The notes beneath the pieces are model-generated. The model searched no databases, was not told the DNA's origin, and worked only from the letters and a program-made list of their open reading frames with translations. Made by a program: the position numbers and the translations under genes. From Bacteroidota bacterium (GTDB lineage Bacteria > Bacteroidota > Ignavibacteria > Kryptoniales > JAKASW01): a stretch of 47,599 nucleotides of DNA. The DNA lies in NCBI GenBank assembly GCA_023480735.1, contig JAMCXB010000030.1, positions 1 through 47,599 on the forward strand. Reading direction: 5' to 3'. Positions 1 to 47,599 of this stretch are shown here, in pieces; within the stretch, counting starts at the first letter, position 1; each line of letters starts with the position of its first letter.

Positions 1-500
1 GCTTGATGTTGACCTAATCTTCATGATAGTTGGTAACTCACATCTCTTCACGGACGTAAGTTGTTTTGTGGAATGGTCGTAGAAAAGAATCACCTCGCTT
101 TCCTCTCATTAAAAAGAATCACTATTTCGTTTCGGAGTAACCGTAGAATCTCGACATGTTGCTTACAACACAACCCTTTAATCAGAAATTTCAATGTTTC
201 AATTCCGTGGCACAGCTTCGCCACATTGCGAATAACGCAAACGTGATCACGAAAGAAAACATAAACAGTTCAGATTCATGACGTCCTGAACCGTATGAAG
301 ACAAGACGTTTATTTTATTATTCTTTAAGTATCTGAGCACGGAAGGCTCAATGATATTGATCAAGTTTGGAGGAGAATTCTTGTATGATAGGATAATTAC
401 AACGACTCTTAAGAGGATTACCGACGAACTCTGGTAGACTTTCAAGCCAAGCACCACACTAGATTTAATCGTATCAATTCGCGCTCCGGAACCAAATGAT

Positions 501-528
501 AACAGTGTTTTACTAATAAAACACTGTT
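501..528. other. Perfect hairpin, 12-bp stem with 4-nt loop
   Basis: The arm AACAGTGTTTTA at 501-512 is exactly complementary to 517-528, with loop CTAA. The stem is AT-rich and no T-run follows on the minus strand, so it is a poor intrinsic terminator for the gene ending at 679. It sits where a transcript from the promoter-like element at 540-568 would begin, so an operator or 5' hairpin is an alternative. Confidence 0.45.
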
Positions 529-539
529 TTATCTCTGCT

Positions 540-568
540 ATGTTACTACATTTGAAAATCTTTGTCAA
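540..568 (-). promoter_or_regulatory. Sigma70-like promoter match without an obvious gene
   Basis: On the minus strand a perfect -35 hexamer TTGACA (568-563) is followed after 17 nt by TAACAT (545-540, four of six consensus positions). Transcription would start near 533, just before the palindrome at 528-501. No convincing coding sequence follows, so this could serve a small RNA, a decayed gene, or be a chance match. Confidence 0.3.
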
Positions 569-678
569 GAGGCGACATTTTACTTTTTAGACGTACCTCC
601 GCCGCGTGGACGCTCGGCTGACACTCCCCCCGAAAGCGGGCCGCGAGGCAGAACCGGGCCACTGGCTCGTGCGACCGC

Positions 679-3012
679 TCATACGTCACTCCCGGAGAAA
701 TCAAATGTTGACAGCCGCCACTGATAATCGGGATCGACGTACGGCTCGTCGTTTTCATGTCCATGCATAAGTTCAATCTTCTTCTTCAATAGCGACCCGA
801 AATTTCTGTAGTAGACAAAAGTTGTCTCACCCACAGCGGAGATTATCATCCACCTTCTCTTCGCGGAATTCCAAAGGTCTAGAAGCTCCTGGGCATTCTC
901 GATTTCGGAAAGCACCATATCACGAAGGACATCCCTGCTTTCGGCCCTTCTGGTCGCATCCGAAGATTCCAGGTAAGTATGTACACCGGCAACCCATGCG
1001 GTCACATTCCGCTGGGTCTTCATCCATGATCTTAGTCCCCTGACTCTCTCGATCTGATCCTCAATGAATTCGGTCGTCCCAACCCCGGTTGCATCCTTTC
1101 GGGCCTGCATGAGAAGGGTCAAGGCTTTATCGATCGGGGGAATTACATTCTTGTCCATAAATTCAAATGCGCGCCAAGCCCTATCGGGTGCCAGGAGATC
1201 GAAACCTACGTCATATCTGAAGTCGACCCTGCACCGGTTATGGGGCGTAGCCAGTAGAAACTTTTCGTAGTAGCGCCGCTCTTTCTCCGGTATGGCATCA
1301 ATATTCGGCACAATCGGCCTGACGGCTAGCCTGTACCAAACGCCCCAGGCCGCGTATATCCACATTGGGATCGGGAATGACCGGACGGCCTCATCTATAT
1401 TCCTCCACACATCCAGCGCGGTCGATGCAGCATCACCGGCCCATTCTTCCGCCTTATTGGCGAGAAACTTTCCCGGATCCATCTCGCAGTCTGCCTGAAA
1501 ACCACGTACCAACTCCTGATTGATATTGTACGGAGCGAATGCCTCCGGAACCGCGCCCCCAAGAATACCGGCGTTTTTCACACCGGCCCGCTGCATATCG
1601 GTCAGCTTGTTGAATACCAGGTACGGAAAGGTTATCCCTATCAACGGTTCATGGTTCCAGATAATCCCGGGGGCGCTGACCACGTCCGCGTTGACCCCCT
1701 TTTTCGCAAGGTCATCGAGGTAGGACTTCTCCTTGACGTCAAATTTGTTGTGGAGAGCGGTGGTATGTATCTGCACCTGCTCACTGAATTTCGGATGCTC
1801 GTACGAAAGCCCCCACCCCTTTCCCTGAAGCGACGAAACTTCCAGGTCCAGTCCCTCGTCAAGTCTGCTCAATATGTGTTCGTGTTCTACCCAGAAAGGC
1901 TCCATCCTCAAAAGGACGCGGAATGCGGGATTTGAATTTCTTGCGGCATCACGAAGTAACTTCATGAATCGAACGATATTGTAAGCGGCAGCTACTTCGA
2001 CCTCCGTGTCTCCAAGCCACTCGCGGACGATGTATCCTCCTCCGTTTCTCCCAACATAAAGAGAGTTCGTATATTCGAAACCTGCCCCGCTGTCATTGGC
2101 CCAGATCGACATATATCCGAGATTGGGGACAGCTTTCATCAGGTTGACCATCATTTCCGCGTAATGCTCCCTCACCACCGGATGACCGATAGATAGATTG
2201 TAACGCGGTTCGAAACTCCGCATCGGGTGATCAACCCTTGCACCCCGAAGCATAGGGTATCTTCGCAGGAGGGATTCGGGGACCGACCTCGGTTCGAAAC
2301 AGACAATGCCTGGAGTGAGACCGTATTTTTCAGCCAGTTCTGCATTTGTCCGCAAGTAGTTCAGATTCGCCTGAAGATACTCGTCATCATAAGTGCCGGC
2401 ATTAAGCCTGCTTGAAACGAATTGGTCCAACGAAGGACAGTAGGTGTAGAAACGCGTGTAGACTTCATCCTTTGGACCTTTTCCCAGTGGAACTGGGAAT
2501 GCGAGTCCATTCACTTCGGCATTAGTAAAACCAAGGCGCGCAAGCGTCCTGAAGTATGACGGCCTATCGAATCCCTCGACGCTTCGTGCATGCTGGGTCA
2601 GAAACAGATCGTAAAGAGGACGCTGATTCACGAACGTCCTGTAGAGAAACCTCCCGTCTTTGAACTTGTCAGTGCTTTCATCGGACCAGTCTTCCATCAT
2701 CCTGGAGAAAGCAAAATAAAGAAAGCTAGGTGCACTGGCGTAAATCTCGATGTTGGAATTTGCGTCGGTTCTAATGAATCCCCATCCTGAATCACCTGCC
2801 GGCTTTACGCTGTACTCTCTCAGCGCAGCGTCGGAGCTCAAAACCCCGACTCTGATACACGGAGCTTCCTGTCCACCGCCCCCGCTGTACGAAAGACGCC
2901 TGGCATTGGGATTGACATCCGACAGCTCTTTACATACGGTGTCAACAACTCTCACGTCCGGCGAGAGTGCGACAACTGATTTTGCCTGTTTCAATGCCTC
3001 GCGCAGCTTCAT
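679..3012 (-). CDS. Putative glycoside hydrolase (GH20/GH67-like architecture)
   Basis: A 777-residue protein with no signal peptide. The first 110 residues look like the small alpha/beta domain that precedes the catalytic barrel in GH20 and GH67 enzymes. The rest is barrel-like, with Trp- and Asp-rich loops such as WANDSGAGFE near residue 305, followed by a helical C-terminal region. I cannot assign a CAZy family, so substrate and catalytic residues are unknown. The ATG at 3012 is preferred because GGGAG lies about 10 nt upstream; an ATG at 3021 overlaps the stop of the preceding gene. Either start implies translational coupling to the isomerase-like gene. It is the last gene of the catabolic cluster and probably acts in the cytoplasm on imported oligosaccharides. 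Confidence 0.6.
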   Translation of the reverse strand: MKLREALKQAKSVVALSPDVRVVDTVCKELSDVNPNARRLSYSGGGGQEAPCIRVGVLSSDAALREYSVKPAGDSGWGFIRTDANSNIEIYASAPSFLYFAFSRMMEDWSDESTDKFKDGRFLYRTFVNQRPLYDLFLTQHARSVEGFDRPSYFRTLARLGFTNAEVNGLAFPVPLGKGPKDEVYTRFYTYCPSLDQFVSSRLNAGTYDDEYLQANLNYLRTNAELAEKYGLTPGIVCFEPRSVPESLLRRYPMLRGARVDHPMRSFEPRYNLSIGHPVVREHYAEMMVNLMKAVPNLGYMSIWANDSGAGFEYTNSLYVGRNGGGYIVREWLGDTEVEVAAAYNIVRFMKLLRDAARNSNPAFRVLLRMEPFWVEHEHILSRLDEGLDLEVSSLQGKGWGLSYEHPKFSEQVQIHTTALHNKFDVKEKSYLDDLAKKGVNADVVSAPGIIWNHEPLIGITFPYLVFNKLTDMQRAGVKNAGILGGAVPEAFAPYNINQELVRGFQADCEMDPGKFLANKAEEWAGDAASTALDVWRNIDEAVRSFPIPMWIYAAWGVWYRLAVRPIVPNIDAIPEKERRYYEKFLLATPHNRCRVDFRYDVGFDLLAPDRAWRAFEFMDKNVIPPIDKALTLLMQARKDATGVGTTEFIEDQIERVRGLRSWMKTQRNVTAWVAGVHTYLESSDATRRAESRDVLRDMVLSEIENAQELLDLWNSAKRRWMIISAVGETTFVYYRNFGSLLKKKIELMHGHENDEPYVDPDYQWRLSTFDFSGSDV

Positions 3013-3014
3013 GA

Positions 3015-3839
3015 TTACCATGCTCCCACTGCTGAAATGCGTGATTCGACGAACGACTTAGCTGATGCATACTGGGCCGGTGTAACATGCTCAATTATTC
3101 CCCAGGATCGATAATCATATTGCTTCAGTTTCCGCATCAACAGCGTATAGTCCATGATTCCTCCGCCCGGCCCCGGATAGTCCCATGTCCCGTCTTCCAG
3201 AAGTCTGAAGTCCTTGAAGTGAACTGCTCCGATATTCGTGTGAAGCCGGTCGACCAGCTCGATCATTTTTTCCTGCCTTTTCGGATACTCTCCGGGCGAA
3301 ATATAGTTGGGCGGGTCTATTATCACTTTCACGCGGTCGGATTTCACCAGGTTCAACAATGCCTGCACCGAGGAAACATCTCGAAGGACCTGTGTATAGT
3401 ACGTCTCAAATATCAGGGTACCGTTCACACTCTCGAGAAGCTTTAGTATTTCTTCCGATGTGCGGGCGAGCTTCTGGATCGCCGCCTTTTCATAATTGCC
3501 TTCACTGTACACAAGGACATCATCCGCATAGCTTCCACTCCACATTGCAATTTCATTGCTCCCGAACATGGGGAGGAGCTCTATAATGCGCTTCGCCTTC
3601 GCCATATTACATCCCATCGTTGTTACTTCGGGACGCAGCGGATTGACATACGCACCGACGGGCCCGATTTTTAGACCATTTGCCTCGCAGACTTCCGCGA
3701 CCCGTGTGACGTTCTTTTCCGTTACATCGACTTCCCTGAGAAACATCTGGCAATATTTGAATCCACAGGCAACAGCGGCATCTACCTTCCCTTCAAGCTC
3801 GCTCATCTTATATAATTCAATGGAGATTCCCAGCTTCAT
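3015..3839 (-). CDS. Sugar phosphate isomerase/epimerase family protein
   Basis: A 274-residue TIM barrel of the xylose isomerase-like (AP endonuclease 2) family, the usual full length. The expected metal-binding set is visible: Glu145 (IFETYY), Asp175 (IIDPPN), His207 (VHFKDF) and Glu250 (GIIEH). Family members epimerise or isomerise keto-sugars or act as inosose/hydroxypyruvate isomerases; the substrate here cannot be told from sequence. It starts 9 nt after the Gfo/Idh/MocA gene and overlaps the possible first ATG of the hydrolase downstream. Pairing of an oxidoreductase with such an isomerase is common in sugar and inositol catabolic operons. Confidence 0.8.
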   Translation of the reverse strand: MKLGISIELYKMSELEGKVDAAVACGFKYCQMFLREVDVTEKNVTRVAEVCEANGLKIGPVGAYVNPLRPEVTTMGCNMAKAKRIIELLPMFGSNEIAMWSGSYADDVLVYSEGNYEKAAIQKLARTSEEILKLLESVNGTLIFETYYTQVLRDVSSVQALLNLVKSDRVKVIIDPPNYISPGEYPKRQEKMIELVDRLHTNIGAVHFKDFRLLEDGTWDYPGPGGGIMDYTLLMRKLKQYDYRSWGIIEHVTPAQYASAKSFVESRISAVGAW

Positions 3840-3848
3840 TTTCCATCC

Positions 3849-4865
3849 TCACTCAGTTATGATTACGGGGTTCTTGGTCTGGAGGGATTTATATGCGGCA
3901 TCAGTGAATTTTGCGACTCTCACCGCACGCTTGCCGTTGGAAGCCGAAAGATTTCCTGACGCAACTGCGTCAACAAATTCCTCGGCAGGAAGCGTCTCAC
4001 GCGGCATCTTATCGGCGGTGTACTTATTGTGCTGATGATACGTTCCTATTTCGCCGATAAAATCCTTCTCGTCCACATGCGTGACAGTTTCCAGGTCGCG
4101 CATCGTGATCGCGCCTTTGTCTCCGATGATCGTTATGTCAAGCAAGAAAGGGCCGCCGCCGACTGCAGATAAAATGCCGGTCCTGCCCTCTCCGAAGCGG
4201 ATAAGAGCCGAATTAAAGACGTCGACATTCTGTCCATCGTTGTCGGCAAAAGCAAACACTTCTTTGACTGTTATTCCGGTCAGATGAAGCACAAGGTCCA
4301 CCAAATGACTGCCGCTGTCGACAAGCACGCCGCCTTCCGATATCTTCGGATCTCGCCTCCAACCCATGGCCAACTTGTGCCAGTGAAGACCGAGCATTGC
4401 GTTGAAATAAAGGATGTTGCCTAACGCTCCCGACTTAACTGCATTGTGGACATACTTGACGGCACCTCTTCCCGGATATTGGTATGCGACGATCAAAACC
4501 CGTTTGACCTTATCCGCCAGCTTCACAAGCTCCTCGGATTCAGCGGCGGAAACCGTCAGCGGTTTTTCGACAAGCACATGAAGGCCGTGTTCCAGAGACG
4601 CCTTAACCTGGTCATAATGATACTTGTGCGGGGTAAGGACGAATGCCGCATCGAGTTTGCTCTTTTTCAGCATGTCATTGTAATCTTCATACTGCTCAAC
4701 ACCCGCTCTCTTGTCAGCAGGCAATCTTTTCAATGCGGCGGCAACATTATCGCGGTTAACGTCTGTCAACGCGACAACTTCGACGCGTTTATCTGTATTC
4801 AGGTAATCCAGGTGCCACGTACTTGCCAAACCGCATCCGATAATTCCAATTCGAATCTTATCCAT
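3849..4865 (-). CDS. Gfo/Idh/MocA family oxidoreductase
   Basis: A 338-residue NAD(P)-dependent dehydrogenase. The Rossmann motif GIIGCG is at residues 7-12, the family EKP motif at 100-102, and a conserved His187 sits in GSHLVD, as in the sugar-binding domain of this family. Relatives oxidise or reduce hydroxyl/keto groups of sugars, inositols and uronates. In this cluster it probably works on a monosaccharide released by the hydrolases, together with the neighbouring isomerase, but the substrate is not visible. The start ATG is unambiguous. The 5' side (4866-5058) carries nested palindromes, so it may head its own transcription unit. Confidence 0.85.
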   Translation of the reverse strand: MDKIRIGIIGCGLASTWHLDYLNTDKRVEVVALTDVNRDNVAAALKRLPADKRAGVEQYEDYNDMLKKSKLDAAFVLTPHKYHYDQVKASLEHGLHVLVEKPLTVSAAESEELVKLADKVKRVLIVAYQYPGRGAVKYVHNAVKSGALGNILYFNAMLGLHWHKLAMGWRRDPKISEGGVLVDSGSHLVDLVLHLTGITVKEVFAFADNDGQNVDVFNSALIRFGEGRTGILSAVGGGPFLLDITIIGDKGAITMRDLETVTHVDEKDFIGEIGTYHQHNKYTADKMPRETLPAEEFVDAVASGNLSASNGKRAVRVAKFTDAAYKSLQTKNPVIITE

Positions 4866-4920
4866 TTGAATCTATATTCTACTTTCCATTTTCGTTTGTT
4901 TGATTATTGTTTTGTAATCA

Positions 4921-5000
4921 GGAGCATCTGAACCGATGCTCCGGGTCCCGACGCAATTCGCAGTGCGAATTCAGGAGGCACTTAAGTGCCTCCTGAATTC
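4921..5000. repeat. Cluster of three perfect palindromes
   Basis: Between the UroD-like gene and the dehydrogenase gene are three adjacent inverted repeats. GGAGCATC/GATGCTCC is at 4921-4928 and 4935-4942. AATTCGCA/TGCGAATT is at 4955-4971 around one base. A perfect 34-bp palindrome at 4967-5000 has 17-nt arms (GAATTCAGGAGGCACTT). The last two share bases, so they form alternative structures. No T-run follows on either strand, which argues against a standard terminator. A REP/MITE-like mobile palindrome or an mRNA-stabilising hairpin fits better. No second copy was noticed in the window. Confidence 0.6.
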
Positions 5001-5058
5001 TACGGTTGGTTGGTTGGAAACTCTTTGTTCTTCGGTAGCTGTAATTTAGAAATGGGCT

Positions 5059-6207
5059 TCAGGTGTATTTGCCGTAATTCTTCGCTGTCTCGACGAGGGC
5101 GAACAGGTTGTCATCCGGGGTATCACGACCACACTGGTCTCCGGTGGAGAGAATAAAACCTCCCCCCTTGGCTGCAGCATCTATGCACCATTTGGCTTCA
5201 GCCTCGACATCCTTAACGCTTCCGTTCAACATCGTCTCGAAGGTGTTAACGTTACCTTTCAAACAGAACTTATCGCCAAACTTCGCCTTTACCTCCGCAA
5301 GGTCGACGTCTCCTCCGGGTGCCCGCTCCAGAGGCTCCATAACGCCGATATCCGTTTCATTATAATTTATCTCGACGATTAATCGGGATTTACCGCAGGT
5401 ATGCTGATGACATATCAGGTCCTCCTTTTTGCACAAGGAAGAGATCAGCTTTATCAGGGGGAGGTCAAAGTTCCTGTAAATCCTGGGCGAACTCAGACTG
5501 AGGGATGACGCCGATCCCTGAATCAAAATTTCGTCGGGGCGGTCGCGCAAAGCTATATGCGTGACACGGTCAACATACTCAAGATAGTAATCCCTTATTC
5601 GCGCCATCATCTCCGGCTGTTCGGCGAAGTCCATGACGGCCTGCATCGATCCCCCGTCGCGGACAGTCACCCAAAATCCCATAAACGTCTCAATTGCAAG
5701 TCCGAAAATCCCCCAATCGCCAACTTTCTTCTTATCCGCACATGTATCGTTAAGCGGCTTCTGATCCATGTACCATTTCAACTTCGGAAAATCGGCTGCG
5801 ACGTCCTTTATCATCCCTTCAAGCCGCCATGGCGGATCTTTAACCGGGTAAGCCATTACTTCCTCGAGTCGGCCAAACGGAGTATCTACGAACCTGCTCG
5901 CCTTTATTTCATCGTCCGTCTTCTCGAGAATCTTCTCCGTCCACTTCGGCTCCTCTTTCATCGTCAGATTGTCATAAATATACCACCCGTCCATACCGTA
6001 ATATTTCACCGCATTAATATAGGCGTCACTGAGCGGCGGATCCTCGTGAAGATATATGTCCCAGAATGGTTTGCCCAGCAGCCGGCACGGAACCATGTTC
6101 GAAATATCCGGTATGACGGGAACGCGGTCCGGCTGTCCGCGCCGCATTGTCGTCAGAATCCGTTCCCGCGATGTCATCTTCGCTTTTGATGCGTTGTTTT
6201 CTCTCAT
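5059..6207 (-). CDS. Uroporphyrinogen decarboxylase-family (MtaA-like) methyltransferase homologue
   Basis: A 382-residue protein of the UroD barrel family, starting with the typical TSRERIL...GQPDRVP segment (residues 12-29). A His-X-Cys (His269, Cys271) and a distant Cys359 match the zinc-binding pattern of corrinoid-dependent methyltransferases such as MtaA/MtbA rather than true uroporphyrinogen decarboxylase. No haem-biosynthesis gene is nearby; it sits inside the carbohydrate cluster. A role in moving methyl groups, for example from methylated sugars, is an inference only, since no corrinoid protein is encoded in the window. The start could also be the Met at residue 11. Confidence 0.75.
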   Translation of the reverse strand: MRENNASKAKMTSRERILTTMRRGQPDRVPVIPDISNMVPCRLLGKPFWDIYLHEDPPLSDAYINAVKYYGMDGWYIYDNLTMKEEPKWTEKILEKTDDEIKASRFVDTPFGRLEEVMAYPVKDPPWRLEGMIKDVAADFPKLKWYMDQKPLNDTCADKKKVGDWGIFGLAIETFMGFWVTVRDGGSMQAVMDFAEQPEMMARIRDYYLEYVDRVTHIALRDRPDEILIQGSASSLSLSSPRIYRNFDLPLIKLISSLCKKEDLICHQHTCGKSRLIVEINYNETDIGVMEPLERAPGGDVDLAEVKAKFGDKFCLKGNVNTFETMLNGSVKDVEAEAKWCIDAAAKGGGFILSTGDQCGRDTPDDNLFALVETAKNYGKYT

Positions 6208-6312
6208 TGTTTTCTCTGTGTTTACATTCCTTTGATATCAGTGTCTCATTTTAGGATTCCAACCGACGGGGTGCAGCCGCAACAACCCGAACGCACGGTC
6301 CCGATCATACCT

Positions 6313-8082
6313 CTAGTTTCCGCTCCCCGAAATTGTCAGTTTCTTGAAGTTCAGAATCATCTTCATCCCCTTGCACGTGATAGTTTCAACCTGGCTGCCG
6401 TACGCAGAGTTCAGAAATGGTCCTTTGTAATACCGGTAATCCATCATGTTCACCTTCTTCCCGTTCAATTCCCTGACATCCGGGAAGACGAAGTGCATCT
6501 CTTTTCCATTCAGTGTCCGATAAGTAACGGCAACATGCTTCGGATTAAGATCCGCAGACGGCTTGTGATTCTTGAGAAGGCTTAGGAAATGGTCAAACGA
6601 TCCTACCTGGGACTTGTCTCTTGCCTCCAGCACCAGTCCGTTCTGTGGGTGATAGCTCCGCAGTTCAGTATAGGTTCCCTCGTTCATCCACTCGTACGGC
6701 TGTAATGGATACCACCCGAAATAAGCCGTACCCGCTTTCCCAACTATCCATCCGTGCCAGTCTGATATCAGAGTATCCAGAGCCTTCGGGAAAAATCCAT
6801 CGACATATTCCGTATTCGTGCCAGGTGCGATGTTATACAGCACTATGAGGGTGTTCTTGTGCTGAAATGTACGCTCGAACGGCGAACTCCCCGTCCATTT
6901 GTTCGGCTTGTTGTAAGTACCTTTGGAATCTATAACGCTGGCAATCATCGTCTCCCTCTCTTCAGGGAAGAATGTCCCGAGTTCCAGTCCAGACCAGTAT
7001 GGTTCTATGCTGAAAACCTCCGTAAAGGGAAATCCGTGTGTAAAAAACAATCCCCATGTGTGCTGTTGAATCGGCTGAAGAAATCCGCCTTGAATAGAAC
7101 CAATCGCATAATCACTGTCTATGTAATCGTACTTAAAGACCTTCGGATTCCGTTCCTTGCCGTATCGTATGTTATTCCGCACCCTTTTAATCGAGGTGTT
7201 AACATACGGCTTGCTGCGATCATGAGCTATATCATAAATAATCTTCGGGGGTCTGTAATTCGATAGTGCCGCGATCGTTACCCAACCTGAATGAATCGCC
7301 GCGCCCTGATCAAAATACAAATATGCGTACGCATTCACATTTGACCTCGAAGGCTCATAGACGGCCGGCTCATAAACGCGGCTGTAACCTCCAACAAATT
7401 GCCCATCCAGGCTTTCCGTCGCAAACTCCGCCAGATAATAGTCGCACATCATGTTCGCCATCTGCTTTATTTCTGGGTCCTTCGCGTACTCTGCGAGAAG
7501 CACAAGTGGATTGAAATACTCCGGAAAATAATCAGGCGAATCGAATTCTCCCGATCCGATCGTCGTCGTCTCCTTCATCCATGCAAGAAGAAAATTCTTC
7601 GAGTCACGCAGATTGGTCTTTGAGCTCCTTCCATTGTACCAATCGCTTCCCGGCAGATTCGGCCATTGCTCCGACGCCAGGAAAAGCATCGAGTGATATT
7701 GCAGCCAATGATTCTCCGTGTCGCCCCGGTACGGCGTATATGTCTTCCAGGCATTTCGGATCGCCTCCTTCACCGCTGGCGACATGTCGTTCTTTCCATG
7801 CAGGTACATGTCCATAACTGCAACCATCCAGAACATATCCCCGGTCGGATGCTTCAGCATCAGAAGCGCGTTCTTGTTCGCCGTCTGAAGGTCAACATGT
7901 CTTGCGTACTTTATTGCGCAGGAGTAGTAATCGGGACTCTTCAGGGTGTCGTACAGCGAAAGGAAAAAATCCGCTCTCTTGGTATACCCGGCCTCATATT
8001 TCTGGTTGAAACTCTGCGAAACTGCTCCGGCATGTCCTCCGAAATTGAGAAACGGAAGAAGAACGAGCACTGCTAGGTTCAT
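6313..8082 (-). CDS. Secreted toroid-type protein, possible polysaccharide lyase
   Basis: A 589-residue protein from the ATG at 8082, chosen because GGAG lies 6 nt upstream; longer readings start at TTG 8115 or ATG 8094. A hydrophobic signal peptide covers about residues 1-20. The first 350 residues are helical and rich in aromatic residues, like an alpha/alpha toroid, including GDTENHWLQYHS, whose Asn-His and Tyr could be catalytic. The remaining part looks like beta-sandwich. That two-part layout is typical of heparinase, alginate and chondroitin lyases, but I cannot place it in a named PL family. The GH88 gene directly upstream, which processes unsaturated uronides released by lyases, supports a lyase role. 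Export to the periplasm or surface is likely. Confidence 0.6.
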   Translation of the reverse strand: MNLAVLVLLPFLNFGGHAGAVSQSFNQKYEAGYTKRADFFLSLYDTLKSPDYYSCAIKYARHVDLQTANKNALLMLKHPTGDMFWMVAVMDMYLHGKNDMSPAVKEAIRNAWKTYTPYRGDTENHWLQYHSMLFLASEQWPNLPGSDWYNGRSSKTNLRDSKNFLLAWMKETTTIGSGEFDSPDYFPEYFNPLVLLAEYAKDPEIKQMANMMCDYYLAEFATESLDGQFVGGYSRVYEPAVYEPSRSNVNAYAYLYFDQGAAIHSGWVTIAALSNYRPPKIIYDIAHDRSKPYVNTSIKRVRNNIRYGKERNPKVFKYDYIDSDYAIGSIQGGFLQPIQQHTWGLFFTHGFPFTEVFSIEPYWSGLELGTFFPEERETMIASVIDSKGTYNKPNKWTGSSPFERTFQHKNTLIVLYNIAPGTNTEYVDGFFPKALDTLISDWHGWIVGKAGTAYFGWYPLQPYEWMNEGTYTELRSYHPQNGLVLEARDKSQVGSFDHFLSLLKNHKPSADLNPKHVAVTYRTLNGKEMHFVFPDVRELNGKKVNMMDYRYYKGPFLNSAYGSQVETITCKGMKMILNFKKLTISGSGN

Positions 8083-8135
8083 GAGTATCTCCATTGATTT
8101 GTCTTGTGTTAACAACTAACGATGAAACTATTACT

Positions 8136-9515
8136 TCACCGTGTATTTAAAAAGAACGCCAAATATGGCTTCCCCTCAGCCATGCGGTGAATCATAAGTC
8201 CAAGTTCGAGGGCGTGATAATCACCCCACATCGAAGCCTCGCCGGACGGTATTTTCCTGCCTGACTGAACATAGTCCCACCCGTTCGGCCTGTGATAAAC
8301 CGAATGAAGAATCAGGCCCTGATGGTTCGGATCTGCGGACAAATATGGTTCTGAGAATACATTTAGACTTATTGTAAGTCCGGCTTCGAGATATCTTTTT
8401 CCGCTGCCGTCGAAGCTGTTCAAATAGTTGCCAAGCCGGATCAAGCCCTGCGCTGCGATCACTGCTGCCGAGCTGTCTACGGGTTCATACTCGTTAAAAG
8501 GATCTGCAGGGCGGCTTAAATAATCTCCCATCTGGCTGAGTCCCGGAGCACCGGTATCCCAGTATGGAATGCCGTCGAGAGGGGTGTTTTGTATATAGAA
8601 CTCCGCAACCGTCTGTGCGGTATTAAGGAACCGGTCCAGGGTCTTTTTCTTCCCGCCGTATTGCTCAAACACAGATTCATCAAGATGGCCAAGGAACTCA
8701 AGCTCTTCGGCATAGCCCAAAATAATCCACGCCAAACCTCTCGTCCAGGTTGAGAAAGGTGAGTAGCCCTGCTGAGAGCTCGGACAGCGAAAGGTGCCGG
8801 AATCGACATTGAAAATTGCCTCGTGGGCGACGCGGCCCGGCGTGTCATAAATATCCCGTCCTTCACCGAAGTATATGATATACCTGGCGGTTGTCTCCGC
8901 GTGCTGAAGCAGACGTTCAAGGAGGCTGACTCTCCTGTCCTGTTCCACCATCAACACATGACCGAGCTGGTAGGCCATGGCGAGGGAGCGTAGGCTTCGG
9001 ATGGTGTCGGCAAACAGAGAGTGAGGCCCGTTGAAAGAATAGATGTACCCCAGCTCGGCGTTGAGCTGCGTCCACCGGGATGCTTGAACTGCCCCGCTCA
9101 CCTTGAGAGAAACTTTATATAGGTCTTCTTCCCGGTTATCATACTTGACTCTTCCCTCAGACATAAGCCTCAGCAGATTTCCATACGTACTGACGATGTT
9201 AAATCCGTGATCATGCACGCCAAGATTCGTAAGATGAACCGGCATATGTTCGATAGTCTGGCTCCTTCCAGTGTCAAGGAAAGGCGAATCATCGCTGAAA
9301 TCATACTGCAACAATGCCATCCCTATTTGGAACCCCTTAGTCCAGTCCGTCCATCCCCTCGAAGTGTATATACCCGCTCTTGTGTACACGGGCGAGCCGT
9401 TCCTGGCGTCCCACTTCGCATTCAGTTCAGCAATCTTATGTTCCGAAACGAAAAAGAGTCTTTCGACTTGGCTCTTCAAATCTCTCGGAGATAACCCTTC
9501 TGTAATACGAATCAT
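8136..9515 (-). CDS. Unsaturated glucuronyl hydrolase, GH88
   Basis: A 459-residue enzyme without a signal peptide, hence cytoplasmic. GH88 enzymes hydrate the 4,5-unsaturated uronic acid at the non-reducing end of oligosaccharides made by polysaccharide lyases. Family landmarks are present: Asp102 in HDHGF and Asp170 in ADTIRS match the two conserved Asp residues, and GYSPFSTWTRGLAW plus GEASMWGDYHALE are the usual C-terminal signatures. The ATG at 9515, 5 nt after the SDR stop codon, is chosen over an upstream in-frame start at 9605 that would lie inside the SDR gene. The pairing with the SDR suggests reduction of the released keto-uronate. Confidence 0.88.
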   Translation of the reverse strand: MIRITEGLSPRDLKSQVERLFFVSEHKIAELNAKWDARNGSPVYTRAGIYTSRGWTDWTKGFQIGMALLQYDFSDDSPFLDTGRSQTIEHMPVHLTNLGVHDHGFNIVSTYGNLLRLMSEGRVKYDNREEDLYKVSLKVSGAVQASRWTQLNAELGYIYSFNGPHSLFADTIRSLRSLAMAYQLGHVLMVEQDRRVSLLERLLQHAETTARYIIYFGEGRDIYDTPGRVAHEAIFNVDSGTFRCPSSQQGYSPFSTWTRGLAWIILGYAEELEFLGHLDESVFEQYGGKKKTLDRFLNTAQTVAEFYIQNTPLDGIPYWDTGAPGLSQMGDYLSRPADPFNEYEPVDSSAAVIAAQGLIRLGNYLNSFDGSGKRYLEAGLTISLNVFSEPYLSADPNHQGLILHSVYHRPNGWDYVQSGRKIPSGEASMWGDYHALELGLMIHRMAEGKPYLAFFLNTR

Positions 9516-9520
9516 TACGA

Positions 9521-10315
9521 CTAAAGCCTTTGCAGATGAAATCCGCCGTCCACGTTGACGACTTCTCCGGTAGAAAAAGGAAAATGTCCTGAAAGAACAG
9601 AGCATACGGCTAACCCGACATCTTCAGGCTTCCCCCAGCGTTTCTGGGGAACGACGCCGCCCGAGATCAGCGGGTCGTACTTCCCCTTGACGCCTTTCGT
9701 CATCTCGGTCTCGATGATGCCCGGTCTGATTTCGAACACCTGTATCCCCGCGTCCGCTAGCCTGACCGCCCACAGTTTCGATACCATGGACAATCCCGCT
9801 TTGGAAATGCAGTACTCGCCTCTGTCAATCGAAGCCGTATAGGCTGACACTGAAGAGATGAAAAGCACTTTGAATCCGCCGGGCAGCAGAGACTTTACTT
9901 TCCCCGAAAGCCAGTAGTTCACGACCGATTGGGTGAGAAAGAGTGGGCCATCGAGGTTTACCCGCATCACGTCGCTGTACGACTCGGTCGTCATATTGGT
10001 AATGTCCATACGGACTTTAGGCCCACGACCGGCATTGTTGACAAGAGCATCTATTCTCGAGAGCTTACTCAATGTCTCATCCACAAGTGCAGATCTACCA
10101 TCAGGGGTGCTCACATCCGCCGGGATCGCGAGAAACGTCTGTGCCTCGTCTTTTTTGTTGCGATTGCACAAGTCCACCGTTTCTTCAGCGGCTCCCGAAT
10201 CCCTTAAATAGTTAATGGCGACTGAGAAGCCATGCTCTGCCGCAAGCAGAGAAATACCACGCCCTATTCCTCGACTAGCGCCCGTGACAACTATAACAGG
10301 TGCCGATTGGCTCAT
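9521..10315 (-). CDS. SDR-family oxidoreductase, KduD/DEH-reductase-like role
   Basis: A 264-residue classical short-chain dehydrogenase. TGASRGIG at 11-18 binds the nucleotide, NNAG is at 93-96, and the catalytic Tyr168-X3-Lys172 lies in YCISK. The C-terminal GGFH is standard. The ATG at 10315 has GGAG 8 nt upstream and overlaps a possible small frame by ATGA. Sequence alone does not separate it from FabG-like or other sugar SDRs. Next to GH88, reduction of an unsaturated-uronide product (4-deoxy-5-hexosulose uronate) or a 2-keto-3-deoxygluconate step is the most economical role, but that rests on context. Confidence 0.8.
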   Translation of the reverse strand: MSQSAPVIVVTGASRGIGRGISLLAAEHGFSVAINYLRDSGAAEETVDLCNRNKKDEAQTFLAIPADVSTPDGRSALVDETLSKLSRIDALVNNAGRGPKVRMDITNMTTESYSDVMRVNLDGPLFLTQSVVNYWLSGKVKSLLPGGFKVLFISSVSAYTASIDRGEYCISKAGLSMVSKLWAVRLADAGIQVFEIRPGIIETEMTKGVKGKYDPLISGGVVPQKRWGKPEDVGLAVCSVLSGHFPFSTGEVVNVDGGFHLQRL

Positions 10316-10548
10316 GCAGTAATCTCCAGATTCAGAATCTTCAAAAATCTTGCCTCTTTCACGCACACACAAAATGGCTGACGTAACTTATGATTTCCGG
10401 CAGTAAGATTCCACCGTGCGCCTTGCCGAGTCGCTCTGCCATAAAGAAAGTCATATAGTGACATTTCCGCGTTTCTTTCGGTCACCTGCAACGACGATGT
10501 AACTGCGCTGGAATTCAGCACCTGAGAAATCCGATCTGCCATCGTCAT
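10312..10548 (-). pseudogene. Doubtful small frame, possible remnant of a beta-sandwich domain
   Basis: A 78-codon open frame whose stop overlaps the SDR start as ATGA. It has no Shine-Dalgarno sequence and no recognisable whole-length relative. Its last 30 residues (WNLTAGNHKLR...LKILNLEIT) have the rhythm of the final strands of carbohydrate-binding beta-sandwich domains. That would make it the tail of a secreted protein lost from this site. It could also be chance; the adjacent decayed mannosidase makes a relic more plausible than a functional small protein. Confidence 0.25.
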
Positions 10549-10603
10549 TCAACACAACACGATCACCCCGTTTTTCTAATCGGGTGAGCTTCGGTGTTAA
10601 AGA

Positions 10604-11146
10604 TTACTTTACTGAAATCTTGGTAACTATATTCTCTAGTTCAGCAAAGGCGGACATAGTACGACAGTATTTGACGAGATCATCAAGGAACGTCTTCCCC
10701 ATCAACAGATATTTCTTATTGTGAGTATAATGGTACAGATAGTAAGCCGACTCCATGATCTCCGGATTGAGATAGTATTTTGGGCTCACCAAGGTCATCG
10801 TTTAGAAAATATCTTCTCCGGTCAGCTTACTCAGCGTTCCAAATTCGACAAGGTAAGTGCCAATTCCTGCGGGATTATTTATTCTACCGCGTACCGCGCC
10901 GGTTTTGAGGTTAACATATTCATATGGAGTCCTGTGCCAATCGTAGGTAGTATCGGAAAGCGGCCTGAGTCAGTCATGTCCCCATGCATACTTCTCGTAA
11001 CCATGCCAGGCATGGAGGAACTCCTCACGCACTTCAGCGGCGAGCCTGCTCTTGTCCAAACCGCCAACACTCTGCGCTGAGACCGTTCCATATCCAACAA
11101 CCCAAAGAAGAGATAGAAGCACGACACAAGACGTGAGACGAGTCAT
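10604..11146 (-). pseudogene. Decayed GH47 alpha-mannosidase
   Basis: Reading the minus strand from ATG 11146 gives, in one frame, a signal peptide (about 24 residues ending TVSAQS) and then three blocks typical of GH47 class I alpha-1,2-mannosidases. These are EEFLHAWHGYEKYAWGHD...LRPLS, then PYEYVNLKTG with GTYLVEFGTLSKLTG, then LNPEIMESAYYLYHYT followed by DDLVKYCRT. A TGA interrupts the first block and a TAA ends the second. Segments of roughly 80-130 residues expected between blocks, and the C-terminus, are missing. About 180 codons remain of a family usually near 450. A GGGAAG precedes the ATG. Intact GH47 enzymes trim alpha-1,2-mannose; this one cannot be active. Confidence 0.8.
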
Positions 11147-11162
11147 TTTCTTCTTCCCTTTC

Positions 11163-11471
11163 TCATTCTAAGCTTGAGGTTTCTCGCTTGCAGTCTTCCA
11201 ACGAGTCAATAACCCGGGGGTGTGCTTTCATTGGACCATTCAGCCGGTCAACTATGGACAGCTTCGCCATCTCAGTCCCATCGACCTCGGCTACAATTCT
11301 ACGATCCAGCATTCGGACGGATACATCATCCACAGCATTCGCCGGCCATGCCCGTCACGGTAAATCCGCGACGACGCACTCCGCCTGCAAACAAAGACTT
11401 TCAAGACGCTCATATTCACCAGACTCAGTACACACAACCATCAGAGGGATAACCAACACTCTCTTGCCGAA
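11163..11471 (-). pseudogene. Unrecognised decayed reading frame
   Basis: An open frame of about 100 codons with one in-frame TGA (11357-11355) and no proper start ends 17 nt before the GH47 relic. Composition is protein-like and acidic (TESGEYERLESLC, VRMLDRRIVAEVDG, HPRVIDSLED), unlike the serine/threonine-rich opposite-strand frame, which looks like a shadow. I cannot name a family. It probably represents the 3' part of another lost gene of the same operon. Confidence 0.3.
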
Positions 11472-11770
11472 TCACCATCGTCACCAAAAACAGAGGCATG
11501 TTTCACTAAAGAAATAACGTTTTGTCTTTGGTATTTTACTCTATTCAGATTATTTAGTCAAGAGCTTCACCAAAAGGATCGGAACTAATTTTCCGGGTGG
11601 GGACCCGACCCGTCTTCCTTCGGCTTGGATGCTGCGGCCGGGTATGGCTCAAGGATCAACTCAGAATTACATTCCAACCGTATAGATTCGCAACGAGCGC
11701 GGCCCTCTCAGGCTGCGTCACCCGGATGCCGGTATGCAACCAAAGAGGAATGCAGTTTTCGACTAAGCGG
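11472..11770. other. Intergenic stretch downstream of the NusG-like gene
   Basis: No open frame here looks coding. The sequence near 11592-11611 (GGGTGGGGACCCGACCC) can form short GC-rich hairpins that might end transcription of the NusG-like gene, but there is no T-run. Nothing else was recognised. Confidence 0.35.
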
Positions 11771-12292
11771 TCAGCCAGCGGCCTGAAATATGGAGGCAGG
11801 GACTTTTACCCCGAGAACGTTTTCGAGCCCGTCGATCCGGACCATAAACCAATGCTCATTCATCACATCGATGATCTCTCCCCTCATTCCGGATAGCGGC
11901 CCGGAAACAATAATCCCTCTCTTGCCGACCTTGTCCTGATCGAAGACGCTGAGAGCCTCGGGATAAAGAGACACTACCTTTCGTATATATTCTATCTGCC
12001 ACTCCGGAACAATGCTCGGCTTCCCGTTCATTGAAACAAATTTGACAAACCCCTCTGACAGGTACACCCGATCTTTTTCTGCGGGCTCGATATTTATAAA
12101 CACATAAGAGCTAAAAAGTGGAACATCGACCCACTTCTTTCTGTCGCTCCACTGGTGCAGTTCCTTCTTTAGAGGGAGGAAAGACTCTACCCCCCGCTTC
12201 ATGAGTTCCTCGTAAACCGCTTTCTCATGTCGAGCCTTAATGTATATAACGTGCCACTTTTTGGGTTCTTGAGCACCCAATACGTCACTCAT
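11771..12292 (-). CDS. Specialised NusG paralogue (RfaH/UpxY-like antiterminator)
   Basis: A 173-residue protein with an NGN domain at about 12-110 (KKWHVIYIKARHEKAV start, PLFSSYVFI core) and a KOW motif at about 120-150 (GIIVSGPLSGMRGEI). That is the two-domain NusG layout. It lacks the usual nusG neighbourhood (secE, ribosomal protein genes), so it is taken as a paralogue that loads on RNA polymerase at a specific leader and prevents early termination of one long operon. GGAGAG lies 7 nt before the ATG. Such genes usually head surface-polysaccharide biosynthesis operons; here the genes downstream on the same strand are relics and the uronide catabolic cluster. Confidence 0.82.
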   Translation of the reverse strand: MSDVLGAQEPKKWHVIYIKARHEKAVYEELMKRGVESFLPLKKELHQWSDRKKWVDVPLFSSYVFINIEPAEKDRVYLSEGFVKFVSMNGKPSIVPEWQIEYIRKVVSLYPEALSVFDQDKVGKRGIIVSGPLSGMRGEIIDVMNEHWFMVRIDGLENVLGVKVPASIFQAAG

Positions 12293-12405
12293 GCATTCTC
12301 TCCTTCAATGGAACTGACAAAGTTCAAAAGATTTCTCCACAAATTAGCACACTAATTGTACGTCTGCTACACCTATAATGAATCTCCGCCACATACCTCC
12401 CATCT

Positions 12406-13077
12406 TTACGATCCGGCAAGCTTCAATTCACCGAACCCATCCGGATAATGGAACAGTTTTAAACCAGCCCAGTCGAAATAATGATATTCTCCGGTCCGAT
12501 CATCGGTCCCATTGACGCAGAAGTCAATGCCCACTACGGTGACATTCTCCTGCGGAACTATCCCCAGTTCTTCCCACGGCACCGCCACCTCGCAGATATA
12601 ACCAGTCACCCGCCCATCCTTCGTAGTCTTTAGGTTCATCTTGTGGGCGGCGTCACCGTTCCATGATACATCCTGCTTGGGGCCTCCTGTCCCTCTGTCG
12701 TCGAAAACCGCATCGAGTATATTGACGTGGTAAGCAATATCATCCGGCATAAACAACTTGCCCTTGTCATTTTTCGCGTCTATCAGAAACTCTATTCCAT
12801 CATCGAACCACAGCCCGTGGCCGTCACGCTGAGTTACCTTTGCCCTCGGGTTTTCCCTGTCGACATCAAAGGCAATATAGAGATTCTCCTCATCCCAAAG
12901 CGCATAGACGGACGCGCTTCGTCTTCCCGAAAGCGCCGATCCATCGTCGAACGAGACATGGTTTGCCTGGTGCCATTGCTCAAGATTTCCCTCAAACGTG
13001 ATTTGTCTTGTCTTTCTTCTCGCTAGGATTACAAGCTCTTTCTTCTTTGATTCTCCGACCGGCACATAGCCTCCCAC
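12406..13077 (-). CDS. CBM9/DOMON-like carbohydrate-binding domain protein
   Basis: A 223-residue single-domain protein. ITFEGNLEQW near residue 27 is the typical opening of CBM9-like domains, followed by LYIAFDV and WFDDGIEFLID, and closing with FDWAGLKLFHYPDGFGEL. There is no signal peptide and the only start is GTG at 13077 with no near Shine-Dalgarno sequence. An in-frame TAA lies a few codons upstream. The gene may therefore be a 5'-truncated remnant of a larger secreted carbohydrate-binding protein, which fits the decayed frame just upstream. Binding of sugar is inferred from the fold only. Confidence 0.65.
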   Translation of the reverse strand: MGGYVPVGESKKKELVILARRKTRQITFEGNLEQWHQANHVSFDDGSALSGRRSASVYALWDEENLYIAFDVDRENPRAKVTQRDGHGLWFDDGIEFLIDAKNDKGKLFMPDDIAYHVNILDAVFDDRGTGGPKQDVSWNGDAAHKMNLKTTKDGRVTGYICEVAVPWEELGIVPQENVTVVGIDFCVNGTDDRTGEYHYFDWAGLKLFHYPDGFGELKLAGS

Positions 13078-13092
13078 ATTTTTGTTTAAGAT

Positions 13093-13332
13093 TTACCTCA
13101 AATGTTTCCCACAACTGCCCGAAGCTGCCGCCTTCCTTTTCATAAATTCCGGATCGAACATTTCTGGTTCTAGGTCACCTTCGATTAATGCATCTACTCT
13201 CTTGAATGAGACCATTGGCCCTAAGCATACATATTCCAACTGCTGGGGGGAGGTCACTTCCTCATCTTCAATTTCAAATATCGAAATGTCCCACCGCTCT
13301 CTCTGAAGCCGTTGGCGGGATAGACAATCTGT
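13093..13332 (-). pseudogene. Start-less reading frame upstream of the CBM9-like gene
   Basis: An open frame of 79 codons with protein-like, acidic composition (WDISIFEIEDEE, LIEGDLEPEMFDPEF) lies between two stops. It has no ATG or GTG near its beginning, and the earliest TTG is about a third of the way in. It ends 16 nt before the GTG of the CBM9-like gene. I do not recognise it. The likeliest reading is the 3' remnant of a truncated gene; a small protein with a non-canonical start is the alternative. Confidence 0.3.
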
Positions 13333-13380
13333 TTACAACATCATGTCTCTCAGACTCAGATTTGTAAGGAGCCGCCGTAC

Positions 13381-14922
13381 CTATTTCTTAGGATGGACCA
13401 TCGATTCTATGAACTTCGCTACGTCAGATTTGAATTGAGGAAGGACATTCGAATTGACGTACACCATATGTCCCGACTGAAAATACTTCATATGTACGCG
13501 TTCCTTCAGATTTGGGATATTGCTCCCCAGATGATCAATCGTGTACTCGGTCGCAAAGAAAGGAGTCGCCAGATCAAAGTATCCGTTCAGCATCAGGATA
13601 TTCAGGTAAGGGTCCTTATCCATGACGTCTGCGAGATTCGGTGCTACGTTGGGATCACGGAAGCCGAATTCCCGTCGCCCCGCCTGGTTCCAATCCCACT
13701 TGAATCCTTTGGCTCCATACGCGTCGATGTGATACGTCATGTCAGTAGGAAATTTCAAATCGTTGTGAAGATAACTCAGGAAATCTGTAATAAACACCGG
13801 ACTTATCGTAGTGCTCTGTGGATCGTAATTAGCATACTCGCTTATCAGGTCCGAAGTAGGTCCCGTATATCTCGAATCGAGTCTGCCGACGGTCTCGCCG
13901 CGTCCACGCAGCAGCTCATCGGCAAATTGTGGTTCGCTAAGTCTGAGATCGGCTTTTCTCCAATATGATTTGGAGATACCTGTATACTCGTGCAGTTTGT
14001 TCAAGACATCGTCAAATTCGCTGCTGTCGATCGATGCGCCCTTGAAGAGGGCGTTGGCATACTCACCTCTTGCGAACTTCCGCACTTCAACCAGAAATGA
14101 CGGAAGATCCGACGGTTTAGAGGGCAATGCATTATGGTACCACGCAACCGCGGCATAAGTGGGCAGATAGAGAATGTAAGGCAAATCATTCCCCGGAGCG
14201 AAGGAAAGCGTTTCGAAATTCCATACTGTTGAAAGGAAAATCACCCCGTTCACCTGTATCCCCATTTGCTCGTATAAGTAGTCCGCGACTCCTGCCGAAC
14301 GCGTCGTACCGTAGCTCTCACCAAAGAGAAACTTGGGCGAATTCCATCGATTGTTCGCCCGGATATACTGGTATATAAACTCACTTACCGACTTTATATC
14401 CTGGTCCACGCCCCAGAAATCCGATCCCTTAGCCTTCCCGACAGGGCGGCTGAAACCGGTTCCAACAGGATCAATCATCACAAGATCGCTGACATCCAAA
14501 ATCGAGTAAGGGTTGTCTTCGATCTTGTAGGGCGCAGGCGGCATCGCATGGGGGTCATCGAGTACGACGCGCTTCGGACCAAGCGCACCCATGTGCAGCC
14601 AAATCGAAGAGGACCCCGGTCCACCGTTGTAAGCAAAGGTTATCGGACGAGTACTCGGATTAGTCACGCCGTCTTTCGTATACGCAGTGAAGCCAAACAG
14701 AGCTATCGGATGATCGTTTCCATCCTTCAGCAGGAATGTTCCCGTTGTAGCGGTGTAGCGTATTTGCTGACCGTCTATCGTGATCGTGTGTTGAGTCACG
14801 ACTTGAACCGGCTTCGGCACCTTCGGGCAAGTGGTATCACTATTTGAAGGTTTCTCTTGCGCTGCATAAGAGGTAATCGCAAAAAAGAACGCCAGGATGA
14901 AAATTGAAAGGTGTTTGTACAT
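13381..14922 (-). CDS. Secreted serine carboxypeptidase, peptidase family S10
   Basis: A 513-residue protein with a signal peptide (residues 1-20, cleavage after SYA). Family S10 features are complete: the oxyanion motif NGGPGSSS at 99-106, nucleophile Ser203 in GESYG, Asp450 in NGYFD and His485 in FQSGH. These enzymes release C-terminal residues from peptides, usually at acidic pH, and here would act in the periplasm or outside. Length is normal for bacterial members. The gene stands alone, transcribed away from the lipoprotein gene across a 377-bp gap. Confidence 0.92.
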   Translation of the reverse strand: MYKHLSIFILAFFFAITSYAAQEKPSNSDTTCPKVPKPVQVVTQHTITIDGQQIRYTATTGTFLLKDGNDHPIALFGFTAYTKDGVTNPSTRPITFAYNGGPGSSSIWLHMGALGPKRVVLDDPHAMPPAPYKIEDNPYSILDVSDLVMIDPVGTGFSRPVGKAKGSDFWGVDQDIKSVSEFIYQYIRANNRWNSPKFLFGESYGTTRSAGVADYLYEQMGIQVNGVIFLSTVWNFETLSFAPGNDLPYILYLPTYAAVAWYHNALPSKPSDLPSFLVEVRKFARGEYANALFKGASIDSSEFDDVLNKLHEYTGISKSYWRKADLRLSEPQFADELLRGRGETVGRLDSRYTGPTSDLISEYANYDPQSTTISPVFITDFLSYLHNDLKFPTDMTYHIDAYGAKGFKWDWNQAGRREFGFRDPNVAPNLADVMDKDPYLNILMLNGYFDLATPFFATEYTIDHLGSNIPNLKERVHMKYFQSGHMVYVNSNVLPQFKSDVAKFIESMVHPKK

Positions 14923-15299
14923 AATTGTTCTCCTTGTGCTTTACAATTGACTGGAAAAATCTACTTTAAACCCGGAAGAAGTCCAAACTCATAGATCGCT
15001 TTCAGATTTTAGTAGTGAACATTCCAACTAACAGATAATTTTCATTGTAGCTGTTAACAACATTGCCCACAACGCATGAGTTTCAGAGCCAGTCAATGTT
15101 TGGTTTTTGACTCCATCCAATCCGATTCGGCACGCGGCATTCACTATCGGAATGAACTTTCACACGTTTTGATTCGTCTTCAAGAGTGCATGTCGGTTGC
15201 GACCATCTTCAAAATTAAACCAAGGCTATTACATCCTGGTCAAATTAAGGTTAATATGTACAGCAGCACCGGTTATTATTCCACAAAAGGAGCATTCGC
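14923..15299. other. Divergent intergenic region
   Basis: It separates two genes read outward (S10 peptidase to the left, DOMON-like lipoprotein to the right), so it must hold promoters for both. I find no close sigma70 hexamer pair at normal spacing and no convincing open frame. A TAATAT at 15252-15257 lies at a suitable distance from the lipoprotein start but lacks a good -35 element. Confidence 0.35.
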
Positions 15300-16169
15300 A
15301 TGAGATCATTCAACCATATTCCCCTTTTAATTGTCCTCGGCACCCTCACATTTAGCGGGTGCACAAGTATGCTTCTGGTAAAGAGCGCATGGGACACCAA
15401 CAAAATCGTTGTCAATGGTAATGACAAAGATTGGGGCGACACCATGTTCTATATACCGGATGCCAAATTGACCGTCGGGATCCAGAATGACAGCAAATAC
15501 CTGTATGTGATTCTGAAAACTACAGACCGTCAGCAGACATTTCAGATTCTCGGACTCGGCATGACGGTTTGGTTTGATCCTTCTGGGGGGTCGCACGAGA
15601 CATTCGGCATTCATTTCCCGCTCGCACGGAGAGAGGAAGGCGGATTCTCTAGGCAGTCCAGAGGCACCAATGACGGCGGCATGAATGGCGATATGAATAA
15701 CAGTTTCATGGCGATCAACCCCAACCAGCTGGAGATTCTTGGAGTCAACAGAAACGGTCCCGTAAAAATGACGATTGCAGAACTCAAGGGGATTCAACTG
15801 CAGCTTAACCACACTGGAGAAGGTCTGATCTACGAGTTGAGAGTGCCGCTGCACTCATCTCCGGATCATCCGTACGCAATCAACCCGAAGGGTTCTCAGA
15901 TTGGGGTTCAGTTTGAAGGCGGCAAGTTTCAAATGCCCTCGTTCGCAGGAAGAGACGGCGGATTCAGACGCGGTGAGGGAGAAGGCTATCCGGGAGGCGA
16001 AGGCGGAGAAATGCCTGGAGGGATGGAAGGCGGCGGAGAAGGTTACCCGGGCCAAGGCCGCGGAGAATATGGAGACCGTCGCTCTCAGAGACCCGAGCCT
16101 CCCAAACAAATTAACTTCTGGCTCAAGGTTAATCTGGCCTCAGATTCCCAACAGCAAACTGCACAATAA
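15300..16169 (+). CDS. DOMON/CBM9-like lipoprotein with Gly/Glu-rich segment
   Basis: A 289-residue predicted lipoprotein: the hydrophobic N-terminus ends in the lipobox FSGC, with Cys21 as the lipidated residue. Residues 30-110 begin IVVNGNDKDWGD and continue as a DOMON/CBM9-like beta-sandwich (YLYVILKT, MTVWFDPSG). Residues about 210-265 are low-complexity Gly/Glu/Arg repeats, and the end (INFWLKVNLAS) returns to the sandwich pattern. AGGAG lies 8 nt before the ATG. It may bind sugar or haem at the outer membrane; nothing in the sequence settles which. A strong hairpin follows the stop. Confidence 0.7.
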   Translation: MRSFNHIPLLIVLGTLTFSGCTSMLLVKSAWDTNKIVVNGNDKDWGDTMFYIPDAKLTVGIQNDSKYLYVILKTTDRQQTFQILGLGMTVWFDPSGGSHETFGIHFPLARREEGGFSRQSRGTNDGGMNGDMNNSFMAINPNQLEILGVNRNGPVKMTIAELKGIQLQLNHTGEGLIYELRVPLHSSPDHPYAINPKGSQIGVQFEGGKFQMPSFAGRDGGFRRGEGEGYPGGEGGEMPGGMEGGGEGYPGQGRGEYGDRRSQRPEPPKQINFWLKVNLASDSQQQTAQ

Positions 16170-16224
16170 TAAAGAACGTCAAGCGGCATCGCTCCCCTGC
16201 CAAACAATTTACCCACCTACCGAT

Positions 16225-16251
16225 CCCACTCTCTTTCCGAAAGAGAGTGGG
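16225..16251 (+). terminator. Strong hairpin after the lipoprotein gene
   Basis: A perfect 12-bp stem (CCCACTCTCTTT at 16225-16236, complement at 16240-16251) with loop CCG, extended by one more pair and flanked by partly pairing CTACC/GGTAG. There is no T-run, so it may stabilise the 3' end of the mRNA rather than terminate it. It also lies at the 3' side of the decayed minus-strand frame at 16280-16663. Confidence 0.55.
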
Positions 16252-16279
16252 ACGGAGGTAGGGATCGGGCCTTATCAAG

Positions 16280-16663
16280 CTACGGATTATTCAGGGCCGG
16301 GGCGCTATTTACAGTCGTTGACTTGAACAAATCAGAGATCGTCTGAGCAGGCGTGTTCGGGTTAACCTCTACCTCCGTCGACGAGAAGCCGTTGCTGTAG
16401 TTCAGGTCGCTCGCAGAAGTATCAAAGTAGAGGGTTGGCTGATCATGAGTACCAGAGATTCATCTCGCCGTGAGCCGCGACACCTGGCTCATTCGTTCGG
16501 AAGGCCCCAAGTCCGCGGTGAATTCATTCCCCAGAGAATACCATCCCGTAATAGGGGAGTTGAGGACAAAGGGGATCATGTCGCAAATCGGCATGAAGTC
16601 TTAATCATGAAAACGAGTCCAGCCGTTCATGTTGCTCAGGCCAGCCGCAAAGAGTAATACCTG
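16280..16663 (-). pseudogene. Decayed gene fragment, family unknown
   Basis: The minus strand shows a protein-like reading broken by an in-frame TAA and one frameshift. First comes AAGLSNMNGWTRFHD, then after the TAA a run including MIPFVLNSPITGWYSLGNEF. After a shift near 16460-16475 it resumes as PTLYFDTSASDLNYSNGF and ends with TAG at 16282-16280. The style (Asn, Ser, Thr and aromatic rich) suggests the C-terminal part of a secreted protein, but I cannot name the family. It ends up abutting the CPBP protease gene. Confidence 0.45.
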
Positions 16664-16692
16664 TCACGACGCTAGCTAGTCATCATTTCCCG

Positions 16693-17763
16693 TTAAAGGC
16701 GATTCTTGTAGGCCGCATAATCATAAGCCGGTTTGATTCTTCTGTCGAGAAGGAAATACAGCAGCGCTGCTATCAAAACCACCGTTGTCCCAACGCCGGC
16801 CTCAGGTCCGTACCGCCCACCTGTCAACCAGTCAGGACCGAAGTCTGTCGGGACAAAGATGGTCCTGTTGGTAAGGAGTCCGCTCACGGGCAATGACAGG
16901 ATGAAACTCTGCACAAAATTCCATGAGAAGTGCATTCCAAATGGGAAGTAAAGCGTCCTCTTCTTCAGATAGGCAACGCTCAGCCACGCGCCTGCAAGCA
17001 TTGTATTTGCCATAGAGATGAGCCCGGCATTAGGATTAAAGACATGCATCGCCCCAAAGACAGCTGCCATGAAAATTGTTGCACCGATTCCCCCCATCCC
17101 TTCAATCAGCGTCTGGTAAGAATAACCGCGGAACAAGAGTTCCTCTCCAGCCGCAAAATAAGCGAAGAACAGAAAACTTAAACCAAAATTCCTCAATAGC
17201 AGAGTGAGGCTAAGACCCTGTCTGACGTTCAGTTTGACAGCGCCTATCAGGAGTTCGAAGCCGCCGACTGCTCCAATCATCACGGTACCGATCAGTACGC
17301 CTAACAGCACTTCCTTCAAGACTTTTCCGTGATAAGGAACTCCGACGGAAGTGAACCTTCGCTTGTCAATGAACTTCAGCATTAGGAACGTCGCTAAGGC
17401 AACATCGATGTAAAAGAGAAAAAACAGCGATTGGGGAGGAACAACCCTGGTCAATTCGGAAAGCACTGCAGACAGATAATACAGGACTATAACCGTCACG
17501 AGAAAGAGCAATGCCCGCCACCCGCTCCTCAGAAAATTTTCAGAATCAAGCAGCAGGTTGTTCTTAGCGGCAATCTCTTCAGGCAATTTCTTCATCGCAA
17601 GGATTAGAACCAGGCCAACGACACCCAGAACTAAACCCCATACGAACCAGATCCCTTGGTCTCTTCCCTTCGAGCGTGCCAGGAAGGAGGCGAACCCTGC
17701 GCAAAGGACCTCATATAGAACTACAAAGTACCAATATTCAAATAACAACTCAGAAACGTTCAT
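16693..17763 (-). CDS. CPBP-family intramembrane metalloprotease
   Basis: A 356-residue multi-span membrane protein with about eight hydrophobic segments. The CPBP (CAAX protease/bacteriocin-processing, ABI) motifs are present: Glu207-Glu208 and Arg212 in EELLFRG, His240 in GAMHVFN, and His278 plus Asn282 in MHFSWN. Those residues bind the catalytic metal in the membrane. An extra N-terminal pair of spans precedes the core. The ATG at 17763 has GGAG 6 nt upstream and is preferred over an in-frame GTG at 17775. The substrate is unknown. Confidence 0.85.
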   Translation of the reverse strand: MNVSELLFEYWYFVVLYEVLCAGFASFLARSKGRDQGIWFVWGLVLGVVGLVLILAMKKLPEEIAAKNNLLLDSENFLRSGWRALLFLVTVIVLYYLSAVLSELTRVVPPQSLFFLFYIDVALATFLMLKFIDKRRFTSVGVPYHGKVLKEVLLGVLIGTVMIGAVGGFELLIGAVKLNVRQGLSLTLLLRNFGLSFLFFAYFAAGEELLFRGYSYQTLIEGMGGIGATIFMAAVFGAMHVFNPNAGLISMANTMLAGAWLSVAYLKKRTLYFPFGMHFSWNFVQSFILSLPVSGLLTNRTIFVPTDFGPDWLTGGRYGPEAGVGTTVVLIAALLYFLLDRRIKPAYDYAAYKNRL

Positions 17764-17982
17764 TGGATGCTCCACTTTTCGGCGGTGAAGTGCATTTGGT
17801 TGGTTGATAAAGGAATCGATCCGACAAGGAGAGGTAGAAACTCACCAAGACTAGAGCTCATAGCGCCTTTGAATAAGGTGCAAATTCCAAGACTTGAAGA
17901 CGTTCCTGTTTTCCCACCGGCATACCTGCTTCAATGCAGCCCATGTCTAAGTTGTAAGGTTCCCGGTGAATCAACGGAAGAC

Positions 17983-18285
17983 TCAATCATGCCGCTCTTC
18001 TTGGTGACTCCTGTCCCGCCCGCTGTCAGGGTGTCTGCGATTAGCGGTGAAATCGTCCAAGATGCGCTTTGCCTCGTCGAGCACTTCGTCCTGTTTCCGC
18101 TGTTCTTCTTTGTGTTCCCTGTATTCCCTATGGATGGCAAACCCACCCAGGATCCAGATCACCATGGGGAGGGTGGTGAATACTACTTTTGCTGTGATAG
18201 GTGCGCCGATGCTAAACAGTATCCAGAACGCCACGAGCATAAAAATAAGGGGTGCAAACCAAGCCAGGAAGATCATTCGATACAT
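17983..18285 (-). CDS. Small two-span membrane protein
   Basis: A 100-residue protein with two hydrophobic helices (about residues 3-22 and 30-50) and a highly charged, probably coiled-coil tail (REHKEEQRKQDEVLDEAKR) ending in a polar segment. I do not recognise a named family. It begins 7 nt after the stop of the HIT gene, so it is probably translated from the same mRNA as ispG and the HIT gene, which supports its being real. Confidence 0.6.
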   Translation of the reverse strand: MYRMIFLAWFAPLIFMLVAFWILFSIGAPITAKVVFTTLPMVIWILGGFAIHREYREHKEEQRKQDEVLDEAKRILDDFTANRRHPDSGRDRSHQEERHD

Positions 18286-18292
18286 TTTTCAG

Positions 18293-18637
18293 TCATCCCG
18301 GCGGCCATTTCATTTGTCTGCCGCCCAATAGATGAAGATGGATGTGGTCTACAGTCTGCCCTCCATCGGCACGACAGTTCCATACAAGCCTGAAGCCGCG
18401 CTCTGCCAAAGCGACACGCTTTGCAACTTCCACCGCAGTCGTAACCATTTTTGATATCAACAAGGAACCGTCTGTGCCGTCAAGTTCCATTAGACTCCGT
18501 ACATGTTTCTTTGGGATTATCAAAATGTGCGTTGGCGCGACGGGGTGCACATCCCTAATAGCGAACACATCATCCTCATTAAAGATAAAATCCGCTTTTG
18601 CTTTACCGTCGACTATTTGACAAAATACGCAGTTCAT
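18293..18637 (-). CDS. HIT-family (Hint-like) nucleotide hydrolase
   Basis: A 114-residue histidine-triad protein of the usual Hint size. The triad HIHLH is at residues 98-102, and Cys3/Cys6 match the zinc ligands of the PKCI/Hint branch. These enzymes cleave nucleoside phosphoramidates such as AMP-lysine. It lies 7 nt downstream of ispG and 7 nt upstream of a small membrane protein gene. Confidence 0.92.
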   Translation of the reverse strand: MNCVFCQIVDGKAKADFIFNEDDVFAIRDVHPVAPTHILIIPKKHVRSLMELDGTDGSLLISKMVTTAVEVAKRVALAERGFRLVWNCRADGGQTVDHIHLHLLGGRQMKWPPG

Positions 18638-18644
18638 TTACCTC

Positions 18645-19838
18645 TTAGTTCTCAGGTTGATATTTGCCGACTTCCTCCACTACGGCATCCACAATTTCCT
18701 CTTCTTTAACCCGGCGGATAACTTCACCCTTCCGATACAATATGCCCACGCCCTTTCCGCATGCCACTCCTATGTCGGCCTCGCTTGCTTCGCCCGGGCC
18801 ATTGACCACGCATCCCAGGATGGCAATCTTCACGGGCTTCTTCACACCGGACAGTCTCTCCTCAAGTTGCTGCGTAATTGAGAACAGATCGACTTCAAGT
18901 CTGCCGCAGGTAGGGCAAGCTATAAGCTCCACGTTCCGTGTTGCAAGACCGAGCGAGCGTAGGATCTCTTTTCCGACCTCCACTTCCTTAACCGGGTCAT
19001 CTGTCAAAGAAACTCTTATGGTGTCGCCAATTCCTTCAGCAAGCAAAGTTCCGATCCCGATGGAGGATTTAATCGTGCCGACGCGGGTCGGGCCGGCTTC
19101 AGTGACGCCGAGATGCAGCGGGTAATCAGTGCGTTGAGCGATCAGCCTGTAAGCCTCTATCATTAGTCTGACGTCGGTCGATTTGACCGAGATGATCACA
19201 TCGTGGAAGTTGTTCTCCTCGCAGATACCTGCATGGCGCATGGCACTTTCATACAACGCTTCGGCAGTCGGATAACCGTGTTTCTCCAGTATGTCTTTTT
19301 CCAGCGAACCGGAATTTACGCCGATTCTTATCGGCACTTTGCGTTCTTTGGCAAGATTCAGTACTTGGCGAATCCTGTCGACGCTTCCGATATTGCCCGG
19401 ATTCAACCTCACTTTGGCCACGCCGCCCTCGAGAGCCTTCAATGCAAAGACGTGATTAAAATGGATGTCGGCAACCACGGGTATTGGTGATTGTTTCACT
19501 ATGTCGCCGATGGCGGCGGCGGCTTCCTTATCATTAACCGTGACCCGCACGATGTCACATCCGGCTTCCGCCGCTTGAAGTATTTGCTTAACTGTAGCGT
19601 CAACGTCGGAAGTCTTCGTTTTGGTCATTGTCTGGACAGAAATGGGTGCTCCCCCGCCTACGGGCACATTTCCGATATGTACCCTGCGAGATTGGCGAAG
19701 CGGAAATTTAACCTGAGACATGGGCTCCGCGGCCTGAAGACCGGTTGTCTCTGATTTATCTGTTCTCATCTTTTCTATGCTCTGTGAATTTTGCTTCTCT
19801 GATTTCGAGTCTGGAGAAGCTACGGGAAGGTCTATCAT
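18645..19838 (-). CDS. ispG: 4-hydroxy-3-methylbut-2-enyl diphosphate synthase
   Basis: A 397-residue IspG (GcpE), the penultimate enzyme of the MEP isoprenoid pathway, converting MEcPP to HMBPP with a [4Fe-4S] cluster. The cluster ligands are visible: Cys308 and Cys311 in CPTC, Cys343 in GCVVNGPGE, and Glu350. The TIM barrel covers about 45-290. Compared with common bacterial forms there is an extra 35-40 residue polar N-terminus; translation might instead begin at Met24 or Met40. Presence of the MEP rather than the mevalonate route is implied. Confidence 0.95.
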   Translation of the reverse strand: MIDLPVASPDSKSEKQNSQSIEKMRTDKSETTGLQAAEPMSQVKFPLRQSRRVHIGNVPVGGGAPISVQTMTKTKTSDVDATVKQILQAAEAGCDIVRVTVNDKEAAAAIGDIVKQSPIPVVADIHFNHVFALKALEGGVAKVRLNPGNIGSVDRIRQVLNLAKERKVPIRIGVNSGSLEKDILEKHGYPTAEALYESAMRHAGICEENNFHDVIISVKSTDVRLMIEAYRLIAQRTDYPLHLGVTEAGPTRVGTIKSSIGIGTLLAEGIGDTIRVSLTDDPVKEVEVGKEILRSLGLATRNVELIACPTCGRLEVDLFSITQQLEERLSGVKKPVKIAILGCVVNGPGEASEADIGVACGKGVGILYRKGEVIRRVKEEEIVDAVVEEVGKYQPEN

Positions 19839-19963
19839 CTTATCCTCTCTCCTATTCGTGCTTCCTTACGTATCTAACGTCACTTGAAATTCATAACCTC
19901 AACTGCACCAATCATCGTGCCCACGAACCTGAGTGCCTTGACACGCAATCACAATACCTGATC

Positions 19964-20896
19964 TTAATTTAGCTTTTTGCTTGCATTGAACAAAACTCTC
20001 TTCTCTTCTTCCGTAAGGGAGTCATATCCGGACGCGCTTATCTTGTCAAGAATCTCATCAAGCTTGCTTTGGTCTACGTCCCCTTTTTCGGATCTGACAT
20101 CCCTTCCCGAAGATCCCTTACCGACATCGGTGAAACGCGCATCCGTAATTACGTTCTTCCTGCTGTAACTTCTCCTGTATTGTATTTTGCCGCGAATGTT
20201 CGCAAGAGTTCTACTTGTGAAATCAGAGAACGCACTAGTTCCCGGAATCGACCTCCGATACAGCATAAGATAAACGAAGCCGACAAACGCGCCGCCCAAG
20301 TGGGCAAAATGAGCGATACCGGTTCCAGTGCCCGTCACCCCATAGAACAACTCAATAGCGATGAATATCGCCACAAAATACTTCGCCTTAATCGGAAAAA
20401 GGAAATAGATGAAGACCGGAGCGTCCGGAAAGAGCATCCCAAACGCTATAAGAACACCATATATTGCTCCCGAAGCGCCAATCGTCGGAGCGGGCACCGT
20501 AAAGAGCGGAGTCAGGAACACGTTTGAAAGTCCGGCGCCGATTCCGCACAGGAAATAGTAAATAAGGAATCTGCGAGTACCCCAAACATGCTCAAGTTCG
20601 ACGCCGAAGAACCAGAGCGCCAGCATATTGAAAAAGATGTGAAAGAACCCGCCGTGCAAGAAGAGGTATGTAACGAGCTGCCAGACAAGGAATCCCTGGC
20701 CTAACGGATAGAGCGCAAACAGCCTGAAGAAGACGTTATAGATGTAGACATTTCCGAACCGAATTCCGAGCTGAAGGAAAAGTTGAAACAGCCAGACGGC
20801 GGTCGTGGAGATGAGAAGAAACTTCATCCCCTTGGGGAAGAATCTGAAACTAGATGGAGGGGTGTAATAACCCGAATAATTAGTATAGTAGCTCAT
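19964..20896 (-). CDS. Rhomboid-family intramembrane serine protease
   Basis: A 310-residue protein with six to seven hydrophobic segments. The catalytic Ser142 lies in GASGAIYG, the partner His199 in AHFAHLGG, and the H-X3-N of helix 2 at His86-Asn90. A roughly 80-residue cytoplasmic tail ends with SGYDSLTEEEKRVL, a short motif (DUF6576-like) often found at the end of bacterial rhomboids. It lies about 70 nt downstream of pgk and upstream of ispG. Substrates are unknown. Confidence 0.9.
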   Translation of the reverse strand: MSYYTNYSGYYTPPSSFRFFPKGMKFLLISTTAVWLFQLFLQLGIRFGNVYIYNVFFRLFALYPLGQGFLVWQLVTYLFLHGGFFHIFFNMLALWFFGVELEHVWGTRRFLIYYFLCGIGAGLSNVFLTPLFTVPAPTIGASGAIYGVLIAFGMLFPDAPVFIYFLFPIKAKYFVAIFIAIELFYGVTGTGTGIAHFAHLGGAFVGFVYLMLYRRSIPGTSAFSDFTSRTLANIRGKIQYRRSYSRKNVITDARFTDVGKGSSGRDVRSEKGDVDQSKLDEILDKISASGYDSLTEEEKRVLFNASKKLN

Positions 20897-20966
20897 AGCG
20901 CTCTTACTTTCTTAAACAATCTCTTTCCTCCATCTGTTTCCCGAATGGGTCCTCCGGACAAGTTAC

Positions 20967-22175
20967 TCACTTATTGTCGAGTGCTGCAACTCCAGGCAGT
21001 ATTTTTCCCTCGAGAAATTCGAGTGAAGCACCTCCGCCGGTAGAAACATGAGATACTCCCTCTTCGAGTCCGAACTTAGCGATGGCTGCCGCCGAATCGC
21101 CTCCACCGACAATCGTTGAGGCACCCTGTTTCGTCGCATCCACCAGCGCTTCCGCAACAGCCCGCGTCCCGGTTTCAAAATTCTCCATCTCGAAAACGCC
21201 CATCGGGCCGTTCCACACGACCGTCTTGGCCTTCACAATCTCATTGCGGAAGAGATCGATACTCTTTGGGCCGATGTCCATGCCAACCCAGCCTTGCGGG
21301 ATACCGTCAACATCAACAACCTTTTTCGATGCGCTGTTATCGAACTTCTCTGCAACAACACAGTCGACCGGAAGAAGCAATTTCGCCTTACCAGATTCAG
21401 TGTTGAGGACAAGCTCCCTGGCCAAGGCTACCTTGTCGGCCTCGAGAATTGAATTACCGATCTCCTTGCCCATCGCTTTAAGAAAAGTAAACATCATTCC
21501 GCCGCCGATGATGAGCACATCCACTTTGCCCAGAAGATTATTGATGACGTCAATCTTCCCGGAGATTTTGGCTCCTCCAATAATCGCAACATACGGGCGG
21601 CTCGGATTCCCGACAGCCTGTGAAAGGTACTTTAGTTCCTTCCTCATGAGATAGCCCGCAACGGCCGGCTTCAGGAAATGAGCCACACCCTCCGTCGATG
21701 CGTGGGCACGGTGTGCACTTCCGAAGGCATCGTTGACGTAAACCTCTCCAAATGATGCGAGCTTTTTAGCAAAGTCACTGTCGTTAGCCTCCTCCTCGGC
21801 GTGGAAACGGAGATTCTCGAGAAGCACGACCTCTCCGGGTTTAGCCGCATCAACCATTTTGCCGGTGTCTGTACCTATGCAATCGGGCGTCATTATTACC
21901 TTAGTCGAGAGGAGCTCACCGAGCCTCTTTGCAACAGGCGACAGAGAGAACTCCGGCTTCGGCTTTCCCTTCGGTCTTCCAAGGTGACTCATCAAAACCG
22001 GGGTACCGCCATCAGCGAGTATCTTCTTGACCGTCGGAAGAGATTCTACAATACGATTATCATCCGTGATATTCTTATTCTCGTCAAGCGGGACATTGAA
22101 ATCGACCCGCACCAGGACCTTCTTGCCCTTTACATTTACATCGTCAATAGTCTTCTTATTGAATGTTGTATCCAT
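20967..22175 (-). CDS. pgk: Phosphoglycerate kinase
   Basis: A 402-residue full-length enzyme that makes ATP and 3-phosphoglycerate from 1,3-bisphosphoglycerate. Signatures include VLVRVDFNVPLD near residue 20, HLGRPKG near 64, and the C-terminal GGGDSAAA and STGGGASLEFLEG. It starts only 3 nt after the LolA-like gene, and GAPDH, which provides its substrate, lies two genes upstream, so the glycolytic pair is split by two exported-protein genes. Confidence 0.97.
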   Translation of the reverse strand: MDTTFNKKTIDDVNVKGKKVLVRVDFNVPLDENKNITDDNRIVESLPTVKKILADGGTPVLMSHLGRPKGKPKPEFSLSPVAKRLGELLSTKVIMTPDCIGTDTGKMVDAAKPGEVVLLENLRFHAEEEANDSDFAKKLASFGEVYVNDAFGSAHRAHASTEGVAHFLKPAVAGYLMRKELKYLSQAVGNPSRPYVAIIGGAKISGKIDVINNLLGKVDVLIIGGGMMFTFLKAMGKEIGNSILEADKVALARELVLNTESGKAKLLLPVDCVVAEKFDNSASKKVVDVDGIPQGWVGMDIGPKSIDLFRNEIVKAKTVVWNGPMGVFEMENFETGTRAVAEALVDATKQGASTIVGGGDSAAAIAKFGLEEGVSHVSTGGGASLEFLEGKILPGVAALDNK

Positions 22176-22178
22176 TTC

Positions 22179-22919
22179 CTACTCCAGTTTAAAATCCGAT
22201 TGATCAATAGTTATTCTAATGAAACCTATGCCAACGAAGAGAAACTTGGGAATTGTCTGTATCTCGCTCCGCAGAAGAACGGGAACACCGTCCTGAAGGG
22301 AACCAAAATCAGAAAAAGTCTTCACTTCGGCATTTCCCCGCTTCATGTCGACGGTGAAATCCCTCCATGTCCTTACAGGCAAAAGTGTCTTCCTGTCTAT
22401 CCAAACCTCCCCTTTCCCTGACGCGCTGACCGAATCTCCTTCGGCTTCCAGGTTGAAAGAAAGCCGGTAGCAATTCCTGCCGGATATGTTGTCGCTGTCG
22501 GAAGCCACAACGGCCGAAAATTCCTGCTTCTTGTTTGCTGAACTGAGGTACCTCTCCCACGGAAATGCCGTATCGAAGATGTGGAGGATCGGCTTGTTCA
22601 GTCGTCGATCGGATTCTCTCTCCATCATCTCGGAAACCATCGAATCTGAAGAGGCAGGTGTGCCGATCAGTCTATTCACCACATCCAAACCGTCCTTCAC
22701 GTAAACCCTATAAATCGATTTACCGTTGGCCTTCTTTCCCAATACGTTGGAAGAAAAATCGACCGTAGTTTTCATGGTTCCGCTAAGGCTCTCTGCCTTC
22801 TGCTCAAGCATTCGCACCCGCTGTTCCGATTTCTGAAGAATGTCCGATGCCGGGCCCGGCTGCGCAGGAGAACCGACAAAGAGCGAAGCAAATAGGACGA
22901 CGGAGATCGCAATCTTCAT
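22179..22919 (-). CDS. LolA-like exported protein
   Basis: A 246-residue protein with a signal peptide (about 1-19). The body has the pattern of the LolA/LolB/MucB half-barrel: a central GRNCYRLSFNLEAEG, then GEVWIDRKTLLPVRTWRDF, where hydrophobic strands alternate with basic turns. Proteins of this fold carry lipids or lipoproteins in the periplasm. It overlaps the upstream gene by ATGA and is followed 3 nt later by pgk. True LolA identity is not claimed. Confidence 0.6.
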   Translation of the reverse strand: MKIAISVVLFASLFVGSPAQPGPASDILQKSEQRVRMLEQKAESLSGTMKTTVDFSSNVLGKKANGKSIYRVYVKDGLDVVNRLIGTPASSDSMVSEMMERESDRRLNKPILHIFDTAFPWERYLSSANKKQEFSAVVASDSDNISGRNCYRLSFNLEAEGDSVSASGKGEVWIDRKTLLPVRTWRDFTVDMKRGNAEVKTFSDFGSLQDGVPVLLRSEIQTIPKFLFVGIGFIRITIDQSDFKLE

Positions 22920-23587
22920 ATTCTCCGCGGGTCCTCATTCCTGATTGTGATTACTGCAATTTCGCCTTTTAGAAAGAACAGCGTACCGTACACTTGCATC
23001 ACTATCTTGTTCGGGAAATACACATCTATATCACGGTTGTAAACGACATCCACATTGTCCTCAAACTCCACGCCAAGCGGCAGCCCCTTAAGGCGTTCAT
23101 CAATGTGCATCGGAGTAAAGTCCGACATGTTCAGTGACGCAGAAACCGTACTAAGTGGATCTTCCGGATCGGAAGAGCTGGAAAGGGTGAATCTGATGCC
23201 GAGACATCTGACGCAGGAAGACTTACTGAAATCGCAGGAGGACAGGACCTTCCCCTTTCCTGAGAAGTACTCAGACAGGAGAAACATCCTGTTGAAGGCG
23301 TCATAGCCGCCGTTGAATCGGCCGCCATTGGGAACGCTGCTGAACAGAAGGCGTCTCGTGAACCTACCGTGACTGACGGTAATCTCAAATGCGAGGCTGT
23401 CTGTTTTTCCGGTCCTTGATCTCATCTCCACGGTCTGGATGAACCTGATATTCATCCTGTTCAAGGTGCTGTCAATTTGCACCGCGCGCGTTTTGCACCT
23501 CTCGAAGAGCTGGTGAGGAGTGTAGGTATCTAAGGCGCGGTTTGGGTGGAGAGATAAAACCACTGCAGCAACAAGAAAGAAGTTCAA
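22916..23587 (-). CDS. Exported protein of unknown function
   Basis: A 223-residue protein with a hydrophobic signal sequence (about 1-18). It is rich in beta-strand patterns (FIQTVEMRSRTGKTDSLAFE, IRFTLSSSSDPEDP) and contains two cysteines in SKSSCVRCLG, which could form a disulfide. Its 3' end overlaps the LolA-like gene by 4 nt. The pair may be distant paralogues or partners in periplasmic transport. No named domain is recognised. Confidence 0.6.
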   Translation of the reverse strand: MNFFLVAAVVLSLHPNRALDTYTPHQLFERCKTRAVQIDSTLNRMNIRFIQTVEMRSRTGKTDSLAFEITVSHGRFTRRLLFSSVPNGGRFNGGYDAFNRMFLLSEYFSGKGKVLSSCDFSKSSCVRCLGIRFTLSSSSDPEDPLSTVSASLNMSDFTPMHIDERLKGLPLGVEFEDNVDVVYNRDIDVYFPNKIVMQVYGTLFFLKGEIAVITIRNEDPRRI

Positions 23588-23646
23588 TCTACCCTTTCAA
23601 CAAAATACTTAGGATGAAGAAAATCGCGGCCCGTGTTCCCGCGCCG

Positions 23647-23672
23647 AAATTGCATCAAGACGATGCAACTTC
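23647..23672 (-). terminator. Hairpin downstream of GAPDH
   Basis: An 11-bp stem with one mismatch (minus strand GAAGTTGCATC, loop GTCTT, GATGCAATTTC) lies about 50 nt after the GAPDH stop. The following bases contain TTTC but no long T-run. It may reduce read-through or protect the highly expressed GAPDH message. Confidence 0.45.
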
Positions 23673-23722
23673 GACGAGGGAGTTGACTTGACATATCCAA
23701 CCATCTGTGGGCCGCCGAAAAA

Positions 23723-24853
<1,131 letters not shown>

Positions 24854-24856
24854 TTA

Positions 24857-24885
24857 TTGAAACTCCAAAGTGACAAATCTATATT
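24857..24885 (+). promoter_or_regulatory. Predicted sigma70 promoter of the Fe-S/SOD operon
   Basis: TTGAAA (24857-24862) and TATATT (24880-24885) each match five of six consensus positions and are separated by 17 nt. The expected transcription start is near 24892, about 15 nt before the first ATG at 24908. It drives the plus-strand operon away from GAPDH. Confidence 0.6.
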
Positions 24886-24907
24886 ATCTAAAAACAAGGA
24901 CCCTCCG

Positions 24908-25210
24908 ATGAAAGAGATTGAGTTTGCCCTGAGCAATAAGAAAAGTTTTTTGGAATATTTTCACTCTAAATTCCCGAGTTTCCATCTCTCTAACGTTTTC
25001 TACCGCGATCTGCGTTATGCACTGAAGTATTACCTCAACTCTAACAAGTTCAGCCCTTCGGATGCGGAACTTGAAGCCGTTTTGCGTGCGTTGATAAAGG
25101 AAATGGTTACCGATGGAATTTTAAAACCGGTGTCGGACGGCGTTTGGACTCTGAACTATTCAGACTACAGAACGAAGACCCCGGGAAAGCCGGTATTCAA
25201 AGAGCAATAG
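24908..25210 (+). CDS. Small conserved-looking protein, possible winged-helix fold
   Basis: A 100-residue basic protein with helices and a final beta-hairpin (MVTDGILKPVSDGVWTLNY), the pattern of a small winged-helix domain. I do not know its family. The ATG at 24908, after AAGGA, is preferred to an in-frame ATG at 24857 that lies inside the predicted -35 element. It is the first gene of an operon with an Fe-S carrier and superoxide dismutase, so a regulatory or Fe-S-linked role is conceivable. Confidence 0.6.
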   Translation: MKEIEFALSNKKSFLEYFHSKFPSFHLSNVFYRDLRYALKYYLNSNKFSPSDAELEAVLRALIKEMVTDGILKPVSDGVWTLNYSDYRTKTPGKPVFKEQ

Positions 25211-25240
25211 CGCAATTTATATATAAATGGAGGATTGAAG

Positions 25241-25594
25241 ATGTCAGAGACAGACATAGATCAAACAAATATCAATATTTCAGACAAGGCTGCGCAGGAG
25301 ATTAGACGGGTGATGGCGGAGAACAACATCCCCGACACGTTCGGCCTGCGAATGGGAGTAAAGGGCGGCGGATGCAGCGGGTTTACTTATGTCCTTGGCT
25401 TTGACGAGAAGACGCGGGAAATGGACAAGGTTATCAGCTCAAACGGCGTGAAAGTATATGTCGACGAGAGAAGCCTCCCGTACTTGTCGGGTGTCACCCT
25501 TGACTACCAGGATGGGCTGAGCGGAAAGGGCTTCACCTTTGACAACCCTAATGCGACTCGAACATGCGGCTGCGGCCACTCCTTCAACGCCTGA
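25241..25594 (+). CDS. A-type iron-sulfur carrier (IscA/ErpA family)
   Basis: A 117-residue protein with the three conserved cysteines of A-type carriers: Cys45 in GGGCSG, and Cys109 and Cys111 in TCGCG. These hold and hand over [2Fe-2S]/[4Fe-4S] clusters to apo-proteins. The ATG at 25241 is 6 nt after GGAGGATTGA, and the upstream TTG is rejected. It lies 30 nt after the small first gene and 24 nt before sod. Whether it is IscA, SufA or ErpA cannot be told. Confidence 0.9.
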   Translation: MSETDIDQTNINISDKAAQEIRRVMAENNIPDTFGLRMGVKGGGCSGFTYVLGFDEKTREMDKVISSNGVKVYVDERSLPYLSGVTLDYQDGLSGKGFTFDNPNATRTCGCGHSFNA

Positions 25595-25618
25595 ATTTAA
25601 AAAAGAAAGGAAAGAGAC

Positions 25619-26209
25619 ATGGCATACCAGGCAAAAAATTACAGTCATCTTATCGGAATGGAAGGTTTCTCAAAGCAGCTGCTTGAGAACCATTTCACAC
25701 TTTATCAAGGATATGTCACGAACACCAATAAGCTCACAGACATTCTGTCACAAATGCTGAAAGATGGTAAGACAGGGACGCCTGAATACGCGGAATTAAA
25801 GAGGCGGTTCGGATGGGAGTTCAACGGGATGAGATTGCATGAGTACTATTTTGACAACCTGGGCGGCAAAGAACCAATTGGAGAAAAGACGGGCCTTCAC
25901 CAGGCGATCACGAAACAGTTCGGAAGCTTTGCGAACTGGGAGGCAGATTTCAAAGCCGCAGGAAGCATGAGAGGCATCGGCTGGACACTCCTCTATCTGG
26001 ACAACACCAACGGCTCACTTTACAATGATTGGGTCAACGAACATGACATGGGGCATCTGGCCGGTTGCACCCCCATCGTCGTACTGGACGTGTTCGAGCA
26101 TGCATTTATGATTGACTACGGCTTGAAGCGCGCCGATTACATTAATGCATTCATGAAAAATATCAGTTGGAAAGAAGCTGCCGCCCGCTACGACAGAGCG
26201 CAAAAATAA
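25619..26209 (+). CDS. Superoxide dismutase, Fe/Mn family
   Basis: A 196-residue cytoplasmic enzyme that dismutates superoxide. Metal ligands are His25, His74, Asp157 and His161 (VLDVFEHAFMIDYG). AAGGAAAG precedes the ATG. A Gly-His near position 146 in place of the commoner glutamine motifs leaves Fe versus Mn preference open. It shares an operon with an Fe-S carrier and a Cys/His-rich exported protein. Confidence 0.93.
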   Translation: MAYQAKNYSHLIGMEGFSKQLLENHFTLYQGYVTNTNKLTDILSQMLKDGKTGTPEYAELKRRFGWEFNGMRLHEYYFDNLGGKEPIGEKTGLHQAITKQFGSFANWEADFKAAGSMRGIGWTLLYLDNTNGSLYNDWVNEHDMGHLAGCTPIVVLDVFEHAFMIDYGLKRADYINAFMKNISWKEAAARYDRAQK

Positions 26210-26265
26210 CACGCACTTTCCCGTCTTCTCGGGATTGTGCAGCACTAATAAATGAGGAGGATGAG

Positions 26266-26673
26266 ATGAGATACGTTAAGTTCGCGGCGTTTATCCTCAT
26301 GGTGGTACTTACGACCGTTGCCATGAGCCAGGCGCAAAGCATGAAGGGCATGCACATGATGAAAATGTCCGACCATGCTAAGACAAGCACTATTCAAGGA
26401 GAAGTTGTAGACCTTTCTTGTTATCTCACAGCTGGCCAGCACGGCGCAAAGCATGCAGAATGCGCCCGAATGTGCATTAACAGCGGTCTACCAGTCGGTA
26501 TCCTCACCAAAACCGGTCGGGTTTATCTTGCGATCGGCCCGAACCGCGAACCGGCCAATCACCTTCTTGTCCCATACGTGGCAAAGCAGGTCAAAGTCAT
26601 AGGACAGGTAAATGAGAGAGGCGGGATCGAAGTGGTGTCGGTGCAAAAGGTTGAGCCGCTTTCAAATAAGTAG
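26266..26673 (+). CDS. Exported Cys/His-rich small protein
   Basis: A 135-residue protein with a signal peptide (cut near SQAQS, about residue 23), then a Met/His-rich stretch (MKGMHMMKMSDHAK). A compact domain follows with VVDLSCYL and HAECARMCINSG, three cysteines spaced like a metal or disulfide site. The Met/His segment resembles copper-binding tails. GGAGG precedes the ATG at 26266; the longer frame from 26167 overlaps sod and is rejected. Function is unknown; metal handling or redox protection fits the operon. Confidence 0.65.
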   Translation: MRYVKFAAFILMVVLTTVAMSQAQSMKGMHMMKMSDHAKTSTIQGEVVDLSCYLTAGQHGAKHAECARMCINSGLPVGILTKTGRVYLAIGPNREPANHLLVPYVAKQVKVIGQVNERGGIEVVSVQKVEPLSNK

Positions 26674-26701
26674 AGCAGCGAAAATAAGCGGTCAGGTTGC
26701 G

Positions 26702-26735
26702 GAAGGCGGTTCAACAAACCGCCTTCTTCTTTTTT
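26702..26735 (+). terminator. Rho-independent terminator of the Fe-S/SOD operon
   Basis: A perfect 10-bp GC-rich stem (GAAGGCGGTT at 26702-26711, complement at 26717-26726), loop CAACA, followed by TTCTTTTTT. It is the clearest intrinsic terminator in the window and lies 28 nt after the last gene. Confidence 0.92.
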
Positions 26736-26810
26736 CGGCGTGTTGAAATCGAGGACCGAACAGTGTGTCTACGGAAGAATTTGTCGATTATGGCTGCCGT
26801 GGAATTTGCT

Positions 26811-29582
26811 TCAGCCGGTGTTCCTCATTCCGGCTGCAATCCCGTTCACTGTTGATCGAAGCAGGTCAAGGACATTCTGTTTGTCTTCGTCGTTGAACTT
26901 TCCTTGACGATACATCTCGAGGAATCTTATTTGCACGAGGCTTATTGGATCGATATATGGATTTCTCAGGCTCAACGAGCGCTGGAGCGATGGATTCGAA
27001 TCAAGGAGATTATCTTCCTTCGTAATATTAAGTATCGCTTCGCTCGTTTTCTCATGCTCCCGTTGAATCATCTCGAAGACACTTCCCGCGCTCTTCTTGT
27101 CGCCGCAGAGCCGCCGATACTCTCTTGCTATGATCATATCTGATTTCATGAGTACCATTTCAACGTTGTCGGTCAACGCCTTGAAGAATTCCCAATTGCC
27201 GTACATCTCCCTCAGGTCATCCCAGCTCACGATACGCTCTTCAACAGCTTTCTCGAGAGCGTAGCCGAAGCCGAACCATCCCGATATCAGCTGACGGTTT
27301 TGGGTCCACGAAAAGACCCACGGAATAGCACGAAGGTCTTTCAAACCCGTGCCATTATTCCGCGATGGCGGGCGCGACCCGATTTCGATCCGTTCAATGA
27401 CGTCTATTGGCGTCGCGTGTCTGAAATATTCAATGAAGCCGGGATGCATCACGAGCTTCTTGTAACGGTTTAAGGCAATCTCCGAGATCTTCTCGAAGAC
27501 AGATAAGTATTTCTTGTCAAGATCTCTCTCTCCCGACCTGTATTTCGACGTAGATACCAATACGGCTGAGGTCATCAATTCGATGCTTCTCAAGGCAATC
27601 TCCGGCATCGCATATTTCACAAAAATCATTTCGCCCTGTTCGGTGATCTTTATTTCACCTTCTATCGTTCCTATCGGCTGCGAGACAATTGCCTGGTTCA
27701 GCGGACCGCCTCCCCTTGAAACGCTTCCGCCCCTGCCGTGAAACAGGACCAGTCTTGCACCGAACTTGTCGCAAACTCTCTTCAGGTTTATTTGGGCTTT
27801 TATCAACTCGAAATTGGATGTCACAATGCCGCCATCCTTGTTGCTGTCCGAATACCCGATCATTATTTTCTGAGTCATTCCCCGGAGTCTGAGATGCTGG
27901 CTGTACGCTTCATTCTTGAAAAGATCGTTCAGAACGACATGAGATTGTCTAAGATCTTCGATAGTTTCGAACAGCGGGAGGATATCCAGCCTTGACTCCT
28001 CTATCCTTCCTTCTTTCACCTTCACCAGTCCGGCCTCCTTGGCAAACACCAAAGCGGTCAGGACGTCGCTGACAGAAGAGCTCATGCTTATGATGTAATC
28101 GTTGCACGCTTCTTCTCCGGCATATTCTTTTCCAAAACGCATTACTTCAAATTCCGAAATGACTTCCGAAGTGTCCGCGTGATGGGATGCGTTAGGGTTT
28201 ACGAGGGGCCTTACTTTCAGAATCTCCCGAGTCAACACTTTCACTCGTCCCTTCTCATCCAGTCCGTCATAGTTATCCTCAACCTCGGAAGTCTTCAGCA
28301 ATTCAGAGATCCCGTTCCGGAGAACCGACGAGTTCTGTCTTATATCCAGAGAAGCGAGATGAAAGCCGAAGGTCTTTGCCTTGTAAATGAGAGGAGCGAT
28401 CCTGGATCCCGCGATTATCTCTCCTCTGTTCGACAGAAGGCTCTCGTTAATAACATCCAGATCGCGAATAAACTCCTCGGCTGACCGATAACGATGACCT
28501 TTTTCGTCAATCGTGTTCTTCAACTTGCTGTGCATTAGAAAGACTTTTACCCGATAAATTTCGGATTGGTCCTTCAAATCCTCTTCATGAATCTGATCTG
28601 AGAGATTGGCTATGTCCTCCCTGACGGAACCGATCATATCCTTTGACGCCTCCACGAGACGTGTCGATGTGCTCATCGTTTCGTATAGCCTGTCAAGGTC
28701 TCTGAGATAAAGTGACAGTATCTCCCTCTTTTGAAGTTGAAATGCGGTCCTTGTGACATCCGCCGTAACAAAAGGGTGACCGTCCCTGTCGCCGCCTATC
28801 CACGACCCGAATCTCAGTATAACAGGCGAGGTCACCTTGCTGTCGAATACCTTTGCCAGGGCGCGGTTTACCCTTTCATAGAAAACCGGAATTGTATCAT
28901 ACATGATTTCTCCGAAGAAGAAGAGCCCGCGCCTGATTTCATCCTGCACGGTGACGCGATTCATTCTTATCTCGTTCGTTTGCCAGAGCATTGTAATTTC
29001 CGCGTGAAGCTGTTTGCGGAGTTCTGCCAGTTCGTCAGGGGTCAGGCTGGCGGTCTCGCGCCGCAGGAGAAGTTCGCTTATGTTGAGCATTTTCCTCAGA
29101 ACAGTCTGCCGCGTCGCCTCGGTAGGATGTGCGGTAAATACCGGTACGACCCTCATAGAATTGAGAATCTGCAATACGAAACCCAGACCGTGTCCTTCTT
29201 TTGCGAGGCCGATGATGGCCTCCTCCATTGAACCGCGCTGGGGCGTTGCGTCAGTCATAGCATGTGCGCGCTGCCTTCTGATCCGATGGATTTCATCCGC
29301 AGTGTTGCTGAGCAGAAAATAAAGGAGGAAAGCCCTTACTATCTTGCTGGCTTTCTTCAGATCGAGCGAATTAATCAGCTCGTCGATCTCTCTCTTGGTT
29401 TTATGAGAATAATTCATTCGAAGGGACTTCGTAAGAGCGCGAAGCTGTTCCTCCAAGTCGAAGAACTCTTTCCCCTCCTGTTCTATCAACACCTGTCCAA
29501 GGATGGCGCCAAGCTCGCGTATATCGCGATGCAGCGGCGAGTCCTTGGTGCTTTCATATCTGCTGATTTGCTGTCTCTCCAT
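26811..29582 (-). CDS. ppc: Phosphoenolpyruvate carboxylase
   Basis: A 923-residue bacterial-type PEPC that replenishes oxaloacetate by carboxylating PEP. Catalytic His152 is in FTAHPTEATRQT. The barrel motifs IGYSDSNKDGG (574-584) and FHGRGGSVSRGGGP (613-626) are intact, and the C-terminus is the invariant AAGMRNTG. It is probably monocistronic, convergent with the SOD operon. The only anaplerotic enzyme seen here. Confidence 0.97.
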   Translation of the reverse strand: MERQQISRYESTKDSPLHRDIRELGAILGQVLIEQEGKEFFDLEEQLRALTKSLRMNYSHKTKREIDELINSLDLKKASKIVRAFLLYFLLSNTADEIHRIRRQRAHAMTDATPQRGSMEEAIIGLAKEGHGLGFVLQILNSMRVVPVFTAHPTEATRQTVLRKMLNISELLLRRETASLTPDELAELRKQLHAEITMLWQTNEIRMNRVTVQDEIRRGLFFFGEIMYDTIPVFYERVNRALAKVFDSKVTSPVILRFGSWIGGDRDGHPFVTADVTRTAFQLQKREILSLYLRDLDRLYETMSTSTRLVEASKDMIGSVREDIANLSDQIHEEDLKDQSEIYRVKVFLMHSKLKNTIDEKGHRYRSAEEFIRDLDVINESLLSNRGEIIAGSRIAPLIYKAKTFGFHLASLDIRQNSSVLRNGISELLKTSEVEDNYDGLDEKGRVKVLTREILKVRPLVNPNASHHADTSEVISEFEVMRFGKEYAGEEACNDYIISMSSSVSDVLTALVFAKEAGLVKVKEGRIEESRLDILPLFETIEDLRQSHVVLNDLFKNEAYSQHLRLRGMTQKIMIGYSDSNKDGGIVTSNFELIKAQINLKRVCDKFGARLVLFHGRGGSVSRGGGPLNQAIVSQPIGTIEGEIKITEQGEMIFVKYAMPEIALRSIELMTSAVLVSTSKYRSGERDLDKKYLSVFEKISEIALNRYKKLVMHPGFIEYFRHATPIDVIERIEIGSRPPSRNNGTGLKDLRAIPWVFSWTQNRQLISGWFGFGYALEKAVEERIVSWDDLREMYGNWEFFKALTDNVEMVLMKSDMIIAREYRRLCGDKKSAGSVFEMIQREHEKTSEAILNITKEDNLLDSNPSLQRSLSLRNPYIDPISLVQIRFLEMYRQGKFNDEDKQNVLDLLRSTVNGIAAGMRNTG

Positions 29583-29751
29583 GATTCCGACAAATTAAAA
29601 TTGAGGCGTCCCGTAAAGGGTTGAAACGAATGCGGGTATTCGGGCGCGGCCGGTTCCGACGGTTTGCTCAGACCGCTATCCCCGACCGGTACACCCGTAA
29701 TATATGCCAACGTGGACGCTGGGCCGGCAATATCCTATCATAACATGTGGT

Positions 29752-30474
29752 TCAATAGACCGCAAGGAGTGAAGACACTTTTATAGCAGCAGTTCCGGAT
29801 CTCAGTCGAGCTTTACCCAATGAGAAGCTGCGGTATCCGTTCTCCTTCAGAAAAGCAATCTCGTTTTCCGAGAATCCTCCCTCGGGACCAATGAGCGCGA
29901 TGACTGATTTACCTCCCGAAGAAAGTAAGGAACCCATATCCATAACCTCCCCAGCTCTTTCATGTAAGACTATCTTCTCTTCAAAATTCAGGTTACCGGC
30001 TACAAGTTTCTCCAAATCCTCCACGATCGATAGTTCAGGGAAACGACTTTGAAGCGACTGCTTAACTGCCGATTTAATTATGCCCTGCAATCTTTCAGGG
30101 CGCGGATTCACCTTCTCACTCCGCTCAGTATTAAACAACACAAACCTGCTTGCGCCTAGTTCCGTGCATTTCTCGACGGCCAGCTCCATCTTCGACATGG
30201 GTTTCAGGAACGCCATGCCGATGCAGTATTTCCGAACCGATGAATTAAGCCCGTCATACTTTTGGACCACCTCACAAACAGACCGTGACTTTTCTATCAC
30301 AGTTACGACACATAGACAAGTTGCACCGTCTCCATTCGTCGCCAGTATTCTATCGCCGACTTTGACACGCAGCACCCGCGACAGGTGAAAATGTTCGTCG
30401 CCATCGATGATCAAAACGCTCTTCCCATTTTGCAGGACAGAAAGATTACGGTCCTCAAAGATAAATTGCTCCAC
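29752..30474 (-). CDS. rsmE: 16S rRNA m3U1498 methyltransferase
   Basis: A 240-residue SPOUT methyltransferase. The N-terminal PUA-like domain is followed by the knotted SAM-binding fold with the signature IGPEGGFSENE and SLGKARLRSGTAA near the end. It modifies U1498 of 16S rRNA in assembled 30S subunits. The start is GTG, sharing one base with the TAG stop of the Omp85-like gene, so the two are translationally coupled. Confidence 0.92.
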   Translation of the reverse strand: MEQFIFEDRNLSVLQNGKSVLIIDGDEHFHLSRVLRVKVGDRILATNGDGATCLCVVTVIEKSRSVCEVVQKYDGLNSSVRKYCIGMAFLKPMSKMELAVEKCTELGASRFVLFNTERSEKVNPRPERLQGIIKSAVKQSLQSRFPELSIVEDLEKLVAGNLNFEEKIVLHERAGEVMDMGSLLSSGGKSVIALIGPEGGFSENEIAFLKENGYRSFSLGKARLRSGTAAIKVSSLLAVY

Positions 30475-31817
30475 TATATTGCCTCGCCAAAGTCCAGAAT
30501 GAATTCATTACGTTTGTTCCCTCCACGTGCGAAGTCGGCTTGAATTACAATATCGTAAGGCAGCAGGAAAACCAATCCTCCTCCATAGCCGTATAAGGCG
30601 CGGTTGAGATTCACGCTCAGTTGTCTGTCAAAGGTTTCACCTGCATCGAAGAAGAAGCTCCAGTAAAGGCCGAACGAGTTTGAAATATATTTTCTCAACG
30701 GAAAATCAGGCAGATCGAAATATATCTTCTTGATTATGGGAATTCTTAGTTCGGCGTTGCCGCCTAACAGACTCTCGCCCTCAGATGTCGTGTTGAACAT
30801 ACCCCTGATGCGCTCATAATACCCTATGAAGACATGGTTGTATGGAGGAATCTGTGGGCCCTCCGCAAAATTTCCGTGGAGTCGCAGGGCAAAAGTCAGA
30901 AAGCTTTCGATGGGGAGATACCCTCTGGCATCGAAAGAAAGCCTACCGAAGTCGACATTGCTCTCACCCAATCCGTACTTTTGCAGCGAAAGGTCTAGAT
31001 ATGCACCTTGGGTGGCATAAGTTTTCAGGTTTCGGGAATCGAAGGCGTAATCCAATCTAAGCGAGGCGAAGACGTCCGTCCCTGTCGGCGACAACACGAG
31101 ACCGGGGACGTCTTCATTCCTCCTGATGTAATCGTACGATGCCTTCAAAGAGAGCAGCGAATAAATGCCGAATCGCCTCCCCCCTTCAACATACATGTCA
31201 GCGAAGGCATCATCAAATTGTCCGCTGGAGTATCCCGACTGGAGACCTATGTTTCTTCCGTGAGAGTAACTGGCACCGAGTGAGACGACATACCTCTTTT
31301 GACCGCCTACGGCAGGATCGGTATACATTATGGCGCCGAAAGGATCGTAACCGAGCGCAAACATCCCTTCAAGCCGGTCATTCGACCCGCTGAAATTCAG
31401 GTCTGCGAGACCCGCCCCCGCATAGAGTTTCTTCAGATCGCTGTCCCTGAAGCCTATAACGGGATACGGCCAGATATACCATCTCTCTTGAACATAAATC
31501 AAGAGGTCGATCACGTTCCCTTTAAGCGGCTCGATTAAAATCTCCACATTTGTAAACAGTCCCGTGCTGTAGATTCGCTCCCTGCCATATTCCACTTCGC
31601 GTGCGGTCACTGTGTCGCCTGCTCTGAAGGGGAGTTCTCTCAGTATTATGAACGGTTTGGTCGTTTTGTTACCCTCGACGAAAATCCTGTTTAGGAGGTA
31701 AGCGGAGGCGGAGTCCGCCGGAGACGGGCGCGTGGAGGCGTGGACCTCAGACGAGAAAGATAGCATCACGATGGAGACGGTAATCGTCTCCATAAGAAGC
31801 GCGGGCAAACGAAGCAT
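30474..31817 (-). CDS. Omp85/BamA-family outer membrane protein with one POTRA domain
   Basis: A 447-residue protein with a signal peptide (about 1-27), one POTRA domain (about 44-110, RIFVEGNKTTKPFIILREL) and a C-terminal 16-strand-type barrel (about 115-447) of alternating aromatic beta-strands. BamA has five POTRAs and TamA three, so this is a reduced family member. It may be involved in protein or lipid insertion in the outer membrane. It starts 2 nt after the histidine kinase stop and overlaps rsmE. Confidence 0.8.
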   Translation of the reverse strand: MLRLPALLMETITVSIVMLSFSSEVHASTRPSPADSASAYLLNRIFVEGNKTTKPFIILRELPFRAGDTVTAREVEYGRERIYSTGLFTNVEILIEPLKGNVIDLLIYVQERWYIWPYPVIGFRDSDLKKLYAGAGLADLNFSGSNDRLEGMFALGYDPFGAIMYTDPAVGGQKRYVVSLGASYSHGRNIGLQSGYSSGQFDDAFADMYVEGGRRFGIYSLLSLKASYDYIRRNEDVPGLVLSPTGTDVFASLRLDYAFDSRNLKTYATQGAYLDLSLQKYGLGESNVDFGRLSFDARGYLPIESFLTFALRLHGNFAEGPQIPPYNHVFIGYYERIRGMFNTTSEGESLLGGNAELRIPIIKKIYFDLPDFPLRKYISNSFGLYWSFFFDAGETFDRQLSVNLNRALYGYGGGLVFLLPYDIVIQADFARGGNKRNEFILDFGEAI

Positions 31818-31819
31818 AA

Positions 31820-32917
31820 TTACCTGCCGGGGATATTTAGTGAAGCTCTTGTTCCCGTTCCTTCGATGGAGGAAATGATCAGCCGGCAGCGGTTGATGTC
31901 GGCGAGATTCTTGGCGATATAGAGACCGAGGCCCGCGCCTTGCTGTTGTTGTTTATCCTTGTTGAACTGATAAAACTTCTGGAACATCCTGGGCAACTCC
32001 TGTTCGGGAAATCCGCCCCCGGTATCTATTATCTCCAGATCGACATGATCGCTGTCTCTTGATGCATTCAGGGTGACGCTTCCCTTGGCAGTGAACTTTA
32101 TCGCGTTCGACAGGAGTCTGCCGAGCAGGTCACGCATCAGTGTTTCGGATGCAACGACGCGCAGGTCGCCGTCCACATTCACCTTGAATTCAAGATTCTT
32201 TTCGGCAGCCAACGGCGAGTATTCTTCTATCAGGCCATTGAGAGAATCCGCCAAATCAAATTCACGTTTCCCTGTCTCGTAGTATTTTTGAGTTTGCCCC
32301 GAATCAATCTGGATGGTCTCAAGGAAGTCGTCCACCAGGTTTTTCAACCTGCCGCCGCCATGACGGATTAGGTTTGCGAACTCCTTCAGCTCATTTGTAG
32401 ATATCTGTGAAGCTCCGCTGCTGATGATTTCAGAAAACCCGATTATATAAGTCAAAGGAGTGTTCAGTTCATGTGAAAGAGTCGAGAGGATCTGCTCTTT
32501 GAGCGAATTGAACTCATTCTCCATCGCGCTGCGCAGTGAGGCCGCACGTTTGAGTTTCCCCCTGACCGTAGTTACCAGCTCATCGACATCAATCGGCTTC
32601 GTAAGATAGTCGTCGGCGCCGAGCTCTTTCCCCTCCCGGACGTGCGCACGATCTGCAAGGGCGCTCAGGAAAATGAAAGGGACTGAACGAAGCTCCGGGA
32701 TTTTCTGCACATTCTCATAAAATTCAAACCCGCCCACCTCAGGCATGTAGATGTCGCTGATGATCAGATCGGGCTTGTTGTCGTCGAGAAGCTTGAGTGC
32801 GTCCCGTACACCCTCCGCCGCCAAGGTACGGTACCCCTCATCCTGCAGAATTGTAGAGAACAATTCCAGATTGGCCTGCTCATCATCGACAAGCAATATG
32901 AGAGGGGACTCGGGCAT
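31820..32917 (-). CDS. Response regulator-histidine kinase hybrid (REC-HisKA-HATPase)
   Basis: A 365-residue cytoplasmic protein. The receiver domain (1-120) has acidic Asp11-Asp12, phospho-acceptor Asp55 and Lys107. HisKA follows with His149 in STLSHELNTPL, then HATPase_c with an N-box (LLSNAIKF) and DTGGGF. There is no membrane sensor, so it receives phosphate or signals through its N-terminal receiver, as in many cyanobacterial and FCB hybrid kinases. No partner response regulator is nearby. It may share an mRNA with secG upstream and the Omp85 gene downstream. Confidence 0.9.
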   Translation of the reverse strand: MPESPLILLVDDEQANLELFSTILQDEGYRTLAAEGVRDALKLLDDNKPDLIISDIYMPEVGGFEFYENVQKIPELRSVPFIFLSALADRAHVREGKELGADDYLTKPIDVDELVTTVRGKLKRAASLRSAMENEFNSLKEQILSTLSHELNTPLTYIIGFSEIISSGASQISTNELKEFANLIRHGGGRLKNLVDDFLETIQIDSGQTQKYYETGKREFDLADSLNGLIEEYSPLAAEKNLEFKVNVDGDLRVVASETLMRDLLGRLLSNAIKFTAKGSVTLNASRDSDHVDLEIIDTGGGFPEQELPRMFQKFYQFNKDKQQQQGAGLGLYIAKNLADINRCRLIISSIEGTGTRASLNIPGR

Positions 32918-32932
32918 CCGTAAAGATTCCCG

Positions 32933-33283
32933 CTACTTCTGTGGCTGACTTGGCTGCGAAGGTATAGGTACTTGAGGTACTTGTTGTGCTGGGAGATTCT
33001 GCTGGCCCCGAGTCTGAAGGACACTCTTCTGTTCGTTCGTCGCCTTATTGGGAAGAAAGAACAGGTTTATGAGGAATGCCAACACGATGAAGACTGTGCC
33101 GAGAATTGTCGTCATCCTCGAGAGGATATCCGCAGTCTTCCGCACCCCAAACATATTTCCAAAGCCGGCACTAGCGCCTCCGAATGAACCCGCTAACCCA
33201 CCGCCTTTGCTCGACTGCATCAATACAACTGCGGTCAAGAGAACAGATATGACGATTTCTAATACAACCAAAAAAGCGTACAA
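32933..33283 (-). CDS. secG: Preprotein translocase subunit SecG
   Basis: A 116-residue protein with two membrane helices (about 5-20 and 55-75) joined by the characteristic loop QSSKGGGLAGSFGG, then a proline/glutamine-rich tail (QVPQVPIPSQPSQP). SecG helps SecYEG-driven export. The tail is longer than in E. coli. It lies 15 nt upstream of the hybrid kinase gene. Confidence 0.93.
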   Translation of the reverse strand: MYAFLVVLEIVISVLLTAVVLMQSSKGGGLAGSFGGASAGFGNMFGVRKTADILSRMTTILGTVFIVLAFLINLFFLPNKATNEQKSVLQTRGQQNLPAQQVPQVPIPSQPSQPQK

Positions 33284-33390
33284 CGTTTCACCTCGGTTTA
33301 GAATTTGTTATGAATTTAGGATGTTTCGGCCATATATGCAATCACCAAAAAGCCATTGTCGGTAATGCCTCACTGAAAGGGTTATTTCTC

Positions 33391-33458
33391 TCGCAAAGGC
33401 GCCAAGAACGCAAAGAAATGTTGACGAGCGGTTCGCTTTGCTAGCTTTGCGGCTTGGC
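33391..33458. repeat. Imperfect inverted repeat of a dispersed intergenic type
   Basis: GCCAAGAACGCAAAG (33401-33415) pairs with CTTTGCGGCTTGGC (33445-33458) with a one-base gap, preceded by TCGCAAAGGC. Sequences of this wording (CGCAAAGGCGCCAAG...) recur between genes in many bacteria. It lies in the 248-bp gap upstream of secG and downstream of the queuosine transporter gene. Confidence 0.5.
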
Positions 33459-33531
33459 CAGAAACCATAAGTGTGGGGTTACCATTGTCGCACCAACTCC
33501 GAGAAATGCCCCGAAACGCATTCTGTGGAAT

Positions 33532-34293
33532 TTACGGCCTCCCACCGGTTTCCCGGGCTTCTCCACCCCAGATCAGCGGGTTGAAATTTGTATTGTAGTC
33601 GTAGTAATCACGATTTTCAGCGCGCTTGAGAAAATTCACTATGGCATAGGTGAGCGGTGTCACAAGCGCCTCATATGCCGATTTAACGAGCCATTGAGAC
33701 GCAATCAACGTCAAAAGCGCCGCGGTCGGGACTGTCCCAAAAAACGCCAACGAGATGAAAATGCCGGAGTCTGCCAGTTGTCCGACCAATGTCGACCCGA
33801 AAGTTCGAGACCAGAGGTGTCTCCCCTGAGTCGCTATCTTCATCTTTGCCATCACGAATGAATTGAGAAACTCACCGGCAAGATACGCGACAAAGGAGGC
33901 CATAAGCACGCGCGGCGCGAATCCAAGAATCGCGGCGTATGCCCTCTGAGTGAGGGTACCCGACCCTAATTGGGCTATATCCCAGAACGACGCCGGCGGA
34001 AGATAGATGCTGACCATGATAGCGGCAACTGCAATTAAGTTACAGCCAAATCCGATCCATATCACCTGGCGGGCGCGGGCATATCCATAAACCTCCGTCA
34101 GGATGTCCCCAAAGATATATGAAATGGGAAAGACTATTACTCCTGCCGGGAGAATAACGGGACCTATGGAGAAGAGCTTGACCGCTATTATGTTAGACAC
34201 TATCAAACTCGTCACAAAAACTGCGGTAATAACCGGAAGCCATCGTTCTCTACCGGCAGATTGCCGTTCGGTTTGAATTCCTGAGTCACTCAT
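33532..34293 (-). CDS. Queuosine precursor transporter (YhhQ/VUT family)
   Basis: A 253-residue membrane protein with about six hydrophobic segments. The family signature is near residues 30-85: SNIIAVKLF, FPISYIFGDILTEVYGYARAR. Members import queuosine precursors such as preQ0/preQ1. The gene overlaps queF by 4 nt, which directly supports this assignment: imported or made preQ0 is reduced by QueF. Confidence 0.88.
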   Translation of the reverse strand: MSDSGIQTERQSAGRERWLPVITAVFVTSLIVSNIIAVKLFSIGPVILPAGVIVFPISYIFGDILTEVYGYARARQVIWIGFGCNLIAVAAIMVSIYLPPASFWDIAQLGSGTLTQRAYAAILGFAPRVLMASFVAYLAGEFLNSFVMAKMKIATQGRHLWSRTFGSTLVGQLADSGIFISLAFFGTVPTAALLTLIASQWLVKSAYEALVTPLTYAIVNFLKRAENRDYYDYNTNFNPLIWGGEARETGGRP

Positions 34294-34730
34294 TGTTTGC
34301 CGTGCTCAGCCTCAACGCTTATGGCGATTCCGCCGCGGACCGCAAAGTCGGCAGTCACCCTGCACCACCTGGGCTGGAGAGCCGTCACAAGATCATCGAG
34401 AATAACATTGGCCAGATGCTCGTTGAAGACGCCTTCGTTACGAAAAGACCAAAGGTAGAGTTTGAGTGACTTTGATTCCACAATCCTCATGTCAGGGATA
34501 TATTCTATCGTCAGTTCTGCAAAGTCGGGCTGACCGGTGGCGGGACACAAGCATGTGAATTCATCGGTTCTAAGCGTGACCACATAGTTCCTGTCCGGGT
34601 GATGATTCGGAAAAGTCTCCAGCTTCCTGACGGCTTCTGCTTTCCGGCCAAGCAACGACAGGTCTGCCAAGTCCGACTGCTGCGTCATTTTCATTTTATT
34701 TTGGGTCTTTGGCTTTCTTTTTCGATTCAT
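34290..34730 (-). CDS. queF: NADPH-dependent 7-cyano-7-deazaguanine reductase
   Basis: A 146-residue unimodular QueF that reduces preQ0 nitrile to preQ1 for queuosine in tRNA. The nucleophile Cys62 lies in CLCPATGQPDF, with the NADPH-binding ESKSLKLYLWSFRNEG at about 85-100. It is the short, B. subtilis-like type. Translation may begin at the ATG at 34730 or at Met13 or Met15; the first residues are lysine-rich and not conserved. It is coupled to the transporter gene. Confidence 0.93.
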   Translation of the reverse strand: MNRKRKPKTQNKMKMTQQSDLADLSLLGRKAEAVRKLETFPNHHPDRNYVVTLRTDEFTCLCPATGQPDFAELTIEYIPDMRIVESKSLKLYLWSFRNEGVFNEHLANVILDDLVTALQPRWCRVTADFAVRGGIAISVEAEHGKQ

Positions 34731-34802
34731 GACTAACTTTCAATGATTGTTCTCAGATAAATTTGCCCGGTCGCTACGCATTTTGCGAAAACGCCGTCCC
34801 TT

Positions 34803-35456
34803 TCAATCCTCGAATCTCTTTTGCAGCTCCGCGAGGCTCTCTTCAACCTCGTTTCGCGGCAGGCGCCCACTTTCCAATTCGGAATCAGACTTCAGGAGCA
34901 GCCGTTCGTAAAACGAAATGCCTTCCTTCAGATAACCCGGATCTTCCTCCACGATCTCAAATACGGTGTTCTCCGCCTGGTCATATCTTCCCGTTATCTC
35001 AAAATAGAGAACCAGCCTCTGCTTCAAGTCCACCGGAAGCTCATAGTCCTTCAGTTTATCTACCACGAAGTCGACTGAATTGATTTCTCGGTCGTCTTCG
35101 CGATCTTTCAGCGCAGACAGGTCATCCACAAACAAAACGAGGGATTTCATATACAGCCTGGCGCTTTCATCCCATCCTTCCTGAAGCTCCAGAATTTCCG
35201 CCTTCTCTTTCAGCAACACTCCAGCAGCATATAATTTCGAATGAAGGAGAGCCGGGTCGGATCCGAGCACATCTCTTAGTCCCGAAACGGGAATGCGTTC
35301 AAGCATGTCCATGTTCAAGCCAAGAATAGCGGGAGCAGCGTTGTTGATCTCCGTGAGAGCTTCCGCGTAACTCTTGGTCTCCTTGAAGAAAATTATGCGC
35401 GACAGGGCACGCCCAAGCATTTGGAACATACGCAATATGTAGTCTCGTTCAAGCAT
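34803..35456 (-). CDS. DUF6483-like helical protein
   Basis: A 217-residue, mostly helical cytoplasmic protein. The opening LERDYILRMFQMLGRALSRI is typical of the DUF6483 group, and the middle looks like tetratricopeptide-type helical pairs (YFEITGRYDQAENTVFEIVEEDPGYL). The function of that group is unknown. No enzyme motif is seen. It stands between queF and the Ig-domain lipoprotein gene. Confidence 0.65.
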   Translation of the reverse strand: MLERDYILRMFQMLGRALSRIIFFKETKSYAEALTEINNAAPAILGLNMDMLERIPVSGLRDVLGSDPALLHSKLYAAGVLLKEKAEILELQEGWDESARLYMKSLVLFVDDLSALKDREDDREINSVDFVVDKLKDYELPVDLKQRLVLYFEITGRYDQAENTVFEIVEEDPGYLKEGISFYERLLLKSDSELESGRLPRNEVEESLAELQKRFED

Positions 35457-35619
35457 GAAGTTTTGAAGTATTTGAATGTCCTGCGCGTACGCGCGTTTGG
35501 ACTTCAGAAATTAAAGCCTGCAGCCGATATAAAGAAGCCTGTATTTTGAAACCCATTTCAGGCAATGAGGATCCATAAGGACAAGACCAAACACCCGAAT
35601 CTATGGAAAGATAAAACTG

Positions 35620-37410
35620 TCAATATAGCCTGATTAGAACTCCGTCCGTTGTCCATCGGGCTCTCACCTTTATCGGCTCCTGGTACACACCGAAAGGCTC
35701 GGCGAATTGATACGGGTAGCTTTCGCCGCTGAAGTAAGTGGAAACGGAGTCGTGCTGGACGTACGCCATCACAGTATAAGTTCCCGCAAGAATCCCGTCC
35801 AGCTTGTACTTTCCGTTTTTATCGGCAAAACAAGTGAATCTCTTGCCGTCGGTCCTGGTGGCGGAAACCACTATATTCTTTCCGGAAACTAAAGGCGTCA
35901 CCTTCCCTTCAATGTCGCCAAGGTCACCAGAATCGATAGTCCTGAAGTGGCGTGTGACGACCGAGTCTCTATTGCCTTGCTCATCGCTCCCGGTTCCCCC
36001 GGCATCTGCCGGATACTTCAGTTTTGCCGTGTACCATTCGGAGGAATTCAAGCCGCTCGTAACAATCCTGAAAATGGTCTGAGATATCCGTTTTATGAAG
36101 CCATGCAGTTCGAGGCCGGTACTGTCATGTAGAGAGACTTGCATCCTGCCGGAATCCAATCGCGTCAAAGGCAATATAAATTGACAAAAGAGTGTGTCGT
36201 ATGACGTAATACCCCGAGTCGAGTCCTGGAAATTAAAATAATAAGGAGCAAGACTCATCGTCGCACTATCTGCGGTCAGAACAGTTGTATTGTTCTCCGG
36301 CGACATTCGATTATAATAAATATCTGTCAGGTCTTCTGCGGCCTTTATGAAATATTTCCTCTTCAGCGGCAAAGGTGCCGTCGTTCCGATTACAACATCA
36401 TACGGATTAGCCTCGAGCCGAGCGGCAAACCCAACGGGGATTCTCTCCCCCGTGGCAGAATCGCGCACCACGAAGTCGGACGGTCTTATGACCGATGTGT
36501 CGATGGATTCGCTGAACTTCAGAACGATCAAGCCGTCTTTTGCCAGATCGACGCCGTACAGCTGCGGCCGGGAAGTATCTTCCTCGGCAGGGATAAAATC
36601 GACGTCATTGACCTCCGGCGCTTCCCTTGATATGTCGATGTCGTGTGTCGCGGAGGCGTACAGGTCAGTCTGCGGCGCATACGTGAAGTTTCGCATCTGG
36701 TCATCGAAACATATAAGCCGATATTTTCCATCGGCAAGTCCCTGCAGGACATAGCTTCCGCTATCGTCGGATTGAGTAACGTACTTGGCGAGGTTCATCG
36801 AAGGTCTCAGCGTGTCGATGTACGCAGTTACGGGAAATGCCGCAACCGTATACGGCTGAGGTTTCGGTCCGTAGATCCGACCGTTCACTATGCCGGTGTC
36901 GATCTTGTTCCCTGTTGAGAACACCAGGTTGTACGCTCTTCCAAGGTAGTTATTCCTGAGATCGATGGCTGTGGCGCCTATCGTCAAGATATAGGTCCGG
37001 TTCGTATCGAGCCTTTTCATCAGATTTATCGTCAACTCTTTTCCGGACCAATCGAACGACATTTCGGACAGGGTGAGCGGCGGAAAGTAAATAGCGCTCT
37101 CAACGCTTCGCTGCGACATATACTTATCGAACCGAAGGATTATTTTCTTTGAAGTAAAATTCAATTCTTTCTGCGAAGGCGAAGAGAAAATAATTTTGGG
37201 AGGAGACTTATCGACAGGTCCGCCTGACGGTGCGAACTGCCCTGCGCACCCTGCAAGGGCTATAACTAAGAAGAGCGACAAAGCGGCGATGGGCCGGGAG
37301 AAATGCGGATTATGGAACGTCGGTCTGTCGGAACGCTGGCTTGATGAACTAAAGCCAAGGGTCCCCGGATCACCGGAGGTCGCCGGCCGATAAATTTCTA
37401 TTTTTGCCAA
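35620..37410 (-). CDS. SbsA Ig-like domain lipoprotein
   Basis: A 596-residue predicted outer-membrane lipoprotein. The lipobox LAGC ends at Cys55 after an unusually long 40-residue n-region; no other ATG/GTG/TTG fits better. The PSGGPVDKSPPKII motif and an SbsA/Big_5 Ig-like domain (about 65-170) follow, then a second Ig-like module (about 280-380) and a carboxypeptidase-regulatory-like beta domain near the C-terminus (GKYKLDGILAGTYTVMAY). Such proteins are common and functionally obscure in FCB bacteria. The start overlaps the end of ubiX by 13 nt. Confidence 0.78.
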   Translation of the reverse strand: MAKIEIYRPATSGDPGTLGFSSSSQRSDRPTFHNPHFSRPIAALSLFLVIALAGCAGQFAPSGGPVDKSPPKIIFSSPSQKELNFTSKKIILRFDKYMSQRSVESAIYFPPLTLSEMSFDWSGKELTINLMKRLDTNRTYILTIGATAIDLRNNYLGRAYNLVFSTGNKIDTGIVNGRIYGPKPQPYTVAAFPVTAYIDTLRPSMNLAKYVTQSDDSGSYVLQGLADGKYRLICFDDQMRNFTYAPQTDLYASATHDIDISREAPEVNDVDFIPAEEDTSRPQLYGVDLAKDGLIVLKFSESIDTSVIRPSDFVVRDSATGERIPVGFAARLEANPYDVVIGTTAPLPLKRKYFIKAAEDLTDIYYNRMSPENNTTVLTADSATMSLAPYYFNFQDSTRGITSYDTLFCQFILPLTRLDSGRMQVSLHDSTGLELHGFIKRISQTIFRIVTSGLNSSEWYTAKLKYPADAGGTGSDEQGNRDSVVTRHFRTIDSGDLGDIEGKVTPLVSGKNIVVSATRTDGKRFTCFADKNGKYKLDGILAGTYTVMAYVQHDSVSTYFSGESYPYQFAEPFGVYQEPIKVRARWTTDGVLIRLY

Positions 37411-38009
37411 GGCTCGAAAAGTTCTGCTTCGATGTCAAAGAATGCGAGCACTCTTCCCGCAATAAAATCCGCAAGTTCCTCTATCGTGGACGGCTTCTGA
37501 TAAAAGGCAGGCATCGCCGGGAGAATGTGAGCACCGGCATCTGATGCGGCGACCATATTCTTAAGATGTATTTTATTGAGCGGCGTCTCACGAGGGACGA
37601 GCACCAATCTCCTTCCTTCTTTCAATGTGACATCTGCGGCGCGTTCTATGAGATTGCCAGCAATTCCGTTCGAAACACCCGACAGCGTTTTCATCGAACA
37701 TGGAACGATCGCCATCCCATCTGTTTTAAAAGAACCGCTTGATATAGATGCCGCAAGATCCTTGTTGCTGTATTTGATGATATCTCCGTTCAGGACATCT
37801 TCTCCGAATTTCACCCTGAATGCATCCAGCATCGTCCCGCTCTTGAGAGGAAAGTCTGTTTCTGTTTCAATTACATACGCGCCGTAATCGGAAATCACGA
37901 GATGGACTTCCACACCGTTGATGAGCATCGCCCGAATAGTATGAAGCGCGTAGATTGCACCGCTCGCCCCGGTTATTCCTACTACGATTTTTTTCTTTAA
38001 GTCAGACAC
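37398..38009 (-). CDS. ubiX: Flavin prenyltransferase UbiX
   Basis: A 203-residue enzyme that joins dimethylallyl phosphate to FMN, producing the prenyl-FMN cofactor of UbiD decarboxylases. The flavin motif GITGASGAIYA is at 11-21, PCSMKTL near 105, and the loop LVPRETPLN near 140. No ubiD is in the window. It overlaps both neighbours (8 nt and 13 nt), so it is part of a tightly coupled chain. Confidence 0.93.
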   Translation of the reverse strand: MSDLKKKIVVGITGASGAIYALHTIRAMLINGVEVHLVISDYGAYVIETETDFPLKSGTMLDAFRVKFGEDVLNGDIIKYSNKDLAASISSGSFKTDGMAIVPCSMKTLSGVSNGIAGNLIERAADVTLKEGRRLVLVPRETPLNKIHLKNMVAASDAGAHILPAMPAFYQKPSTIEELADFIAGRVLAFFDIEAELFEPWQK

Positions 38010-39450
38010 TTAGTTTCACTCTTCTATTTACTATTTTTGTTGAAGATATCTCCAAAACACCTATTAAGATAAATGCTAAAAGATTCACCGTCAAAAGTTT
38101 TTCCAGCCGGCCGAAAGAAAAGAACAGCGCCACAGACACGAGGAGAGAATATGCCAGCATGAAGACGAGGTTTACGGCCTCTATTGCTCCTAATCTCGTG
38201 AATGGGAGCGAAAACGGAAGGGTTTTCTGCATCACCGAAAACCAGCTTGCCGCAACATGGCTCAGCAGGTAGAACGTGACTGCCGAAACGACCGCAATAA
38301 CCGGCGGGTTTTCAAAGACAAGGACAAAGAAAACCAGGACTGTCATGGGAATATGGACTGTCAAGAGCATTGACTTTCGAACGCCAAGCACAAACTTGCC
38401 CGCGTTGAAATCGCCGCTTGTCTGAATAAGCCACTTCGCTTCATGGTCGACGGAGCTCAAGATGTTCTGAGAAAGGAAGTAATGCACCAGTACTGCCGAG
38501 ACGACCAACGACGCCAACGGCGCCACGAGATCAGAGCTGACAAAACCTGGGAATATATGGAACGTCATGAAACGGGCACTCTGCATCGACCAGTACACGG
38601 CAACCATAACCGGCGTCGCCGCAATTCCTATCGTCGACAGTCTGAAAGACGGATTGCGAAGGATGTTTGACAGAAACAGCATGAAGCCCGCGTTTTCCTC
38701 AGGGCTTCGAATCAATACGAGCTTCTTGACTCGATCCAGGATATATACCAGATCAAAATGACTAGAGGAGTTGTTCCAGTTCAGTTTGTAACTGAGTCTT
38801 TCAGCTAATGGATACACTACGAAGACAAAAGTCATCGCCAGCAGGATTGCGAGGGAGGCGAGTAACAACCCTAACGAACCGAATTGAATGTCAAGACCCG
38901 CCGACAATTGGAATAACGCCAGCAGGGTCAGCGCCATCATGAGCTGAATGCCTGTCAAAGCAGGATTCAATATCTTCTTAGATAGTGAAGAGACAATAAG
39001 CATGATAAGAAAATAAAAGGAGGCCGAAAGACACGATGACGTCAGAAATGCCAGCATCATTCTGCCCGGGTACAATTGTGCAACGCCGGAAAAAAGGATA
39101 ACCGGGAGAAATATCGAGAAAGAGACCATCAAGTCCAGGAGAAAAATCGCGGAAGCCGAAGAAAATCTGAAGGCGAAGGTTGGTTGGACAAAATAGAAGC
39201 TTTCGATATCACCGCCGTTGTAGAAGAGTTTTCTGGTTTCGGCGATCAACGTGAACAAAGTCACCCCAAACGCCACAGTTGCCACCCTGCCGGGGAAAAG
39301 GCCGCCGCTGAAGCCTTCGGCGGTCAATGCGAGAAAGAACCCGACCAGCAAATCGGGCGCAAGGAATTTCAGTACACCGCGGAATCCCTCCCCCCTGATC
39401 GTTTGTTTGAGTCTGAGTTTGAGCAGCTCCGGGAGCACGCGGGACTTCAC
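38002..39450 (-). CDS. Large polytopic membrane protein, ABC-2 permease-like
   Basis: A 482-residue protein with about 12 hydrophobic segments and few charged loops. The GTG at 39450 overlaps the TGA of the mltG fusion gene (GTGA) and is preferred to a longer frame reaching 39609 inside that gene. Layout resembles the membrane subunit of ABC-2-type exporters, but no ATPase gene is adjacent and no motif is decisive. It may act in envelope biogenesis, given its MltG and UbiX neighbours. Confidence 0.6.
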   Translation of the reverse strand: MKSRVLPELLKLRLKQTIRGEGFRGVLKFLAPDLLVGFFLALTAEGFSGGLFPGRVATVAFGVTLFTLIAETRKLFYNGGDIESFYFVQPTFAFRFSSASAIFLLDLMVSFSIFLPVILFSGVAQLYPGRMMLAFLTSSCLSASFYFLIMLIVSSLSKKILNPALTGIQLMMALTLLALFQLSAGLDIQFGSLGLLLASLAILLAMTFVFVVYPLAERLSYKLNWNNSSSHFDLVYILDRVKKLVLIRSPEENAGFMLFLSNILRNPSFRLSTIGIAATPVMVAVYWSMQSARFMTFHIFPGFVSSDLVAPLASLVVSAVLVHYFLSQNILSSVDHEAKWLIQTSGDFNAGKFVLGVRKSMLLTVHIPMTVLVFFVLVFENPPVIAVVSAVTFYLLSHVAASWFSVMQKTLPFSLPFTRLGAIEAVNLVFMLAYSLLVSVALFFSFGRLEKLLTVNLLAFILIGVLEISSTKIVNRRVKLSV

Positions 39451-40796
39451 TCTCTCATCATGGCTTTTCGGTAAGCTTTCACCGCGCGAAGATGTTCGCG
39501 ATAAGTATCGCTGAATCTGTGCCCGCCGGTACCCGTCGCCACGAAGAAGAGATACTTCGTCGTATCCGGATACAATGCCGCAAGAATGGATTTCTCCCCC
39601 GGGTTGCATATCGGAGTCGGAGGAAGGCCTACCCTTTCGTACGTGTTGTAAGGAGAATTGATTCGAAGATCCTTATAGTAAATCCTAGTATGTTCTCCCA
39701 TGGCGTACTCTATCGTCGGATCGGCTTCCAGGGGTATCCCTTTCCTCAAGCGGTTATAATAGACGCTGGCAATAATGGGCCTCTCGGAGTCGACTCTTGC
39801 CTCGGCCTCGACTATAGATGCGATTTTCATTATCTGCGAAACCGAGTATCCTGTCTCTACCGCACGCGAACGAAGCGAATCATTAAAAAACGACTTAAAC
39901 TGGTCGGCCATCCTCCTTATAATCTCACTCGCCGGTGTCCCATAATAAAAATCGTATGTCTGAGGGAACAAATATCCTTCCAGATTCTTCGAGGGGATGT
40001 TCAGTATGGTGGCCATAGAATCGCCGAGCGCTTCCTGAACGAACCTGAGGGAGTCGACTCCTACTTCGCGATGGTAGATCGAAGCGATTTGTTTCACGGT
40101 AAGGCCTTCGGGGACCGTCACCGTTACAAAGAGATTGCTTTTCCCTGACGCGATGAGGTTCAGTACGTCATAATCCGAGAAGTGGCCGGCAAAGATGTAT
40201 TTCCCCGCTTTGATCTCATGATCCATAGAAAGGAGTCTTGCGGCCAGTTTGAACAAAATCCTGTTAGTAATGAGATTATCGCGCGCAAGTTGGGAAAACA
40301 CCTGCTCAGCGGAAGCCCCATGTTCTATGGTTACCACAACTCCCTTTCCTTGAGCTTCGTGGTACGGCGTGACAAAGACAACAAAGAGGAACAACAGGAA
40401 CGCCGCCAATGCACTTGCTGCCAGCAGGGCCAGATTCTTTTTCTGCCGCAGGTCCACGCCGCTGATCTGCAGGGATCCGCCTGTAACTGACTTCCAGAAT
40501 TCGCCTGGTCGCATGGAGACTCTCCTCTCCTCCGCGCTTTCTCTTTCTAGCCTGCGTGATTCGTCGATAATTCTTTCATAGACTCTTCTGACGGCTTCAT
40601 CGGTTAACGGCCCCGGATTCTCCCTGCAAACATTGTCAATTACCTGCTTCTCTCTCTCCGGAGAATATATTTCAAGTCCCAGCTTTTCCTTGATCTTGCC
40701 GATATCATCCGCGTATCCCGCGCGTTTGTTGAGGAGTTTGACGATCCGCTTATCGGCGCGGTCGATCTTCCTCCTCAGCGATTTCATATTTCTCAT
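39447..40796 (-). CDS. mltG: Chorismate mutase (AroQ)-MltG endolytic transglycosylase fusion
   Basis: One uninterrupted 449-codon frame joins two known proteins. Residues 4-85 are an AroQ-type chorismate mutase: an all-helical LRRKIDRADKRI start, Lys34 in GKIK, SPEREK near 45-50, and DESRRLE. Residues 120-143 form a membrane helix. Residues 150-449 are MltG (YceG), which cuts nascent glycan chains in the periplasm; catalytic Glu330 is in ASIVEAE and YNRL follows at 347-350. Topology fits: the mutase is cytoplasmic and MltG periplasmic. The position of the E. coli mutase Gln88 appears to be Glu84, as in the yeast enzyme. It overlaps trpA by ATGA, so an aromatic-pathway gene precedes it. Confidence 0.9.
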   Translation of the reverse strand: MRNMKSLRRKIDRADKRIVKLLNKRAGYADDIGKIKEKLGLEIYSPEREKQVIDNVCRENPGPLTDEAVRRVYERIIDESRRLERESAEERRVSMRPGEFWKSVTGGSLQISGVDLRQKKNLALLAASALAAFLLFLFVVFVTPYHEAQGKGVVVTIEHGASAEQVFSQLARDNLITNRILFKLAARLLSMDHEIKAGKYIFAGHFSDYDVLNLIASGKSNLFVTVTVPEGLTVKQIASIYHREVGVDSLRFVQEALGDSMATILNIPSKNLEGYLFPQTYDFYYGTPASEIIRRMADQFKSFFNDSLRSRAVETGYSVSQIMKIASIVEAEARVDSERPIIASVYYNRLRKGIPLEADPTIEYAMGEHTRIYYKDLRINSPYNTYERVGLPPTPICNPGEKSILAALYPDTTKYLFFVATGTGGHRFSDTYREHLRAVKAYRKAMMRE

Positions 40797-41596
40797 TCGT
40801 CTATCGCCGTTCGGAGACTTCTCAGAAATTCAAAAGCGCTTTGACCTTCTGCTCCCTCGGGAGCGCCGGAAATACACTGCAATAGCGCGGAACCGACCAC
40901 GACCCCGTCGGAGAACCGCGAAATTTCTTTTGCCGCCTCCGGGGTTGATATACCGAATCCAACAACAAACGGCTTGGTCGAGAGTGTCCTGACGCGGCCA
41001 AGAAATTCCGTCACCTCGTTGTTGACCAGATTCCTGCGTGCTCCGGTAACCCCCGTCACAGACACGCAATATATGAGGTCGCTGGTCGCATCGTCGATTT
41101 TCTTTATCCTCTCACGGCTCGACGTGGGCGCAATCAACAACACGAGGCTCAGTCCGGCCTTCTCGATTTTCTCTCGCACGACATAGGATTCCTCGAGCGA
41201 CAAATCGGGAATTATCACCCCGTCGACGCCTGCTTCACTCAGCTTCTCAGGAAAGTCTTCACCGATTCCGTTCAGGAAAGAGTTCATATATCCCATAAGT
41301 ATAATCGGAAGCTGAGAATCGACACGGAATTTCCTCACGAGTTCGAGGACAATTTTAGGCGTAATGCCGTTTTCGATGGCTGTTTGTGAAGCCTGTTGAA
41401 TTACGGGACCGTCTGCGAGAGGATCGCTGAACGGAATGCCGAGTTCGACGAAATCGGCCCCGGCCGCTTCAGCTGATTTCAACACGCCGAGCGTCGAATC
41501 CGACCTTGGAAAGCCAGGCATCACATAAATACTTAGAAATTTCCTTTTGCCGCGACCTTTTGCGGCGCCGTCTAACAGCAAGCGAATTCTATTCAA
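40793..41596 (-). CDS. trpA: Tryptophan synthase alpha subunit
   Basis: A 267-residue TIM barrel that cleaves indole-3-glycerol phosphate to indole and GAP. Glu51 (ELGIPFSDP) and Asp62 (ADGP) match E. coli Glu49 and Asp60, and GFGIST is the phosphate-binding loop. The start is taken as TTG at 41596, 1 nt after the tsaD stop, giving the normal length; the longer frame to 41638 lies inside tsaD. The trpB gene is not in the window. The stop overlaps the chorismate mutase-MltG start. Confidence 0.93.
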   Translation of the reverse strand: MNRIRLLLDGAAKGRGKRKFLSIYVMPGFPRSDSTLGVLKSAEAAGADFVELGIPFSDPLADGPVIQQASQTAIENGITPKIVLELVRKFRVDSQLPIILMGYMNSFLNGIGEDFPEKLSEAGVDGVIIPDLSLEESYVVREKIEKAGLSLVLLIAPTSSRERIKKIDDATSDLIYCVSVTGVTGARRNLVNNEVTEFLGRVRTLSTKPFVVGFGISTPEAAKEISRFSDGVVVGSALLQCISGAPEGAEGQSAFEFLRSLRTAIDE

Positions 41597-41597
41597 T

Positions 41598-42641
41598 CTA
41601 TAGGCTCTCTGCCGAAGACTGATACACCTCCGGCACAAATGGAAGATTCGGAGCCGGTTTTAATGTAAGGTCCGAAACCATTCCGAATTTTCTGTACTTA
41701 AAGTAAGCAGCTATGCCGATCATTGCCGCGTTGTCGGTGCAATAAAGCGGTCTGGGAAAGAACGCCCTCGCATTAATTGAACCCGCACGTTCCTGCAGCG
41801 AGTTCCGGAGTTCCCTGTTGGCCGCAACGCCACCCGCAACCGCAATGGAATGAACCGAGAATTTCTCTGCAGCGCGGACAGTTTTCTCGACGAGAACATC
41901 GATTACAGCCCGCTGAAAAGACGCGCAGATGTCTCGCACCAGCTTCCCATCTTTGTCTGGTGAAGTGTATTTAAGTTCGCGCAGCAGGTAGAGGACGCTC
42001 GTCTTGATACCGGAGAAGCTGAATTCGAACGAGTCGCCGTTCATGAAAGCGCGCGGAAATCGAAATGCCTCCGGATTCCCTTCCTTCGCCAATTTATCTA
42101 TGACCGGTCCCCCCGGATATCCGAGTCCGAGGAGTTTAGCAACCTTGTCGAATGCCTCGCCCGCCGCATCGTCACGGGTTTGACCGAGTAGTTCGTGCGA
42201 GAAAGGCTCCTTCACATAGACCAGCATGGTATGACCACCGCTGACGACCAGCGCTATGAAGGGAAAGTCCGGTTTCTCCTTTTCAAGAAACGCCGAGTAC
42301 AGATGACCTTCCATGTGATTCACTCCCACAACTGGAATCCCAAGCGAAGCGGCAAAGGCCTTCGCAAAGCTCAACCCGACGATCAAAGAACCTGCGAGAC
42401 CCGGACCATAGGTAACCGCGACTCCGTCAATTTCGTCTTTTGCCAAACCCGATTTGCCGAGCACTTCTTCAATTACCGGCACGATCAGCTCCATGTGCGC
42501 CCGGGAAGCAAGTTCTGGTACTACGCCTCCGTACTCACTATGCACAAGCTGGGAAGAGATGACGATGGATCGAAGGTTGCCATCCTCCAGTATTGCGGCC
42601 GAGCATTCGTCGCACGACGTTTCAACTGCGAGTAATTTCAT
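41598..42641 (-). CDS. tsaD: tRNA N6-threonylcarbamoyladenosine synthase subunit TsaD
   Basis: A 347-residue ASKHA-fold protein that transfers the threonylcarbamoyl group to A37 of ANN-decoding tRNAs with TsaB and TsaE. The metal-binding HMEGH is at His109-His113, ETSCDE at the N-terminus and YCTDNAAMIG near the end. The ATG at 42641 is chosen. It is the first gene of the overlapping chain that continues through trpA to the Ig lipoprotein. Confidence 0.96.
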   Translation of the reverse strand: MKLLAVETSCDECSAAILEDGNLRSIVISSQLVHSEYGGVVPELASRAHMELIVPVIEEVLGKSGLAKDEIDGVAVTYGPGLAGSLIVGLSFAKAFAASLGIPVVGVNHMEGHLYSAFLEKEKPDFPFIALVVSGGHTMLVYVKEPFSHELLGQTRDDAAGEAFDKVAKLLGLGYPGGPVIDKLAKEGNPEAFRFPRAFMNGDSFEFSFSGIKTSVLYLLRELKYTSPDKDGKLVRDICASFQRAVIDVLVEKTVRAAEKFSVHSIAVAGGVAANRELRNSLQERAGSINARAFFPRPLYCTDNAAMIGIAAYFKYRKFGMVSDLTLKPAPNLPFVPEVYQSSAESL

Positions 42642-42921
42642 CAATAGATTATATAATTAACGACAAACATTTACAAGCTTATAAGAGGGAAACCCCGGCC
42701 CCCGCTTCTATTCGAATGTCGAATTAGTCTGAAGGCACTCGCGAATGAGAATCAATAACCTCCGACACCATTCGTCGAATTTCCATTTCTGGTAAACGGC
42801 AAACTTCCGCATCCGACTGCAGACCGGCAATTCACGATTAAAGGGAACTACCGGAAAGCCTTACGACGACAACCAGAGAATCAGCTTACGCAACATGATC
42901 TGCCGTTGGGAAAAGGCAGGC

Positions 42922-44751
42922 CTACTTCAGCAGCATTTTTTCCATCAGCTGGGCCGCGAATTCGCTGGCGGGGTTCTCGGCCATAACCATCTGCAGGATT
43001 TTTAGGGCTTCACCGTTGTTCCCTTCCTGGGCTTCAACGATTGCGAGGTCGGTTAGAGCGTCCTCGTTGTCCGGATAGGTCTCAAAGATCTCATTCAGAG
43101 ACTTCCGTGCCAACTTGAACTCACCTTTCATAATAGACTGCTCGGCGCTGATCAGCTTGCTTCTGACAAGAAGGCCATTTTCAATAAACCTTAAGTTTGA
43201 TAAGGCAACCCCGTTGTCAGGATCTATATCGAGCACCCTTCTCAGAAGGCCAAGCGCTGACTCGTAACGTCGCTGCAGGATTTCTACCACGATGATATTG
43301 TTCAGCGCCTGAACGTCGAAAGGAAATTTGAGAATCGTGCTCCATAGGATTTCCTTTGCTTCTTCAATCCTTCCGGCTTGTACATATAACTCTGCCTTCA
43401 AGACCATAAGATCCGGAAAATGTGCGTTCTCGTCTATCGCCCTCTCCAGGACAGAAAGCGACTCATCGAACCTTCCCGCGTCTCTCATCGCTTTTGCCTC
43501 TTCAAGGGCGGCCGCTACAGCAGCAGGCTTCTCCTGGGGTTTGAATGATCTAAGTGATACCCGCTCTTTCTGCGATTTTGTTTCAAATCCCACCTGGATC
43601 ACTTCTAATTTTTCAGGCTTCAGAAACTTGCCTGCCATCTTCCACGCAGGCATATTCTTCCCTTGCGCCCATCGTGATTGAGGGTGTAGAAACATTCTGG
43701 GCTTGTCCGATTTTGTCCGGAGAGTCTCTTTCACTGCGTACTCAATGACCTCAGGAGCTAAGTCCATGACGCAGTGAGCCTTTTTAAATTTGCATGTCCA
43801 GTCACAGTCGAAACATTCCAGGGGAAGAGTGACCAGAGATGTGGTCGGAGAGTACGGCATGAAGCGTCCCGCGTGGCCGCCGCCGATAACGATTACATTA
43901 GGCACACCGACGGCACACGCGAGGTGACCTAGGCCGGTTTCTGCACCAACGGCCATTCTGCATTTTTTCAGTATGGCCGCCGATTGCCTGAGCGTCGTCT
44001 TCCCGCTCAGGTTAACAGTCGGAGCATTTATTTCGTTGAGACAAGATTCGTTGAACCCGAAAGCCGATCCATCGCCTAGCGCGACAACCGAGAGATTGTT
44101 CTCCCTGCACACATCGGATAACGCCTCTCCGTAATAAGGATAGGTTCTCAGGTGCGAGCGTCCGAAGGCAAACAAGGCAAGAGTCCTTTCCGGATCCAGC
44201 TCATGTGAAGCAAACATTCTATCAGCGTACTCGTCATCTTCCTTCGTCGTCCACACGGTCGGTTTCAATTCGGGCACATCTGCTCCAATCTCTCTCAGGA
44301 AATCGCGGTATCTGTCCAGTTCGGGTTCATATTCTCGCTCAAAGGCGATCAGACGCGTGTAGACTTTTCGTCTTTTGACCAATCTTTCTTCAGGGATTGC
44401 ACCCCGGTTTTCAAACGCGAACCTCTCGCGTGCCTGGCTTCCGACCAAAAACAGGTCACCCATGTCAGCCAGTGAACATGTCGTATCAAAGGCCACATCG
44501 AAACCCTTCTCACGAAGCCCGAGCACTATTTGATTTCTGTAGCCGCTATCGATGAAGAGTTTCATCTTCTCAACACCGATCACCGTCTCGACAAACGGAC
44601 ATGCCTCATATAATTCAGCTGTGTTGTCGGTGCAAACAACCGTGATCTGCGCCTGGTCATATCTATCGTAAATGTGGGGAAGCATTGACGCAGAAAGGAT
44701 TGCGTCTCCTATCGCATCCAGCCTTACCCATAAAATCTTCTTCGTATCCAT
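42922..44751 (-). CDS. Glycosyltransferase family 9 protein with TPR domain
   Basis: A 609-residue protein. Residues 1-350 are a heptosyltransferase-like GT9: RLDAIGD near 10, then GAETGLGHLACAVGVPNVIV near 265-285, the donor-binding end of the second Rossmann domain. Residues about 400-609 are tetratricopeptide-like helices (AKAMRDAGRFDESLSVLERAI and similar). GT9 enzymes build the inner core of lipopolysaccharide, though the real acceptor is unknown. A cysteine cluster (CFDCDWTCKFKKAHC) near 315 is typical of a GT9 subgroup. The ATG at 44751 has AAGG 8 nt upstream; the longer frame to 44826 is rejected. Confidence 0.82.
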   Translation of the reverse strand: MDTKKILWVRLDAIGDAILSASMLPHIYDRYDQAQITVVCTDNTAELYEACPFVETVIGVEKMKLFIDSGYRNQIVLGLREKGFDVAFDTTCSLADMGDLFLVGSQARERFAFENRGAIPEERLVKRRKVYTRLIAFEREYEPELDRYRDFLREIGADVPELKPTVWTTKEDDEYADRMFASHELDPERTLALFAFGRSHLRTYPYYGEALSDVCRENNLSVVALGDGSAFGFNESCLNEINAPTVNLSGKTTLRQSAAILKKCRMAVGAETGLGHLACAVGVPNVIVIGGGHAGRFMPYSPTTSLVTLPLECFDCDWTCKFKKAHCVMDLAPEVIEYAVKETLRTKSDKPRMFLHPQSRWAQGKNMPAWKMAGKFLKPEKLEVIQVGFETKSQKERVSLRSFKPQEKPAAVAAALEEAKAMRDAGRFDESLSVLERAIDENAHFPDLMVLKAELYVQAGRIEEAKEILWSTILKFPFDVQALNNIIVVEILQRRYESALGLLRRVLDIDPDNGVALSNLRFIENGLLVRSKLISAEQSIMKGEFKLARKSLNEIFETYPDNEDALTDLAIVEAQEGNNGEALKILQMVMAENPASEFAAQLMEKMLLK

Positions 44752-44923
44752 TCCGAATACCTTTGGTTTTATCCGGCCTGCAGAGCAAAGGTTCCCTGAA
44801 CAGTTCGGACGGTTATTTGGCATCACTTAATTATCTTGGCCAGCTTGAAAACTTCTGACCCGATTAAGATGTTACATCGTCTAGGTTAACCTTGTTACAA
44901 ACTAAATCTTGAGGAGAAACGTC

Positions 44924-46849
44924 ATGGCCGAATTCCTCACCGGGCGCGGTGGCCGTAGAAACATCACCTTCTCCGCCTCTCTTCCTATTATCGTAATTTT
45001 CTCGTTATTCTTTAGCTCTTCACTTTCTGCCGGGACCTTCCGGAAAACCCCCGGTAAGCCGGGGGTGGTTCTGATGTGCCTGTCCGCCCACCCTGACGAC
45101 GAGGACGGCGCGACGATTGCCTATTATACGCATATAAGGCATATCAAAACGTACGAGATATTTTACACTCGTGGCGAAGGCGGTCAAAACGTAATTGGAC
45201 CTGAACTCTACAACGAACTGGGTGAGATCCGAAGCGAAGAGACCCTAACTGCGGCGAAGATACTTGGAGGCAGAGTTTACTTCCTCGGATTTCTAGATTT
45301 CGGATACTCTAAGACGGCAAAGGAAACGTTCCGAATGTGGGGCGGCAACGACAACGTACTGCAGAGAATTGTGTATATGATTCGCGCTCTCAAACCTGAC
45401 GTGATAATCACAAATCACGACACAATTACGACGCTTCCCTACCGACAGCACGGGAATCACCAGGTGGTCGGCATAACGGCTTACGAGGCCTTCACTAAAG
45501 CTGCGGACCCGACCTACCATCCGGAACAGTTCGGCAACGGAATCCGCCCTTGGCAGGTGAAGAAACTATACTTCAGAATCCTCAGAAAGTCAGAGCTGCA
45601 TCAGGACTCTCTCGTCACGATACCGGTCGAAATGAAGTCCGGCGAAAAGACTATACAACAGATAGCATGGGATGCACTCAAGCAGCATCGTACACAGGGA
45701 ATGGACAGGCTGAACTTCCACAAGCTGCCGGAAGTGTTTCGTCAGCCGATTTATGGACTCATACTCAGCGATAAAAAATACCCTTACAACCCGCACGACT
45801 TGTTTACCGGAATAAGACCGTCGGTCAGGCCAAGAGTAACTCTGCCCGAAAAGTATGCCGTCGCGCTCAAACCGTTTTCCATTTTCATTCATCCCAAGTA
45901 TTCGCTTTTGAAAGCCAAGGGCGATTCAGTGAACAAGTTTCGATTCTCCATAGATACTTACAATCACACGGACGGCCCGCTTTACATAGGAGTTTTTGTC
46001 AATCATGGCAGCGAAAGAGTCTTTGATGAGCATGAAGAGCTAAGCAGCGCGATACGCGATTCGATCCGGCTGTCGGTTGATGTATCTTCATCTTCCGTTG
46101 CCGAAGATTCTCTCGTTTTCAATTGTGTACCGCTTAGTGCGGCAAAAATGCCTGGGCTCAGCCGGTCAACCGATGTTGCTTACCTGAGGAGAGTTACCGC
46201 AAAATTCGATAAAGACGACTACATAGGATTGGTCAGCACTTATGATAACACATTGGAACGTACCTTCGACGAGTTCGGGGTCAGGTACCAGTCTCTTGAC
46301 TCGTCAACGCTGGCTTCTGGAGACCTGAACAAATTCACTACTGTTGTCCTGGACATCCGGGGGTATCTCTACAGACACGACCTCGTCAAATACAACCAAA
46401 GGATTCTCGATTACATAAGAAACGGCGGGAACGTAGTCTGTTTTTACAACCGCCCCCCGGAATGGGACGGCCATTCATTCGCCCCGTATCCAATCGACAT
46501 CACGGAACATCGGGTGACCGAAGAGACTCAACCGGTGACGGTTTCGGAACCTGAAAATCCGTTGTTCCACTATCCGAATGAAATTTTGCCCGTCGACTGG
46601 AACAGGTGGGTGCAAGAACGCAACATCTACCTCCCGAGCGGCGACACGGCGCTTACGTCGAGTAAGTATCAGCGCCTCCTCGCGATGAGCGACGAGGATC
46701 AACACGAGCCGTCGACTTCTCTCCTCTGGGCAAAATATGGAAGAGGAGCTTATATTTACACGTCACTTGCGCTCTACAGGCAGGTGAAAGATTTGAACAA
46801 CGGCGGAGTGAAATTGCTGTTTAATTTAATATCGCAGCCGAGGCACTAA
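44924..46849 (+). CDS. Secreted PIG-L-family deacetylase with C-terminal extension
   Basis: A 641-residue protein with a signal peptide (about 17-36). The N-terminal third is a PIG-L/LmbE zinc deacetylase: HPDDE at 56-60 carries the zinc ligands His56 and Asp59, with a third His in HGNH (176-179). The following 400 residues are beta-rich and include IVSTYDNTLERTF-type segments of a flavodoxin/glutamine-amidotransferase-like fold, often seen behind PIG-L domains in FCB bacteria. It probably deacetylates N-acetyl sugars outside the cytoplasm. GAGG precedes the ATG; the upstream TTG is rejected. Confidence 0.82.
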   Translation: MAEFLTGRGGRRNITFSASLPIIVIFSLFFSSSLSAGTFRKTPGKPGVVLMCLSAHPDDEDGATIAYYTHIRHIKTYEIFYTRGEGGQNVIGPELYNELGEIRSEETLTAAKILGGRVYFLGFLDFGYSKTAKETFRMWGGNDNVLQRIVYMIRALKPDVIITNHDTITTLPYRQHGNHQVVGITAYEAFTKAADPTYHPEQFGNGIRPWQVKKLYFRILRKSELHQDSLVTIPVEMKSGEKTIQQIAWDALKQHRTQGMDRLNFHKLPEVFRQPIYGLILSDKKYPYNPHDLFTGIRPSVRPRVTLPEKYAVALKPFSIFIHPKYSLLKAKGDSVNKFRFSIDTYNHTDGPLYIGVFVNHGSERVFDEHEELSSAIRDSIRLSVDVSSSSVAEDSLVFNCVPLSAAKMPGLSRSTDVAYLRRVTAKFDKDDYIGLVSTYDNTLERTFDEFGVRYQSLDSSTLASGDLNKFTTVVLDIRGYLYRHDLVKYNQRILDYIRNGGNVVCFYNRPPEWDGHSFAPYPIDITEHRVTEETQPVTVSEPENPLFHYPNEILPVDWNRWVQERNIYLPSGDTALTSSKYQRLLAMSDEDQHEPSTSLLWAKYGRGAYIYTSLALYRQVKDLNNGGVKLLFNLISQPRH

Positions 46850-46866
46850 GGACAGTCAAAAAGCAA

Positions 46867-46941
46867 AAGTCAAAATTCAAAAAAGAGAATTTGCGGAGTG
46901 CCGATTCATATTTTTGACTTTTGATCTTTGAATTTTGACTT
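46867..46941. repeat. Inverted repeat between PIG-L and permease genes
   Basis: Perfect 15-nt arms, AAGTCAAAATTCAAA (46867-46881) and its complement (46927-46941), flank a 45-nt spacer that contains a partial third copy (TTTTTGACTTTT, 46911-46922). Such AT-rich AAAGTCAAAATTCAAA sequences occur as intergenic repeats. It could act as a terminator-like hairpin after the deacetylase gene. Confidence 0.55.
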
Positions 46942-46950
46942 AGAACGACA

Positions 46951-47474
46951 TTGCCACAACTGGATATCGAACGCCCGCAGAAATCGCCGCAGCTAGTCAG
47001 AGGCCTGACGCTCTCGGGCGCCGTCTCCCTCAACATGATCGACATGATAGGCGTCGGGCCCTTCATAACCATCCCGCTTATCATATCTGCAATGGGCGGA
47101 CCACAGGCAATGCTGGGCTGGATCCTCGGAGCGTTGATTGCCATGAGCGACGGATTGGTTTGGGCTGAACTTGGAGCGGCAATCCCGGGCTCAGGAGGAA
47201 CATACAAATACCTCGGAGAAATCTACGGCCACAACGGACTCGGAAGGCTAATGTCCTTCCTCTTCATCTGGCAGCTTATTTTCAGCGCACCACTTTCGGT
47301 CGCCTCGGGATGCATCGGACTGTCAGAATACTCCACGTACTTCTTCCCTTCCCTGAATCATGTTTACTTTTCACTTGCAATCCCGCTCAGTCCGGATCTG
47401 CACGCCACGCTCAACGTCTACGGGTTCACATTCGTCGCAATTGCCGCCTGTCTTCTGGCGGTGTCCCTCCTCTA
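46951..47474 (+). pseudogene. APC-family amino acid permease, interrupted
   Basis: The first 174 residues of an APC-superfamily transporter with about four membrane helices. The opening motif GVGPFITIPLIISAMGGP is the helix 1 region that binds substrate, and WAELGAAIPGSGGTYKYL follows. Full-length relatives have about 450 residues and 12 helices. The only start is TTG at 46951, without a Shine-Dalgarno sequence. The frame stops with TAG exactly where a group II intron ends on the opposite strand, so the gene is broken by that insertion; the rest would lie beyond the window. Confidence 0.8.
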
Positions 47475-47599
47475 GTAGAGTAGGAGAGGAGGCGCGATGG
47501 TGAGCATCACGGCTGCCCCTCCCCTCGTCGAACCGGACGTGCAGTTTTCCCGCATCCGGCTCTCCTGTGAACTTTCGTCTCAAGTTTGTCGCGAACTCT
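47475..47599 (-). mobile_element. Group II intron, 3' end (partial)
   Basis: Read on the minus strand, the segment contains a domain V hairpin (47562-47530) and a domain VI stem (AGGGGAGGGG pairing with the strand ending CCTCTCCT). A bulged A at 47481, seven bases from the end, can serve as branch point, and the 3' end reads CTCTAC. The predicted 3' splice site is after 47475, leaving the exon TAGAGGAGGG from the permease gene. The intron therefore lies antisense to the permease. Its reverse transcriptase and 5' end are outside the window. Confidence 0.85.
47530..47562 (-). ncRNA. Group II intron domain V
   Basis: A 33-nt hairpin beginning GAGCCGG and ending CCGGTTC on the minus strand. It has the AGC catalytic triad at positions 2-4, a lower 8-bp stem, a two-base CG bulge and an upper 5-bp stem closed by a GAAAA loop. 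This matches the catalytic core of group II introns almost base for base. Confidence 0.88.

Follow-up and report, generated by a model that had tools for sequence, protein, structure and literature searches.

The window, by which we mean the whole stretch of 47,599 nucleotides that was analyzed, contains a single open reading frame that joins an AroQ-type chorismate mutase (CM), a membrane helix, and a complete MltG transglycosylase. With a probability of roughly 65%, we read its product as a genuine bifunctional, single-pass membrane protein that arose by stop loss or in-frame joining of aroQ and mltG. The earlier note had recognized the joined frame from the letters of the DNA; Pfam, NCBIfam, and AlphaFold2 agree with that assignment. 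The gene, its parts, and its upstream neighbors are as follows.

39447..40796, minus strand: aroQ-mltG fusion gene, 449 amino acids, ATG start (open reading frame, Pfam, and NCBIfam)
40545..40778, minus strand: AroQ CM domain, residues 7–84 (Pfam CM_2 and active-site alignment)
40440..40514, minus strand: linker, residues 95–119, pLDDT below 50 (AlphaFold2 model)
40512..40514, minus strand: in-frame ATG (M95) with AGGAG upstream, a possible internal MltG start
40371..40427, minus strand: transmembrane core, residues 124–142, with RQKK just before it (hydrophobicity and model)
39477..40334, minus strand: MltG/YceG domain, residues 155–440 (Pfam, NCBIfam, and Foldseek)
39801..39803, minus strand: codon of Glu332, aligned to Glu218 of E. 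coli MltG (alignment)
40793..41638, minus strand: trpA, whose stop shares 4 nucleotides with the fusion ATG; its start codon is uncertain
41598..42644, minus strand: tsaD, the upstream neighbor in most loci read in the class

The CM_2 profile (PF01817) matches residues 7–84 with an E-value of 1.7e-24 and 86.3 bits against a cut-off of 27, covering positions 1–79 of the 80 in the profile. YceG (PF02618) matches residues 155–440 (E 6.6e-87; 291.9 bits against a cut-off of 32.4), and the NCBIfam model TIGR00247, "endolytic transglycosylase MltG", scores 267.1 bits (cut-off 103.4). Apart from CM_2 and YceG, Pfam recognizes no domain in the frame; no prephenate dehydratase (PDT), PDH, or DAHPS domain was found in it. 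A hydrophobic core of 19 residues (124–142) lies between the two matches. The overlap with trpA is indeed present and spans 4 nucleotides (40793–40796). The frame is unbroken between residues 85 and 100, where the earlier note had considered a break, and the same frame is open in other genomes. Downstream of mltG, a large frame (38002–39609, minus strand) resembles a membrane protein and has no Pfam match. It is conserved at this position in the loci read from the genus, at 44–78% over most of its length; its listed start overlaps mltG by 163 nucleotides and is probably too far upstream. The next gene in the same run (37398–38009, minus strand) encodes a UbiX-family flavin prenyltransferase, and such enzymes belong to quinone pathways in many bacteria.

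The AlphaFold2 model of the fusion, for which the alignment held 26 of the 27 fused proteins described below (that of genome G182 was left out), has a mean pLDDT of 79.6 and a pTM of 0.51. The model contains an AroQ-type three-helix protomer (residues 2–39, 46–58, and 66–94) and, after the linker, one long helix (residues 116–142) that holds the hydrophobic core and leads into the MltG body. This order of CM, helix, and MltG is consistent with the topology that had been claimed. The RQKK motif in front of the helix suggests, by the positive-inside rule, that the CM domain is cytoplasmic. With the whole model as query, Foldseek retrieved 2d8d, 2d8e, 5gmu, 5j6f, and 1ecm for the CM half (E 0.0006 to 0.4), most of them at 0.8–2.2 Å; chains of 2d8d, 5gmu, and 1ecm gave 0.8–2.2 Å over 78–92 columns (E 0.0014 to 0.4). 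Among the closest solved relatives of this half are CM domains that belong to DAHPS-CM enzymes (5gmu, 5j6f, and 3nvt). For the MltG half, 4iiw, 8yq7, and 2r1f were retrieved with E-values of 8e-17 to 3e-10 and a root-mean-square deviation of 6.5–14 Å, which indicates that the parts of MltG are oriented differently in the model and in the structures. The E. coli MltG structure 2r1f carries the title "predicted aminodeoxychorismate lyase", a name that was perhaps borrowed from the neighboring pabC gene.

Alignment places the active-site positions of the CM domain at R8, R25, K36, S45, R48, E49, S80, and E84. The polar active site of the B. subtilis CM_2, as given in an excerpt of PMC5526877, comprises Arg10', Arg27, Lys38, Asp47, Arg50, Glu51, and Gln86. 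These residues correspond to R8, R25, K36, S45, R48, E49, and E84 at a constant offset of 2. Five of the positions (R8, R25, K36, R48, and E49) show no variation among the 27 fused CMs or among the 62 CMs encoded next to a separate mltG. Two others vary among the 27 fused CMs: in what we take to be the E. coli CM numbering, the Asp48 position (S45 here) is Ser in 19 and Asn in 8, and the Gln88 position (E84 here) is Glu in 15 and Gln in 12. Because the Asp48 position is Ser or Asn in all 27, mutase activity may differ. The CM of the fusion is under purifying selection, with dN/dS values of 0.016–0.086 in the seven of nine fused pairs that gave a value (rough, with saturation and several dS above 1) and of 0.023–0.076 in all six adjacent pairs (rough, several dS above 1).

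The fused CM is also the only mutase found. Twelve of the 13 genus genomes, those with a readable locus, each carry one CM_2, always the mltG-linked one, and no second CM_2 was found in these 12; in the 13th, G008, a contig end cuts the aroQ-mltG locus. The genome of the window is 90% complete, and the other 11 readable genus genomes likewise show no second CM. A search for AroH returned none in the 13 genus genomes, with a control that matched in 4 of 14 known genomes. PDT is encoded in all 13 by separate open frames of 278–342 amino acids. The earlier note had raised the matter of another aroQ or pheA; neither a second CM_2 or AroH nor a PDT joined to a mutase was found in the genus. Since no second CM was found and PDT is present, prephenate should come from the fused CM, barring an unknown mutase. 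Taken with the five invariant positions, this makes it very probable, as judged from sequence, that the mutase works.

The MltG half retains a transmembrane helix ahead of the outer domains and the aligned glutamate. Glu332 aligns with Glu218 of E. coli MltG, which we take to be the catalytic residue, and is kept in all 27 fused loci and in 61 of 62 adjacent loci; the exception, G191, has no sequence at this position. For six of the nine fused pairs, dN/dS of MltG was 0.033–0.104 (the rest are saturated, and the values are rough, with several dS above 1).

The fusion is not confined to one genome. A search of 61 genomes revealed the full open fusion in eight genomes of the genus, including that of the window, and in all seven of a second family of the order. 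The class was searched as well, over 391 genomes, once with the fusion as query and once with a CM alignment of 16 rows, and further loci were then fetched. Both genes are present in 89 loci, fused in 27 and separate, adjacent, and on the same strand in 62. The earlier note had proposed a search for the same architecture in relatives; the 27 open fusions fall in four families, namely f1 (8 of 12 readable genus genomes), f2 (7 of 7), f22 (11 of 21), and f26 (1 of 4). Separate adjacent pairs occur in f4 (24), f17 (14), f22 (10), f6 (6), f1 (4), f26 (3), and f9 (1). CM hits of at least 75 bits numbered 87 in the 391 genomes, and every one of them, that of G382 included, is located either within the mltG frame or upstream of it; weaker hits in G026, G164, and G354 have mltG adjacent too. 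Three f23 loci around a CM hit have no mltG nearby. In most other families of the class, the CM hits were all weak and often lay in long frames; they fall outside these counts.

Several of these loci depart from the common form. The fused proteins of L048–L057 (f22 and f26) carry about 22 extra N-terminal residues before the CM domain, which are missing from that of L058. Both the aroQ and the mltG frames look broken in L119 (positions 1916–3286; G382), with the gene order kept. No CM was recognized before mltG in L066 (G381), in which the match to the fusion starts at query residue 50 and includes one stop; a decayed CM may precede mltG there.

In the class loci read, the gene order is tsaD-(trpA)-aroQ-mltG, with trpA missing in f6, f9, f22, and f26 as well as in some loci of f2, f4, and f17. 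Across the phylum, aroQ and mltG are co-directional neighbors in at least 12 families. In a sample of 395 genomes of the phylum (297 outside the class), at least 45 genomes outside the class have CM followed directly by MltG in one frame, with one or two intervening stops (41 in f37, two in f51, one in f35, and one in f62, among the matches listed). No open fusion outside the class was among the matches listed, nor was the fused G182 of the class itself. All nine loci fetched outside the class (f35, f37, f51, and f62) have aroQ directly upstream of mltG. Six of them were picked from the 45 for that match and three are others of f37, so they show the arrangement and not its frequency. In seven of the nine, tsaD was not detected in the fetched stretch; it is present only in the two f51 loci.

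The existence of the aroQ-mltG pair without trpA (in f6, f9, f22, and f26, and outside the class in f35, f37, f51, and f62) makes trpA an optional neighbor. It was suggested in the earlier note that a former aromatic operon captured mltG by in-frame fusion. The in-frame fusion of operon neighbors is supported; a capture of mltG by an aromatic or trp operon is not, because the pair exists without trpA. We also rejected the idea that the pairing is merely carried by tsaD, since tsaD precedes mltG without a CM in G031 and since, in f35, f37, and f62, a CM precedes mltG in fetched stretches that showed no tsaD. In f13, an MltG match falls in a 1020-residue frame with one TAG inside the match (G040:C11:26513-27538 and G109:C28:48270-49397).

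A tree of TsaD, CM, and MltG was built from 94 rows (27 fused, 62 adjacent, and five without CM); the three f23 loci with a CM and no mltG, unfetched loci without both genes, and loci fetched later were left out. The tree was built quickly; 22 of its 91 inner branches are open, and some of its end branches are long. On it, parsimony requires 11 changes of the fused label, and well-supported branches force at least five, with fusions and fissions not distinguished. A single clade of all fused rows was rejected (p-AU 2.9e-9). A single early fusion that was later lost many times is possible, although less parsimonious than repeated change. In the separate state, the genes overlap as ATGA in G009, G012, and G049, an in-frame stop directly precedes the ATG in three of five f6 loci, and short gaps occur elsewhere. 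In G006, where the two genes are separate, the mltG frame ahead of the membrane helix has kept its likeness to a fused linker, and the junction contains a run of eight T (L011, 1482–1489); by their sequence, these separate genes look like the frameshift descendant of a fused gene. The bond was thus made or unmade several times, which argues that it is tolerated and not required.

In the bifunctional reading that we prefer, a stop would have been lost, or a frame joined, between the co-directional neighbors aroQ and mltG. The AroQ domain would remain in the cytoplasm as the chorismate mutase of the cell, converting chorismate to prephenate that feeds the separate PDT, and the C-terminal MltG domain would cut nascent glycan strands outside. 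An AroQ active site takes one arginine from the partner chain (excerpt of PMC5526877). Because the site is built from two chains, we infer that a catalytic CM dimer must join two MltG chains at the membrane. In M. abscessus, the outer, soluble part of MltG is monomeric, according to an excerpt of PMC11533991, and the fusion is therefore predicted to change the state of MltG. The main benefit would likely be fixed co-production and co-location, since co-production and a CM at the membrane follow from the architecture itself. The many separate pairs speak against fixed stoichiometry as the benefit and are explained in this scheme only by drift.

It is tempting to speculate, with the earlier note, that the CM domain acts as a sensor too. 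Binding of chorismate or prephenate would alter the CM dimer and, through the linker, the activity of MltG or its pairing with synthases, so that strand length would follow the supply of aromatic and folate precursors. DAHPS-CM fusions (B. subtilis, L. monocytogenes, and Geobacillus) carry the same AroQ fold at one end of another enzyme, and P. gingivalis also has one (excerpt of PMC12202928). In the near solved relatives among them, the CM can be a ligand-sensing domain, and chorismate or prephenate on it inhibits the fused synthase (excerpt of PMC5526877). Their partner is, however, a soluble shikimate enzyme, whereas here it is a membrane enzyme of the cell wall on the opposite side of the membrane. 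In E. faecalis, MltG is subject to control at its cytoplasmic segment (excerpt of PMC12369325), and the linkers of the fused proteins are short, as only 19–38 residues separate the CM match from the membrane core. Yet the bond often changes state, the catalytic halves sit on opposite sides of the membrane, and the linker, less conserved and less ordered than any other part of the fusion, evolves fast (dN/dS 0.09–0.31 in four of nine fused pairs; the rest are saturated and the values rough). We consider a sensing role unlikely, and the domain could hardly be only a sensor, as it is the sole mutase found.

Other neighbors of mltG bear on the same question. In E. coli K-12, pabC ends 2 nucleotides before mltG, and PA2964 (pabC) adjoins PA2963 (mltG) in P. 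aeruginosa, a pair listed in 2025 as folate/peptidoglycan synteny (excerpt of PMC11898565). A chorismate-branch gene thus sits beside mltG there as well; the enzyme is a different one, and the genes are separate in the one E. coli record and the one paper. The statement of the earlier note that no established link joins the shikimate branch to glycan-chain termination was accordingly too strong. In an actinobacterial locus (L039, 7456–9954), ruvX, mltG, and a gene for shikimate dehydrogenase follow one another; this enzyme was the one shikimate dehydrogenase among 10 flanking proteins sampled from 8 of 10 outside loci. Three different chorismate-related mltG neighbors in three phyla were thus observed, in a handful of genomes, a pattern that may be due to chance. 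A general link could be envisaged in which the state of the chorismate branch point sets MltG, through CM here, PabC in Proteobacteria, and perhaps AroE in Actinobacteria, with occupancy of the CM dimer switching MltG pairing or activity and hence strand length. We regard this extension as speculative and rather improbable. If it were true, the fusion would be its visible end.

Improbable, too, is that two proteins are made or matured separately, by an internal start or by linker cleavage, so that the fused frame would mean little at the protein level. The possible M95 start could yield free MltG in the genome of the window, which counts against the bifunctional reading, and the linker has a pLDDT below 50. 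Among the 27 fused genes, M95 with AGGAG is common only to that of the window (G000) and to G002, and another in-frame start in G005, G011, G268, and G182 has a Shine-Dalgarno-like match of 5–6 bases, which may be due to chance. However, an in-frame ATG, GTG, or TTG is absent from the linker in 4 of the 27 (G015, G019, G299, and G156), and we rejected a shared internal MltG start because none is common to all 27. A free second MltG is therefore possible in some species and not general.

That the CM is only a dimerizing scaffold, its catalysis lost, would accord with the shared active sites of the AroQ dimer and the monomeric soluble part of M. abscessus MltG cited above, but it is very improbable for a domain that is the sole CM found, in genomes that encode PDT, with five invariant active-site positions. 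An error of assembly or consensus can be set aside for practical purposes: the named relatives in the group are all metagenome assemblies of "Bacteroidetes bacterium" (JAKAGT010000003.1 and JAMCQL010000030.1 in the genus; JAKAJV010000022.1 in f22), but the fusion recurs in 27 loci of four families with diverged linkers, including that of G182 in a single 4.2-Mb contig.

The bifunctional protein that we favor has several partial counterparts. The P-protein PheA and the T-protein TyrA likewise join an N-terminal AroQ domain to a second enzyme (excerpt of PMC10520331); theirs is PDT or PDH, whereas the frame here has neither and PDT is a separate gene. Exported fusions of CM with cyclohexadienyl dehydratase are likewise rare, and the authors who described them saw no advantage in function from the covalent tether (excerpt of PMC10520331). 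They combine an exported AroQ-gamma with a pathway partner; here the CM precedes a transmembrane helix and the partner lies outside the pathway. MltG of E. faecalis and S. pneumoniae is also a single-pass protein with an extra N-terminal cytoplasmic part (excerpts of PMC12369325 and PMC8135044), which is either a segment that is disordered and phosphorylated or a domain of unknown function, whereas here it is a complete enzyme. No title or abstract opening returned by searches of open-access literature mentions a fusion of CM with MltG or YceG, and an excerpt of PMC1971073 contains nothing on yceG. What appears to be new is the sort of partner in an AroQ fusion; mltG beside pabC is already in print.

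The fusion is a naturally occurring construct that unites an enzyme of central metabolism with a cell-wall terminase in one chain, in organisms where one copy of each was found. It brings to the membrane an enzyme that is normally soluble and dimeric, and it predicts that MltG is paired. As a single polypeptide, it would allow ligand binding on one face of the membrane to be measured together with the cutting of strands on the opposite face. Along with the pabC-mltG pair, it offers a direct object for testing whether chorismate or folate metabolism is linked to peptidoglycan, as has been suspected.
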